Below, one piece after another: positions 1 through 55,711 of a stretch of DNA of 55,711 bases. Within the stretch, counting starts at the first letter, position 1; each line of letters begins with the position of its first letter. The translations under genes and the position numbers were made by a program. Source of the DNA: Psychromonas aquimarina ATCC BAA-1526 (GTDB lineage Bacteria > Pseudomonadota > Gammaproteobacteria > Enterobacterales > Psychromonadaceae); NCBI RefSeq assembly GCF_000428725.1, contig NZ_AUAM01000030.1, positions 1-55,711 of the forward strand, read 5' to 3'. Under the pieces are notes generated by a model, which made no database searches, had not been told where the DNA came from, and saw only the letters and a list, made by a program, of their open reading frames with translations.

Positions 1-18
1 CTTCAACAAACTAAAATA

Positions 19-94
19 TGGTGCTTCGTCTCGGAATTGAACCAAGGACACGAGGATTTTCAATCCTCTGCTCTACCGACTGAGCTAACGAAGC
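19..94 (-). tRNA. tRNA-Phe (GAA)
   Basis: On the minus strand a 76-nt cloverleaf can be folded: acceptor GCTTCGT pairs with ACGAAGC, the D-arm carries AGCTCAGTCGGTAGAGC, the anticodon stem GAGGA/TCCTC encloses loop TTGAAAA with anticodon GAA, and the T-arm has GGTTCAATTCC. The terminal CCA is encoded. The core is nearly identical to the Escherichia coli tRNA-Phe as I remember it; only the acceptor pairs differ. It lies downstream of and in the same direction as mutY-yggX. Confidence 0.97.
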
Positions 95-229
95 AGGAAC
101 GAGGCGTATTAAATAGATTTTCCCTTCGACCGTCAACCACTTTTTAATGTTTTAGCTGCTTTTTTTAGTGTTTGCCTGTGCTTTGAACGTTATCTGCTTC
201 ATTTGCGAACATTAACGCAGAAAATGAGC

Positions 230-499
230 TTATTTCTCTGGTGTATAACCTTCAATATCAACGTCTTTATTTTCAAAAAGATAACCAATCATCGCTTCTT
301 CAATGATTTTTCGATCTTCAAGGTTCATTAAATTTAACTTTTTTTCATTGATCAGCATGGTTTGTTTGTGCTGCCATTTTGTCCAGGCTTCCTGGCTGAT
401 ATTGTCAAAAATGCGTTTTCCCAGTTCACCTGGAATCAGTTGAAAAGCAAGTCCGGGGGCTTCTTTTTTTAAATAACTACAAAATACAGTTCTAGACAT
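230..499 (-). CDS. yggX: Probable Fe(2+)-trafficking protein YggX
   Basis: An 89-residue cytoplasmic protein of the YggX family, the family's usual length. The family protects Fe-S proteins against oxidative damage and is thought to handle ferrous iron. Visible hallmarks are the MSRTVFC start with the conserved Cys7, the PGELGKRIF segment, the [15 protein letters not shown] block and the C-terminal GYTPE. It starts 3 nt after the mutY stop, so the two form one operon, as in many gammaproteobacteria. The pairing is sensible because MutY carries an iron-sulfur cluster. No internal oddity is seen. Confidence 0.96.
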
Positions 500-502
500 T
501 GT

Positions 503-1570
503 TTATTCCTTTTCATGAATTTTATTAACACTGCTTAATATTTTTTTGGTGGCCGCCGCCAGGCCGATTTTTTGCGGATGTTGTAAGTTATACCAAAGGC
601 TGTCACTTTCTTCCATGACTTGTTTTATTTCCATTTTCGGCACTTCAATTAAAACGGGCGATATATCAAAATGATAGTGGCTGAAAGTGTGCCGGAAAGC
701 GGGTAGTAATGTTTCCTGGTAATTTTCAATACCTGTGTCAGCTAACTTTTCCCGGCACTCGTCTAAGCTGCTAAATTCAGGAAAACACCATAATCTCCCC
801 CAAATACCAACCGGTGGACGCTGCTTGAGTTGTATTGTCTGTGCGCTTTTATCCGCAAGCACCAGCATAAATGCATTTTTTACCGGAATTTTCTTTTTTG
901 CTTTGGCAGTAGGAAACTCTTTCATGCTGCCGTCGGCAAAAGCTAAGCAGTCATTGTGCACCGGGCATTCACTACATTTAGGTTTAGTTCTGGTACAGAC
1001 CATGGCACCCATATCCATCATTGCCTGATTAAATACATTAGTCTGTGTATGCGGCGTCAGCTTCTCAGCGAGTTTCCAGAGAGTGTTTTCGACACGTTTT
1101 TCACCCGTCCAGCCTTCAATGGTCTGATGGCGTGTTAAAACACGTTTCACATTACCGTCTAAAATAGCAAAGTGTTTATCTAAGGTCAGGGAAAGAACTG
1201 CACCTGCAGTGGAGCGTCCTATGCCTGGTAAATCAATAACCTGCTGAAACTCTTCTGGAAAATTACCGTTATAATTATCGCGGATAAACTGTGCTGCTTT
1301 ATGCAGGTTGCGTGCTCTGGCGTAATAACCCAGCCCGGTCCAGTGGTGCAGTACTTCATCTAAAGGTGCGTTAGCAAGATAAGAGATGGTCGGAAAGGAA
1401 CGCATAAATTTATTAAAATATGGAATTACAGTGGCAACTTGAGTCTGCTGCAGCATTACCTCGCTGATCCAGGTCTTATAGAGGCTTTTATCCTGCTGCC
1501 AGGGTAAGGTTTTACGGCCGAATTTTTGATGCCAGGCAATTATACGCCGGCTGAAGTTTTTGTGATTCAA
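503..1570 (-). CDS. mutY: Adenine DNA glycosylase MutY
   Basis: Removes adenine mispaired with 8-oxoguanine in base excision repair. The 355-residue protein has the catalytic glutamate in SEVMLQQTQ (Glu37), the helix-hairpin-helix [10 protein letters not shown] with the catalytic aspartate in ILDGNVKRV (about residue 138), a [4Fe-4S] motif C-x6-C-x2-C-x5-C around residues 192-208, and a C-terminal NUDIX-like 8-oxoG recognition domain containing [12 protein letters not shown]. The start is a TTG at 1568-1570, supported by alignment with the E. coli N-terminus and an AAGAG-like ribosome-binding site. It is divergent from trmB and immediately upstream of yggX. Confidence 0.97.
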
Positions 1571-1715
1571 AACAAACTCTTTGCTATTTTCTGGGAAAAA
1601 TAGAGGATAACAGAGTTATTTCAAAAAATAACATTACAAAAATTAAGTGCATATCTGCATTGCTGTACGCATCTTTTTCTGCTGCTGATAAAGTCGATCC
1701 TTTCTTAAATATTAT

Positions 1716-1724
1716 TGGTATAAT
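1716..1724 (+). promoter_or_regulatory. Extended -10 promoter for trmB
   Basis: TGGTATAAT is a perfect extended -10 (TGn-TATAAT) 41 bp before the trmB start. No good -35 hexamer is visible 16-18 bp upstream, as is usual for extended -10 promoters. It sits in the mutY/trmB divergent gap. Confidence 0.6.
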
Positions 1725-1764
1725 GCGCAGATATTAATTACCAGTGAATTTCTAGGGTAGAAAA

Positions 1765-2493
1765 ATGACAGATCAAGAAAACCAGGCTTCTGAGAAAACA
1801 CAGCCTGTCGGCGAAGCGCGTTATATGCGTAAAATCCGCTCCTTTGTAAAACGTGAAGGGCGCATGACTAACCGTCAGCAGACGGCAATCGATACGCTAT
1901 GGGCAACCATGGGCGTTGATTATCAAGAAAAAGAGCTGGACTTCACCGAGTTATTCGGCCGCGATGCACCTGTTGTTTTAGAGATTGGTTTCGGCATGGG
2001 TAAATCATTAGTTGAAATGGCTAAAAATGCACCGGAGAAAAACTTTTTCGGTATTGAAGTACATGGTCCAGGTGTCGGCGCTTGTTTAGCGGACGCGGGA
2101 GAAGCGGGTTTAACCAATCTGCGTGTAATTAATCATGACGCTGTTGAAGTATTAGAGTTTATGATCCCGGATGAAAGTCTGGCAACCTTCCAGCTTTACT
2201 TCCCGGATCCTTGGCATAAAGCACGTCATCATAAACGCCGTATTGTGCAGCCGGAATTTATTGAAAATATGCGTCCTAAGTTAGCTATTGGCGGGGTGAT
2301 CCATATGGCAACTGACTGGGAAAATTATGCTGAGCATATGTTAGAAGTATTAAAAGCAGCGTCAGATTTTAAAAACAGCTGTGATAGTGACTATGCTCCC
2401 CGCCCGGAATGGCGTCCGCTGACTAAGTTTGAAAACCGTGGTAACAACCTTGGTCATGGTGTATGGGATCTGTTATTTGAGCGTATCAGCTAG
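1765..2493 (+). CDS. trmB: tRNA (guanine-N7-)-methyltransferase TrmB
   Basis: SAM-dependent enzyme forming m7G46 in the variable loop of tRNAs. The 242 residues match the usual family length. The SAM-binding Rossmann motif is [11 protein letters not shown] (about residues 72-82), followed by [12 protein letters not shown] and the signature [16 protein letters not shown] (about 144-159), which holds catalytic and tRNA-binding residues. The C-terminus has the TKFENRG motif typical of the family. A GGGTAGAAAA ribosome-binding region precedes the ATG. It is monocistronic, followed by a strong hairpin terminator. Confidence 0.97.
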
Positions 2494-2525
2494 TCTTATA
2501 TTGTCATTAAATCCCAACTAATGAA

Positions 2526-2550
2526 AAGCCTGCAGTCTGCAGGCTTTTTT
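2526..2550 (+). terminator. Intrinsic terminator of trmB
   Basis: AGCCTGCAG and CTGCAGGCT form a near-perfect hairpin followed by six T residues. It also lies just 3' of the convergent yaeH gene. Confidence 0.8.
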
Positions 2551-2554
2551 CTTC

Positions 2555-2932
2555 TTAAAGCTTTTCCAGTTTACGTTCAATTTCTTTGATTTTGCTGGTT
2601 ACAACGGATTCTAAATGCTTTAAGTCATCTAAGACCTGCATTTTTATCTCTTTTTCGTGTTTTACATGGACGGTAAGAATATCGAGTTCTTGGATGATAG
2701 GGCGCAGGGTGCTGTTGATTTCAGAAATATTTCGAAAACCGGGAGTGCCGTGATCACCGCTTACTTTTTTGCTCTGTCTTGGGAATTTAAATTTCACGCT
2801 TTTGGCAAAAAAATCACGACTGCCTTTACGAAAGTAAATTTTTAGAATGTCGTTACCGGCTTCCTGGCGAAGGGTATAACGTTCGATGTTCTCATGATTT
2901 AATACGCCGATATTATTCAGGTTGGGATACAT
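2555..2932 (-). CDS. yaeH: YaeH-family protein (UPF0325/DUF3461)
   Basis: A 125-residue cytoplasmic protein of unknown function. It matches E. coli YaeH along its length: the MYPNL start, IERYTLRQEAGNDILKIYF, the FFAKSVKFKFPRQ block and LDDLKHLESVVTSKI near the C-terminus. The last third is charged and probably helical or coiled-coil. The start is supported by AAGGAACAG about 5 nt upstream of the ATG. It stands alone, convergent with trmB. The family assignment is strong; no biochemical role can be read from the sequence. Confidence 0.93.
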   Translation of the reverse strand: MYPNLNNIGVLNHENIERYTLRQEAGNDILKIYFRKGSRDFFAKSVKFKFPRQSKKVSGDHGTPGFRNISEINSTLRPIIQELDILTVHVKHEKEIKMQVLDDLKHLESVVTSKIKEIERKLEKL

Positions 2933-3054
2933 AGCTGTTCCTTTCAGTAATGAAATATTCAGCTAATAGTTGTAGTCGCAGGATTTAAAATATTCAATGT
3001 TGAATAATGAAGGTTCAGAGCTTTATTGTATTATTTAAAGAAAAACAGATATTA

Positions 3055-3084
3055 AAAAAAAACCTGCAGTATGCAGGTTTTTTT
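3055..3084. terminator. Bidirectional hairpin terminator
   Basis: AACCTGCA, loop GTA, TGCAGGTT, flanked by A8 on the left and T7 on the right, so it can act in both directions. It lies 23 bp beyond the 3' end of the minus-strand symporter gene, which it should terminate. Confidence 0.8.
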
Positions 3085-3106
3085 ATTGGTGAGTTTTGTG
3101 CTGGAA

Positions 3107-4516
3107 TTATTTCTTTTCCCAGACTCCCGGTTCAATTTTCCTGTCAAGTTCCGGTATCTTGGTGCGATCGAAAGTCGGTACTTTACCGGCATCTAACTGT
3201 ACATTGTAATCTTTAGCTAGTTTTACTACTTCATTAGACAGTAACAAAATTGCAATTAAGTTTACGATAGCCATTAACCCCATGGATACATCGGCAAGCG
3301 CCCAGATCACTTCATTACTTTGGGTTGCGCCGAACATAATCATACCCAGTACAGCAATACGCAGTGTATTAACACCGTGAGAGTGCTTATGCTGCAGGAA
3401 CATTAAGTTGGTTTCTGCGTATGAGTAGTTGGCAATAATAGATGTGAAAGCAAAGAACATTAATGCGACAGCAACAAACTCGCCGCCCCAGTTTCCTACC
3501 TGGCCGTCTAATGCGCGCTGGGTTATTTCAACACCTCCCATTCCGGAAAATGACTCGATACCGCCGGATAATAAAATAATTGAAGCTGTTGCTGTACAGA
3601 TAATTATGGTGTCGATAAATACACCCAGCATCTGCACATAACCCTGTGAAGCAGGGTGAGGAGGATAAGGTGATGCCGTTGCCGCCGCGTTAGCCGCACT
3701 ACCCATGCCGGCTTCGTTAGAGAATAAACCACGCTTGATGCCGGTCATTACCATTACACCAAATGCACCGCCGCTTGCTTCCTGCCAGCCGAATGCTGAA
3801 TCAAAAATCATTTTTAGGATAGCTGGAATTTCTGCAATATTAGTCACTACCACATAAAATGCGATTAATAGATAAGCCATTGCCATAAAAGGAACAATTC
3901 TTTCTGAGATGCGTGCAATACCGCGGATACCGGTAAAAATAACAAATCCGGAAATAACAAACAGAATAATACCAACATTGGTTTTATCCATCTGGAATGA
4001 TTCGTGCAGCGCCGCGGTAATTGAATTTGCCTGCACAGCATTAAATACCAGGCCGAAAGCAATAATCAAAAAGACGGCAAACAGAGTGCCCATCCAGCGT
4101 GCGTTTAAGCCTCGCTCCATATAATAAGCCGGACCACCGCGGAAGTTGCCGTCGTCATCGTGTACTTTATAAGCTTGTGCTAATGTGCTCTCTGCAAAAC
4201 TGGTTGCCATACCGATCAATGCGATTAACCACATCCAGAAAATGGCCCCGGCGCCACCGACTGTGATGGCAATTGCTACACCGGCCAGGTTACCCGTACC
4301 AACACGAGCTGCTAAGCTGGTTGAAAGGGCCTGAAATGATGAAATACCTTCTCTGTCTGATTTACGGCTGTTACGCATTACCGTGAAAGTGTGTAAAAAA
4401 TGTCTGATTTGAATAAAACCTAAACGGACAGTGAAATATAGACCTGTACCAATCAATAGATATACAAGGATTTGCCCCCATAAAATGCCGTTGATTGAGT
4501 TGAAAAGTTCTAACAT
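3107..4516 (-). CDS. Alanine/glycine:cation symporter, AGCS family
   Basis: A 469-residue inner-membrane protein, predicted to import alanine or glycine with Na+ or H+. It has about ten or eleven hydrophobic segments and the AGCS hallmarks FQALSTSLAARVGTGNLAGV (about residues 62-81), GGPAYYMERGL (about 126-136) and KRGLFSNEAGMGSAANAAA (about 258-276). Length is typical. It is monocistronic; the upstream gap to the divergent DUF5610 gene is about 280 bp and should carry its promoter. Which amino acid is transported cannot be told from sequence. Confidence 0.93.
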   Translation of the reverse strand: MLELFNSINGILWGQILVYLLIGTGLYFTVRLGFIQIRHFLHTFTVMRNSRKSDREGISSFQALSTSLAARVGTGNLAGVAIAITVGGAGAIFWMWLIALIGMATSFAESTLAQAYKVHDDDGNFRGGPAYYMERGLNARWMGTLFAVFLIIAFGLVFNAVQANSITAALHESFQMDKTNVGIILFVISGFVIFTGIRGIARISERIVPFMAMAYLLIAFYVVVTNIAEIPAILKMIFDSAFGWQEASGGAFGVMVMTGIKRGLFSNEAGMGSAANAAATASPYPPHPASQGYVQMLGVFIDTIIICTATASIILLSGGIESFSGMGGVEITQRALDGQVGNWGGEFVAVALMFFAFTSIIANYSYAETNLMFLQHKHSHGVNTLRIAVLGMIMFGATQSNEVIWALADVSMGLMAIVNLIAILLLSNEVVKLAKDYNVQLDAGKVPTFDRTKIPELDRKIEPGVWEKK

Positions 4517-4740
4517 AGATGTCGCCTTTAGTCGGAAAATATAGATCCTGCTTATATTTTCATTTATGAAAAGCCTGTAACTTAACGTTTTCCCAAAAAA
4601 AATGAAGCGAATAAATCAACTTTATGTTGTTTTTTTTCAAAAAATCACAATTCATTGCTTTTTGTATGCTGAACGTGCTTGTAAGTGTTTGTAATTAATG
4701 GGATGTGCAGGCTGTGTTTGAATTGTATTCAAAGCGCTGT

Positions 4741-4767
4741 TTAAGTTTTGAGCAAACAGGCCGATAC
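4741..4767 (+). promoter_or_regulatory. Sigma-28 (FliA) flagellar promoter
   Basis: TTAAGTTT, exactly 11 nt, then GCCGATAC. The enterobacterial FliA consensus is TAAAGTTT-N11-GCCGATAA, so both boxes match at 7 of 8 positions with the correct spacing. The expected transcription start, near 4774, is about 28 nt before the ATG of the next gene. Confidence 0.8.
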
Positions 4768-4801
4768 TTACTATATATACTTCAACAAAGAGGTATCTGT
4801 T

Positions 4802-5437
4802 ATGGATCCTAAAATTAACGCAAATAGTGCTTTTAATCAAGATGTTCGTGCACTTGCCAAAGCTGAGCATAAAAAAGAAAACGGACCGATAGGAGGGCAG
4901 GTTTCCGAACTAGCACATGCCAAAAATGCTGAAAAAATACAAACGCCTGTTTCAGTCACAAATAAAAAACAGCTGAACGCAGCCATTCTGCAGTCAACGC
5001 TGGAGTTTAGTGAGACTATTGCCGATAAGCCGCTTTCTTTACTGTTAAAGACGGCTCTGCAGGGGATAAACGAAGCGCTGCAGGAGATGGGAGTAGAAAC
5101 TAAGGTTGAAGAGGCTTATGATTCAGGTCTTGATGTCAGCCCGGAAGCAACGGCCGAGCGTATTGTTTCTTTTAGTACGCAGTTTTTCAGCCTCTACCAT
5201 GAACAACATCCAGAAATGCAGGAGCAGGAAGCATTGACCAGTTTTATTGCTGTGATTGGCGGTGGAATCGATCAGGGCTTTTCAGAAGCCCGCGATATAC
5301 TGCACGGTTTAAATGTATTAGAGGGTGATATTGCATCTAATATAGATAAAACCTATGAACTGGTACAGCAGGGACTGCAGTCCTTTATAGACAGTTATGC
5401 TCAGCCTCTGGAGGAGTCGGAAGATACTGCGCAATGA
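4802..5437 (+). CDS. DUF5610 domain protein, sigma-28 controlled
   Basis: A 211-residue cytoplasmic protein with no signal peptide or membrane segment. Residues from about 60 to the end fit DUF5610: FSTQFFSLYHEQHPEMQ, then FIAVIGGGIDQGFSEARDIL, then GLNVLEGDIASNIDKTYELV. The N-terminal 50 residues are polar and probably disordered. The ATG at 4802 was chosen because AAAGAGG lies just upstream and the in-frame codon at 4748 lies inside the promoter. The sigma-28 promoter makes it a likely late flagellar or chemotaxis-regulon gene, although no flagellar gene is nearby. Function unknown. Confidence 0.8.
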   Translation: MDPKINANSAFNQDVRALAKAEHKKENGPIGGQVSELAHAKNAEKIQTPVSVTNKKQLNAAILQSTLEFSETIADKPLSLLLKTALQGINEALQEMGVETKVEEAYDSGLDVSPEATAERIVSFSTQFFSLYHEQHPEMQEQEALTSFIAVIGGGIDQGFSEARDILHGLNVLEGDIASNIDKTYELVQQGLQSFIDSYAQPLEESEDTAQ

Positions 5438-5478
5438 GTTTTTGGCGCTTGTTTGTAGGGATAGCTGGATAAAGAAAA

Positions 5479-5503
5479 GGGCGAACAGTCTGTCTGTTTG
5501 CCC
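5479..5503. terminator. Hairpin between convergent genes
   Basis: GGGCGAACAG and CTGTTTGCCC (one G-T pair) with a 5-nt loop, between the DUF5610 gene and the priC-like gene. The T-tract on either side is weak, so termination is less certain than for other hairpins here. Confidence 0.5.
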
Positions 5504-5535
5504 TTAAATTAAAGAAAAGCTTGTCACTACCAGGC

Positions 5536-5853
5536 TTAATCTTTCAAGTTTATTTTAAATGAACTAAGTGTCTTAAAAAGCAGCTCAATTTTCACTACGA
5601 TTGCAGGTAATAAGGTTTTGTAATGCTCTTCATTATCGACCTGAATTTCCTGTAAATCAGCAGCCAGTTCTTCTACATAGGGTAAAAAGGTGCTGGAATG
5701 ATTTTTAAAAGCGCTGTCTGCGCTGAATACCTGTGCAAAACTGGCTTTGTCCTGTTTGCGTAAAACTTCAAGCTGCTTATCTGCATCAACTGCTTTATGG
5801 TAAATAATTTTTACATTTTCTTGTAATTGTTTAACAACGTTTTCTTTGCTCAT
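5536..5853 (-). CDS. Possible short PriC-like protein
   Basis: A 105-residue, charged, probably all-helical cytoplasmic protein. The pattern from about residue 43 (FSADSAFKNHSSTFLPYVEE, then a leucine-rich helix) can be laid against the N-terminal domain of primosomal replication protein PriC without gaps. If so, the C-terminal half found in longer PriC proteins is absent. PriC helps reload DnaB at stalled forks. It lies 44 bp downstream of epmB in the same direction and is probably co-transcribed. This is a pattern-based guess; a different small family is possible. Confidence 0.4.
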   Translation of the reverse strand: MSKENVVKQLQENVKIIYHKAVDADKQLEVLRKQDKASFAQVFSADSAFKNHSSTFLPYVEELAADLQEIQVDNEEHYKTLLPAIVVKIELLFKTLSSFKINLKD

Positions 5854-5897
5854 TATTTTTTCCTATTTGATGCTAACTGCACTATTACTTTAGCGCA

Positions 5898-6914
5898 TTA
5901 TAACGAATTAATAACAGTTTTACTTTTTTGACCGGCAATTTCCCTACTTAGCTTGGGTACTAAATACCCCGGTAATGCGATGCTCATCTCCTGAATCAGC
6001 TGCTGTGCTTTTTTCTCTGCTAAATCAAAATGCTGTGCGCCCTGCACCTTGTCTAGTAAAAACAGGTAATAAGGCAGGATATGGGCATCGAATAAAGCTT
6101 CACTGAGCGCAATTAAAGCCTGACTGTTATCATTAACTCCTTTTAATAACACCCCTTGATTTAAAAGCTGAACGCCCGCCTCCTTGAGTTTGAGCATGGC
6201 ATCTTTAAAATCGCGGTCAATTTCATTGCCGTGATTAATGTGTAAAACAAAAACTACATTTAAGCGAGTTTGTTTAAGAATCTCACACAACTGCTCTGTT
6301 ATACGTGCCGGGATAACAACGGGTAACCGAGTATGAACCCGCAAACGGGTCAACTGCGGTAATAAACTCAATTCCTTAAGTAGATAGTGCAGAAAGTCAT
6401 CTTTGCTCATCAGCGGATCACCGCCGCTTAATATCACTTCGTTTACTTCCGGGTGTGCTTTAAGGTAAGTGATAATTTCCTGGAGCTGTTTTTTATTAAT
6501 ATTATTATCCTGATACGGAAAATGGCGCCGGAAACAGTAGCGGCAGTTAACTGCACAGCCGGATTTTAAAATCAGCAGAACGCGGCTTTTATATTTATGC
6601 AGTAAGCCGGGTACTGCGCTTTCATGTTCCTGCAGGGGATCAAAACTATAATCAGGACTGATTAACTGTTCATCTGCAACAGGCAGAACCTGCTTTAATA
6701 AAGGATCATTTATATCGCCCTTTTTCATTTTCCTGATAAACGGATGTGGTACTAACATAGGAAAACTTTTACGTGCAGCATCACTAAACTGCAGACTTTG
6801 CGGGGATATATCTAATAATTGCAGAAGCTGCAGCGGATTTTTAATCGCATTTGCCAGTTCTTTTTGCCAAGAGGGCAACTCGTCGGTATTATTCACGGTA
6901 ATTATTTGTGCCAT
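5898..6914 (-). CDS. epmB: EF-P (R)-beta-lysine synthesis enzyme EpmB (lysine 2,3-aminomutase)
   Basis: Radical-SAM, PLP-dependent enzyme converting (S)-alpha-lysine to (R)-beta-lysine for attachment to EF-P by EpmA. The 338 residues are typical for EpmB and shorter than catabolic lysine aminomutases. The radical-SAM motif is [13 protein letters not shown] (about residues 119-131). [10 protein letters not shown] follows, and a PLP-lysine is expected near the C-terminal [11 protein letters not shown]. It is divergent from efp with only 29 bp between the starts, so the two share a promoter region. Confidence 0.96.
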
Positions 6915-6943
6915 TTTTAAAATTAATTTATATAGAGGTTATT

Positions 6944-7513
6944 ATGGGAACGTATAGTACCAGTGAATTCAAAGGCGGGCTAAAATTCATGCTTGATAAA
7001 GAGCCTTGTGCAATTATCGAGAATGAATTCGTTAAACCTGGTAAAGGACAAGCGTTTAACCGCGTGAAACTTCGTAAACTGCTGTCAGGCAAAGTGATTG
7101 AAAAAACATTTAAGTCTGGCGAGACAGTTGAGTCTGCTGATGTAATGGATTTTGATCTTGCTTATCTTTATAACGACGGTGAGTTTTTCCATTTTATGAA
7201 CAATGAAACATTTGAGCAGATCGCCGCAGATCAGAAAGCGGTTGGTGATATGGAAAAATGGCTGGTTGAGCAGGATATGTGTACTATCACAACCTGGAAC
7301 GATAACCCGATTGCTGTTACACCGCCAAACTTCGTTGAAATTGAAGTAACGGATACTGATCCTGGTCTTAAAGGTGATACCGCTGGTACTGGCGGTAAAC
7401 CTGCTACTCTAGCAACTGGTGCTGTTATTCGAGTACCGTTGTTTATCCAGATTGGTGAAGTTGTTAAAGTTGATACACGCAGCGCTGAATATGTTGGTCG
7501 TGTAAAAAAATAA
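6944..7513 (+). CDS. efp: Elongation factor P
   Basis: Translation factor that rescues ribosomes stalled on polyproline stretches. From the ATG at 6944 the protein has 189 residues and begins [17 protein letters not shown], as in E. coli. The modified lysine sits in VKPGKGQAF at Lys34, the residue that EpmA beta-lysylates. The three-domain length is complete and the C-terminus has the [14 protein letters not shown] signature. The start is set by homology and by TAGAGG 5 nt upstream, in preference to an upstream in-frame start at 6908 that overlaps epmB. A strong terminator follows. Confidence 0.98.
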
Positions 7514-7543
7514 GCACTGTGCACTAAGCAGGTTGTGAAGACG

Positions 7544-7573
7544 AAAAACCAGTTATTAATAACTGGTTTTTTT
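7544..7573. terminator. Terminator of efp
   Basis: AAAAACCAGTTATT and AATAACTGGTTTTT form a perfect hairpin, followed by more T residues. It lies between efp and the convergent binding-protein gene and may work in both directions. Confidence 0.85.
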
Positions 7574-7601
7574 ATAGCTGTATTAATATTTATAAGCTTT
7601 C

Positions 7602-8453
7602 TTATTTCTTTTTGTTCTCCGGCAGTTTCTTAGCCGCTGGAATATTTTCATTATGCTGATATTGATGTACATGTCTTTTATCAGGATCGCCGTTCAAGTC
7701 ATATCTTTTTTTCAGCTTATCAATATCGTCTTTTCGTTCGATTAAAAACTGGTTAAATTGTCTGATAACAGCAGGGTATTTAATCGAAGAGAGTCTCCGT
7801 TGACTGCGAAGGAAAGGTAAACTGTTCTCAAAGATTAATGCATCCGCTTTGTATCCCGAGTGTGAAAGGTAATGGCGGCTGATTGTTGTATTAAAATAAG
7901 CGCCGTCAACTCGCCCCTCTAATGCCAGCTGCAGCAGACGCTTGTAATCCGTTGTTCTGACTATCAGAAGCTCTCCCTGCTGTTCTTTGTACAGATATGC
8001 CTGTGGTAATGTGAAGCCGTTAATGACACTGATACTTTTGAGTTCATTAAGTGCGGTGCCTTTTTTGTCGGGAACAAGCATAATACCGTCGGTATACTCG
8101 ACAACAGGTGCGCTGTATTTTATATCTGTGCTGTTTTTTAACTCTGCCTGCCAGAGTTCATTATCCGGATATTTAAAATCAAACTTCCCGGCAATATATT
8201 CGGCATATAAACGTCTAATCGGACGAACTTTATAGTCGAAAGTATAATTATGACTAGCGGCAAACATATCCAGTAACTCGCGGTTAAAACCACGATATTG
8301 ATTATTTTTAAATTCAGAGTATGGGTGGTATTCAAAGAAGTTCTGTACGCCGATAGTAAAAACATCCTTACTGAATGACGGAGATGGGGTGCTTAAGAAT
8401 AGAATAAATACAGTACAACAGACTGTATTTATTCTATTTGCTGGTTTGTGCAT
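7602..8453 (-). CDS. Periplasmic solute-binding-protein-like (SBP_bac_3 type) protein
   Basis: A 283-residue exported protein. The first 29 residues look like a Sec signal peptide (hydrophobic CTVFILFLSTPSPSFS, cleavage near SFS-KD). The rest resembles the extracellular solute-binding family 3: FTIGVQNFFEYHPYSE near the mature N-terminus, FNRELLDMFAASHNY, then GKFDFKYPDN. No permease or ATPase gene is adjacent, so it could be an orphan sensor-like binding protein, as is common in marine gammaproteobacteria. It starts 19 nt after the frdD stop and is probably co-transcribed with frdABCD. The C-terminal 25 residues are Lys/His-rich. The ligand is unknown. Confidence 0.7.
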   Translation of the reverse strand: MHKPANRINTVCCTVFILFLSTPSPSFSKDVFTIGVQNFFEYHPYSEFKNNQYRGFNRELLDMFAASHNYTFDYKVRPIRRLYAEYIAGKFDFKYPDNELWQAELKNSTDIKYSAPVVEYTDGIMLVPDKKGTALNELKSISVINGFTLPQAYLYKEQQGELLIVRTTDYKRLLQLALEGRVDGAYFNTTISRHYLSHSGYKADALIFENSLPFLRSQRRLSSIKYPAVIRQFNQFLIERKDDIDKLKKRYDLNGDPDKRHVHQYQHNENIPAAKKLPENKKK

Positions 8454-8472
8454 TTAGCGGATTAACCTCGGG

Positions 8473-8850
8473 CTAAAACATCTGCAGCAGCAGGGTAAAA
8501 ACAAATATGCTGGCGGCAAAAGCAAAGCCGTAACAGATAACCTGCTGCCAGTCACGGCCGCGGTTAATGCCGATATCATGCAGAGCATGAAAAATACGGT
8601 GCAGTGTATGCCATAACGGTAATGCAACTAAAACGAGAACAATAACTGCTCCGTACCAGGTTGTTGCAAAGCCGTGAATTTTTTCATAGCTGAAATTCTG
8701 GCTGTTGATAATTCCCAGCGGAATTAAAATGCCGGTTATTAATATCATAACCGGAGTAAGAAAAGCGGTGAGCATGCCGCCTGCACCAAATAATCCCCAA
8801 AATACCGGCTCATGAGAACGTTTGTAGGTTTTTTCTGTTGTCTCTGACAT
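8473..8850 (-). CDS. frdD: Fumarate reductase subunit D
   Basis: Membrane anchor of quinol:fumarate reductase. With the ATG at 8850 the protein has 125 residues and begins MSETTEKTYKRSHEPVFWGL; GGGAGCT lies just upstream, so I prefer this to a start 36 nt earlier inside frdC. Three hydrophobic helices are visible. The SHEPVFWGLFGAGG segment and HTLHRIFHALHDIGI match FrdD. It is the last frd subunit, 11 bp after frdC. With FrdC it binds menaquinol and anchors FrdAB on the cytoplasmic face. Confidence 0.93.
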   Translation of the reverse strand: MSETTEKTYKRSHEPVFWGLFGAGGMLTAFLTPVMILITGILIPLGIINSQNFSYEKIHGFATTWYGAVIVLVLVALPLWHTLHRIFHALHDIGINRGRDWQQVICYGFAFAASIFVFTLLLQMF

Positions 8851-8861
8851 TTCTAGCTCCC

Positions 8862-9251
8862 TTATAACGTAATAATTAACAGGCAAAAAACAGTAACTAC
8901 AGCGAAAGCACCGTAATGACCGGCAACGATGACTTTATCTTCCAGCCTTTTACCTTTCAGCCATAAATCAACTGCTTTTGGTGCCAGCGAAAACCAGGTT
9001 ATGGTGTGGTACAGCGCCAGTGCAAGTGCGAGCAGGTGGATGAAAATTGAAAAGGGGCTCTGCAGAGCTTCAAGCCAGCCGTTAAATGCCGCTTCACCCT
9101 GACTGAGGCGGAGAACCCCCCAGGCTAGAATCAGACTGTATAAAGTTATCAAAACACTGCTTCCTTCCCGGATCATGTATTTTGTATAAAAAGCATGTTT
9201 CAGCCACCAGTCGGTGGGTAATTCGCGTTTATAAGGTTTACGTTTGGTCAT
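8862..9251 (-). CDS. frdC: Fumarate reductase subunit C
   Basis: A 129-residue membrane anchor of fumarate reductase with three hydrophobic helices. The KRKPYKRELPTDWWLKHAFY start is the FrdC signature, and a second conserved block has LYHTITWFSLAPKA. A GAGGAGC ribosome-binding site precedes the ATG. Unlike the tightly packed E. coli operon, it is separated from frdB by 138 bp holding two strong hairpins, so its expression may be set separately from frdAB. Confidence 0.95.
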   Translation of the reverse strand: MTKRKPYKRELPTDWWLKHAFYTKYMIREGSSVLITLYSLILAWGVLRLSQGEAAFNGWLEALQSPFSIFIHLLALALALYHTITWFSLAPKAVDLWLKGKRLEDKVIVAGHYGAFAVVTVFCLLIITL

Positions 9252-9272
9252 TTGCTGCTCCTCTTTCTTTGC

Positions 9273-9303
9273 CGCACTGCTGTGTTTGAAAAGCAGCAGT
9301 GCG
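9273..9303 (-). other. Hairpin in frdB-frdC spacer, distal
   Basis: CGCACTGCTG and CAGCAGTGCG form a perfect 10-bp stem with an 11-nt loop, 21 nt upstream of the frdC start. No T-tract follows in the direction of transcription, so an RNA-stability or processing role is likelier than termination. Confidence 0.6.
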
Positions 9304-9342
9304 CTGCCAAGGTTAATATTATCAATATGAGAAGTACCGTGA

Positions 9343-9376
9343 GCTTTGAACCGCAGCTTAAGGTACGGTTCAAAGC
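9343..9376 (-). other. Hairpin in frdB-frdC spacer, proximal
   Basis: GCTTTGAACCG and CGGTTCAAAGC form a perfect 11-bp stem with a 12-nt loop, 13 nt after the frdB stop. No T-tract follows on the transcript. It could protect the frdAB 3' end from exonucleases. Confidence 0.6.
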
Positions 9377-9389
9377 ATCACATGTTTCT

Positions 9390-10127
9390 TTATTCCGGTT
9401 TAAACATACCGATCAGGTAATCTTTACTGCTTTCCACTTTTAATAGCTGAATAGCAGCTGCCGGATCGACATCTTTAGGACATACAACAGAGCAGTAACC
9501 GACAAAAGTACAGCCCCAGACTCCTTCTTCCTGATTTACGATTTTCATCCGCTGTGCTTCGCCGCCGTCACGGCTGTCACGGTTATAGCGGGCAAGCAGT
9601 GCCAGTGCCGCCGGGCCGGTAAACTTGTTATCAAGAGCATATTGCGGGCAGGCTGCATAACAAAGCCCGCAGTTGATACACATTGAAAACTGTTTAAATT
9701 TGGCCATCTGTTCCGGAGTCTGCTGATAGGTACCTTCTGACAGACATTTTTCTTTTTCAGGAATAATATAAGGTTTCACTTCTTCTAGTTTTTTGATGAA
9801 GTCATCCATTACTACTACAAGATCGCGCTCTATAGGGAAGTTAGCTAAAGGCTCTAAGCTAACTTTTTTAGGATAATAATCGCGCAGGAAAGCTTTACAG
9901 CCTAATTTAGGTACACCGTTAACCATCATGCCGCAGCTGCCGCAGATCGCCATACGGCATGACCAGCGGAAGCTGATAGTGCTGTCGAGATGATCTTTAA
10001 TGTACTGCAGCGCTTCTAAAATTGACATATCCGGTGTATAGGGGACTTCGAACATCTGTGTAAACGGCTTTTCATCCATCTCCGGACGGTAGCGAAGTAC
10101 ATCAATTTCAATCATTAACTCACTCAT
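9390..10127 (-). CDS. frdB: Fumarate reductase iron-sulfur subunit
   Basis: A 245-residue electron-transfer subunit linking quinol oxidation in FrdCD to the flavin in FrdA. The [2Fe-2S] ligands lie in [17 protein letters not shown]. The [4Fe-4S] and [3Fe-4S] ligands lie in [13 protein letters not shown] and [17 protein letters not shown]. Its ATG shares a base with the frdA stop (TAATG), indicating translational coupling. Length and motif order match FrdB. The [13 protein letters not shown] segment and the gene order support fumarate reductase over succinate dehydrogenase. Confidence 0.96.
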
Positions 10128-11911
10128 TAAACTTTCTCCTGTGTAGCGCCTGCTTTCTCTGATGCTGCACCATATACACGTTCGGCCGGCTGGCTTTTAG
10201 TGATTTTTACTGATGAGTAGTCAATTTTCGGTGCTTTATCTGCCTGGTAAAAGGCCAGTGAATGTTTTAGGAACTTATCATCATCACGCTTTTCAAAACC
10301 GTCAATACGCTGATGAGAGCCGCGGGATTCTTCTCTTAAAATCGCACTGTGCGCCATTGCCTCTGCTGTATCGAGTAAGTAACCCAGCTCAACTGCATAT
10401 AAAAACTCAGTATTAAATACGCTGGATTTATCGTTGATCTGGATATTTTTGTAGCGCTCTTTAAGTTCGGCTAATTTATCAATGGTTTTCTGCATGGACT
10501 CTTTGGTACGGTAGATTCCAACACCCTCTTCCATACTGTCACCCATCTCCTGGCGGATATCGGCCATTTTCTCAGTACCGCTGCTGTGCAGCTGCGCTTC
10601 GGTGCGCTCTAAAACAGCTTCCGCCTGTTTTTTCAGAGGGGCAATTTTTTCATGCTTATTAGCGTGTGCGTAATTAGCCGCTTCCTGACCGGCTAACTGA
10701 CCAAATACAGCAAGCTCAGTTAATGAGTTTGAACCAAGGCGGTTTGCACCATGCAGGCCGACAGAAGCACACTCGCCGATAGCGTATAACCCCTGCAGGC
10801 TGGTAGCTGTTTTGGCATCAGTTTCAATGCCGCCCATAGTGTAATGTACGGTAGGGCGGACAGGGATTGGTTCATGTACCGGATCAACACCCACATAAGC
10901 CTTGGCAAGTTCACGTATAAACGGCAGACGCTCATTAATTTTTTCTTCGCCAAGATGACGCAGATCCAGATGTACTACGTCACCTCTTTCACCTTTAATT
11001 ACATTGCCTTTCTGCTGTTCCTGCCAGAAACATTGACTGAGTTTGTCACGCGGTCCCAGTTCCATATATTTGTTTTTAGTCTGGCCGACGGGGACTTCTG
11101 GCCCTAAACCGTAATCCTGCAGATAACGGTAGCCGTCTTTATTTAATAAAATACCGCCTTCACCACGGCAGCCTTCGGTCATTAAAATACCGCTGCCTGG
11201 TAAACCGGTCGGGTGGTACTGTACAAATTCCATATCCCGCAGTGCTACGCCGTGGCGGTAAGCAAGCGACATGCCGTCTCCGGTTACAATACCGCCGTTG
11301 GTATTATAACTGTATACGCGCCCGGCTCCGCCGGTTGCCATGATCACGGATTTTGCCTGAATAAGTTTTGCTTCCCCTTCGGCAATATCCAGGATTAAAA
11401 GCCCTTGAATTTTACCGTCTTCAACAAGCAGATCTAAACAGAAATGTTCATCAAAACGGGTGATTTTCGGATGCTGCACTGAAGTTTGAAAAAGAGTATG
11501 TAATATATGGAATCCGCTTTTATCTGCTGCAAACCAGGTGCGTTCTATTTTCATGCCGCCGAATGCGCGTACGTTAATGCTGCCGTCTTCTTTGCGGCTC
11601 CACGGGCAGCCCCAATGTTCGAGCTGAGTAAGCTGCTTTGAGGCATTTTCAACAAAATACTGGACCACATCCTGCTCACATAACCAGTCACCGCCGGCAA
11701 CGGTATCATTGAAATGGTTATCGAGGGAGTCGTGATCCTGAGCAACACCGGCTGCTCCGCCTTCTGCCGCCACGGTATGACTGCGCATGGGATAAACTTT
11801 GGATATTAATGCGATATCCAGATCGGGATGATTTTCTGCAATTTCAATAGCGGCTCGTAAACCTGAACCGCCTGCGCCTACAATGGCTACATCTGTTTTA
11901 ATTATCTGCAC
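10127..11911 (-). CDS. frdA: Fumarate reductase flavoprotein subunit
   Basis: Catalytic subunit reducing fumarate to succinate in anaerobic respiration, on the cytoplasmic face of the inner membrane. The 594-residue protein opens with the FAD-binding motif [13 protein letters not shown]. The covalent-FAD histidine is His45 in SHTVAAEGG. The catalytic region includes [23 protein letters not shown], and [10 protein letters not shown] and [12 protein letters not shown] follow. The GTG start at 11909-11911 is preceded by GGGAG. It is the first gene of frdABCD and divergent from epmA, as in E. coli. The C-terminal 40 residues extend slightly beyond the conserved core. Confidence 0.97.
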
Positions 11912-12217
11912 TCTTTTACTCCCATCAAAATTATATTTAATTGATCTGACAATTTAGTGTATCAGTGCTGTTTTAAATTTTCGTGATCCAAACAGGATAA
12001 TATTGAACAATATATTAATACTGAGAGGTAACGCAAATGTGTTTTAAGCAATTGTTAATATTAGGGTTAGTTGGTTGATAACAACTATCAAAGAGTTTTT
12101 ATTCCTGCTAAATCAATTCTTAGGTAAACTAACCATAAATTGATTAATTAAGCTCTTTTAGCCGGCGGCTGACAGTGCGGATAAATTGATCAAATTGTTC
12201 TGAAAATAGGAAATATA
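11912..12217. promoter_or_regulatory. frdA/epmA divergent control region with inverted repeat
   Basis: This 306-bp gap must hold promoters for frdABCD and epmA. The clearest structure is a perfect inverted repeat TTGATA-ACAAC-TATCAA at 12075-12091. Its half sites resemble FNR (TTGAT/ATCAA), but the spacing is 7 rather than 4 nt between those pentamers. A second half-like TTGAT lies at 11940 without a matching partner, and a TTGATCAA palindrome lies near 12186. No convincing -10/-35 pair was identified. Confidence 0.45.
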
Positions 12218-13198
12218 ATGACCTGGTTACCTTCCGCAGACTTAAAACAGCTGCAGCAAAGAGCGAAAATAATACAAAATATCCGCAGTTTTTTTATCTG
12301 CCGCGGTTTATTAGAGGTGGAGACTCCAACGTTAAGCCAGGCCGGCGTGACTGATATTCATCTGTTCTGTTTTCAGACAATGTTTATCGGGCCGCAGATA
12401 TCTTCGACAAAAGCGGACTGTTCAGGTTTACCTTTGTATCTGCAGACATCACCTGAATTTCATATGAAACGTCTTTTGTCAGCCGGCAGCGGCTCAATCT
12501 TTCAAATCAGCAAAGCTTTTCGTAATGAAGAGTCCGGACGTTTCCATAACCCTGAGTTTACGCTTCTGGAATGGTATCAGGTCGGATTTGATCATCATCG
12601 CTTAATGGATGAGATGGATCAGCTGCTGCAGCTGGTGCTTAGCTGCGAGTCTGCCCGACGCTGCAGTTATCAGGAGGCATTTATCGAGGTGTTAGCGGTT
12701 GACCCGCTGCAGAGTTCACTTGAGGAGCTTAAACAGGCTGGATCTGCTTTGGATCTTGGGGAAGTATTAAGCTGTGAAACAGATCGGGATACCATTTTAC
12801 AGCTGCTGTTCTGCGTGGCGGTGGAGCCGGTTATTGCTCAGGATAAACCGTGTTTTGTTTATAATTTCCCAGCTTCTCAGGCCGCTTTAGCGCGAATTTC
12901 AGCAACGGATCCCCGTGTTGCTGAGCGGTTTGAAGTTTATTATAAAGGAATTGAACTGGCGAACGGCTTTCATGAATTAAGTGATGCCGAGGAGCAGCTG
13001 AAACGTTTTCAGGAAGATAACCGTCTGCGGGAGCTAAAAGGGTTAGAACAGATGCCTATTGATCAGAATTTTATTGATTCACTTACCTTTTTACCGGACT
13101 GTGCCGGTGTGGCTTTAGGCATTGATCGTTTAATTATGCTGGCCGCCGGGCAGGAGCATATTGACCATGTATTAAGTTTTGCGGTTAAGAGGGCCTGA
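12218..13198 (+). CDS. epmA: EF-P--(R)-beta-lysine ligase EpmA
   Basis: Lysyl-tRNA-synthetase-like enzyme (PoxA/GenX/YjeA) that attaches (R)-beta-lysine to Lys34 of EF-P; it lacks the tRNA-binding domain. The 326-residue length is typical. Class II motifs are visible: motif 1 around [15 protein letters not shown], motif 2 [20 protein letters not shown] (about residues 92-111), and motif 3 [15 protein letters not shown] near the C-terminus. It is divergent from frdA, a conserved neighbourhood. Its partner enzyme EpmB and the substrate efp lie about 5 kb away in this window. Confidence 0.96.
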
Positions 13199-13202
13199 CA
13201 GC

Positions 13203-13427
13203 ATGGCTAAGTTATGGTTAACGGAGCGGAACTATTCTTTCGGGGCATCTCTTTGCCGGATTATTTACTGGCTAGCTGCCGTTTACCTTTCCTCTTTATA
13301 TTTACAGCACTGTTCACAATTCAGCTGGTTTAAAATTGGTCTAATGCTGATAAGTGTCACTTTTGTGGTCGGTTTTCTACTGCTGGGGCGTTGTCTTGAT
13401 CACCTTTTTAAACAGCCGAAATCCTAA
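13203..13427 (+). CDS. Small hypothetical membrane protein
   Basis: A 74-residue protein with two hydrophobic stretches (about residues 20-37 and 48-65), so probably a small two-helix inner-membrane protein with a short basic C-terminal tail (KQPKS). The ATG at 13203 lies 4 bp after the epmA stop; an in-frame earlier start would overlap epmA. No strong ribosome-binding site is seen, so translational coupling to epmA is likely. I do not recognise the family. Confidence 0.55.
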   Translation: MAKLWLTERNYSFGASLCRIIYWLAAVYLSSLYLQHCSQFSWFKIGLMLISVTFVVGFLLLGRCLDHLFKQPKS

Positions 13428-13456
13428 CTGTTTAATTTAAGACTACACTTTTATTA

Positions 13457-13615
13457 TACCAATTCCATTGATTAGATGAGTTATTTAGGCGTAGGAAAAA
13501 TGGATGATGGCAAGGCGTTGATTGCAGTAACTAGTCGCTCTAATTACAAAATCAAGAACGAAGCCAGCGTTCATTTTAACCAGCATAAATGAATAGATAA
13601 TCATTGGATTTGGTA
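13457..13615. repeat. MITE-like repeat, copy 1
   Basis: About 159 bp bounded by imperfect terminal inverted repeats: TACCAATTCCATTGATTA on the left, with TAATCATTGGATTTGGTA on the right (15 of 18 positions pair). It contains no open frame. A core beginning TTAGGCGTAGGAAAAAT and running to TAACCAGCATAAA is shared with 49451-49610. It ends about 20 bp before the ribosome-binding site of the next gene. Confidence 0.75.
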
Positions 13616-13645
13616 CCAAAACTTTAATCAGCAATAGAGGTGTTT

Positions 13646-13906
13646 ATGGCAATTACAAAAGTGAAGTCAGAATTTGAAAAGTTATCGGCAGCTATAGCTG
13701 ATGATCTTATTGCTGATGAATGTACCGCTGGTGAACTGCGTTTAGTTCACGATCAGTTTCAAGAAGCGATAATCTCCCGGGATCCGGCACAGCTTATCCG
13801 TGATAAAAAACTGGCACAGCAGCTGCTAGTTTTTGAAGAAAGCAATCCTGTTATTGGTAAAGCCATTAAAGATCTGATGACAGCATTATCCGGAATGGGG
13901 ATTTAA
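13646..13906 (+). CDS. Small protein, DUF4404-like C-terminus
   Basis: An 86-residue cytoplasmic, acidic, helical protein. The ATG at 13646 follows TAGAGG with 5-nt spacing, better than a GTG two codons earlier. The C-terminal pattern FEESNPVIGKAIKDLMTALS followed by GMGI resembles the end of DUF4404 proteins, and the preceding helical region fits loosely. Function unknown. The gene sits immediately after a MITE-like repeat and before a strong terminator, so it is probably transcribed alone. Confidence 0.6.
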   Translation: MAITKVKSEFEKLSAAIADDLIADECTAGELRLVHDQFQEAIISRDPAQLIRDKKLAQQLLVFEESNPVIGKAIKDLMTALSGMGI

Positions 13907-13939
13907 CTGCAGCCTGCTTAAATCAAATATTAAAAATAA

Positions 13940-13963
13940 AAAAGGGAGCTGATGCTCCCTTTT
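13940..13963 (+). terminator. Intrinsic terminator
   Basis: AAAAGGGAGC, loop TGAT, GCTCCCTTTT. It terminates the small gene ending at 13906. Confidence 0.85.
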
Positions 13964-13990
13964 GCTTATCCAGCTAAAAATAAGACACAA

Positions 13991-14015
13991 AAAAACCGAC
14001 ATAAAGTCGGTTTTT
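13991..14015. terminator. Bidirectional terminator
   Basis: AAAAACCGAC, loop ATAAA, GTCGGTTTTT. This is the second of three hairpins between two convergent genes. Confidence 0.75.
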
Positions 14016-14025
14016 GTTCAGGCTT

Positions 14026-14060
14026 AAAATGAAAGTACTGTATTACAGTGCTTTCATTTT
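14026..14060 (-). terminator. Terminator of rpsT
   Basis: AAAATGAAAGTACTG, loop TATTA, CAGTGCTTTCATTTT (one G-T pair), 41 bp past the rpsT stop. The structure can act in both directions. Confidence 0.75.
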
Positions 14061-14100
14061 TGCCGAATATATCAAAGGCTTTAAAAAAGCCGAATCAATA

Positions 14101-14361
14101 TTAAAGTGCTTTAATCTTAGCAGAAAGACGGCTTTTCTTACGAGCAGCAGTATTCTTGTTGATTAAGCCTTTAGTTGCGTAGCTGTCTAAAACTGATTGA
14201 AGTTTTAAAAACTCAGCTGTAGCAAGTTCTTTGTTTGCAGCTTCGATTGCAACAACAACTTTCTTGATGAAAGTACGCATCATTGTACGACGGCTTGCGT
14301 TATGTTTACGGCGTTTTTCAGATTGAATCGCACGTTTTTTAGCAGACTTGATATTAGCCAA
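14101..14361 (-). CDS. rpsT: 30S ribosomal protein S20
   Basis: An 86-residue, strongly basic 16S-rRNA-binding protein. It begins [20 protein letters not shown] after the initiator, exactly like E. coli S20, and ends in the Lys/Ala-rich [13 protein letters not shown] helix. The start codon is TTG at 14359-14361, with GGAGTTAAGG just upstream; a UUG start is also used by E. coli rpsT, where it is part of translational autoregulation. A longer reading from 14400 would add 13 residues not found in S20. The 325-bp gap to murJ should hold divergent promoters; no other feature was recognised there. Confidence 0.97.
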
Positions 14362-14686
14362 GACCTTAACTCCTAAATTCTGTATACAAGGGATAATCAA
14401 AGGTCGTGGAATATGCCTTGTAACACGTATATTGTCAAATGGTTTCTTTTTAACCGCTTAAAAAACTGGTAAGAAACCAGGTAGATGGTTAAACTGCGCG
14501 CATTTTATACCCAAACAGCTTATAGATGCAACTTGATCCTGTAGTTAACAGTGCTGAAAACGGGTGATATCCGCATGCAGTATATTTTATTTTTATTTTG
14601 CTTGTTAAATTAGTGTGTTATTGATCACAGTAATGTGTTTTGCTGTACAGCTGTTTTATTACAAAAATATTTTCGGGAAGTTGATT

Positions 14687-16267
14687 GTGAGTAAAAAATT
14701 ATTGAGATCCGGTTTGATTGTCAGCTCAATGACTTTAGTTTCAAGACTGTTAGGTTTAGTTCGAGATGTAGTGATTGCAAATTTAATGGGGGCCGGCGCA
14801 GCCGCTGATGTTTTTTTCTTCGCGAATAAGATCCCTAATTTTCTGCGTCGTTTGTTTGCCGAGGGCGCCTTTGCACAAGCTTTTGTACCGGTATTAACTG
14901 AGTATGAAAAAACCAAATCTCCCGATGAGGTAAAAAAACTGATTGCCGCCGTATCCGGAACTCTGGGCACGATAGTGACGATTATTACCATCCTGGGGGT
15001 TGTCGGATCGTCGGTGATCACTGCTTTATTCGGCTTCGGCTGGTTTTTAGAATGGTGGAACGACGGGGCGGAAGCGCAGAAATTTGAGCTGGCTTCACTG
15101 ATGTTAAAGATTACTTTTCCCTATTTGTGGTTTATTACTTTTACGGCATTGTCCGGCGCTATTTTAAATACCCTGGGCAAATTTGCTGTGGCGGCATTTA
15201 CACCGGTATTTTTAAATATTGCCATAATCGCCTGTGCACTTTTCCTTTCACCCGGCTTAGCACAACCGGAAATAGGCCTGGCTGTCGGTGTCTTTATCGG
15301 CGGTGCAGTGCAGTTCTTTTTCCAGATTCCATTTTTACGTAGAGAAAATATGCTGGTCAGGCCTACCTGGAGCTGGTCTCACCCCGGTGTTGTAAAAATA
15401 CGAACCCTAATGATTCCGGCAATATTTGGTGTTTCTGTTAGTCAGATTAATCTGCTCCTTGATACTCTGATTGCGAGTTTTTTACAAACGGGCTCAATCA
15501 GCTGGTTATATTATTCAGACCGCCTGCTGGAGTTTCCGCTAGGTTTGTTTGGTATTGCTATTGCTACGGTTATTTTACCAAGTTTATCTTCATCCCATGT
15601 TACCGAATCAAAGGAGCATTTTGCGAAAACTCTAGACTGGGGTATTCGTATGGTGTGTTTTTTAGGATTTCCAGCAATGTTAGGTTTAATTGTGCTGGCT
15701 GAACCTATGCTGCGGGTATTATTTATGCGCGGTGAATTTGATATGCATGATGTGTCGATGGCATCAATGAGTTTGTGGGCATATGCCAGCGGTCTGCTCA
15801 GCTTTATGCTGGTGAAAATTTTAGCGCCGGGGTATTACTCGCGTCAGGATACCAAAACACCGGTTAAATACGGCATTATCGCGATGCTCAGCAATATGGT
15901 GTTAAATATTATTTTTGCGATTCCTTATGGTTATGTCGGTCTGGCGATTGCGACTGCATTGTCGGCAACATTAAATGCTTCTCTATTGTGGTTAGGTTTA
16001 TACCGAAGCGGTGTTTATCAGGTGCAGAAAGGCAGTATTTCAGTACTGCTGCGCATTGCCGCAGCCGGCCTGCTGATGGCCGCGGGGTTATTTATGTACA
16101 GCCCGTCTTTGCTGGAGTGGACTCAATTCTCGCTGTTTGAGGCTGCCTTAAAATTGTTTACCTTGATAGGCTGCGCTGTTGTGTTTTATTTTGCTGCGCT
16201 GGGCATTATCGGCATCCGTTTTTCACATTTTAAAGTTTCAGTAGAGAATGATAAAAATGAGAGCTGA
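14687..16267 (+). CDS. murJ: Lipid II flippase MurJ (MviN)
   Basis: Inner-membrane flippase of the MOP superfamily that moves lipid II across the membrane for peptidoglycan synthesis. From the GTG at 14687 there are 526 residues with about 14 hydrophobic segments. N-terminal signatures are SMTLVSRLLGLVRDVVIA and FFANKIPNFLRRLFAEGAFA (about residues 46-65), followed by FVPVL. LLEFPLGLFGIAIATV lies mid-protein. The start is supported by family homology and CGGGAAG upstream; earlier in-frame starts would add an unrelated hydrophobic leader. It lies between rpsT and ribF, as in Vibrio. Confidence 0.96.
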   Translation: MSKKLLRSGLIVSSMTLVSRLLGLVRDVVIANLMGAGAAADVFFFANKIPNFLRRLFAEGAFAQAFVPVLTEYEKTKSPDEVKKLIAAVSGTLGTIVTIITILGVVGSSVITALFGFGWFLEWWNDGAEAQKFELASLMLKITFPYLWFITFTALSGAILNTLGKFAVAAFTPVFLNIAIIACALFLSPGLAQPEIGLAVGVFIGGAVQFFFQIPFLRRENMLVRPTWSWSHPGVVKIRTLMIPAIFGVSVSQINLLLDTLIASFLQTGSISWLYYSDRLLEFPLGLFGIAIATVILPSLSSSHVTESKEHFAKTLDWGIRMVCFLGFPAMLGLIVLAEPMLRVLFMRGEFDMHDVSMASMSLWAYASGLLSFMLVKILAPGYYSRQDTKTPVKYGIIAMLSNMVLNIIFAIPYGYVGLAIATALSATLNASLLWLGLYRSGVYQVQKGSISVLLRIAAAGLLMAAGLFMYSPSLLEWTQFSLFEAALKLFTLIGCAVVFYFAALGIIGIRFSHFKVSVENDKNES

Positions 16268-16283
16268 ATAGTTGCTCACTCTG

Positions 16284-16292
16284 ATATATAAT
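16284..16292 (+). promoter_or_regulatory. Possible promoter before the ribF repeat array
   Basis: TGATATATAAT contains both a TATAAT and an extended-type TG upstream, just after murJ. No clear -35 is seen. It would transcribe the repeat array and ribF. Confidence 0.35.
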
Positions 16293-16333
16293 CCTCTCTT
16301 TTGCATTTTATAGATCTTAAATAAGTCAAAATA

Positions 16334-16474
16334 ATGAAATTACTGCGCGGTGTTCACAATCTAAAAATGAGCACCGAGGTCGCGTATTAAGTATTGGGGC
16401 AGACTTTAATGACAGCTATGGGATTCATTTCGGCTGAAGTGCATTTTTAGTGCAGAGAGTAATGGTTAAATAGC
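16334..16474 (+). pseudogene. ribF fragment, unit 1 (frameshifted)
   Basis: It has the ribF start MKLLRGVHNLK, then a missing A in the A-run moves it out of frame and a TAA follows within 10 codons. With the frame restored the unit would read like the other copies through VLSIG. It is a non-functional remnant of the first tandem copy and keeps the unit length of 141 bp. Confidence 0.75.
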
Positions 16475-16756
16475 ATGAAATTATTACGTGGTATCCACAA
16501 TCTAAAAAATGAGCACCGAGGCCGCGTATTAAGTATTGGTGCCGGTTTTATTGACAGCAATGGGATTCATTTCTGCTGCCGTGCCTTCTTAGCGCAGAAA
16601 AAATGGTTAAATAGCATGAAATTATTGCGTGGTATTCACAATTTAAAAAATGAGCACCGAGGCTGCGTATTAAGTATTGGTGTAGGTTTTAATGACAGCA
16701 ATGGTATTCATTTCGGCAGCTGTGCACTTTTCTTGTTGAGAACAATGGTTAAATAG
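16475..16756 (+). pseudogene. ribF fragments, units 2 and 3 fused in one 93-codon frame
   Basis: Two 47-codon units are joined in frame, each beginning MKLLRGIHNLKNEHRG and then VLSIG. The RibF motif GNFDGIHLGHQ is replaced by GxGFxDSNGIHF with extra residues, so no nucleotidyltransferase site can form. The frame ends with TAG at 16754-16756, one base before the ribF ATG, a geometry suited to translational re-initiation. No Shine-Dalgarno is visible before 16475, 16616 or 16758. It may be translated as a leader of ribF or may simply be decaying DNA; comparison among relatives would decide. Confidence 0.6.
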
Positions 16757-16757
16757 C

Positions 16758-17690
16758 ATGAAATTATTGCGTGGCATTCACAATTTGAAAAATGAGCACC
16801 GAGGCTGCGTATTAAGTATCGGCAACTTTGACGGCATTCATTTAGGCCATCAAGCGGTTCTGAATCGTTTATTAATAGAGGCTGAACGCCTTAATGTACC
16901 GGCCGTTGTTTTGACTTTTGAGCCTCAGCCGGCGGAACTGTTTGCCGGGGATAATGCACCGGCGCGTTTAAGCCGTCTGCGTGATAAGTTTGTGCAGTTA
17001 GAAAAGCAAGGTCTGGACCGTTTATTATGCGTCTCTTTTACGCATCATTTTGCCAATCTAAGTGCTGAAGATTTTATTGCTGAACTACTGATTAAGAAAC
17101 TGGATATAAAGTATCTGGTGGTTGGCGATGATTTCCATTTTGGTTATCAGCGTAAAGGCGATTTTGCACTGCTTAAACAGGCCGGTAAAAAGTACGGCTT
17201 TGAAGTGATTGATACACAGAGTTTAATGCAGAGTGATCTGCGTATCAGCAGTACCCGTATTCGTGATGCTTTAGCGCAGGGAGACCTGCAGCGAGCCTCT
17301 GCCATGTTGGGGCGAAAATACAGCATTGCCGGCAGAGTTGTGCATGGTCAGAAGCTCGGTCGTACAATCGGCGTGCCGACTGCAAATCTGCTGTTAAAGC
17401 GTCGAGTTTCTCCGGTCTCTGGAGTTTACGTTGTTTCGGTTCTGGGTATAAACGAAAAAGTTTATCAGGGAGTTGCTAATATAGGGCAGCGTCCGACCGT
17501 ACAGGGAGTTCGTCAGCAGCTGGAGGTGCACCTGTTTGATTTCAGCGCGGATCTCTATGGACTGCAGTTAGAAGTTATTTTAGAAGAAAAACTGCGTGAT
17601 GAAGTACGATTTGATTCATTCGCAGAATTAAAAATTCAAATTGATAAAGATATTGAACTGGCCAGAGAGTGGCACAATAAAAAATCGTAA
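16758..17690 (+). CDS. ribF: Bifunctional riboflavin kinase/FAD synthetase RibF
   Basis: Makes FMN from riboflavin and FAD from FMN. The 310 residues carry an N-terminal FAD-synthetase domain with SIGNFDGIHLGHQAVL (about residues 20-35), the second-half motif ISSTRIRDALAQGDL (about 163-177), and a C-terminal riboflavin-kinase domain with GRTIGVPTANL (about 204-214) and GVANIGQRPTV. The length is typical. The ATG is preceded by the repeated GGTTAAATAGC segment and no evident Shine-Dalgarno; the stop of the upstream repeat frame is one base away. ileS follows after 28 bp. Confidence 0.97.
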   Translation: MKLLRGIHNLKNEHRGCVLSIGNFDGIHLGHQAVLNRLLIEAERLNVPAVVLTFEPQPAELFAGDNAPARLSRLRDKFVQLEKQGLDRLLCVSFTHHFANLSAEDFIAELLIKKLDIKYLVVGDDFHFGYQRKGDFALLKQAGKKYGFEVIDTQSLMQSDLRISSTRIRDALAQGDLQRASAMLGRKYSIAGRVVHGQKLGRTIGVPTANLLLKRRVSPVSGVYVVSVLGINEKVYQGVANIGQRPTVQGVRQQLEVHLFDFSADLYGLQLEVILEEKLRDEVRFDSFAELKIQIDKDIELAREWHNKKS

Positions 17691-17718
17691 TTACACATTA
17701 TGTTAATGGAAAATTAAA

Positions 17719-20553
17719 ATGAGTGACTATAAAAACACGTTAAACCTGCCTAAAACCGGTTTTCCGATGCGTGCAAACCTTGCCAATCGTGAACCAAATA
17801 TGTTGAAAAACTGGTACAGCAAGGATCTTTACGGAAAGATCCGGGCTGCGAAAAAAGGTAAAAAGACATTCATTCTGCATGACGGCCCTCCGTATGCAAA
17901 TGGTGATATCCATATCGGTCACTCGGTTAACAAAATTCTTAAAGATATTATTATCAAATCAAAAACGCTTGCTGATTTTGATGCACCGTACGTTCCCGGC
18001 TGGGATTGTCACGGTCTGCCGATTGAATTAAAAGTAGAGCAGAAACACGGTAAGCCGGGTAAAAAATTAACACCGGCGCAGTTCCGTATTAAATGCCGTG
18101 AATATGCAGCTCGTCAGGTTGACGGTCAGCGTAAAGATTTTAAACGTCTGGGTGTGTTAGGTGAATGGGAAAACCCGTACCTGACCATGAACTTTGAAAC
18201 TGAAGCAAACATTGTACGTGCTCTGGCTAAAATTATTGAAAATAAACACCTGCATAAAGGTTCTAAACCTGTGCACTGGTGTACAGACTGCGGCTCTGCA
18301 CTAGCAGAAGCTGAAGTTGAATACGAAGATAAGAAATCACCGGCGATTGATGTTGCATTTGCAGCGGTAAATCCGGAGCAGGTGGTCAGCTGCTTTACTC
18401 CTCAAGCGGATGATTTAGGCACTGGTGATGTTTGTCTGGTTATCTGGACAACAACTCCGTGGACACTGCCGGCGAACCGTGCAGTAGCACTGTCTGAGAA
18501 AGTTGAATACTCATTAGTGCAGGCGGGCGAACGCCGTTTAGTTTTAGCATCACATTTAGTTGCTGACTGTATGGCGCGTTATGAAATTGAAGATTTCAAA
18601 GTATTAGCTATCTGTACCGGTATTGATTTAGAGAAAAAACTTTTCAATCACCCGTTCTTGAAAATCGAAGTGCCTGCAATTGTTGCTGATCACGTTACTA
18701 TTGAAGCTGGTACAGGTTGTGTACATACCGCTCCCGGGCATGGTCAGGACGATTACTCGGTTGGTTTACGTTACGATTTAGAAGTAGCGAACCCGGTTGG
18801 TGATAACGGTGTATTTAGAGAAGATACAGAGTTTTTTGCTGGTTTACATGTATTTAAAGCAAATGACCGTGTTGTTGAAGTACTGCAGGAAAATAATGCA
18901 TTGTTATGTCACAAGCCGTTATTACACAGCTACCCGCACTGCTGGAGACATAAAACGCCGATCATCTTCCGTGCGACACCGCAGTGGTTTATCTCAATGG
19001 ATCAAAAAGGTCTGCGTGACGGTGCATTAGGTGAAATCAAAGATGTTAAATGGATCCCGAGCTGGGGACAGAGCCGTATCGAAAAAATGATCGAAAACCG
19101 CCCTGACTGGTGTATCTCCCGTCAGCGTACCTGGGGTGTTCCGATTACTCTGTTTGTTAATAAAGAAACAGACGAGCTGCATGAAAACAGTGTTGAGATG
19201 ATGGAGCTGATTGCCCGTAAAATCGAAAAAGAGGGTATTCAGGCATGGTGGGACTTAGAGCCTGAGTCTCTGCTTGGTTTTGAAGCTGAGCAGTACCGTA
19301 AAGTAACCGATACTTTAGATGTATGGTTCGATTCTGGCAGCACTCACTCAGCAGTAGTTGGTGTACGTGATGAATATACTCAGGAATCCGGCGAACAGGC
19401 GAATATCGACCTTTACCTTGAAGGCTCAGATCAGCATCGCGGCTGGTTCCAGTCATCACTGCTGACCAGTGTCGCAATTAAAAATCAGGCGCCGTACAAA
19501 GAAGTGTTAACGCATGGTTTTGTAGTTGACGGTCAAGGCAAAAAAATGTCTAAGTCTTTAGGCAATGTGATGTCTCCGCAGAAGGTAATGAACGAGCTGG
19601 GTGCTGATGTACTGCGTTTATGGGTTGCATCAACGGACTATACGGGTGAGATCACTGTTTCTGATGAGATTTTAAACCGCAGCGCAGACAGCTACCGACG
19701 TATCCGTAATACGTCACGCTTCCTGCTGGCTAACTTAAACGGTTTTGAGCCGAGCACTGATATTGTGCCGAGTGAAGAGATGGTGGCATTAGACCGCTGG
19801 ATCGTTGCACAGACTCTGACTCTGCAGAATGAAGTGATTGAAGCATACGAAAGCTACAACCTGCATGTGGTTTATCAGAAACTGATGCACTTCTGTTCGA
19901 TTGAGCTGGGCAGTTTCTACCTGGATATCATTAAGGACCGCCAGTACACAGCGAAAACTGACAGCAACGCACGCCGCAGCTGTCAGACTGCGCTGTATCA
20001 TATTGCTGAAGCGCTGGTTCGCTTAATGGCGCCGATCTTAAGCTTCACTGCTGATGAGATCTGGGGACGTATGCCGGGCGAACGTGATGAGTTTGTTTTC
20101 ACCGATGTCTGGTATGATGGTTTATTCGGCCTTTCTGACCATGAAGTTTTAAGTAACGATGCCTGGGCAAATCTGATTTCTGTACGTGCAGAAGTAAATA
20201 AAGCGTTAGAGCTGGCACGTAAAGAAAACGTAATCGGCGGCGGTCTCGAAGCTGAGGTAACACTTTATGCTTCACCTGAACTGACAGCTTTATTAACCAG
20301 CCTGGAAGATGAACTGCGTTTTGTATTAATCACTTCTAAAGCTGAAATTAAGCCGTTAGCAGATGCTCCTGACAGCGCCGTTGAAACTGAAGTGACAGGT
20401 TTATCTGTTGCTGTTGCTAAAAGTGCCGCTGAGAAGTGTGACCGCTGCTGGCACCATAATGAAGAAGTCGGCAAACATGAAGCTCATCCGGATTTATGCG
20501 GCCGTTGTGTAACAAATATTGACGGTGCCGGTGAAGTACGTAAATTTGCGTAA
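17719..20553 (+). CDS. ileS: Isoleucyl-tRNA synthetase
   Basis: Class Ia enzyme charging tRNA-Ile, 944 residues, full length. The HIGH motif is at residues 65-68 ([13 protein letters not shown]) and KMSKS at about 609-613 ([10 protein letters not shown]). The editing domain contains the [16 protein letters not shown] stretch and [12 protein letters not shown]. The C-terminal zinc-binding finger has CDRCW and CGRCV. It sits between ribF and lspA, the conserved order in proteobacteria. A strong terminator follows the stop. Confidence 0.98.
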
Positions 20554-20581
20554 TTAACGACTTCCTGCATTATCTGATATT

Positions 20582-20610
20582 AACGCCTTAATTTTTAAGG
20601 CGTTTTTTTT
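20582..20610 (+). terminator. Strong intrinsic terminator between ileS and lspA
   Basis: AACGCCTTAA, loop TTT, TTAAGGCGTT, then an uninterrupted run of eight T residues. It ends only 24 bp before the lspA ATG. Confidence 0.88.
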
Positions 20611-20633
20611 AGCTGATTTAACTGAGATAAAAA

Positions 20634-21155
20634 ATGACTGAGATAATAGAAAAATCGGGACTGCGCTGGTTATGGCTTTCAGCTGTTATGCTGATCCTGG
20701 ATCAGGTTACGAAATACTGGACAGTACAGGCGTTAGATTTACATGAATCCTATCAAGTGCTGTCGTTTTTTAATTTTACTTATGCCCGAAATTACGGGGC
20801 GGCTTTCAGCTTTTTAGGTGATGCAGGCGGCTGGCAGAAGTATCTGTTTACGACTATTGCTTTTGTTGTTTCAGCATTCTTAATTTATTCGCTGAAAAAA
20901 AACAGCCATATGCAGCGCTGGACAAATATTGCTTATGCACTGATTTTATCGGGTGCGATCGGTAATGTAATGGACCGCTTGATGTTTGGTTATGTTGTTG
21001 ATTTCTTAGATTTTGATTTAGGCTTTTATCGCTGGCCGACTTTTAATGTTGCAGATATCGCAATTTTTATCGGTGCAGCCATGATTATCTTAGAATCCAT
21101 TTTTGTTCCAGAAACAAAAGCAGAGACAGAGAATAAGGGGCAGGAAAATGAGTGA
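20634..21155 (+). CDS. lspA: Lipoprotein signal peptidase (signal peptidase II)
   Basis: A 173-residue inner-membrane aspartic protease that removes signal peptides from prolipoproteins such as BamD. Four hydrophobic helices are visible. Conserved blocks are LILDQVTKYW (about residues 21-30), FNFTYARNYGAAFSFL, GAIGNVMDRLMFGYVVDFLD with one catalytic aspartate, and FNVADIAIFIGA with the second. It overlaps fkpB by 8 nt. The terminator just upstream implies either readthrough from ileS or a promoter inside ileS. Confidence 0.96.
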   Translation: MTEIIEKSGLRWLWLSAVMLILDQVTKYWTVQALDLHESYQVLSFFNFTYARNYGAAFSFLGDAGGWQKYLFTTIAFVVSAFLIYSLKKNSHMQRWTNIAYALILSGAIGNVMDRLMFGYVVDFLDFDLGFYRWPTFNVADIAIFIGAAMIILESIFVPETKAETENKGQENE

Positions 21156-21597
21156 GATTAAAAGCCGTTCGATTAAAGAAAACAGTGAAGTGCTGATGCA
21201 CTTCTCAATTCGTCTAGCCGACGGCTCGGCTGTTGACAGCACTAAGGTTGATAATAAACCGGCAAAATTTGTGATGGGTGACGGCAGTTTAACGCCTGGT
21301 TTTGAAGAGTGTCTAGTCGGCTTAAGTGAAGGTCAGAGCGAGACGTTTACACTTGCACCGGAGTCTGCATTTGGTCTGCCTAACCCGGATAATATCCATC
21401 ATCTGGAACTAAGCAAATTCAGCAGTGATGTGCCGGCAGAAGTTGGTACGATTATCAGTTTTACTCAGCCGGACGGCAGTGAAATTCCCGGTATTATCCG
21501 CGAAGTTATTGCCGATAGTGTAACGGTGGACTTTAACCACCCGTTATCCGGACAAACATTAACATTTGAAGTCGACGTATTAGAAGTTTTAAACTAA
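21148..21597 (+). CDS. fkpB: FKBP-type peptidyl-prolyl isomerase FkpB (SlpA-like)
   Basis: A 149-residue cytoplasmic prolyl isomerase/chaperone of the SlpA subfamily. The ATG at 21148 overlaps the lspA stop and has an AGGGGCAGG ribosome-binding region; an earlier in-frame start at 21103 lies deep in lspA. Family blocks are VLMHFSIRLADGSAVDST, FVMGDGSLTPGFEECLVGL and FNHPLSGQTLTFEVDV at the C-terminus, with the chaperone insertion between. It lies between lspA and ispH, as in E. coli. Confidence 0.95.
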   Translation: MSEIKSRSIKENSEVLMHFSIRLADGSAVDSTKVDNKPAKFVMGDGSLTPGFEECLVGLSEGQSETFTLAPESAFGLPNPDNIHHLELSKFSSDVPAEVGTIISFTQPDGSEIPGIIREVIADSVTVDFNHPLSGQTLTFEVDVLEVLN

Positions 21598-21630
21598 AGC
21601 GTACAGCTGTATTTAATTTAGAGGTTACCC

Positions 21631-22575
21631 ATGCAAATAATTTTAGCTAACCCGCGCGGTTTTTGTGCTGGAGTACACCGTGCGATTTCAATCGTCGAGC
21701 GTGCTTTAGATCTGTTTACGCCGCCGATTTATGTTCGCCATGAGGTAGTGCATAACCAGTATGTAGTAGACGGCTTAGAGGCTCGTGGTGCTGTTTTTGT
21801 GGAAGAGCTGGATGATGTACCCGATGATCAGATTGTTATTTTCAGTGCTCATGGCGTTTCGCAGGCTGTACGTAATGAAGCTAAGCGCCGTGAATTAAAA
21901 GTTTTTGATGCAACCTGCCCGTTAGTAACTAAGGTGCATATGGAAGTGACGCGCGCAAGTCGCCGCGGCCAGGAGTGTATTCTGATCGGCCATCACGGCC
22001 ACCCGGAAGTGATCGGTACTATGGGTCAGTATGATAATCCGGCTGGTGGTATTTATCTGGTTGAGTCACCTGAGGACGTGGTAGAACTGCAGGTTAAAAA
22101 TGCGAAAAGTCTCTGTTACAGCTCACAGACCACTTTGTCTGTTGATGATACTGCGAGCATTATCAGTGCACTGCGTGAGAAATTCCCGGAGATTGAAGGG
22201 CCGCGTAAAGATGATATCTGTTATGCAACACAGAACCGCCAGGACTCAGTAAAAGATCTGGCGCAAAAAGCGGATCTTGTTTTAGTGGTCGGTTCAACTA
22301 ACTCATCAAACTCAAACCGTCTGCGTGAAAAAGCCAGCTGCGTTGGTGTTAATGCTTATCTTATTGACAGCGATAAAGATATTCATTCCGGCTGGTTTGA
22401 AAATGTAAATACTGTCGGGGTGACAGCTGGAGCATCTGCCCCGGAGGTATTAGTTCAGGCTGTGGTTGATAAGCTCAAAGAACTGGGAGGAAGTTTAGTT
22501 ATTGAGAACCCTGGTGTAGAAGAAAATACCGTTTTTGAAGTGCCGGCGGAACTGCGTGTTAAGCAGCTCGACTAA
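21631..22575 (+). CDS. ispH: 4-hydroxy-3-methylbut-2-enyl diphosphate reductase IspH
   Basis: Last enzyme of the MEP isoprenoid pathway, making IPP and DMAPP with an Fe-S cluster. The 314 residues are complete. Cluster cysteines sit in [13 protein letters not shown] (Cys12), [11 protein letters not shown] (about 96) and [11 protein letters not shown] (about 197). HGV and SNSNRLRE substrate-binding blocks are present. It is the last gene of the ribF-ileS-lspA-fkpB-ispH run; the adjacent pilin cluster echoes the Pseudomonas arrangement. Confidence 0.97.
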
Positions 22576-23263
22576 AAACAATATAAGAAACAGACGTTTA
22601 TTTATAGAAGATCTGATAAATAACCGCGTGAAAATTTTATATCAATTTTTTAAATAAACATATGCTGGAGGAGGCTTATTCACTGTGCTGAGTAAGCCCC
22701 TTTTAATATGATTCAATGTGTTACAAACGCCCGTAAAAATAAATTTAGTTATCTTGTTGTTTTAGCTGAAAATATTTTCCCTCTTATTCCCCCCTGTTCT
22801 TTTACCAATATTATTCTTGTCCAGCGGTCGTAATAGGATGTGTCGATGCTTCTTTTTATATTTCAATATCTATTAAATTAATCAGTTAGTTAGATAACAA
22901 ACTGCTGCTGCGGGTTATAATGAGTTGAACAAGTTATTATTAACTTCTTCAGCTGTCATTGAGCGATTAAGTATTCCGCTGTTATTCTATGCTTTGTAAT
23001 TACCCACAAAGAAAGCGCTCGTTTTTTCGCCGCTAATTAAGTAAAGTATGATGTGTAACATAAAAATTAGATAAGTTACTCGATATTATTGGTTTTATAT
23101 CTGATAAAAATCGAATATATTTGTCATCTACTGTTTGACCGTGATGTGAAAAGGATTTTTCATCCGCATCTCGTTTCTGTTTTTATCAGTACCAATTTAA
23201 CCTGTATTTACAGATTTATATTAAATTTCGCTGTCAATAATTATTGATGGACAAGGATGTTTT
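22576..23263. other. 688-bp noncoding region with ispH terminator
   Basis: A hairpin at 22673-22698 (GGCTTATTCA and TGAGTAAGCC, one G-T pair) followed by CCTTTT probably ends ispH transcripts. Downstream is AT-rich sequence with a TATAAT at 22916-22921 lacking a good -35. A promoter for the pilin operon must lie here, but I could not identify it. I see no RNA gene or repeat. Confidence 0.5.
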
Positions 23264-23791
23264 ATGAAAGAAAAGGGATTCAGCCTGATTGAAATAATGG
23301 TCAGCTGCTTTATTTTTGCTATCGGCTGTTTAAGTTTGGCCGGCATGCAGTCTGTTGCCATTAAATCACTCGTTGAAGTAGAGCAGCGTGCGCTTGCAGA
23401 CTCGTTACTGGTTGATATTACCGAACGTATGCAGATGAACAGGACCTGGTTATCAAAAAGTGCCAATAATTACATTGTCAGCAGTGTTAAAGGTAAGACC
23501 TATGTGCAGCCGGATTGTGCTAAAGATGGGGCTGTGAGTGATTGTGACGGCGCTGATATAAAGGCTAACGATCTATTTGAATGGAAGCAGAAACTGGACA
23601 CTGCCCATGTTGCAGGCTCTACTCAGGGCTTGATCGATGCCGATGCATGCATTCTCGATGTTGGAAATGGTATTGTTGATATTACCATCACTTGGAAGGA
23701 ACAAGCAGATCCGGCAGAGGTAAAGGCATGTGGCATTCACAGCCCTAAGCGCCGTCAGGTTAGTACAAAGTATTATATTGGTAATGCATAA
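23264..23791 (+). CDS. pilV: Type IV pilus minor pilin PilV, cluster 1
   Basis: A 175-residue prepilin. The short leader MKEKG is followed by FSLIEIMVSCFIFAIGCLSLAG, a class III prepilin signal with Glu at mature position 5, cleaved by prepilin peptidase after Gly5. The NSLL/ITERMQMNR-type region after the hydrophobic helix is the PilV family signature, and three or more cysteines lie in the globular part. PilV belongs to the priming/tip complex of type IV pili. It overlaps pilW by 1 nt. It is about 65 percent identical over the first 63 residues to the second copy at 30312 (hand count). Confidence 0.9.
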   Translation: MKEKGFSLIEIMVSCFIFAIGCLSLAGMQSVAIKSLVEVEQRALADSLLVDITERMQMNRTWLSKSANNYIVSSVKGKTYVQPDCAKDGAVSDCDGADIKANDLFEWKQKLDTAHVAGSTQGLIDADACILDVGNGIVDITITWKEQADPAEVKACGIHSPKRRQVSTKYYIGNA

Positions 23792-24798
23792 TGACAGCTC
23801 TTTGTAATTTCACTTATTTACAAGTCAATAGAGCTCACTCCCTACATATTAAACAGAAAGGCTATACCATTGTTGAGTTGATGGTGGTGCTGGTTGTTTC
23901 ATTGTTTTTAGTGGGCGGTATCCTGAGTGTCTTTGTTGCCACTAAAGCGCTCACCAAAGAAACAATTTCTGCCAGTAACCGACAGGAAAATGCTGCTTTT
24001 GCTCTGCAGGCGCTAAGCCAGGATTTAAAGCAGAGTTATTTTTTTGCAGAGGCTTCCGGGGAAAATAACGGTTTATGGTTAACCCCCCCTGCGTTTCCTG
24101 CAATAACTGATGATTGTGTTGATAAGGAATCTAATGGTTCTTTTCCTGCCTCTGGTAATTATCGAGCCTTGTGGGCAGATACTGTCAGCGGTGCTACTCC
24201 AACAATGACTTGCATCAAAGATACTGATACGGAAACGGAGTTAGTAGACAACAGTGATTATATCTCTATAAAGCGGGCTCGTGGTTTAGATCAGACCGCG
24301 CCTCATCAGGACGATCGTTATTACCTGTCAATAACACCATTAGGAATACAGGCCTATTTAGGCAAGGATGTGACGACAAATAAGCATTTATGGGAGTATA
24401 TCCATCATGTTTACTACTTGGATCGTGTTGGTGATATGCCTCGTCTGCGTCGAATAAATCTCCAGAAGGGCAAGATGGTCGCAGATGAAATCATAGCTGA
24501 AGGCATTGAAAACATGAAGTTTATGTTTGCACTGGATAAATTGTCTGTTGCGCTGCGTGACGGTGCAGCCCATGATTTCGTGAACAGTACTGCGGTTACA
24601 AGCGATGACTGGGATTCAGGGCGTGTAGTGGGCATAAAAATATTTTTACTGGTACGTTCCAAAGAAAAAATAGCAGGCCGAAAGGATAATGAAACTTATC
24701 AGCTTGGTAGCTTTTCTCACCCGGCCGGCGGCGATGCTTATAAAAGAGAAGTGGTGTCGCGTGTTTTAATGTTCTCTAATAACATGAGTTCTAATTAA
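23791..24798 (+). CDS. pilW: Type IV pilus minor pilin PilW, cluster 1
   Basis: A 335-residue prepilin with a rather long leader of about 23 residues ending at KQKG, then YTIVELMVVLVVSLFLVGGI. Family features include NRQENAAFALQALSQDLKQSYFF just after the helix and a conserved IHHVYYLD...PRLRR block about two thirds along. The ATG shares one base with the pilV stop (TAATG). It is a component of the PilV-W-X-FimU initiation complex that carries PilY1. Its homologue is at 30887. Confidence 0.9.
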   Translation: MTALCNFTYLQVNRAHSLHIKQKGYTIVELMVVLVVSLFLVGGILSVFVATKALTKETISASNRQENAAFALQALSQDLKQSYFFAEASGENNGLWLTPPAFPAITDDCVDKESNGSFPASGNYRALWADTVSGATPTMTCIKDTDTETELVDNSDYISIKRARGLDQTAPHQDDRYYLSITPLGIQAYLGKDVTTNKHLWEYIHHVYYLDRVGDMPRLRRINLQKGKMVADEIIAEGIENMKFMFALDKLSVALRDGAAHDFVNSTAVTSDDWDSGRVVGIKIFLLVRSKEKIAGRKDNETYQLGSFSHPAGGDAYKREVVSRVLMFSNNMSSN

Positions 24799-25274
24799 TG
24801 ATTAATATTCAAAAACAAAAGGGAGCGGTACTCTTTTTTGTATTAATAACCCTGCCTATGCTTGTTGTTCTTGGGCTGATGCTTGTTGAGAATTCATCTG
24901 TAGATTTGAAGATGGTGGATGCAAGGGTGGTGCGCAATGAGTCTAATATCAAATTAACGGCTGCAGCGGCTGATATGTTTGCATCAATTAAAAGCCCCGC
25001 CTCCTTTGCACTTGCAACAACAGGTGCAGAGTTCTCTTCTGCACGTTTTTCCGATGCTGTTGGTACGGTAACGGTAAAAGATGACACTGCACCAGTAAAA
25101 TATGAAACTGGGAAAACCTGTAAACGGAGCAAAAATGCCAGCGGTAATGATTTTCAATGCCTCTATTTAGAAGTTAAGTTTGTCCATAAATTCGGTCGGG
25201 AAAGAGCAGATGAGACTCATTGGGGAAGCAATGCGATGGGGGTTGGTGTTGAACAGCCCTATATTGCCCATTAG
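24798..25274 (+). CDS. pilX: Type IV pilus assembly protein PilX-like, cluster 1
   Basis: A 158-residue protein with leader MINIQKQKG and the hydrophobic helix AVLFFVLITLPMLVVLGLML; like PilX it lacks the usual Glu5. The C-terminal part has FQCLYLEVKFVHKFGRERAD, which is repeated in the second copy. It starts on the last base of the pilW stop. Its small size fits PilX, which bridges minor pilins and PilY1. A spacer of 89 bp separates it from pilY1. Confidence 0.85.
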   Translation: MINIQKQKGAVLFFVLITLPMLVVLGLMLVENSSVDLKMVDARVVRNESNIKLTAAAADMFASIKSPASFALATTGAEFSSARFSDAVGTVTVKDDTAPVKYETGKTCKRSKNASGNDFQCLYLEVKFVHKFGRERADETHWGSNAMGVGVEQPYIAH

Positions 25275-25363
25275 CAGGTATATGGAATTTACTACTGTGT
25301 ATATAAGAATGCAGTTTGATTATACGAAAAAATTAAGTTTTAGCAGGATAAAGGATTATATCA

Positions 25364-28300
25364 ATGTTATATAGAGTGCTTATAGCAAGTTTTTTTTTCT
25401 TAAGCAGTACAGTGCAGGCAGATGATACTGAGCTGTTTATTGCGGATCTATCTGGTGAAAAGACGATTCGTCCTCAGGTTTTAATTATTTTTGATAACTC
25501 CGGCAGTATGAAGTCTAATGAAGTTTCAAAAGTTCCCTTTGATCCTAAGATAAATTATACTGATTCAACGGATATTTATTACGGATTGGAAAGTTGGAAA
25601 GGGTGGATTCCGCCTTTTAACAATCGTGATTACCGTTTTTCGGGGAGCATTAATAATTGTAAGTCGTCAGAGGGCCCGCTTACTAATACAGGTAAATACA
25701 GTGGTAATTTAGTTGCTTTCTATGGAAGGGGCTATAACCGGTGGTACAGTCTTGCATATGGGGGAGGAAGTGTTGTTGATTGTAAGGATGATGTGCTTAA
25801 CAGCATAACAGAGAATAAATATTGGAAAGATGGTTATCCTAAAAATTCATCACAAGTTTATTCGAATCAAAAGAACTATTTATTCGGAAATGATAGTGCT
25901 GCTACCTTATATTCTGCGGATTATGCTTACTGGAATCAATACGAAAAGGAGGTAAGAAGAAGCCGTTTAGCGATAGCTAAAGAAGCGATTACAGGCTTGG
26001 TTAAAGGTACACCGTCGGTTGATTTTGGCCTTGCTATTTTTAACCATGGCCGAGGCGGACGTATTGCCAGTAAGGTTCAGAAAAGATACAGCGCTGAGCA
26101 GAACAAAAAAAATGAGGACGCAAATGAGGAAACAACAAAGGAAACAATAGAGTCGTTTACGGCTTTAATCGACGGATTAATAGGGGATACAGCTACACCT
26201 CTTACTCAAACTATGTATGAGTCTTATTTGTATTATTCAGGTAATTCTGTCAAGTATGCTAAAAATTTAGCCTCTAATGACATACCTGGCAAAGATTCGT
26301 CAGCAGAAACAAGTGGTGTTTATAACTCTCCATTTCAAGAATGTCAGGAAAGCGCTTCTATTATTTTGATGACCGACGGGCAGCCGAATGAAGATGCAGA
26401 TGCAGATGATGAGATTCAAACGCTAGCAGGTGTTGCAGAGGGCTTTATTTATGGACAAGATAGCCGCAATAGAGATTTAGTAAGCTATATGCCAGCCTTG
26501 GCTAAGTGGATGAATAATGACGATGTTAGTTCTCTGAACGGGGCGCAGAATATCACCACATATACCATAGGTTTTGGCCAGGCTGCAATTGATAGTGCCG
26601 GTACGTTATTAACAGAAACAGCAAAACAAGGGGGAGGGAAATACTTTCCTGCTAAAAGTGCTTCTGAGCTGCAAAGCGCATTTGATGAGACAATATTAAC
26701 GATTTTGAACACTAGTTCGGGCCTTACTTCTCCGGCGGTTGCTAATAGTAACTTTGACAAAACCAGAAGTCTGGATTCAATTTATTTTTCCATGTTCTTA
26801 CCAACCAATAAACCGGTCTGGCAGGGAAATATAAAAAAATTAAAGCTTGATAATAAAGGCGTGCTCAGAGATAAGAATAATAAAGCTGCAATAGGTGCCG
26901 ATGGTAATATTAAAACCAATGCTTCGACCTATTGGGGAAATATCTCTGATGGAGATAAAGTTGAGCAGGGCGGTGTAACAGCGATGCTTAGCACGGTCAC
27001 ATCTCGGACAATTTTAAGTAATATCAGCGGGGCAGTCGCTACCTTGAGCGAGCCTTCAAAAAGTAACTTAGTAAGCCATTATAAATTAACCGGAACAGAC
27101 GCAGAAAAATCTACAGCCTTAGCTGCTGAGCTGGCTGTTGCTGAAGATAAATTGGATGAAACGCTCAACTGGCTGTTAGGGAAAGATGTTCTTGATGTTG
27201 ATAAGGACGGTGCAACAGATGATTATCGTAATGATATTTTTTCTGATCCGCTGCATTCATCTCCTCTGGCAATTCCTTATATTAAGAAAGAAATTAATAA
27301 GCCAGATAAAGAAGTTGTCAGCTTATTGGTTGGCACTAACGCCGGTTTCCTGCATATGTTTACCGATGAAGGTGAGACGGTTTCTGAAAACTGGGCATTT
27401 ATACCTGAACAATTATTAAAATACGGTATTGCTTTAAAAAATGCGGCACCAACTTCAGGTGCCAAGCATAGCTATGGGATGGATTCTCCTCCTATGGTGA
27501 TAAAAACATATGATGCAGATGGAGCTCTTGAGAAAAGAATTGCTGTGGTCGGTATGCGTCGAGGCGGTTCAAGTTATTATGCTTTGGATATTACTAACCC
27601 TGCGACCCCCAGCTTTATGTGGCAGATAAATGGTCAGGCCACGGGAGTTACTGCAACATCCGGCTTTGAAGAGCTGGGACAAACATGGTCTGTGCCGGTT
27701 TCTGGAAAATTAACCTATAAAGATGGAACACAGACGAAAACTGCCCCTGTTATTGTTTTTGGTGGTGGTTATGACACCAATAAAGACAGTTGTACTCCTT
27801 CCTCTAATGATGATGGAAATAGCATTGAAACGTGTAACGACAGCAGAGGAAGGGCAATATATATTGTTAATGCCCTTACGGGAGATAGAGTCTGGTCTCT
27901 AGTAGGAGGAAGTTGTCCTACAGGTGACAAGCATTGTTTACATGACAGTAGTTTACAGGACAGCATTCCGGCAGAGGTTGCCGTAATGGATAGTGACGGT
28001 GATGAAAATATCGACAGAATTTATGCCGGTGATACAGGGGGTAACGTATGGCGGGCAGACCTTGTCGGAACGGATACGAGTAAATGGACAAATATAAAAC
28101 TGGCAGAGTTAGGCGGTGATACTTCAGAAACGGATCGACGTTTTTTTACTGCGCCGGTTATTGCTCGCACTTACAAAGGCACTAATATCCCCTATGATGG
28201 AGTTTTAATGGGATCAGGTGATAGAGCTAAGCCGGTTAGCAATAAAACCACGGTCAACGCATTTTATCTTCTTCATGATTATAAGATATCTCCTACTCTG

Positions 28301-28843
28301 TTTGAAGATGACACCAAGCCAACACCTATCAAGGCTGATGCTTTACACGAGTTAAGGGGGGACTCAACACAGGCGGTGACGATTGGAGAATCGTCTGGAT
28401 GGCAGTATATATTTAATCAAAATAGTGGTGAAAAATCATTGGGTAAAGCTTCTCTGCTCAACGGAACTATATATTTTACCTCTTTTACGCCAAATTCTTT
28501 ACCAACTACCTGTGGTAATAGTAATTTTGGTCAAGGCTGGTTATATGCGGTTAATATTCATTCCGGTGCAAACCAGCTGCAGAAAGATGGTGTGACACAG
28601 GAGAAAATGGCGATAGGAGCACGAATTCCTGATGCACTGGTGATTCATTCCGGTGTTAATGAAGTCGGGAATAATGTGATCCGTTTATTAGGGGTTGGAC
28701 AGGGCGATGAAATTACTATTGTTGATGATGCAAGTACGCCCGAAGATGAAAGTGAAACGATTAACTCTGGGACGATTGATACCAATACCAATATGATGCC
28801 GAGGCGCATTTATAGTTACTTCGAAGAACCACTGTGGGAATAG
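25364..28843 (+). CDS. pilY1: PilY1-type pilus-tip adhesin, cluster 1
   Basis: A 1159-residue exported protein (signal peptide ending near VQA-DD). The N-terminal von Willebrand A domain has the MIDAS motif DNSGS at residues 44-48 and ILMTDGQPNED later. The C-terminal beta-propeller has the PilY1 signatures VVGMRRGGSSYYALDITNP and a calcium loop DSDGDENID (residues 876-884) followed by YAGDTGGNVWR. PilY1 proteins sit on the pilus tip, promote assembly and retraction control, and bind surfaces. It is preceded by an AAGGAT ribosome-binding site. AGA/AGG arginine codons are more frequent here than in the second copy. Confidence 0.94.
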   Translation: MLYRVLIASFFFLSSTVQADDTELFIADLSGEKTIRPQVLIIFDNSGSMKSNEVSKVPFDPKINYTDSTDIYYGLESWKGWIPPFNNRDYRFSGSINNCKSSEGPLTNTGKYSGNLVAFYGRGYNRWYSLAYGGGSVVDCKDDVLNSITENKYWKDGYPKNSSQVYSNQKNYLFGNDSAATLYSADYAYWNQYEKEVRRSRLAIAKEAITGLVKGTPSVDFGLAIFNHGRGGRIASKVQKRYSAEQNKKNEDANEETTKETIESFTALIDGLIGDTATPLTQTMYESYLYYSGNSVKYAKNLASNDIPGKDSSAETSGVYNSPFQECQESASIILMTDGQPNEDADADDEIQTLAGVAEGFIYGQDSRNRDLVSYMPALAKWMNNDDVSSLNGAQNITTYTIGFGQAAIDSAGTLLTETAKQGGGKYFPAKSASELQSAFDETILTILNTSSGLTSPAVANSNFDKTRSLDSIYFSMFLPTNKPVWQGNIKKLKLDNKGVLRDKNNKAAIGADGNIKTNASTYWGNISDGDKVEQGGVTAMLSTVTSRTILSNISGAVATLSEPSKSNLVSHYKLTGTDAEKSTALAAELAVAEDKLDETLNWLLGKDVLDVDKDGATDDYRNDIFSDPLHSSPLAIPYIKKEINKPDKEVVSLLVGTNAGFLHMFTDEGETVSENWAFIPEQLLKYGIALKNAAPTSGAKHSYGMDSPPMVIKTYDADGALEKRIAVVGMRRGGSSYYALDITNPATPSFMWQINGQATGVTATSGFEELGQTWSVPVSGKLTYKDGTQTKTAPVIVFGGGYDTNKDSCTPSSNDDGNSIETCNDSRGRAIYIVNALTGDRVWSLVGGSCPTGDKHCLHDSSLQDSIPAEVAVMDSDGDENIDRIYAGDTGGNVWRADLVGTDTSKWTNIKLAELGGDTSETDRRFFTAPVIARTYKGTNIPYDGVLMGSGDRAKPVSNKTTVNAFYLLHDYKISPTLFEDDTKPTPIKADALHELRGDSTQAVTIGESSGWQYIFNQNSGEKSLGKASLLNGTIYFTSFTPNSLPTTCGNSNFGQGWLYAVNIHSGANQLQKDGVTQEKMAIGARIPDALVIHSGVNEVGNNVIRLLGVGQGDEITIVDDASTPEDESETINSGTIDTNTNMMPRRIYSYFEEPLWE

Positions 28844-28910
28844 GTTGTGGTGTAGAAAAATATAAATGAGTATCGTAATGTGATCAATATTAAGCTGCTA
28901 AGGATTTGAA

Positions 28911-29270
28911 ATGAATAAAGGATTATTAACTATCTTGTTACTGTGTTTTTTTGGGGGGGCTTTCCCGGTAAATGCGCAGCAGCAGCAGATGCCCCAAAAG
29001 CTCCCTTCACCTATAAATGAGCAGGAACAGGCACCAAGGAAATACTTGAAGTGTTATGTGCAGCTGGAGGACAAGAGTTATCATGTTAGAGGGTTTGTTT
29101 ATCAAAAAGAAGATAAGGAGACTTTTATTGAAAACATTAAAGGGAGTAAATTTTTTCTTGAGGACGGTGTTAGTTTTTTGAGGGTTGAAAAAGTTGTTGA
29201 GTGTGTTGATGCCAAAGCAGACTTTAGGAATAGAAAAGCAATGAGGTTAGAAAAGATCACGCCATTTTAA
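28911..29270 (+). CDS. TapY2/PilY2-like small exported protein, cluster 1
   Basis: A 119-residue protein with a signal peptide (LLTILLLCFFGGAFPVNA), then a Gln/Pro-rich linker and a small domain with KYLKCYVQLEDKSYHVRGFV, KVVECVDAKADF and an RNRKAMRLEKITPF end. Two cysteines (in LKCY and VECV) could form a disulfide. Size, position after pilY1 and the CY...ECV pattern fit the TapY2/PilY2 family of type IV pilus systems. It is rich in rare AGG/AGA arginine codons. A paralogue lies at 36393. Confidence 0.7.
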   Translation: MNKGLLTILLLCFFGGAFPVNAQQQQMPQKLPSPINEQEQAPRKYLKCYVQLEDKSYHVRGFVYQKEDKETFIENIKGSKFFLEDGVSFLRVEKVVECVDAKADFRNRKAMRLEKITPF

Positions 29271-29310
29271 CCTTATTTAAGACAGTTTAACTGCTGTTTA
29301 TTTCTGCTTT

Positions 29311-29344
29311 AAAGCACTTGAAAAGACAATTTTTTAAGTGCTTT
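29311..29344. terminator. Bidirectional terminator between cluster 1 and fimT copy 1
   Basis: AAAGCACTT and AAGTGCTTT with a T6 stretch in the loop, between two convergent genes. Confidence 0.6.
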
Positions 29345-29354
29345 GAGTTATAAA

Positions 29355-29876
29355 TCAGCTGCAGTTTGCTGCCTCAACAATACTTGTAATACCACTGTTT
29401 TCTACCTTTAGCCCACTTCGCTGTTCACCGCTGCAGTAACGAAATAATATTTCTGTTCCAGGTGCTGCTGATACTGTGGCTTGTCCGTCTGGTCTAAAAG
29501 TTAAAGCTGTTAAAGGGGAGGTAAAAACAATTGTATCTTGAGCATTAAAGGGCAGTCCTGATTTCAGTTTTATATCATCATCATCGCCGTTGAACTCTAA
29601 GTTTTTGTCGGCATCAATAAAAATATCCAGTCCGATTTTCCAGTCCGATGTGCATTTATTGGCATTATTCAGAGGACAGACTGTTACATATTTAAGATAG
29701 TTCTGTGAATGGTTGCGGGCAAAAGTCAGATTTTTTTGTATCTGTGCGATTGCAGTATCTACACGATTTCTCTGTGTTGACGCCTGCATGCTGGGCAGGG
29801 CAATAGCGATAACTATGCTGATAATGGCAATGACTATCAAGACTTCTAATAATGTAAAACCTTTACTTGAACGCAT
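29355..29876 (-). CDS. FimT/GspH-type pseudopilin, copy 1
   Basis: A 173-residue prepilin: leader MRSSKG, then FTLLEVLIVIAIISIVIAIA with Glu5, then the GspH/FimT fold with TAIAQIQKNLTFARNHSQN, VTVCPLNNANKC and a LTFRPDGQA motif typical of the family. Start chosen at 29876 because GGAGAAGAG precedes it; an ATG nine codons earlier lacks support. In Pseudomonas the equivalent FimU/FimT heads the operon on the same strand; here it is inverted at the end of the cluster. Paralogue at 36763. Confidence 0.88.
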   Translation of the reverse strand: MRSSKGFTLLEVLIVIAIISIVIAIALPSMQASTQRNRVDTAIAQIQKNLTFARNHSQNYLKYVTVCPLNNANKCTSDWKIGLDIFIDADKNLEFNGDDDDIKLKSGLPFNAQDTIVFTSPLTALTFRPDGQATVSAAPGTEILFRYCSGEQRSGLKVENSGITSIVEAANCS

Positions 29877-30311
29877 CTCTTCTCCATGAGCTAATAAATT
29901 CAAGCGCTATTATATTGTAATGATTCACTCTTTTCTTTTATTAAATGCATTTTTTGATGATTCAAAGCATGCTTTATTAATGAAATTTCTATTTTAAATC
30001 TTTTATTCAAGCTAGCTTACGCTGAAGGTTATATTTGCTAACAACTACACATTAAAAAGGAAAAAATATCTTTATTTTTCATGTTTTATAAAAAACAGGC
30101 TCAAATTCGTAACCATTTGAATAGCATGTGTTTATTTTCGTTGTAACTATTTTTCTGAAAAAGGCGATTATTTACCAGAGTCAATCTCTACTCTTTTATG
30201 CGCTTTATGCCTTTCTTTACGCCAGTTTATTCTTTTGTTGATTTCAACTCTCCAGTAGGGGCTATACTTATTTTCTGGGAGTGTTTATTTTATTCAGCAA
30301 TGGACTGGTTT
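29877..30311. other. 435-bp AT-rich noncoding spacer between pilin clusters
   Basis: It must hold the fimT copy 1 promoter (minus strand) and the cluster 2 promoter (plus strand). I recognise no repeat at the duplication junction, no RNA gene and no convincing promoter. It is not obviously similar to the region before cluster 1. Confidence 0.5.
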
Positions 30312-30890
30312 ATGAAAATGCATGGTTTTAGTTTAATTGAAATTATGATCACCAGCTTTATTCTTGCTCTGGGCTTGTTAGGCCTTGCCGGTATGCAGTC
30401 CACTGCCGTTAAATCCAATATAGAAATTCAGCAGCGCACTCTTGCCAATTCACTCATTACCGATATCAGCGAACGTATGCAGCTGAATCGTGTGTGGCTT
30501 CAGGAAGATGGTAATAATTATGCCGTAGCCAGTTTAATGGATGCTGAATTATCTGTACCGAGCTGTGTTGGCTCCGGCGGGGCTTTTATTGACTGCAGCG
30601 GTGCAGATATAAAAAACAATGATCTTTATGAATGGAAGCAGAAGTTTCTTGGCGCAGAAATCGACAGCAGCACCGCTGAACATGGTCTGATTGATGCGGA
30701 CGCATGTATAGAAGTGACAGAAGAGGATAATTTAATCGTAAGTCAGATTGTTTTAAGCTGGTATTCAACAATAAAAAGCAAAGATGCAGCCTCTGATGCT
30801 GATGCACTGAGCATATTTGCTAAGTGCGGTACAGCTTCTTCCTCCCGCCGCCAGTTAACAGCTCAAAGCAAAATAAGTAAATCATCATGA
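30312..30890 (+). CDS. pilV: Type IV pilus minor pilin PilV, cluster 2
   Basis: A 192-residue prepilin with leader MKMHG and FSLIEIMITSFILALGLLGLAG, Glu5 present. The SDISERMQLNR-like region and paired cysteines in the globular domain match the copy at 23264. The start at 30312 was picked by matching the cluster 1 leader; an ATG four codons earlier (30300) is possible. It overlaps pilW by 4 nt (ATGA). It is the first gene of the second minor-pilin operon. Confidence 0.9.
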   Translation: MKMHGFSLIEIMITSFILALGLLGLAGMQSTAVKSNIEIQQRTLANSLITDISERMQLNRVWLQEDGNNYAVASLMDAELSVPSCVGSGGAFIDCSGADIKNNDLYEWKQKFLGAEIDSSTAEHGLIDADACIEVTEEDNLIVSQIVLSWYSTIKSKDAASDADALSIFAKCGTASSSRRQLTAQSKISKSS

Positions 30891-31888
30891 TTAACTTCCA
30901 TGGGCATTTTAAAACTAAGCAGCATGGATTTTCGATTGTTGAATGGATGATTGCGATCATGCTGGCTCTGTTTTTAACAGCCGGATTATTAAGTGTTTTT
31001 ATATCTAGTCAGCGGGCAACCTCCGAAGCTGTAGGCGGAGGGGAGCGCCAGGAAAATGCCTCCTTTGCTCTGCAGCTGTTAACTCGTGATTTAAAACAAG
31101 CTTACTTTTTTTCACAGGCAACCGGCGAAAATAAGAGCTTGTGGGATCTTAACGGTGCTTCTATTGCATCCAGCTTAGATTGTCTGGATGACATTTCGAG
31201 CGGTTCATTTCCTTCTGCAAATAAATATCGTGCTCTATGGGCTGCAACAGTTCCTGCTTCCATCGGCAGCCTGCAGATGGACTGTCTTGATGACGGGGAC
31301 AGTGATACCAGTCTTATAGCCGGCAGTGATTATATTTCCATGAAACGTGTTATGGGGCAGTCACAAACCAGTGGTTATATTGCCAAGCGTTATTATCTTG
31401 ATATTGATACAACCAGTTTGACGGTTTACCAGGGAGATGCCAGTGCGTTAACCAACTCTACAGTTAGCCCTGTATGGCGTTATATTCATCATGTTTATTA
31501 TTTAGACAGTGAAGACGGCATCCCTCGTCTGCGCCGTTTGAGCCTTGAAAAAGATAAGATGGTGCGTGAAGAGGTGCTTGTAGAGGGAATTGAAAACATG
31601 CAGTTTATGTTTGCTCTGGATGAGCTGATAGCCAGTGACAGAGACGGGGCGGTGCATTCATTTGTCCCAGCTTCACTGGTGACGCCTAATGACTGGGATA
31701 CAGGGCGGGTGATAGGTATGAAAATATCTTTATTAGTCAGATCCTTAGAAACAACACCTAATTATATAAACAACAGCACCTATCAGCTTGGTGATTACCC
31801 TTTCATTGCCCCAGGTGACGGTTATAAACGAGAAATTGCTTCAACCGTTATAATTTTTCAAAACAGCGTGGTATCAGTTGATGACTAG
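30887..31888 (+). CDS. pilW: Type IV pilus minor pilin PilW, cluster 2
   Basis: A 333-residue prepilin with an 18-residue leader ending KQHG, then FSIVEWMIAIMLALFLTAGL. ERQENASFALQLLTRDLKQAYFF and IHHVYYLDSEDGIPRLRR align with the cluster 1 protein throughout, including the length. It would join PilV, PilX and a FimT/FimU protein in the tip-priming complex. It overlaps both neighbours, so translation is coupled. Confidence 0.9.
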   Translation: MINFHGHFKTKQHGFSIVEWMIAIMLALFLTAGLLSVFISSQRATSEAVGGGERQENASFALQLLTRDLKQAYFFSQATGENKSLWDLNGASIASSLDCLDDISSGSFPSANKYRALWAATVPASIGSLQMDCLDDGDSDTSLIAGSDYISMKRVMGQSQTSGYIAKRYYLDIDTTSLTVYQGDASALTNSTVSPVWRYIHHVYYLDSEDGIPRLRRLSLEKDKMVREEVLVEGIENMQFMFALDELIASDRDGAVHSFVPASLVTPNDWDTGRVIGMKISLLVRSLETTPNYINNSTYQLGDYPFIAPGDGYKREIASTVIIFQNSVVSVDD

Positions 31889-32321
31889 TTTACATAAACA
31901 AAAAGGCATAGCTCTGTTTATCGCTATGCTGATATTACCTTTACTGCTGGTATTAGGTGTATTAGTGATGAGTAATACTTTTCTTAGTTTAAAAATGACA
32001 GATGCGCGGGTTATGCAGGGAGAGTCGAATATTTTATTAAATAATGCTGTGATGGATATTCTGCACCGCTCCAGCAGTGCGCAGTCATTTGCTCAGGCGA
32101 CAAAGGAAACTACGTTCAGTTCCGATGAAGTGAACGCTACAGTGGATTTAAACGGAGAGATTAACTGTAAGCGCAGAATGAAGGCGAGCGGCAGTAATTT
32201 TAAGTGTAAATACTTAGAGGTCAGCTTTATACACCGTTACGGAAGAGAAAGAGCTGACGGCTCTAAATGGGCTGCTAATGAGCTGGGAGTTGGAGTCGAA
32301 CAGCCGATTATTGTGGAATAA
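31881..32321 (+). CDS. pilX: Type IV pilus assembly protein PilX-like, cluster 2
   Basis: A 146-residue protein with leader MTSLHKQKG and the helix IALFIAMLILPLLLVLGVLV, without Glu5. The C-terminal block FKCKYLEVSFIHRYGRERAD mirrors cluster 1, as does the ending GVGVEQP. ATG at 31881 chosen over a TTG one codon before. It overlaps pilW by 8 nt; pilY1 follows after a 114-bp spacer, comparable to the 89-bp spacer in cluster 1. Confidence 0.85.
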   Translation: MTSLHKQKGIALFIAMLILPLLLVLGVLVMSNTFLSLKMTDARVMQGESNILLNNAVMDILHRSSSAQSFAQATKETTFSSDEVNATVDLNGEINCKRRMKASGSNFKCKYLEVSFIHRYGRERADGSKWAANELGVGVEQPIIVE

Positions 32322-32435
32322 CCGGGCTGCTGGATAACGCGCAGCCTAGTTATATAAAGTTATAAATAAGCATCTAGAAAATGATGTCGATAGACAAAGG
32401 ATAGTTGTCGTATAAGGCAGATGGAGTAATAAATT

Positions 32436-35400
32436 ATGTTAATTAAACGATTATTAATCGGGATCTTATGTTCATTTTGTTCGATCCTCTTAGCCGATGA
32501 TACAGAACTATTTGTTTCAGATGTCAGTGCGCAGAACGGTATACGTCCGCAGGTGCTTATTATTTTTGATACTTCGGGCAGTATGAGAAGCTCCGAAGAG
32601 GTAATTAAGGAAGCTTATGATCCGGCGCGTGATTACGGCGCCGGCAGCAATGCTAATAAAATTTACTGGACGCGGGAAGGTGGTGATACCCCGGGCACAG
32701 GCAGCAGTCAGTATTTTTTAACCACAAAGAATAATTGTCAGGCATCTTTAGCGCTGCTTAGCTCTGCAGGATTATATAACGGTAATGTCAGACGCTGGGT
32801 CCCGAATAAGCGCAGAAGCTCACGTTCCCGCTGGAAAACCTTGTCAGGTAATAGCGGTACTTATTTTGAGTGTAAAGAGGACGTATTAAATGCGGAACCA
32901 GCCAACCCGGCAACTCCAACAAATCCAGGTTTTCCGAAAGACGGCCGTTCAGGTCCTTATATTTCAACGGTTAACAATGTGTTTTCCGGTAGTGATGCGG
33001 TAACCCTGTTTTCAGCCAACTATATCTATTGGTATAACACGGTTGGTGTCGTCAGTAAAAGCCGTTTATTAATTGCTAAAGAAGCGATTGAAAGTTTAAT
33101 TGAAAGTACGCCTTCCGTTGATTTCGGCTTGGAAGTGTTTAATCGTAACAGCGGCAACAGCAGTGATGACAAGAATGGCGGACGGATTATTAGTAAAGTA
33201 AAAACACGTGATGCAGCGCAAACGCAGACGCTTATTAATCAAGTTTTAAATTTAAATGCTGACGGCTGGACACCTCTTTGTGAAAGCCTGTATGAAGCTT
33301 ACCGTTATTATGCCGGTAAGGGGGTTTATTACGGCAATGATGATTCATATTCAACACCTGCACGGGATACCTCAGCAGAAGAGAGCAGTGTTTATATATC
33401 ACCTTTTAAAGCCTGCCAGGAAAGAGCCTACATTATATTAATGACCGATGGTGAACCTACCAATGACGGGGCCGCCAACAGCTTAATTAATACCCTGACT
33501 GGAAATGGATCAATAGAAAACAGTTATATGCCGACGTTGTCGGAGTGGATGAATAATTTTGATATCGACGACGATGCGGATAACGGTGCACAGCATATTA
33601 CCACTTATACCATTGGTTTTGGTCAGAGTGCGGTTGATGCTGCTGGTAGACTGTTAAGAGAAACTGCAGAAAGGGGGGGCGGTGAGTATTATCCCGCCAC
33701 TAGCTCTACCGCACTGCAAAAGGCGTTTCAGGCAACTATTCTGGATATTTTAAACAGCTCTTCCAGTTTATCTTCGCCTGCGATTGCAAATAATAATTTC
33801 GATAGAACCCGTAGTTTAGATTCCGTTTATTACTCTATGTTTATGCCGAGCAATTTACCCGTCTGGCAGGGAAATATTAAAAAATTAACTATGAATGCAT
33901 CGGGTATATTAGTGGACCGCTTTGGTGCGGCCGCTATTAATTCGGACGGTAATATTAAAGACAATGCTTCTACCTACTGGGGCGCTGCTGATGAGATTGA
34001 GGATGGTAATGCTGTTTCCGAAGGCGGTGTTGCCGCTATGCTTGCTGAGGTAACTTCCCGCACTATATTAAGCAATATCAACGCTGATACATTAAAAGCG
34101 CCGACCCTGGATAATCTAAAAGCTTATTACGGAGTCACAACCGCCGCTGAAGTTGCTTCAGAATTAAGTATTGCTGAAAGTGATTTAACGGGGTCATTAA
34201 ACTGGTTAACAGGTCTGGATGTCGATGATGACAATGGCGACAGCTCAGTGACTGATTACCGCAGCGATATATTTGCAGATCCGCTGCACTCGAAACCGCT
34301 TGCTATTACCTATATCGAAAACGGCAAGCAGGTAGTTCGTCTGCTGGTGGGAACCAATGCCGGTTTCTTACATATGTTTACTGACAATACTAATGATGAA
34401 CTGGATCAGACGGATGATACCATCACAGAAAACTGGGCGTTTATTCCTGCGGAATTATTACCATTCGGCTTATCGCTGCGCGATGCGCCTGCTTCAAGCG
34501 AACACCAGTATGGAATGGATCTGTCACCCATTGCTATTAAAATTTATGACTCTGGCTCGCTGCAGAAAATTATTGCAATCGTTGGTATGCGCCGCGGCGG
34601 CGGCAGTTATTATGCCGTAGATATTACTAATCATGATGTGCCTAAACTTGCCTGGAAAATTGATGCCGCCACTTCTGGTTTCTCTGAGCTGGCACAAACC
34701 TGGTCGATGCCGAGCATTGGTACTTTTGCTTATAAAGTGGGAAGTGAAGAAAAGGTTGAGCCCGGTTTAGTATTTGGCGGCGGTTACGATACCAATAAAG
34801 ATACCTGTATACCCTCTGATAGTGAAACCTGTAATGATGTAAGCGGCCGCGCTGTGTATATTGTTAATGCTGTAAGCGGAGAAAAAATCTGGTCGGTTGA
34901 CGGTTCCAGCTGTGCGGAAGATGATAAACACTGTATTCGCGACAGCATTCCCAGCCAGGTCAGCTTGTTAGACGGAGATGGTGATGGTTATATTGACCGC
35001 TTGTATACCGGAGATACCGGGGGAAATCTATGGCGTATGGACTTTGCGGGAACGGATACCAGTAAGTGGTCCACTATTAAACTGGCGGTCCTGGGCGGTG
35101 ATACGGCAAGTACAGACCGGCGTTTTTTCGTTACTCCTGTTGTTGTGCGTACTTATGAAAATCATGTAACCAAAAGTGATGAGGGCGTTTTCACTTACAG
35201 CAAGGTTCCCTATGACGGTATACTGCTTGGTTCGGGCGATAGAGCTCACCCTGCATCTAGTACTGATGTAGATGACAGTTTCTTCTCTGTGCGTGATTAT
35301 AATATTAATCCTACTTTATTCGGCGTTACAGGTTTTCCCGATAAACCAACGTCAATTTTAAATTCTCAGCTTTTTGATATTACTGATGATCCTGTTGGAA

Positions 35401-35885
35401 GCTACGACGGTTCGCAGATCCTTAATGTTTTTGCTGATATGAGCGGCTATAAAGGCTGGAAGTATCAGTTAACTTCAGCTGGAGAGAAATCTCTGGGCCA
35501 GGCCGCTGTATTAGAAGGCACGGTTTACTTCACCTCCTTTGTACCTAATTCAACGGTAAATATCGGCTGCGGGGTAGGGGACTTAGGTACTGGCTGGTTA
35601 TATGCCGTTGATTTACATTCTGGCGAGAAAAGGTTCAGCAATGAGCAGGGAGTGGCTGTAGCGAAAAAAGATATCGGCTCTCGTGTGCCTGATTCGCTGG
35701 TAATTCATGCCGGTGAAGATGAACAGGAAGACAGTGTGATCCGCCTGCTGGGTGTTGGCCAAGGTGATGAAATAACAGTGTTTAATGAAGAAACTCAAGA
35801 AGAAGAGAAAGTTTTCACTGGCACTGTTGATACAAATACCGATATGATGCCTAGGAGAATTTACAGCTATTTTAAAGAAAAATAG
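32436..35885 (+). CDS. pilY1: PilY1-type pilus-tip adhesin, cluster 2
   Basis: A 1149-residue exported protein (signal peptide ending near ILLA-DD). The von Willebrand A domain has MIDAS DTSGS at residues 45-49 and ILMTDGEPTND. The C-terminal propeller has VGMRRGGGSYYAVDITN and the calcium loop DGDGDGYID (residues 846-854) followed by YTGDTGGNLWR. It is collinear with the cluster 1 protein, including the shared end TNTxMMPRRIYSYF. The region between the MIDAS and the first AKEAI helix differs most, which is where binding specificity might diverge. pilE follows after 30 bp. Confidence 0.94.
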   Translation: MLIKRLLIGILCSFCSILLADDTELFVSDVSAQNGIRPQVLIIFDTSGSMRSSEEVIKEAYDPARDYGAGSNANKIYWTREGGDTPGTGSSQYFLTTKNNCQASLALLSSAGLYNGNVRRWVPNKRRSSRSRWKTLSGNSGTYFECKEDVLNAEPANPATPTNPGFPKDGRSGPYISTVNNVFSGSDAVTLFSANYIYWYNTVGVVSKSRLLIAKEAIESLIESTPSVDFGLEVFNRNSGNSSDDKNGGRIISKVKTRDAAQTQTLINQVLNLNADGWTPLCESLYEAYRYYAGKGVYYGNDDSYSTPARDTSAEESSVYISPFKACQERAYIILMTDGEPTNDGAANSLINTLTGNGSIENSYMPTLSEWMNNFDIDDDADNGAQHITTYTIGFGQSAVDAAGRLLRETAERGGGEYYPATSSTALQKAFQATILDILNSSSSLSSPAIANNNFDRTRSLDSVYYSMFMPSNLPVWQGNIKKLTMNASGILVDRFGAAAINSDGNIKDNASTYWGAADEIEDGNAVSEGGVAAMLAEVTSRTILSNINADTLKAPTLDNLKAYYGVTTAAEVASELSIAESDLTGSLNWLTGLDVDDDNGDSSVTDYRSDIFADPLHSKPLAITYIENGKQVVRLLVGTNAGFLHMFTDNTNDELDQTDDTITENWAFIPAELLPFGLSLRDAPASSEHQYGMDLSPIAIKIYDSGSLQKIIAIVGMRRGGGSYYAVDITNHDVPKLAWKIDAATSGFSELAQTWSMPSIGTFAYKVGSEEKVEPGLVFGGGYDTNKDTCIPSDSETCNDVSGRAVYIVNAVSGEKIWSVDGSSCAEDDKHCIRDSIPSQVSLLDGDGDGYIDRLYTGDTGGNLWRMDFAGTDTSKWSTIKLAVLGGDTASTDRRFFVTPVVVRTYENHVTKSDEGVFTYSKVPYDGILLGSGDRAHPASSTDVDDSFFSVRDYNINPTLFGVTGFPDKPTSILNSQLFDITDDPVGSYDGSQILNVFADMSGYKGWKYQLTSAGEKSLGQAAVLEGTVYFTSFVPNSTVNIGCGVGDLGTGWLYAVDLHSGEKRFSNEQGVAVAKKDIGSRVPDSLVIHAGEDEQEDSVIRLLGVGQGDEITVFNEETQEEEKVFTGTVDTNTDMMPRRIYSYFKEK

Positions 35886-35915
35886 CAGAACATAATTAAT
35901 TAAGAAGAGACAGTG

Positions 35916-36326
35916 ATGAAGAAAAATGGATTTACCTTAATTGAACTATTAGTGACCATAGCAATTCTGGGCATACTGGTTGGTGTGGCTTACCCGAGTT
36001 ACGTAAGTTACGTGCAGGATAGCAGGCGCAGTGAAGCGCAGGCCAAGCTGATTGATTTAGCCAATCGTCAGGAGATGTATTACCTGGATCATCATAAATA
36101 TGCTTCCGGTTTAAATGCCTTGTTAGGAGATGGGCCAGACAAGCTCCTTACTGAAAATAAGTATTATGAGATTGAAACCAGCTCATCAAAAGCGACGGTT
36201 GACTTTACCTTAACCGCCACGCCAAAAAACCAGCAGGCAGGTGATACTGATTGTGCCTTCTTAGCTATTAACCATGAGCTTACAAAAACAGCAACTAACG
36301 CCAACGGCACAAACTGCTGGAATTAG
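35916..36326 (+). CDS. pilE: Type IV pilin PilE-like
   Basis: A 136-residue minor pilin: leader MKKNG, then FTLIELLVTIAILGILVGVAYPSY with Glu5, then SRRSEAQAKLIDLANRQEMYY, the PilE block, and C-terminal cysteines (DTDCAFLAI and GTNCWN) forming the D-loop disulfide. ATG at 35916 with AAGAAGAGA upstream is preferred to a GTG one codon earlier. Only cluster 2 has this gene; cluster 1 goes straight from pilY1 to the TapY2-like gene. Confidence 0.92.
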   Translation: MKKNGFTLIELLVTIAILGILVGVAYPSYVSYVQDSRRSEAQAKLIDLANRQEMYYLDHHKYASGLNALLGDGPDKLLTENKYYEIETSSSKATVDFTLTATPKNQQAGDTDCAFLAINHELTKTATNANGTNCWN

Positions 36327-36392
36327 ATATTAATAAGCTTAAGGAGCAAGGGAAATGCTCAGTGAAAATAATGTGTTTAACAGGAGGTTAAA

Positions 36393-36707
36393 ATGAAACA
36401 GAAATTTTTAATAATGATACTTGCTGGTTTGATATTTTCGCCTTCTTTATCTGCTGATAATAAGGATGTGCAGCGCAGGCATCTCAAGTGTTATTTACAG
36501 CTTGAAGATAAAAGCAGCGTTGTGCACCAGTTTGTCTACAGCGAACAAACACAGCAGGAGTTTGTGAATGACCTGGTTGGAGAAAAGGTATTTCAGCAGG
36601 ACGGCGTTTCATTTTTAAAGATAAAATCAGTCTATGAATGTGTAGAGGCAGGTAAAAGCTTCAAAAATCGTCAGGCTAAAGAGTTAGAAGCCGCAACTCC
36701 TTTTTAG
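36393..36707 (+). CDS. TapY2/PilY2-like small exported protein, cluster 2
   Basis: A 104-residue protein with signal peptide MKQKFLIMILAGLIFSPSLS followed by A. The mature part has RRHLKCYLQLEDKSSVVHQF, FLKIKSVYECVEAGKSF and a KNRQAKELEAATPF end, aligning with the protein at 28911 but without its Gln/Pro linker. A consensus AGGAGG ribosome-binding site precedes the ATG. Likely helps PilY1 or pilus function; the exact role is not established from sequence. Confidence 0.7.
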   Translation: MKQKFLIMILAGLIFSPSLSADNKDVQRRHLKCYLQLEDKSSVVHQFVYSEQTQQEFVNDLVGEKVFQQDGVSFLKIKSVYECVEAGKSFKNRQAKELEAATPF

Positions 36708-36722
36708 CTGTTTAATATATTT

Positions 36723-36761
36723 AAGTGTTTCAATTAGCCGGACAAGTTGATTGAGACGCTT
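36723..36761. terminator. Bidirectional terminator between cluster 2 and fimT copy 2
   Basis: AAGTGTTTCAAT and ATTGAGACGCTT form a 12-bp stem with two G-T pairs, between convergent genes. It occupies the same position as the hairpin at 29311. Confidence 0.55.
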
Positions 36762-36762
36762 A

Positions 36763-37266
36763 TTAGTCACAATTAGTGAATTCACTGCCGTCAATAACTT
36801 TAGCCCGTCCGCTGTAAGCGACCTGGACACCAATCTTCTGTTCGCCTGTGCAGTAACGAAAATTTCCTGAAGAGCCGGTGATCTGCCCGTCCGGTGTAAA
36901 AGTTACATTTTTTCTAGGAAAAACCAGCTGATCATTAGCATTAAACGGCTCCCCTGTTTTTAGCAGCACATCATTATTATTAACTAAATAATCCTGATCA
37001 GCATCAGTAAACACATCAATTCCATTTATCCAGTTATTGGTGCACACCTGGTTTGCATCCAGCGGACAAACGGTAACGTAATTAATCAGGCTGAACGACT
37101 GATTGCGGGCAAATAACAGGTGGTGCTGAATCGTATTCGCAACACTGGTTAAGCGGTTATTTTGAATTAATGTCTGAAATCCAGGAATACCGATAGTAAT
37201 CAGCAGCATGCTGATTATCAATACAATGATAAGTTCTAATAGAGTGAAACCCTTCACTGGGTACAT
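36763..37266 (-). CDS. FimT/GspH-type pseudopilin, copy 2
   Basis: A 167-residue prepilin: leader MYPVKG, FTLLELIIVLIISMLLITIG with Glu5, then NTIQHHLLFARNQSFSLINY, VTVCPLDANQVC and VTFTPDGQITG. It aligns with the protein at 29355, including the NPLL-type cysteine pairs and the RYCTGEQ/RYCSGEQ motif. It faces the cluster 2 operon, as copy 1 faces cluster 1, so the inverted position predates the duplication. AGGA precedes the ATG. Confidence 0.88.
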   Translation of the reverse strand: MYPVKGFTLLELIIVLIISMLLITIGIPGFQTLIQNNRLTSVANTIQHHLLFARNQSFSLINYVTVCPLDANQVCTNNWINGIDVFTDADQDYLVNNNDVLLKTGEPFNANDQLVFPRKNVTFTPDGQITGSSGNFRYCTGEQKIGVQVAYSGRAKVIDGSEFTNCD

Positions 37267-37290
37267 ATTATCGTCCTGAAGATGGAGTAG

Positions 37291-37749
<459 letters not shown>

Positions 37750-37764
37750 ATTATACTGAATAAT

Positions 37765-37793
37765 AAAAAAGGAGAGCTCAGCTCTCCTTTTTT
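37765..37793. terminator. Bidirectional terminator, glnB and bamD
   Basis: AAAAAA, GGAGAGC, loop TCA, GCTCTCC, TTTTTT between convergent genes. Confidence 0.88.
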
Positions 37794-37811
37794 ATGTTTT
37801 AAATAAAGTGA

Positions 37812-38600
37812 CTAGTCTTCTTTATTCCAGCGCTCATAGCGTCTAACGGTTCTATTTTTAGGGAAGTTTAGCTTTAATACCGTCATCGCATTATCTTTCG
37901 GCTCTTTAATCTCGAGTACATCATAAGCCTCGATCATAATCTCTAAGGCAGTTTCAACCGAAGCGGTATCCGGGTAATTATTTAAAACGGTTTTACTGCG
38001 GTTAATCGCAGCAATATAAGCTTCACGTTCGATATACCACTGTGCAATTGCAATTTCATAACGTGCTAAACGATCCTTAAGAAAAACCAAGCGTAGTTGA
38101 GCATCGGCCGCATACTGGCTGTTCGGGTAATATTTTATCAGGTGTGCAAAGTCTTTAAACGCCTGCTGTGAATGGCTTGGATCGCGGTTAAAGCGGTCGA
38201 TGCCGAATAAATTCTGGAAAAACTGCTGATCTGTGGCCATATGTGTTAAGCCGCGCATGTAATACAGGTAATCAAGATCTTTATGAGTCGGGTTCAGACG
38301 GATAAAACGGTCTATATTTGCAAGGGCTAGTGCAGTGTCGTCACGCTTGTAATAAGAATAAATAAGATCCAGCTGCACTTGATCTGAATGTGGTCCAAAG
38401 GGGTAGCGGCTGTCTAAAGCTTCTAATACTTCGATTGCTTTCTCATGACTTGCCGACTCTGAAGCAGCTTTAGCATCTTTATAAAGCTCTACTGGAGGCT
38501 TATCATCAACTTTTGGTTTGTCTGCTTTTTTGGAAGAGCAGCCCGAGCTGATTAAAACAATAAACAGAGAGGTCGTTATTAGTCTGAGGATCTTTTTCAT
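37812..38600 (-). CDS. bamD: Outer-membrane assembly lipoprotein BamD
   Basis: Essential periplasmic lipoprotein of the BAM complex that inserts beta-barrel proteins into the outer membrane. The 262 residues begin with a lipoprotein signal (MKKILRLITTSLFIVLISSG, lipobox ending in Cys21), processed by LspA. TPR-like repeats follow: HEKAIEVLEALDSRYPFGPH, then IDRFIRLNPTHKDLDYLYYM and YYPNSQYAADAQLRL. Length is typical. It is divergent from rluD, the standard pairing in gammaproteobacteria. Confidence 0.96.
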   Translation of the reverse strand: MKKILRLITTSLFIVLISSGCSSKKADKPKVDDKPPVELYKDAKAASESASHEKAIEVLEALDSRYPFGPHSDQVQLDLIYSYYKRDDTALALANIDRFIRLNPTHKDLDYLYYMRGLTHMATDQQFFQNLFGIDRFNRDPSHSQQAFKDFAHLIKYYPNSQYAADAQLRLVFLKDRLARYEIAIAQWYIEREAYIAAINRSKTVLNNYPDTASVETALEIMIEAYDVLEIKEPKDNAMTVLKLNFPKNRTVRRYERWNKED

Positions 38601-38772
38601 AAGTGTTATAATGCCAGTGCAGATAAAAGCACAGTATCTTCTATAGACTAAAAAAAGAAAAGTTAAAAAAGATAAAATGTGACAAGATCACAGTGCAAAC
38701 AGTTAAATTAAGCTTATTTATGCAGTTGTGCATAACTAAAGCACTTGGAAATCAGGAAAAGAGAATAAATAT

Positions 38773-39741
38773 ATGAGTCAAGAGTTAAAGCTCAGCGCAG
38801 AAGTTACTGACGAACAATTAGGGTTTCGTTTAGATCAGGCATTAGCCTCGTTATTTCCTGATTATTCTCGTACGCGTATCAAAGAATGGATTTTGGCTGA
38901 CATGGTCAAAATTGACGGTGAAGTAATTGCCCGTCCTCGAGAAAAAGTATTTACAGGACAAATGGTTGATGTAAATGCCGTATTAGAAGATGAAGTTGTT
39001 TTTAAAGCGCAGAATATTAAATTAGATATCGTCTTTGAAGACGAACATATTTTAGTGATAAATAAACCGGCTGGTTTAGTTGTCCACCCTGGTGCCGGTA
39101 ATCCGGACGGCACGGTTTTAAATGCCCTGCTGCATCATTACCCGGAAATTGTTGAAGTGCCGAGAGCGGGCATTGTGCACCGTCTGGATAAAGATACAAC
39201 TGGACTGATGGTGGTTGCTAAAACGGTACCAGCACAAACGCACCTGGTTGCAAGCCTGCAGGCTCGTGAAATTACACGTGAATACGAAGCGATTGCAATG
39301 GGCCGCTTTACTGCTGGTGGACGTGTAGATGCGCCGATCGGTCGAGATAAAGTGCACCGTACTAAAATGGCGGTTAATGCAACGGGCGGTAAACATGCGG
39401 TAACACATTACCGTGTGTCTGAAAAATACCGTGCACACACTCGTTTACGTTTGCGTCTGGAAACTGGCCGTACTCACCAGATTCGTGTACATATGATGCA
39501 CATTGGTCATGTTCTTGCCGGTGATCCGGTTTACGGCGGTCGTCCTCGTCCGCCTAAAGGTGCTTCCGAAGCTCTGTCTGAAACACTGCGCGGCTTCAGA
39601 CGTCAGGCGTTACACGCAACTATGCTTCGTCTGGAGCACCCGATTACTGGCGAAATGATGGAATGGCATGCACCGCTTCCCGATGATATGGCTGAGCTGG
39701 CCGCCGCATTACGCGCAGATATGATTAAACACGGTGGTTAA
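38773..39741 (+). CDS. rluD: 23S rRNA pseudouridine synthase RluD
   Basis: Makes pseudouridines 1911, 1915 and 1917 in helix 69 of 23S rRNA. The 322 residues have an N-terminal S4-like domain (LGFRLDQALASLFPDYSRTR) and the catalytic motif IVHRLDKDTTGLMVVAKT with Asp139. LETGRTHQIRVHMMHIGH and GDPVYGGR follow. The next gene, pgeF, starts at or just after its stop, so the two are co-transcribed, as in E. coli. Confidence 0.97.
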   Translation: MSQELKLSAEVTDEQLGFRLDQALASLFPDYSRTRIKEWILADMVKIDGEVIARPREKVFTGQMVDVNAVLEDEVVFKAQNIKLDIVFEDEHILVINKPAGLVVHPGAGNPDGTVLNALLHHYPEIVEVPRAGIVHRLDKDTTGLMVVAKTVPAQTHLVASLQAREITREYEAIAMGRFTAGGRVDAPIGRDKVHRTKMAVNATGGKHAVTHYRVSEKYRAHTRLRLRLETGRTHQIRVHMMHIGHVLAGDPVYGGRPRPPKGASEALSETLRGFRRQALHATMLRLEHPITGEMMEWHAPLPDDMAELAAALRADMIKHGG

Positions 39742-39754
39742 TAAACTGTCCGAA

Positions 39755-40495
39755 ATGCACTTAATCAAACCGCAATGGTCGGCACCACAGCATATTCAGG
39801 CATTTTCGACTACCCGTAGCGGTGGTCGAAGTCTGGGGCCCTATAAGGGGTTGAATTTAGGTGATCATGTTAATGATATCTCCTCTGCGGTAGTGCAGAA
39901 TCGTGTTTTGTTAGCTGAGCATTTAGCTTTACCTGACGATTTATGCTGGTTAAATCAGATTCACAGTACTATCTTACTCAGGCTTGAACAACAGACTGCT
40001 AGTGAGACTGAAGCAGATGCCAGCTGGACTACGCTTAAGAAACAGCCCTGCATTGTGATGACTGCGGACTGCTTACCTGTATTAATTACAGATAAACAAG
40101 GCAGTTTTGTTTGTGCTGTTCATGCCGGCTGGCGCGGTTTGTGTGACGGTATTATTGAAAAATCTATTCACTCTATCTGCACCGAGTTAAATATCAACTC
40201 TACGGAATTATTAGTGTGGTTAGGGCCGTGTATCGGCAGAAGTGCTTTTCAGGTAGGTGATGAAGTCCGCGCTGAATTTATAGCACAGAATAAACTTGCT
40301 GAATCGGCTTTTACTGCCGATCAGGAGCGCTGGCTTGCGGATCTGCAACTGTTAGCTAAGCTGCGTTTAGCACCTCTCAATGTTGCCGAAATAAGTACAA
40401 GTGAACACTGTACTTTTACTGAAGCAGATCTGTTTTACTCATACCGCCGCGACGGTATCACCGGGCGCATGGCAAGTTTAATCTGGATTGACTAA
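39755..40495 (+). CDS. pgeF: Purine nucleoside phosphorylase-like protein, multicopper/YfiH family (PgeF)
   Basis: A member of the YfiH/laccase-domain family. E. coli PgeF corrects misincorporated amino acids in peptidoglycan stems; relatives show purine nucleoside phosphorylase or polyphenol oxidase activity. The ATG at 39755 gives 246 residues beginning MHLIKPQW, matching the E. coli start; a GTG at 39734 overlapping rluD is possible. Metal-ligand motifs are CWLNQIHS, VMTADCLPVLI and AVHAGWRGLCDG, with WLGPCIG and SYRRDGITGRMASLIWI towards the end. It is coupled to rluD. Confidence 0.92.
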   Translation: MHLIKPQWSAPQHIQAFSTTRSGGRSLGPYKGLNLGDHVNDISSAVVQNRVLLAEHLALPDDLCWLNQIHSTILLRLEQQTASETEADASWTTLKKQPCIVMTADCLPVLITDKQGSFVCAVHAGWRGLCDGIIEKSIHSICTELNINSTELLVWLGPCIGRSAFQVGDEVRAEFIAQNKLAESAFTADQERWLADLQLLAKLRLAPLNVAEISTSEHCTFTEADLFYSYRRDGITGRMASLIWID

Positions 40496-40615
40496 CGCTT
40501 ATATCCAGTCTATGAATCAGCATATTGAAGTAAATTGGTTATATAATACAAGAGCTTGAAAATATTAAGAAATGAGCTGAAAAGTCACGTTTCACACTAT
40601 TTTCTAGTCCTTATC

Positions 40616-40644
40616 CTTGAAATTTCCCATGTAAAGCTCCATCT
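40616..40644 (+). promoter_or_regulatory. Sigma-32 heat-shock promoter of clpB
   Basis: CTTGAAA, 14 nt, then CTCCATCT. The sigma-32 consensus is CTTGAAA with CCCCATnT at 13-15 nt, so there is one mismatch in total. The -10 box ends about 30 bp before the clpB ATG. Confidence 0.75.
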
Positions 40645-40675
40645 TCTAAAGGTATGTGATTTAGGGGGATTGAGT

Positions 40676-43249
40676 ATGCGTTTAGATAAATTAACCAGTA
40701 AGTTTCAATTAGCCATTTCCGATGCGCAGTCATTAGCACTCGGGCGTGATCATCAGTATATTGAAGCGACTCACCTGATGCTGGCACTGTTAAATCAAGA
40801 CAGCGGCTCCATTCGCCGGATACTGGCTGATTTAGAAGTTGATATTAATTTACTGCGTTCGCAGCTTTCCGCTGAATTAGACAAAATTGCCAAAGTTTCT
40901 GGGATCGGCGGGGATGTTCAGCTTTCCGCGCAGCTGGGGATTTTGTTTAATCTCTGTGATAAATACGCCCAGAAATCCAAAGACAAATTTATCTCTTCCG
41001 AACTGTTTCTTGTTGCCGCCTGTGATGACAAAGGCCCATTAGGGGCTATTTTAAAACAGCTGGGTTTAAGTAAACAGAAGGTTGAGAAGTCGATAGAAAA
41101 AATTCGTGATGGTCAGAAAGTCGATGATCAGAATGCTGAGGGTCAGGAACAGGCCCTGGATCGATATACAATAGATCTGACCGAGCGTGCAGAGCAGGGC
41201 AAGCTGGATCCTGTTATCGGCCGTGATGACGAAGTACGGCGCATGGTGCAGGTTCTGCAGCGCCGTACCAAAAACAATCCGGTAATTATCGGCGAGCCCG
41301 GTGTAGGAAAAACAGCCATTGTAGAAGGCCTTGCGCAGCGGATTATCAATGGCGAAGTGCCGGAAGGTTTAAAAAACAAACGGGTATTATCACTGGATAT
41401 GGGCTCTTTGATTGCCGGGGCAAAATACCGCGGTGAATTTGAAGAACGCCTGAAAACGGTATTATCCGAACTGGCCAAGGAAGAAGGTCAGGTTATCCTG
41501 TTTATCGATGAACTTCATACTATGGTTGGAGCCGGAAAAAGCGATGGTGCGATGGATGCCGGCAATATGTTAAAACCGGCTTTAGCACGTGGTGAGCTGC
41601 ATTGTGTCGGTGCAACCACACTTGATGAATACCGTTTGTATATTGAAAAAGACGCGGCCCTTGAGCGCCGCTTTCAAAAAGTGCAGGTGGATGAGCCCAC
41701 AGTTGAAGATACCATCGCTATTTTACGCGGTTTAAAAGAGCGTTACGAACTGCACCATAAGGTTGAAATTACAGATCCTGCTATTGTTGCCGCCGCCACA
41801 CTGTCACACCGCTATATTGCAGATCGTCAGCTGCCCGATAAAGCGATAGATCTGATTGATGAAGCAGCATCAAGCATTCGTCTGCAGATGGATTCTAAAC
41901 CGGAAGGGCTGGATAAATTAGAGCGTAAGATTATTCAGTTAACGCTGGAGCAGAAAGCGCTGCAGAACGAAAATGACGAAGCCAGTGTCAAACGCCTGTC
42001 TGACTTAGAAAGTTCTCTGCAGGATAAAAATAAAGCTTATAAAGTGCTGGATGAAGTATGGAAAACGGAAAAAGCGGCCCTTTCCGGCACACAGAATATT
42101 AAACAGGCACTTGAACAGGCTCGTTTAGACCTTGAAGTGGCCAGCCGCGCAGCCGATTTAACGCGTATGTCAGAGCTGCAGTACGGGAAAATTCCCGAAT
42201 TAGAAAAACAGCTGGATCTTGCTACGCAGGCCGAAATGCAGGAAATGACTCTGCTAAAGCACTGTGTTACAGAAAATGAAATAGCTGAAATTCTTGCACA
42301 CTGGACGGGTATTCCCGTGGCGAAAATGCTTGAAGGTGAACGAGATAAACTGCTGCAGATGGAAAAACATCTGCACTCCCGGGTAATCGGACAGAACGAA
42401 GCGATTGACGCCATTGCTAATGCGGTCCGCCGCAGCCGCGCAGGTTTAAGTGATCCTGATAGACCGATCGGTTCGTTTCTGTTTTTAGGACCAACCGGAG
42501 TGGGTAAGACGGAGTCATGCAAAGCCTTAGCAAACTTCCTGTTTGACAGTGAAGATAATATGGTGCGTATTGATATGTCTGAATTTATGGAAAAGCACTC
42601 GGTTGCACGTTTAGTGGGAGCGCCTCCAGGATATGTGGGCTACGAAGAGGGCGGTTATCTGACCGAAGCAGTACGCCGTAAACCTTATTCAGTGATTCTG
42701 CTGGATGAAGTTGAAAAAGCACACCCGGATATTTTCAATATTTTACTGCAGGTCTTAGATGACGGACGTTTAACGGACGGGCAGGGAAGAACGGTTGATT
42801 TTCGTAATACAGTGATAATTATGACCTCTAATATTGGCTCTGATTTAATCCATGAATCCTTTGACAAGGTCAGCTATGAAGAGATTAAGTTAACTCTATT
42901 AGAAGTGTTAGGTCAGCAGTTTAAACCTGAATTTTTAAACCGAATTGATGAAACGGTTGTATTTCACCCGCTTGGACAAAGGCATATAAAATCGATTGCT
43001 ACTATTCAGCTGCATGCACTGCAGAAACGCCTTAAAGCACGTGACTACCAGTTAACTTTTAACGATCAGTCTATCGACCTGTTAGTTGAAGCGGGGTACG
43101 ACCCTATATATGGTGCGCGGCCGTTAAAACGTGCTGTTCAGCAGTTATTAGAGAATTCATTAGCACAGAGGATTCTCTCGGGCTCTTTAACCACGGGGAA
43201 GAATATTATGGTTGCTGTAAAAGAGGGCAAAATAGATTTTATCCAGTAA
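40676..43249 (+). CDS. clpB: ATP-dependent disaggregase ClpB
   Basis: Hexameric AAA+ chaperone that solubilises aggregated proteins with DnaK. From the ATG at 40676 ([17 protein letters not shown] upstream) it has 857 residues, the same as E. coli; a longer in-frame reading begins upstream of the heat-shock promoter and is rejected. It has the double Clp-N domain, first Walker A GEPGVGKT with Walker [11 protein letters not shown], a coiled-coil middle domain (about residues 410-520), second Walker A GPTGVGKT with Walker [14 protein letters not shown], and the GYVG pore loop. Confidence 0.98.
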
Positions 43250-43339
43250 GTAATGCTAATTTTTAACGCATTGTGAGCTGCCGCTGCTGATGCTGTAAAT
43301 TAACCAGCGGATTTTTGTTTATTAATTAACGGACTTAGT

Positions 43340-44242
43340 ATGCTTGATGCAATTTGTACTTATGATAAGACTCATCCGAAAATCTATTCTATTTTTGAGT
43401 TTAAGCTTCTGCCGGAAACAGAAATAGATAAGCTGCGTTATTCGCTGCTCTGCCCGGTTTGTAAGCAGAAAGCGTATTTCCGCAGAGCATCTAAAGACGG
43501 CAAGCAGGCCTGTTTTGGTTCACGTTATCATGAAAAAGACTGTGAAGAATTCAATCCTTCCGCATCTAAAAGCGAAGAAGAGAAACAGCTTGCTGAAGTG
43601 GAGCAGATTATTCTCGAGCAGGATTCGCTGCTGATTGATTTCAGCAAACCTGTTATCAGCAGGAAAAAGTCTTCTCAAACAGAACCGGCTGAGGAATTTG
43701 AAGCGCAAAAAGAGCGGCACACTGTTCAGGAAAGGTATTTAACTAAAGCCGTTCAATCCTCTAAAAGTAATAAAGCAAAGCCGCAGAGTGCAGGCTTAGA
43801 TGAAGAAAATAATTTGCCTGAAGTATCTAAGCAGGGGCTGGCTAAACTGCTGACCAGCTTATTGCGGGGCAGCTCTTTAGCTTCATCGGATCTATGGATC
43901 TATACCAGTGAAAAGCATAAATGGCGTGCTAAAAATTTATTCGTCAATATTAAAGATGCGCAGCCAACCGAAAATAATGCGCCGAGAATGTACTGGGGCA
44001 CCATATCCCATGCGGATAAAACACTTAACTGGTTAAATCCGGCAGAAGATCGTAGTGTTGGTTTACCTGTATCTAAATACCGCGAGCAGCTGTTGAGTCG
44101 TTTTGATATTGATGAGCCGACGGATGTAGAAGGCGCTGGGTTTATTTTGTTCGGCAAATGTGTTTTCAGTAAAGATAAAAAGCGTAAATATATTTATCTA
44201 TGGGGAAATGACCTGCAGTATTTCTATTTATCGAAAGTGTAA
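43340..44242 (+). CDS. Hypothetical protein with N-terminal zinc-ribbon-like motif
   Basis: A 300-residue cytoplasmic protein that I do not recognise. The N-terminal region has CPVCKQKAYFRR followed by CFGSRYHEKDC (about residues 38-68), a C-x2-C...C...H...C arrangement recalling the zinc-ribbon-type start of CoiA-like nuclease-associated proteins. A charged, low-complexity linker (about 75-160) follows. The C-terminal domain (about 165-300) has several aromatic residues (SDLWIYTSEKHKWRAK, RMYWGTISHADKTLNWLN, KYIYLWGNDLQYFYL). It stands alone between clpB and convergent ybiT. A nucleic-acid-related role is only a guess. Confidence 0.7.
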   Translation: MLDAICTYDKTHPKIYSIFEFKLLPETEIDKLRYSLLCPVCKQKAYFRRASKDGKQACFGSRYHEKDCEEFNPSASKSEEEKQLAEVEQIILEQDSLLIDFSKPVISRKKSSQTEPAEEFEAQKERHTVQERYLTKAVQSSKSNKAKPQSAGLDEENNLPEVSKQGLAKLLTSLLRGSSLASSDLWIYTSEKHKWRAKNLFVNIKDAQPTENNAPRMYWGTISHADKTLNWLNPAEDRSVGLPVSKYREQLLSRFDIDEPTDVEGAGFILFGKCVFSKDKKRKYIYLWGNDLQYFYLSKV

Positions 44243-44263
44243 CAATCTTACGCGGAGACAAAA

Positions 44264-44282
44264 AAAGGGCGCTAGGCCCTTT
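44264..44282. terminator. Bidirectional terminator
   Basis: AAAGGGC, loop GCTAG, GCCCTTT with flanking A- and T-runs, between convergent genes. Confidence 0.75.
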
Positions 44283-44305
44283 TCTAATTGATCAGTAAGC
44301 TTATT

Positions 44306-45901
44306 TTAAGCTTCTATAATACCCTGGCTTTTCAGGTATTCACTGTACGGGCCGTGGAAATCAACAACTTCGTTTTCTTTGATTTCAATAATACGGGTAG
44401 CAAGTGAAGATACAAACTCACGGTCATGACTTACGAACAGTAATGTACCTTCGTAGTTTTCCAGTGATAAATTAAGTGCTTCAATCGATTCCATATCCAG
44501 GTGGTTAGTAGGCTCATCCATTAACAGGATGTTCGGCATGTTCATCATTAACTTACCAAATAACATGCGGCCCTGTTCACCACCGGAGATGATTTTCACA
44601 GATTTGCCGATATCGTCAGAGCCGAACAGTAAACGGCCTAATGTGCCGCGGACAGCCTGCTCGTCGTCACCTGGTTTCATCCATTGTCCCATCCATTCCA
44701 TCAGGGTCTGATCTTTTTCAAAATCAGCAGAATGATCCTGCGCGTAATATCCTAAGTTAGCATTTTCAGACCATTTGAAGTGACCGGCATCCGGCTGAAT
44801 TTCGCTCATTAAAGTACGTAACAGTGTTGTTTTACCCGCACCATTCTGACCGATAATGGCAATACGCTCACCCACTTCAACCATCAGGTTAAGATCTTTA
44901 AACAGAGTGGTATCAAAGCTCTTAGTGACATTTTCCATTTCCAGAGCATTACGGAACAGTTTCTTCTCCTGCTTGAAAACAATGTACGGGTTGACACGGC
45001 TGGATGCTTTTACTTCTTCAAGCTGAATTTTATCCATCTGTTTAGCACGTGATGTTGCCTGTTTTGCTTTTGATGCGTTGGCAGAGAAGCGGCTTACGAA
45101 CTCCTGCAGTTCAGAAAGCTGGGCTTTTTTCTTAGCATTCTCAGAAAGCAGACGTTCACGAGCCTGTGTCGCAGCTGTCATGTATTCGTCATAGTTACCC
45201 GGGTATAAACGCAGCTCACCGTAATCGATATCAGCCATATGTGTACATACAGAGTTTAAGAAGTGACGGTCATGCGAGATGATTACCATAGTACACTGAC
45301 GTGCATTTAATTCTGTTTCTAACCAGCGGATAGTATCGATATCCAGGTTATTGGTCGGCTCATCCAGGAGCATGATATCTGGATTTGAGAAAAGAACCTG
45401 TGCAAGAAGTACACGCAGTTTCCAGCCCGGAGCAACTTCAGACATTAAACCGTAATGCTGTTCAAGGGGAATACCAACGCTCAGCAGCAGCTCTCCGGCA
45501 CGGGAATCGGCGGTATAACCATCCATTTCTGCAAACTCAGTTTCAAGATCGGCAACTTTCATGCCGTCTTCTTCGCTCATCTCCGGCAGGCTGTAAATAC
45601 GGTTACGCTCAGCCATCACTTCCCACATCTCTTTATGACCCATTAACACGGTATCTAAAACAGAGAACTCTTCGAAAGCAAACTGGTCCTGGTGCAGTTT
45701 AGCGATACGCTCATTAGGATCTTTAGTAACATTACCTGCACTTGGTTCAAGATCACCCGTTAAGATTTTCATAAAGGTTGATTTACCACAACCATTTGCA
45801 CCAATCAGACCGTAGCGGTTACCAGTACCAAATTTAACTGAGATGTTTTCAAATAATGGTTTTGCACCAAACTGCATGGTGATGTTGTTAGTACTTAACA
45901 A
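44306..45901 (-). CDS. ybiT: ABC-F ATPase YbiT
   Basis: A 531-residue soluble ABC-F protein with two ATPase domains and no membrane segment; ABC-F proteins act on the ribosome. It matches E. coli YbiT almost block by block: [20 protein letters not shown], Walker [28 protein letters not shown], the interdomain linker [20 protein letters not shown], second Walker [10 protein letters not shown] and [17 protein letters not shown]. The TTG at 45899-45901 gives the same start as E. coli (residue count 531 versus 530) and has TAGGAAC upstream. It is divergent from rhlE. Confidence 0.93.
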
Positions 45902-46136
45902 GGTTAGTGTTCCTAATTCAATGTCATACTGATAAATGCCCTGCATCTGAATATGACTGTATTTATATTGATGATACAGCGCTTAATAATTCACTGTATT
46001 TTTTAAGTTACGCTATTATACAGAGCAATTTGACTATTTATAGAGCAATGGTGATTTAAATCACACCTCTTTCTTAGTTTGCTGTAAGCTACGCACCAGA
46101 TTTATACCCTTTACCATTTATAGAAGAGATCCGTTT

Positions 46137-47432
46137 ATGAGCTTTGATTCCTTAGGTTTACCCGATTCATTAGTAAAAGCAGTTAAAGAACAGGGGTATA
46201 CTGAACCGTCTCCGATTCAGGCTCAGGCGATCCCGGCAGTTTTACAAGGTAAAGACGTGATGGCGGCCGCTCAGACAGGTACCGGCAAAACAGCCGGTTT
46301 TACTTTACCGCTGCTGGCAAACTTGGAGCATGGTGAACGCGCTAAAGCGAATCAGGTGCGTGCATTAATATTAACGCCGACACGTGAGCTGGCGGCTCAA
46401 GTACATGCTAGTGTAGAAAATTACGGCAAAAATATGCCGCTTCGCTCAGCTGTTGTATTCGGCGGCGTGAAAATAAATCCGCAGATGCAGAATCTACGCC
46501 GCGGTGTGGATGTATTAGTCGCAACACCGGGACGTTTATTAGATTTGTACCAGCAGAATGCAATACGTTTTAAGCAGTTAGAAGTACTGATTCTGGATGA
46601 AGCTGACCGTATGCTGGATATGGGTTTTATTCATGATATTAAAAGAATATTAGGTTTTTTACCTAAAAAGCGTCAGAACCTGCTTTTCTCTGCCACTTTC
46701 TCTGATGATATTCGTAATCTGGCAAAGGGGTTGGTAAACAATCCGGTTGAGATTTCAGTAAGCCCGCGTAATACCACAGCAGAAAGTGTGACGCAGTTTA
46801 TTTACGAGGTAGATAAAACTAAAAAATCGATTGTGTTAAGTACCTTAATTAAAGAACAAAACTGGGAACAAGTATTAGTGTTTGTTAAAACTAAACATGG
46901 TGCCAACCGTTTAGTTAAAAACTTAGATGCCCGCGGAATCCGCTCGGCCGCTATTCATGGCAATAAAAGCCAGGGCGCGCGTACTAAAGCCTTAGCCGGA
47001 TTTAAAGAAGGTCAGATTCAAGTATTAGTGGCAACGGATATCGCCGCACGTGGTATCGATATTGATCAGCTGCCGCAGGTTGTTAATTTCGATCTGCCGC
47101 ATGTCAGCGAAGATTATGTACACCGTATCGGCCGTACCGGTCGAGCAGGTAATGACGGACAAGCTGTTTCTTTAGTCTGTCAGGAAGAGTTTAAACTGCT
47201 CAAAGATATTGAAAAACTGATTAAAAAAGTTATTCCGCGTAAAACGGTTGAAGGTTTTGAACCGGGAGAGCCTCTGCCGCCGTCAGTATTAGATACGCGT
47301 GCACCTAAACCTAAAAAACCTAAAAAACCTAAAAAACCTAAACCAGGTCACCGTGACGGTTTGCGTTCAGGTCCGAAAACCGGCAGTAATAAAAAACAGC
47401 GTTCAGCACGTAATAACTTTGTTGGTGAATAA
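46137..47432 (+). CDS. rhlE: DEAD-box RNA helicase RhlE
   Basis: A 431-residue ATP-dependent RNA helicase involved in ribosome maturation and RNA turnover. Motifs in order: Q-motif [14 protein letters not shown], motif [27 protein letters not shown], motif II DEAD ([12 protein letters not shown]), motif [18 protein letters not shown] and motif [12 protein letters not shown]. The C-terminal tail is basic with a short PKK repeat (DNA about 47303-47343, from a CCTAAAAAA microrepeat) that may vary in length by slippage. A strong terminator follows. Confidence 0.95.
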
Positions 47433-47467
47433 AACTGCATTTTTACGGTTAATTAACAGATAAAAAT

Positions 47468-47504
47468 AAAAGCCTTAAATAACCTTGTTGTTTAAGGCTT
47501 TTTT
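47468..47504 (+). terminator. Terminator of rhlE
   Basis: AAAAGCCTTAAA and TTTAAGGCTTTT with an 11-nt loop and a T6 tail. Confidence 0.85.
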
Positions 47505-47555
47505 GTATTGTTTTATATGGCATTATGCAGAAAAAATAACAGAGTGAATATTTGA

Positions 47556-48032
47556 ATGAAAAAGATTGCTGTATTTGCGGACGTGCAGAATATCTATTAC
47601 ACCACCCGCCAGGCTTACGGAAAACAGTTTAACTATCGTAAGCTCTGGCAGATTATCGAGAAGCAGGGGATTATTGTTAATGCTTTTGCTTATGCCATTG
47701 ACCGCGGGGACAAGCAGCAGAAAAAATTTCAGGATGCACTGAAACACCTTGGTTTTGAAGTGAAGCTTAAGCCTTATATTCAGCGCAGTGACGGCACTGC
47801 CAAAGGTGACTGGGATGTAGGTATTACCATTGATATTATGGAAACAGCGGCGCAGGTGGATACGGTCATTTTACTGTCCGGTGACGGTGATTTTGCGATT
47901 CTGCTGGATAAAGTGAAAGACAGTTTTGCTGTGCAGACCGAAGCTTACGGTGTGCCTCAGCTCACTGCTAAAGCATTAATTGATTCCTGTACAGTGTTTA
48001 ACCCGATTGATCGCGATTTATTACTTGGTTAA
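47556..48032 (+). CDS. NYN-domain (LabA/PIN-like) protein
   Basis: A 158-residue cytoplasmic protein of the NYN/LabA family, PIN-like domains usually linked to RNA cleavage. Conserved acidic positions are Asp9 in VFADVQNIYY, Asp in KGDWDVGITID and the pair in LLSGDGDFAILLDKV. It consists of the domain alone, with no partner domain. It lies between the rhlE terminator and a convergent flavoprotein gene. Nearness to rhlE is compatible with RNA metabolism but is not evidence for it. Confidence 0.88.
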   Translation: MKKIAVFADVQNIYYTTRQAYGKQFNYRKLWQIIEKQGIIVNAFAYAIDRGDKQQKKFQDALKHLGFEVKLKPYIQRSDGTAKGDWDVGITIDIMETAAQVDTVILLSGDGDFAILLDKVKDSFAVQTEAYGVPQLTAKALIDSCTVFNPIDRDLLLG

Positions 48033-48049
48033 TTATTTATTTGAGATTT

Positions 48050-48085
48050 AATAAAGCCCGTTCTCCTTAAAAAACGGGCTTTATT
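48050..48085. terminator. Bidirectional terminator
   Basis: AATAAAGCCCGTT and AACGGGCTTTATT, a perfect 13-bp stem between convergent genes. Confidence 0.85.
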
Positions 48086-48091
48086 GTGCTC

Positions 48092-49414
48092 TTATTTGGC
48101 AACATTACCCGCTACATTTAACGCATCCCATGTGCGCGAAAACGGCGGTGCATAACAGAAGTCAAGATAACCCAGTTGAGAGGTAGTCATTTTAGCTGTA
48201 ATGGCCACGGCTAATGCATTGATGCGGCTGACAGCCCCTTTCTTACCGATAATCTCACCGCCCAGCAGCTGTTTTGAAGCTGGATCGTAAACCAGTTTAA
48301 TTTTTATCGGCTCCTGACCCGGGTAATAATCCGTCTGGTTCTGATCTTCAATAATGGATGTTTTATAAGAGATATTATTCTCTTTGGCAACTATCTCAGA
48401 AATACCGGTGCAGGCCAGCTCCTGATCTAATACTTTTAAACATGAAGAGCCAAGCATACCTTGTAAGAAAGTCTCCTTTCCGGCAACGTGATCGGCCATC
48501 ATACGCGCCTGCTTATTAGCGGTTGTTGCCAGCGGCAGATAAACCATTTTATCAAGCGCTATATGGTAGCTTGCCGCACAGTCGCCCACTGCACTGATAT
48601 GTTCATCATCAGTCTGACCGACTTTATTAACCATTAATGAACCATTAGGCAGTTTCGGCAGATCAAAAGCTTCTGTGTTGGGTTTAAAACCAAGCGATAA
48701 AATAATGATATCAGCACGAATTTCACCGTCAGTGGTGTTAATTATGTATCCGCCCTCGGCATTATCCGAAATGCTTTCTACTGAGCAGCTGGTTTTTAAT
48801 GTGCCGCCGTTTGCTCTGATATCCTGTTCAACGGTATTGATCATCTCCGGACTGAACTGACGGCTCATAATGTGTGTTTCACGCTCAATAATAGTAACGT
48901 TTTTATTTAAATGATGGGCCGCGTCAAATACTTCTAAACCGATAAAACCGGCGCCGATAATACAGACATTTTTTAATGCCGGATTTTCAAAGGCATTTTT
49001 AACATCAAAACCGTCTTTTTTGCTGGTTAATGTATAAACATGCTCCGGGTTATACTGGCCGAAATTCGGCACTATCGGGCGTGCGCCGGTACAGATCAGC
49101 AGCTTATCGTAACTCTGCTGATAGCTCTCTTCACCGCACTTGATTAATACGCTTTTGTTTTCTTTATCAATACTGATCACTTCTGAATTTACGCGCATAT
49201 CTAAGCCGGATTTGATCGCCTGCTCCGGGCTACGGGAGATCATTCTGTCAGTATCATGGAACAAACCCGCGGTGAAGTAGGGCAGTCCGCAGCCGCCGAA
49301 GGAGACATAATCACGTTTCTCAATCACTATCACTTCATCTTCAGGGCTGTTTCTTTTGTATTTTGCGGCAAAACTCATGCCGGCAGCATTGCCGCCGATA
49401 ATTAAATATTTCAT
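48092..49414 (-). CDS. CoA-disulfide reductase-like FAD/NAD(P)H oxidoreductase
   Basis: A 440-residue flavoprotein of the single-cysteine disulfide-reductase group (CoA-disulfide reductase, NADH oxidase/peroxidase, NADH-dependent persulfide reductase). The FAD motif is IIGGNAAGMSFAAK at the N-terminus, the redox Cys42 lies in SFGGCGLPYF, the NAD(P) motif is IIGAGFIGLEV and the second FAD motif SAVGDCAAS. No C-terminal rhodanese domain is present, which argues against the persulfide reductase type. It reads towards a shared terminator and has a repeat element upstream. Substrate uncertain; the neighbouring cystine transporter hints at low-molecular-weight disulfides. Confidence 0.82.
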   Translation of the reverse strand: MKYLIIGGNAAGMSFAAKYKRNSPEDEVIVIEKRDYVSFGGCGLPYFTAGLFHDTDRMISRSPEQAIKSGLDMRVNSEVISIDKENKSVLIKCGEESYQQSYDKLLICTGARPIVPNFGQYNPEHVYTLTSKKDGFDVKNAFENPALKNVCIIGAGFIGLEVFDAAHHLNKNVTIIERETHIMSRQFSPEMINTVEQDIRANGGTLKTSCSVESISDNAEGGYIINTTDGEIRADIIILSLGFKPNTEAFDLPKLPNGSLMVNKVGQTDDEHISAVGDCAASYHIALDKMVYLPLATTANKQARMMADHVAGKETFLQGMLGSSCLKVLDQELACTGISEIVAKENNISYKTSIIEDQNQTDYYPGQEPIKIKLVYDPASKQLLGGEIIGKKGAVSRINALAVAITAKMTTSQLGYLDFCYAPPFSRTWDALNVAGNVAK

Positions 49415-49450
49415 ATCTGTCTATTACCTAATAACTGTTATCTCAAATAA

Positions 49451-49610
49451 TACCAAACTGATTAAGTAAATGGTCTGTTTTAGGCGTAGGAAAAATCGAT
49501 ACTAGCAAGGTTTTAATTGATGTAACTAGTTACTCTAATTACGAAATTAATAACGAAGACAGGATTGATTGTAACCAGCATAAAAGATCAGAGACTTATT
49601 CTGATTGGTA
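49451..49610. repeat. MITE-like repeat, copy 2
   Basis: About 160 bp, with ends TACCAAACTGATTAA and TTCTGATTGGTA that pair imperfectly. The core shares TTAGGCGTAGGAAAAAT, TGTAACTAGT and CTCTAATTAC blocks with the copy at 13457-13615 in the same order and orientation. It contains no gene. It abuts the terminator of the transporter gene. Confidence 0.75.
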
Positions 49611-49611
49611 T

Positions 49612-49640
49612 AAAACAGCACCTCTATGAAGTGCTGTTTT
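49612..49640 (-). terminator. Terminator of the regulator-ridA-tcyP operon
   Basis: AAAACAGCAC, 9-nt loop, GTGCTGTTTT, 16 bp past the tcyP stop on the minus strand. Confidence 0.8.
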
Positions 49641-49656
49641 ATTAATTCAGGCGGGA

Positions 49657-51057
49657 TTAAACAATCGCTTCTGCTTCACCTGTCTGTTCACCGTTATATG
49701 CATCAGCATCTAAGGTTTTATTCTGTTTAGCCGTGATCACACCGGACAGCATTGAACCTGAGATATTAAGCGCGGTTCTGGCCATATCGATAAGCGCTTC
49801 AATGGACACTAAAATAGCGACAACCGTAATATCAAGACCCATAATGGTTAGTACCGCAACCGCTGCAAATGTTGCGCCGCCGCCGACACCGGCAATACCG
49901 AAAGAGGCAATGGCAATAACAGCTACAAGCTGAAGCATAAAGCTCAGATCAATCGGCATACCCATTACCTGTGCCGCCATAATTGCCAGCATCGCCGGGT
50001 AAATACCCGCACAGCCGTTCTGTCCGATACTTGTGCCAAATGTTGCTGACATATTTGCAGTTTCTTCATCAACACCTAAACGTTCTGTCTGGGTCTGCAC
50101 ATTAAGAGGAATCGCCGCCATACTTGAACGGGAGCCGAAGCCGAATACCAGTACCGGCCATGTTTTCTGTGCAAATTGAATAGGAGATAAGCCGAATACT
50201 GCGACCATAATTAAATGGATGGCGTACATAACAAAGATTGCCGCGTAACTTGCTAACAGGAAGCGTCCCATCTCTGCAAGTGCAAACAGGTCGTTAGTCA
50301 TCATAAAGCTGGTCATTAATGCAAACACGCCGTAGGGGGTCAGCTTTAAGATTTCACGTACCATAGACAGTACAACTTCTTTAGCCGCATTGATGAAATC
50401 AATAAAGTTTTGTACTTTTTCAGGACGGCGTTTTTTAACCTGCAGGATGCTGTAACCTAAGAACATACCAAATAGTACCGTTGAAAGCGTAGAGGTACGT
50501 TCAGAGCCGGTCAGCATATCAAAGATATTTCCCGGGATAATTGACAGGAACAGGCCGGATAACCCCAGGCTTTCCATTGATGTCTGTGTAGATGCAAGCG
50601 AGTGCTCACGCATATGTATATCGCTGTTAGAGCCGATGGTAGTGACTAACGCATTCGCATCAATACCAAAGATGTAAACTGCGGCAACACCAACAACTGC
50701 AGATACTGCAACCGTAAATATTAATGTCGCTAATACTTTCGGGGCGATTTTAGACAGGGCACCGCCGCCGTCAACATTCATGATCGCAGATATCATCGCT
50801 ACAAATACCAGCGGGATAACAATCATCTGTAGTAATTTAATATAACCTTTACCGAAAATAGAAATAAACTCAGTAAATCCGGTTAGCATTTCATTATTGA
50901 AACCCAGAGTAAGCTGGATTGCACCGCCGAACATTAAACCGCCGACCAGCGCGCTTAATACTCTGAAGTTAAATGATTTACGCTGTTTTTTAAAACGGCT
51001 TAACATGACGTAAAAACCTAAAAACAGGGCGCATAATGTAATAAATGTAATACTCAT
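49657..51057 (-). CDS. tcyP: L-cystine:cation symporter TcyP-like (DAACS family)
   Basis: A 466-residue inner-membrane symporter of the dicarboxylate/amino acid:cation family, closest in style to E. coli TcyP (YdjN). Signature blocks are GYIKLLQMIVIPLVF, the serine-rich FGFGSRSSMAAIPLNVQTQTERLG, FGTSIGQNGCAGIYPAML and the C-terminal LIDMARTALNISGSM. AGGAG precedes the ATG at 7 nt. It is the last gene of a three-gene operon, 33 bp after ridA. Predicted to import L-cystine or related sulfur amino acids; a D-amino acid substrate is possible given the regulator. Confidence 0.85.
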   Translation of the reverse strand: MSITFITLCALFLGFYVMLSRFKKQRKSFNFRVLSALVGGLMFGGAIQLTLGFNNEMLTGFTEFISIFGKGYIKLLQMIVIPLVFVAMISAIMNVDGGGALSKIAPKVLATLIFTVAVSAVVGVAAVYIFGIDANALVTTIGSNSDIHMREHSLASTQTSMESLGLSGLFLSIIPGNIFDMLTGSERTSTLSTVLFGMFLGYSILQVKKRRPEKVQNFIDFINAAKEVVLSMVREILKLTPYGVFALMTSFMMTNDLFALAEMGRFLLASYAAIFVMYAIHLIMVAVFGLSPIQFAQKTWPVLVFGFGSRSSMAAIPLNVQTQTERLGVDEETANMSATFGTSIGQNGCAGIYPAMLAIMAAQVMGMPIDLSFMLQLVAVIAIASFGIAGVGGGATFAAVAVLTIMGLDITVVAILVSIEALIDMARTALNISGSMLSGVITAKQNKTLDADAYNGEQTGEAEAIV

Positions 51058-51090
51058 AGGAACTCCTAAAAATACAGCTTTATAGTGTGA

Positions 51091-51474
51091 TTATTTGATA
51101 AAAGCGACTGCTTCAACTTCAACTAATGCATCTTTTGGTAAACGGGCTGCTTCAACGCATGAACGTGCTGGCGCCGCGTCTGTACCAAAGATTTCCAGGT
51201 ACACTTCATTAAATGCCGCGAAGTCTTCCATATCGGCTAAGAAACAGGTTGTTTTCAGTACTGAATCCAATGCCGCACCGCTCTCTTCTAACACGGCTTT
51301 CAGGTTGCTTAATGACTGAGCCGCCTGCTCTTTAATACCGCCTTCGACAAAAGCCATGGTTTCCGGGACAAGCGGAAGCTGTCCTGATGTGAATACCAGA
51401 TTACCCATGGAAACTCCCTGAGAGTACGGGCCGATGGCTGCCGGGGCATGCTTTGTATCAATTATTTTTTTCAT
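51091..51474 (-). CDS. ridA: RidA family enamine/imine deaminase
   Basis: A 127-residue trimeric enzyme that hydrolyses reactive 2-aminoacrylate and other imines made by PLP enzymes. The family's features are [26 protein letters not shown] at the N-terminus, the catalytic arginine in [24 protein letters not shown], and the usual length. Between the regulator and the cystine-type transporter it fits detoxification of aminoacrylate formed from cysteine or serine, or of imino acids from D-amino acid oxidation. Confidence 0.94.
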
Positions 51475-51512
51475 TTTTAGACCTTATGATTAATGTTGAT
51501 TATTTAATGTTG

Positions 51513-52205
51513 TTAATGTGAAATTGTTTGATTTAATTCTTCAGCTTTAAACTCACGGATATATTTATATATCGCGTGGCGGGTTATACCAAGACGTTCA
51601 GAAACCATCAGGGTGGTCTCTTTCAGCTCAAAAACGCCGTTTTCAAACAAGCGCTTAGTGATTGCTTTATTGGTGCCTTTTAATTTGATGCTGGCGTCTT
51701 TCTCAGTATCCTCAATAGCATTATCAAGAGCCTGGGTAATTACATCTGCCGCGTTAGAGCTGAAGTTTTCGTTAACCACGGTATTGGCAATTGAGGTATC
51801 CGGCATTAGGGTTTTTATGATTTCTGGAAACGGATAAGAGAGATTCATATTGATACAGAACATGCCTATCGCTTTGCCGCTGTCGCCGGCTAAAACACAG
51901 GTCGTTGATTTCAGGATTGCGCCGTCTTTGCTGTTAGTAAAATAACACTTTGGTGATACCTCACCGGTTTTCTCAAATGCATTAAGCATTTTTAAACCTA
52001 AATCAGTGATAGGTGAGCCTACGGTACGGCCGGTATGGTGCCCGTTAACAATTTTTACAACCGATTTTTCGTAGCTTTCAAAGGAGTGGATCACCACTTC
52101 ACAATGCGGACCGATGAAATCGGCCATGGTATCTGCTAAACGAAAATAAGCCGCCAGAGCTTCCTTGTCTGCTTCACTATATTTATTATTAATTATATTT
52201 TCCAT
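51513..52205 (-). CDS. YheO-like PAS / HTH transcriptional regulator (DauR-like)
   Basis: A cytoplasmic DNA-binding regulator, 230 residues from the ATG at 52205 (a GTG four codons upstream is possible). The N-terminal YheO-like PAS domain spans residues about 10-130 (DFIGPHCEVVIHSFE, GRTVGSPITDLGLKML, CVLAGDSGKAIGMFCINMNL). The C-terminal helix-turn-helix is about residues 180-225 (ERLGITRHAIYKYIREF). Pseudomonas DauR of this family controls D-arginine use. It is the first gene of the operon with ridA and tcyP, and the palindromes upstream suggest autoregulation. Confidence 0.88.
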   Translation of the reverse strand: MENIINNKYSEADKEALAAYFRLADTMADFIGPHCEVVIHSFESYEKSVVKIVNGHHTGRTVGSPITDLGLKMLNAFEKTGEVSPKCYFTNSKDGAILKSTTCVLAGDSGKAIGMFCINMNLSYPFPEIIKTLMPDTSIANTVVNENFSSNAADVITQALDNAIEDTEKDASIKLKGTNKAITKRLFENGVFELKETTLMVSERLGITRHAIYKYIREFKAEELNQTISH

Positions 52206-52218
52206 TTTTCTGCTCACT

Positions 52219-52289
52219 ATTGTTAACTTTACGGGCGAATTCTGCTCCTTATATGTTCTGTATACAAGTTAAAGTTAACAATATGTAAC
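52219..52289. promoter_or_regulatory. Candidate operator pair, proximal
   Basis: ATTGTTAACTTT at 52219-52230 has a perfect inverted partner AAAGTTAACAAT at 52271-52282. The second overlaps TTAACAATATGTAAC (52275-52289), which matches the arm of the distal palindrome at 14 of 15 positions. The pair flanks the region just upstream of the regulator start. Confidence 0.6.
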
Positions 52290-52431
52290 TCTGCGTTTTG
52301 GTTGTGCGAGCTTTGTCACTAATTTCTGTAGAGGGTTTTGTATGCACTGTAGTGTATTGTTGTTAAACGACTGTTTTTGTTGTTTGTTGTTTTTGAAATG
52401 TTGATGTTTTTTTCTGTTTAGTATTTTTGAG

Positions 52432-52471
52432 GTTACATTTTGTTAATTATATTGAGTTAACAAAATGTAAC
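52432..52471. promoter_or_regulatory. Candidate operator, long perfect palindrome
   Basis: GTTACATTTTGTTAA, 10-nt spacer, TTAACAAAATGTAAC: perfect 15-bp arms. The sequence relation to the proximal sites suggests several binding sites for the same regulator in the 310-bp gap 52218-52527. No T-tract follows, so a terminator is unlikely. Confidence 0.65.
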
Positions 52472-52527
52472 TTTTCCTGCGGTTGTTTATCCTGCAAATA
52501 GATTGTGTTTATCGCTGTCACTGCTCT

Positions 52528-53328
52528 TTAGTTTTCATCTTCCTCCTCTTCATACTGTTCTAATATATCCAGAAACTGTGTTTCTAAGAAATCTTTCTCG
52601 GTTGAAATCCGCTGCAGCTCTTCTTTGGAATTGGACAGTTTGTCCTGCAGCGTTTCTATCTGTATATTGAGATCCACTGCATTTTTACTATTTCCTTCGG
52701 CTTGAGATTTTGCTTTTAAATACTCCAGCTCCTTACCTTGCTCTATCAGCTTCTGAGAGTACAGCTCGCCCTGTTCGCTGATTTGTTTTATCTCTTTAAT
52801 ATGATTTATTATCTGCTGCTTTAACTGATCGTTTTCTATATTGGCTTTATCGCTTTGAATACGTAGTTTTTTGATGACTAACTGCTGTTTAGATAATTTA
52901 CGGCGGGATTCTTCTAATTCATCCTGAGCACCATAATGATTCCTCATATTGGTTTTCAGCTTTTTAATCAGTGCATTTGATTTCTGTATTTCCTGATTTA
53001 AAAAGGCGATCTCTTTTTTATGCAGCTGCAGACGTTTATTTTTACCGACCAGTTCAGTACTGAACAGAGCTTCAATTTTAGTGTTGATTCTAATTAATTC
53101 ATCAAGTTTTCTGCTGTCGGTTTCATTTAGATTAAGCTCGTTATCTGCAAGCGGATCTTTATTTTCCAGGCTTAGATCCTGAATTAGATGAGAGTTAGTC
53201 AAACGGTTAACTGCGCTGCTGACTGTCTGGAACTCTCTAAACATCAGAAGTAAAATATAGAACCAGCCCGCAATTATGATTAATCCTAAATCGACAGCTA
53301 ACACTTCCAGCATTCTTTCGCTTATCAT
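52528..53328 (-). CDS. Membrane-anchored coiled-coil protein, unknown function
   Basis: A 266-residue protein with one N-terminal hydrophobic segment (about residues 8-29, LAVDLGLIIIAGWFYILLLM) and a long charged coiled coil from about 85 to 255 with regular Leu/Ile spacing. It ends in an acidic tail (EQYEEEEDEN). AAGGATAG precedes the ATG. The topology is probably a short periplasmic start and a large cytoplasmic coil, recalling scaffold or filament-like proteins. It is divergent from a response regulator across a repeat element. No family recognised. Confidence 0.75.
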   Translation of the reverse strand: MISERMLEVLAVDLGLIIIAGWFYILLLMFREFQTVSSAVNRLTNSHLIQDLSLENKDPLADNELNLNETDSRKLDELIRINTKIEALFSTELVGKNKRLQLHKKEIAFLNQEIQKSNALIKKLKTNMRNHYGAQDELEESRRKLSKQQLVIKKLRIQSDKANIENDQLKQQIINHIKEIKQISEQGELYSQKLIEQGKELEYLKAKSQAEGNSKNAVDLNIQIETLQDKLSNSKEELQRISTEKDFLETQFLDILEQYEEEEDEN

Positions 53329-53424
53329 ATCTATCCTTAATTTATTTCAGACCTATAATTATCAGATAATAGCTGTGTTCTATAATTCTGCCCATATTAC
53401 TGAAAGTTAATAACTATTTTACTA

Positions 53425-53690
53425 AGGGCCTGTTTATCTTTGAAAATTGCCCCTGTTGAGCCTGAAAGTTTCTCAATCAAGACGCGAAGAATGAAGTTTA
53501 GTTGTTCTAAATGAGTGATGAGCAACGCAGAGTGAGGGATTTTCAGCCTCAACCCGAAGGGCAGGGGGTATTTTTACACTCAACTTCGTTATCAGTCATT
53601 AATGTAGAGTAACTACACTGCATGACTTCTGCCTTGCTGAGCATAAAAATAGCCTCCAGCAGGAACAAAGAGCAAAGATAAACAGGCCCT
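53425..53690. mobile_element. 266-bp MITE-like element with perfect 18-bp terminal inverted repeats
   Basis: Ends are AGGGCCTGTTTATCTTTG (53425-53442) and its exact reverse complement (53673-53690). Inside are two further imperfect inverted pairs: 53455-53474 with 53534-53553, and 53567-53582 with 53638-53654, so the whole element can fold into nested hairpins. It has no coding frame. No clear target duplication was found. The right end stops 2 bp before AAGGAG, the ribosome-binding site of the response regulator. Confidence 0.8.
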
Positions 53691-53703
53691 AGAAGGAGCT
53701 TAT

Positions 53704-54564
53704 GTGAAATTATTAATTGTTGATGATAGTAAAGCTATGCAGGCAATCGTCCGCCGCGGCCTGACTAAGTTTGAGCATGTTACTTTCAGTATTAAAAAAG
53801 CATCTAACGGTAAAGATGCATTAGCTGTCATTGATGAATGGCATCCTGATATTATTCTTTCTGACTGGCATATGCCGCATATGTCGGGTTTAGAACTGCT
53901 TGCTGTTATCCGAAAAAGAGAGCTGCCGATAAAGGTGGGACTTGTTACCACGGAAAGAAATGAAGGACGCATTAAAAAAGCGATAAAGCTTGGTGCTGAA
54001 TTTGTTTTAGCCAAACCTTTTGATGATGAATCGCTGCATAAAGCGATTATTCCATTAATTAAGGTCAAAGCGAACAACGGTTTTGTGCTGCCTAAATTAA
54101 ACCGTTTACAGCAGACACTAAACCGCTCTTTATCCGTTGAAGTAACGTTAACAAGCGGCGCACCGCAGCAGGTCTCATCTGAATTACTACCCTGTATTGT
54201 CGGGCTGTTTGAAGATGGATTAACCAATAAGATCCGTTCTATTGCAGTCTTAAACTTACAGGCCGCCTGTATCTTAGGCGGCATAAAAAGTGAGCTGGCG
54301 AAGGGCGAAATAGATAAGATGCTGGCTGAGAAGCGTATTAGTAAAGAAGCATTAGAGGGCGGTAAAAAAGCATTGAGTGACTGTGCCGCTGCATTTACTA
54401 TTCCCGGCAGTAAAAGAAATTTAACTTTTAAAAATATGATTTTATTAGCTGATGATCTGCAGAAAGTGGAAGCGTTATTTAATAAACCCGATGAGCAGCG
54501 CTTAGACTTGAGCTGTCAGAGTGCAGATCTGCAAAGCGGTTCTATTACCATTATTGCTTCTTAG
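53704..54564 (+). CDS. Response regulator with unrecognised C-terminal domain
   Basis: A 286-residue cytoplasmic protein. Residues 1-120 form a receiver domain: acidic pair Asp7-Asp8, phospho-acceptor Asp54 in IILSDWHMP, Thr in LVTTE and Lys in FVLAKPFDD. The C-terminal 150 residues contain no helix-turn-helix or enzymatic motif that I recognise, but LNRSLSVEVTLTSGAPQQVS and a helical ending suggest a protein-interaction or CheX-like module. GTG start at 53704 with AAGGAG at 53693-53698; an ATG at 53702 is followed at once by TGA. No sensor kinase is adjacent. Confidence 0.87.
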   Translation: MKLLIVDDSKAMQAIVRRGLTKFEHVTFSIKKASNGKDALAVIDEWHPDIILSDWHMPHMSGLELLAVIRKRELPIKVGLVTTERNEGRIKKAIKLGAEFVLAKPFDDESLHKAIIPLIKVKANNGFVLPKLNRLQQTLNRSLSVEVTLTSGAPQQVSSELLPCIVGLFEDGLTNKIRSIAVLNLQAACILGGIKSELAKGEIDKMLAEKRISKEALEGGKKALSDCAAAFTIPGSKRNLTFKNMILLADDLQKVEALFNKPDEQRLDLSCQSADLQSGSITIIAS

Positions 54565-54610
54565 CCTAGCTGTTTATTCTTTAATTATCCGCACAGACAC
54601 TGTTTCATAG

Positions 54611-54844
54611 TTATTTTGAGCTGTTTAAAGCAAGCTGAAAATATGAGAGAAGTGAAACCTCACGGCTGTTTTTCACTGTTTCCCGCTGCCCGATGTTCTT
54701 TTCCGTTAATGCACGTCTATCCGCCGCAGTATTAGCCCGTTCCGTGAATTTAATTCTGGCCTGCTTGTCTAATCCAGACATTATGCCGCCGTAATGAGAT
54801 TTTAATACTTTTTTTGAAGCATGTGATTTGGGGCTGCTGCACAT
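54611..54844 (-). CDS. Small basic hypothetical protein
   Basis: A 77-residue, Lys/Arg- and Ser-rich protein without membrane segments. AGGAGAAGT lies directly upstream of the ATG, which supports real translation. HYGGIMSGLDKQARIKFTER in the middle may be amphipathic. It does not overlap neighbouring genes. I do not recognise it. Confidence 0.5.
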   Translation of the reverse strand: MCSSPKSHASKKVLKSHYGGIMSGLDKQARIKFTERANTAADRRALTEKNIGQRETVKNSREVSLLSYFQLALNSSK

Positions 54845-54926
54845 ATACTTCTCCTAATATAGCTGTCTATTATTAAATGACCCGCCTTTTGTTTATAAAA
54901 TTTCTCTGTTTATGTAGGGTAATAAA

Positions 54927-55247
54927 ATGAACCAGTTACTTGATGAATTAAAAACTTATATTGAACCGCAGAAGGCCGCTTATTTTCCGCAGTTTTTTAA
55001 AGCCTTTCCCGGCGGTTACGGTGAAGGGGATCTGTTTTGGGGAATACGCATCCCGCCGCTGCGCCTGCTGGCTAAAAAATACAGGAGCCTGTCACTGGAT
55101 GAACTGAGACCCTTGATAACGTCTAAAATACATGAACAGCGCATGCTCGCTCTGTTTATATTACGTTTGAAGTTTGAAAAAGCGCCCGCTGAGAAGCAGC
55201 AGTTAATTATTACTTTTTATCTGAAATACCTTCATAGCTTAAGGTAG
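54927..55247 (+). pseudogene. Truncated DNA alkylation repair protein (AlkD-like)
   Basis: A 106-codon frame whose start fits AlkD-type HEAT-repeat DNA glycosylases: FPQFFKAFPGGYGEGDLFWG, then GIRIPPLRLLAKKYRSLS and HEQRMLALFIL. Family members are about 220-240 residues; this one stops after YLKYLHSLR, just where the expected next helix (normally followed by an NNWDLVD-type segment) should begin. Half of the protein, including the catalytic region, is missing, so it is probably a remnant. The deletion end is near 55233, about 220 bp before the IS element. Confidence 0.7.
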
Positions 55248-55302
55248 TCTACAATTTTTTGTTGTTAAGCTTATATATTAGGTTATAGCAACTGTTACAA
55301 TT

Positions 55303-55455
55303 CTATTTTTCCGCTAATTGACCCAATACTTCCTGCCATTGCTGGCTTGTGGCCAGCTGGTAATCATTAATACTAAACAGCGGTGTGTATGGCTTGTTGT
55401 ATAATTCAATAAGTTCGTTGACGTTAGTAACTTTGTCGAACGGTAACTTCAGAAA
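55303..55455 (-). pseudogene. C-terminal fragment of a gene interrupted by the IS element
   Basis: On the minus strand an open frame runs from the IS edge to a TAG at 55303-55305. It codes about 50 residues with segments such as LPFDKVTNVNELIELYNKPY, PLFSINDYQLATSQQWQ and the end LGQLAEK. It has no start in this window; the 5' part should lie beyond the IS. Product not recognised. Confidence 0.45.
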
Positions 55456-55711
55456 TGGTCCCCAAAAATCGGACACGATCTTAAGTGATTAATCTGTTTT
55501 AATAACTAGCATCACAGCTGGAGCAGATTATGACTAGAAAACGTAGAAACCACTCACCAGAATTTAAAGCTAAGGTTGCATTAGCGGCTGCTAAGGGAGA
55601 TAAAACTTTATCTGAGTTAGCACAGCAATTTAATCTTCACACCAATCAAATTACCACCTGGAAGCAGGAGTTACTTAATAATGCCTCTTCAATTTTTGAT
55701 GGGAAGTCTTC
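55456..55711 (+). mobile_element. IS3-family insertion sequence, left end (runs off window)
   Basis: The sequence from TGGTCCCCAAAAATCGGACA onward looks like an IS3-group terminal repeat (TG start, GGACAC core), followed 74 bp later by the transposase OrfA start. The right end and orfB are outside the window. Confidence 0.8.
55530..55711 (+). CDS. IS3-family transposase OrfA, partial
   Basis: The first 60 codons of an OrfA: MTRKRRNHSPEFKAKVALAA, then the helix-turn-helix LSELAQQFNLHTNQITTWKQ, which binds the IS ends. The 3' part and orfB, with the DDE catalytic domain made by frameshifting, lie beyond the window edge. A GGAGCAG ribosome-binding site precedes the ATG. Confidence 0.88.
   Translation, partial: MTRKRRNHSPEFKAKVALAAAKGDKTLSELAQQFNLHTNQITTWKQELLNNASSIFDGKS

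Follow-up and report, generated by a model that had tools for sequence, protein, structure and literature searches.

In Psychromonas aquimarina ATCC BAA-1526, the 5' end of ribF is present three times head-to-tail between murJ and ribF itself, in copies of 141, 141 and 142 bp that we call units 1 to 3. The array is real, and its origin is well supported: a partial duplication of ribF, as old as a clade of Psychromonas species, acquired a new segment, was amplified in the window genome and had its 5' block homogenised. The original prediction had located the three copies at these intervals directly before ribF (16334-16757) and had held that one copy diverged first and was then amplified; both statements are borne out, and the divergence is older than had been assumed, since the new segment is shared with other species. 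With respect to the use of the array, a leader ORF whose translation would be coupled to that of ribF is the best functional reading, with about even odds, and its main rival is neutral turnover. In the following, the window denotes the whole stretch of DNA analysed, 55,711 nt in length; its relevant features are collected in Table 1.

Table 1. Features of the ribF locus discussed in the text
Feature	Position	Strand	Basis or remark
murJ, upstream gene	14615..16267	+	Pfam MurJ E 3.7e-140; putative start codon
TATAAT, probable -10 box of the ribF promoter	16287..16292	+	Conservation in the genus; 47 nt 5' of the unit 1 ATG
Unit 1, decayed copy	16334..16474	+	141 bp; ends in mini-ORF ATGGTTAAATAG, then C
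Unit 2, open, in frame into unit 3	16475..16615	+	141 bp
Unit 3, ribF-proximal, intact 46-codon ORF MKLLRGIHNLKNEHRGCVLSIGVGFNDSNGIHFGSCALFLLRTMVK	16616..16757	+	TAG 16754-16756, then C, then the ribF ATG
Unit-specific segment VGFNDS, unit 3 residues 23-28	16682..16699	+	Replaces NF of ribF, net +12 bp
ribF, bifunctional riboflavin kinase/FAD synthetase, 310 aa	16758..17690	+	Pfam FAD_syn E 2.8e-55, Flavokinase E 1.9e-41
ileS, downstream gene	17719..20553	+	Pfam tRNA-synt_1 E 4e-151

Tandem Repeats Finder scores the array at 693 with 87% matches. The first 62 bp of every unit closely resemble the start of ribF; past codon 22, each unit carries a net insertion of 12 bp, present in all three units and absent from ribF, and then continues as a diverged copy of the nucleotide-binding region of ribF. 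Every unit closes with ATGGTTAAATAGC immediately 5' of the next ATG, so that the mini-ORF ATGGTTAAATAG, a C and the next ATG follow each other at the end of each unit (16462-16474, 16603-16615 and 16745-16757), and this terminal mini-ORF is retained in the decayed unit 1 as well as in the unit of Psychromonas ossibalaenae. Units 2 and 3 form a single ORF of 93 codons (16475-16756), whose stop codon lies one base before the ribF ATG. Over the first 22 codons, unit 3 and ribF differ at four, all of them synonymous, while unit 1 has lost one A from an A-run and thereby been reduced to an ORF of 18 codons (read by hand). The deletion, the in-frame fusion, the stop-start spacing, the four synonymous codons and the common insertion had all been predicted, and all are confirmed. 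At E 0.1, neither the ORF of units 2 and 3 nor the related ORFs P0002, P0006 and P0008, introduced below, have a match in Pfam; ribF itself matches FAD_syn and Flavokinase.

A search of the whole genome with units 2 and 3 gave a match at the ribF locus only (E <= 0.001). As a control, we used the mechanically called ORFs of the window, 57 including ribF: none of the 56 others of at least 100 aa has a copy of its own start within 400 nt upstream, the best score being 14, compared with 59 for ribF. A mobile or dispersed repeat was rejected on the absence of a further genomic copy at the above threshold and of any match among plasmid records, and a strain-restricted duplication on the units and remnants in relatives. 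Of 19 stretches on viral contigs that fitted a pattern, none codes for a relative. Short tandem repeats are prone to mis-assembly, and the P. ossibalaenae assembly breaks exactly at the repeat; yet the three units of the window differ from one another throughout their length, and the unit 1 of P. ossibalaenae, a different species, is orthologous and joined to the upstream sequence at the same point. That a short repeat was mis-assembled into the units is therefore already largely refuted and appears highly improbable.

Relatives were compared at the DNA level in a set comprising the window genome (G000) and 23 Psychromonas genus mates, among them P. ossibalaenae (G016), Psychromonas sp. GLG-1 (G001) and P. 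antarctica (G005). P. ossibalaenae, whose RibF is 97% identical to that of the window, has at least one unit, directly behind the promoter region. The repeat holds the last bases of one of its contigs and the first bases of another, and the two overlap perfectly over 92 bp; since assemblers behave in this way at branching repeats, we infer at least two units, of which one is seen. This unit 1 has its upstream junction and its tail in common with unit 1 of the window and carries a different frameshift. Moreover, the units of both genomes share a TGA, which recurs in the P. ossibalaenae tail adjoining ribF, the known part of that unit.

In P. antarctica, a degenerate unit is found behind the promoter region, and its score against the species' own ribF start (19) was reached by none of 300 shuffles. 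Compared with the individual units, the score of this remnant was reached by 0 of 1000 shuffles for unit 2, 48 of 1000 for the P. ossibalaenae unit (marginal), 156 of 1000 for unit 1 and 188 of 1000 for unit 3. The corresponding match of GLG-1 to its own ribF start is not significant (19/300 shuffles); over 68 nt within its last 80 nt before ribF, it matches the 3' half of unit 3 with a score that none of 1000 shuffles reached, and the same result (0/1000) was obtained with unit 1, unit 2 and the P. ossibalaenae unit. This GLG-1 remnant reads NNGVHLGCFVVFIVGNNK, followed by a stop 5 nt before ribF, and the P. antarctica remnant stops at the same distance (both counted by hand). When 29 ribF loci were tested against shuffles of the 160 nt upstream, with P. 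ossibalaenae left out, only the window and P. antarctica exceeded all of their own shuffles.

In a tree of RibF and IleS, P. antarctica, G023, GLG-1, the window genome and P. ossibalaenae form one clade (support 99/98), in which only G023 lacks any trace of a unit; the IleS part of the G004 and G033 rows was wrongly or partly extracted, and neither belongs to this clade. The murJ-ribF gap of related strains, to which the original prediction had looked, thus holds at least one unit in P. ossibalaenae and remnants in P. antarctica and GLG-1, but no unit in G023, inside the clade, or in G006 and G022, outside it. A unit profile searched against the 24 genus genomes gave no listed match of unit strength outside the window genome and returned the frameshifted unit 1 of P. 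ossibalaenae. Likewise, when the search covered 394 genomes from the order, 24 of which belong to the genus, there was no unit-strength match outside the window genome among the matches listed, which reach to about E 1.6e-10; among these, every genome has one match, taken as ribF itself, except G000 (5), G016 (3) and G342 (2, the second of which was not seen). The profile detects intact units only and did not pick up the decayed units of GLG-1 and P. antarctica. As a side observation, G004 (L026), a genus mate of 1.7 Mb and 79% completeness, has a ribF match at 1501-2421 with two in-frame stops.

Protein searches revealed eight unit-like ORFs of 43-55 aa on public contigs (P0002-P0008 and P0010); a ninth match, P0009, was dropped as a truncated RibF without the unit-specific segment. 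All eight share one plan, in which 22 RibF-like residues are followed by the consensus VGFNKS, which is absent from ribF, and then by DGIHLG. Four of them are 45-46 aa long, comparable to the 46 codons of unit 3, and the C-terminal AIIGKNS of P0004 resembles the VIIGINS that closes the P. antarctica remnant. We take these ORFs to be located before ribF, and in Psychromonas. As protein databases show intact ORFs only, decayed units are undercounted in this sample.

At positions 23-34, the eight ORFs match unit 3 in 6-9 of 12 residues. The mean pairwise identity among the eight ORFs and unit 3, compared ungapped, is 0.63 over residues 23-34 and 0.19 over residues 35-43; over residues 1-22 it is 0.78, compared with 0.81 among six ribF. 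Within residues 1-22, changes affect 6 of 112 cells at positions that are invariant in 23 ribF and 32 of 64 at variable positions (Fisher P 8e-12, with cells that are not independent and with L4, common to all eight ORFs, contributing 8 of the 32).

These numbers bear on the main rival. A 5'-end duplication may simply be turning over as slippage and unequal exchange insert and delete units, with conversion by ribF refreshing the first 62 bp and the rest drifting without any function; we regard this as quite possible, though short of an even chance. It would explain why the unit 1 frameshifts differ between the window genome and P. ossibalaenae, and why the unit is decayed in P. antarctica, has lost its 5' block in GLG-1 and is missing from G023. 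However, conversion by ribF cannot maintain a segment that ribF does not have, and yet this segment is recognisable in eight other ORFs; furthermore, the 3' half persists in GLG-1 although ribF synonymous sites are saturated relative to the window genome (pS 0.755). Among six genomes (G000, G016, G001, G005, G022 and G023), the dS of ribF is 0.40 between G000 and G016 and at least 1.2, mostly saturated, in the other 14 pairs. In simulations of neutral drift, the mean number of matches retained out of 12 fell from 7.6 at 0.2 substitutions per site to 5.0 at 0.4 and 1.9 at 1; at least 6 matches were seen in 0.6% of the runs at 1 substitution per site, and in 38% of those at 0.4, the G000-G016 distance, where 9 of 12 were seen in 2%. 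Neutrality would hence fit only if the ORF carriers were on average about twice as close to the window genome as P. ossibalaenae is. This is unlikely, as their residues 1-22 differ in the way RibF does between species, with changes that fall on ribF-variable positions. If this block was overwritten by ribF, the carriers are distinct species, and if it was not, selection acts on the block; in both cases, purely neutral drift of the unit as a whole is a poor fit. The survival of the segment argues for selection, and the duplication is probably clade-old, although a recent spread of the unit between species with subsequent conversion is conceivable.

The ribF-like block has a history of its own. 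K2 and N12 are found in ribF and in the units of the window genome and P. ossibalaenae, whereas position 2 is E and position 12 is not N in the other 21 ribF and in all eight ORFs. Likewise, the block of the units is 3-10 nt apart from the ribF of these two genomes, as opposed to 13-15 nt from that of GLG-1. By these measures, the block looks to be of more recent date than the segment, an outcome expected of gene conversion or unequal exchange with ribF. Three of the four differences between unit 3 and ribF, at block nt 18, 30 and 66, involve a base of the window ribF that is found in neither the P. ossibalaenae ribF nor any unit, so that the change most simply occurred in ribF, a gene under selection, and is uninformative about unit 3; some more distant ribF have the same base at nt 18 and 66. 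The mainly synonymous divergence in the original prediction is thus observed, but it fails as an argument for translation, because gene conversion with ribF alone leaves mainly synonymous differences, and conversion and the changes of ribF itself account for the pattern without any function of the units. The block changes private to the units, picked by hand, comprise 5 synonymous and 3 nonsynonymous changes and 1 frameshift, with 78% nonsynonymous expected (3/8, P 0.016; 4/9, P 0.03), which is a weak sign of selection.

The position of the array points to a place in the ribF leader. In 18 of the 24 genus genomes, a TATAAT begins 40-59 nt upstream of the ribF ATG; the distance is 104 nt in GLG-1 and 157 nt in P. 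antarctica; none was found upstream of ribF in G004 (within 400 nt) and G018, and P. ossibalaenae was left out of this count. A consensus promoter scan omits the TATAAT at 16287, which has no -35 match, so that its assignment to ribF rests on conservation. The promoter-like sites that the scan does report on the + strand (16163, 16222 and 16307) all start before unit 1, and none starts inside the units. The units thus sit between the probable promoter of ribF and the gene, with unit 1 probably at the old ribF position, and the conserved TATAAT 5' of all units, together with the lack of + strand promoter-like sites inside them, suggests a single transcript. By eye, the stretch 16255-16300 around the probable promoter (AAAATGAGAGCTGA...TATATAATC) is similar across much of the genus.

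Neither any of the three units nor the start of ribF shows notable RNA structure, with folding z-scores between -0.58 and 0.50, and an Rfam search of 16000-17000 found no family at gathering score, with three weak matches below threshold. The one terminator-like site, 16198-16213, lies 5' of the units. A structured RNA, riboswitch or attenuator is consequently not supported, as there is no terminator or structure between the leader ORF and ribF. A nucleotide operator in the first 22 codons of ribF was also rejected, since the fraction of identical codons there (0.58) lies within the 0.40-0.65 of windows along the gene in 23 genomes and indicates no special constraint. The missing Shine-Dalgarno (SD) sequence before ribF, to which the original prediction had drawn attention, is indeed missing, but it is no special feature of this locus, since an SD-like 4-mer within 22 nt of the ribF ATG occurs in 0 of 24 genus genomes.

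To account for these observations, we propose a clade-old, duplicated leader ORF whose 5' block is exchanged with ribF, whose segment is selected and whose translation is coupled to ribF, a proposal that may prove right or wrong with equal probability. In an ancestor shared by P. antarctica, GLG-1, P. ossibalaenae and the window genome, a stretch of about 47 codons from the start of ribF would have undergone tandem duplication, with the copy placed between promoter and gene. This upstream copy would then have gained the 12-bp net insertion (VGFNxS) and so have turned into an ORF of about 46 codons with its stop 1-5 nt short of the ribF ATG. Recombination would have repeatedly replaced the first 62 bp of this ORF with ribF sequence, or swapped the two, and selection would have kept the new segment in many lineages; in the window lineage, unequal exchange would have produced three copies, of which the distal one decayed. 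The mRNA may start about 35 nt 5' of unit 1, and ribosomes may start at the SD-less, A/U-rich site common to each unit and ribF. They would translate the leader ORF, stop at its TAG and re-initiate one base later on ribF, such that translation of the leader would set the output of ribF.

Translational coupling is the most likely use of such a leader ORF, judging from its layout. The distance between stop and ATG, 1 nt at unit 3 and 5 nt in the GLG-1 and P. antarctica remnants, fits a coupled uORF-gene pair, in which stop and start lie within a few nt of each other. According to a review (PMC12548453), the most efficient stop-start spacing in Escherichia coli is -4 to +3 nt, with weaker coupling beyond, one study found coupling halved from +3 to +5 nt, and an SD helps, although the pairs examined in one large study did not strictly depend on it. 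The translated, coupled leader of the original prediction is therefore plausible and is strengthened by unit-like ORFs of similar length that contain the segment, and by stops 1-5 nt before ribF in three lineages, although not by its own synonymous argument. On the other hand, the units look relaxed within the window genome and P. ossibalaenae, given their distinct unit 1 frameshifts and shared TGA, and the segment's presence in the protein sequences of eight further ORFs goes alongside decay or loss in GLG-1, P. antarctica and G023. The prediction's second reading, a rapid turnover of the duplication, also holds in part and is supported by decay, loss, amplification and homogenisation of the 5' block among relatives.

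Coupling alone does not explain why residues 23-34 were retained, which leaves room for a role of the peptide. The units might encode a functional microprotein or nascent leader peptide of 45-50 aa, an N-terminal RibF fragment with an altered nucleotide-binding loop that would act on RibF in trans or on the ribosome in cis. The better conservation of residues 23-34 than of 35-43 speaks for it, as simple coupling needs no peptide sequence; yet the peptide has been lost in unit 1 and in several species, and the protein sequences of the eight ORFs cannot separate selection on nucleotides from selection on the peptide, so that we consider this reading unlikely. A broader formulation of the leader-ORF proposal, in which the duplicated ribF start serves the whole clade as a regulatory leader ORF, with an initiation region that recombination holds in agreement with ribF and a new peptide segment, VGFNxSDGIHLG, that is preserved by selection and controls ribF translation or RibF itself, can be put forward only tentatively.

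Several known systems resemble this arrangement in part. Eukaryotic microProteins arise by partial gene duplication, and each is likewise a small protein from part of a larger relative; the ribF units differ in being bacterial and in preceding their parent gene in cis, as part of its leader. Bacterial regulatory uORFs and leader peptides, of which the topAI uORF is reportedly an example, are also short ORFs in the 5' leader of a gene, but the ribF array has no terminator or notable RNA structure, and its leader descends from the gene it precedes. Translationally coupled pairs and termination-reinitiation, as treated in PMC12548453, share the A/U-rich context and a short ORF whose end lies 1 nt from the following start, whereas the ribF leader duplicates part of the gene downstream of it, start region included, occurs in tandem copies and has no SD before ribF. 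Finally, synthetic 'nonsense' ORF boosters, as outlined in PMC13255528, are short ORFs just upstream of a target start that are proposed to feed ribosomes to it; they have a strong internal ribosome-binding site (RBS) beside the stop, and the ribF units have no visible RBS. In the open-access papers searched, we found nothing on point for a ribF leader peptide, Psychromonas ribF, a uORF or small protein born by partial duplication, or ribF regulation.

If our proposal is correct, the array would represent a natural leader ORF born by partial duplication of its own downstream gene and caught intact, amplified, decayed and lost; one half of its 141-bp unit would be shaped by gene conversion and the other by selection. 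Since FMN and FAD are made by ribF, any such control over ribF translation would matter for the supply of flavins. The locus also carries a more general warning: where one of the tandem copies is a gene under selection and able to convert the other, divergence at synonymous sites only cannot be taken as evidence for translation. Elsewhere in the window, at 47307-47342, the 9-mer AAACCTAAA is present in four perfect copies.
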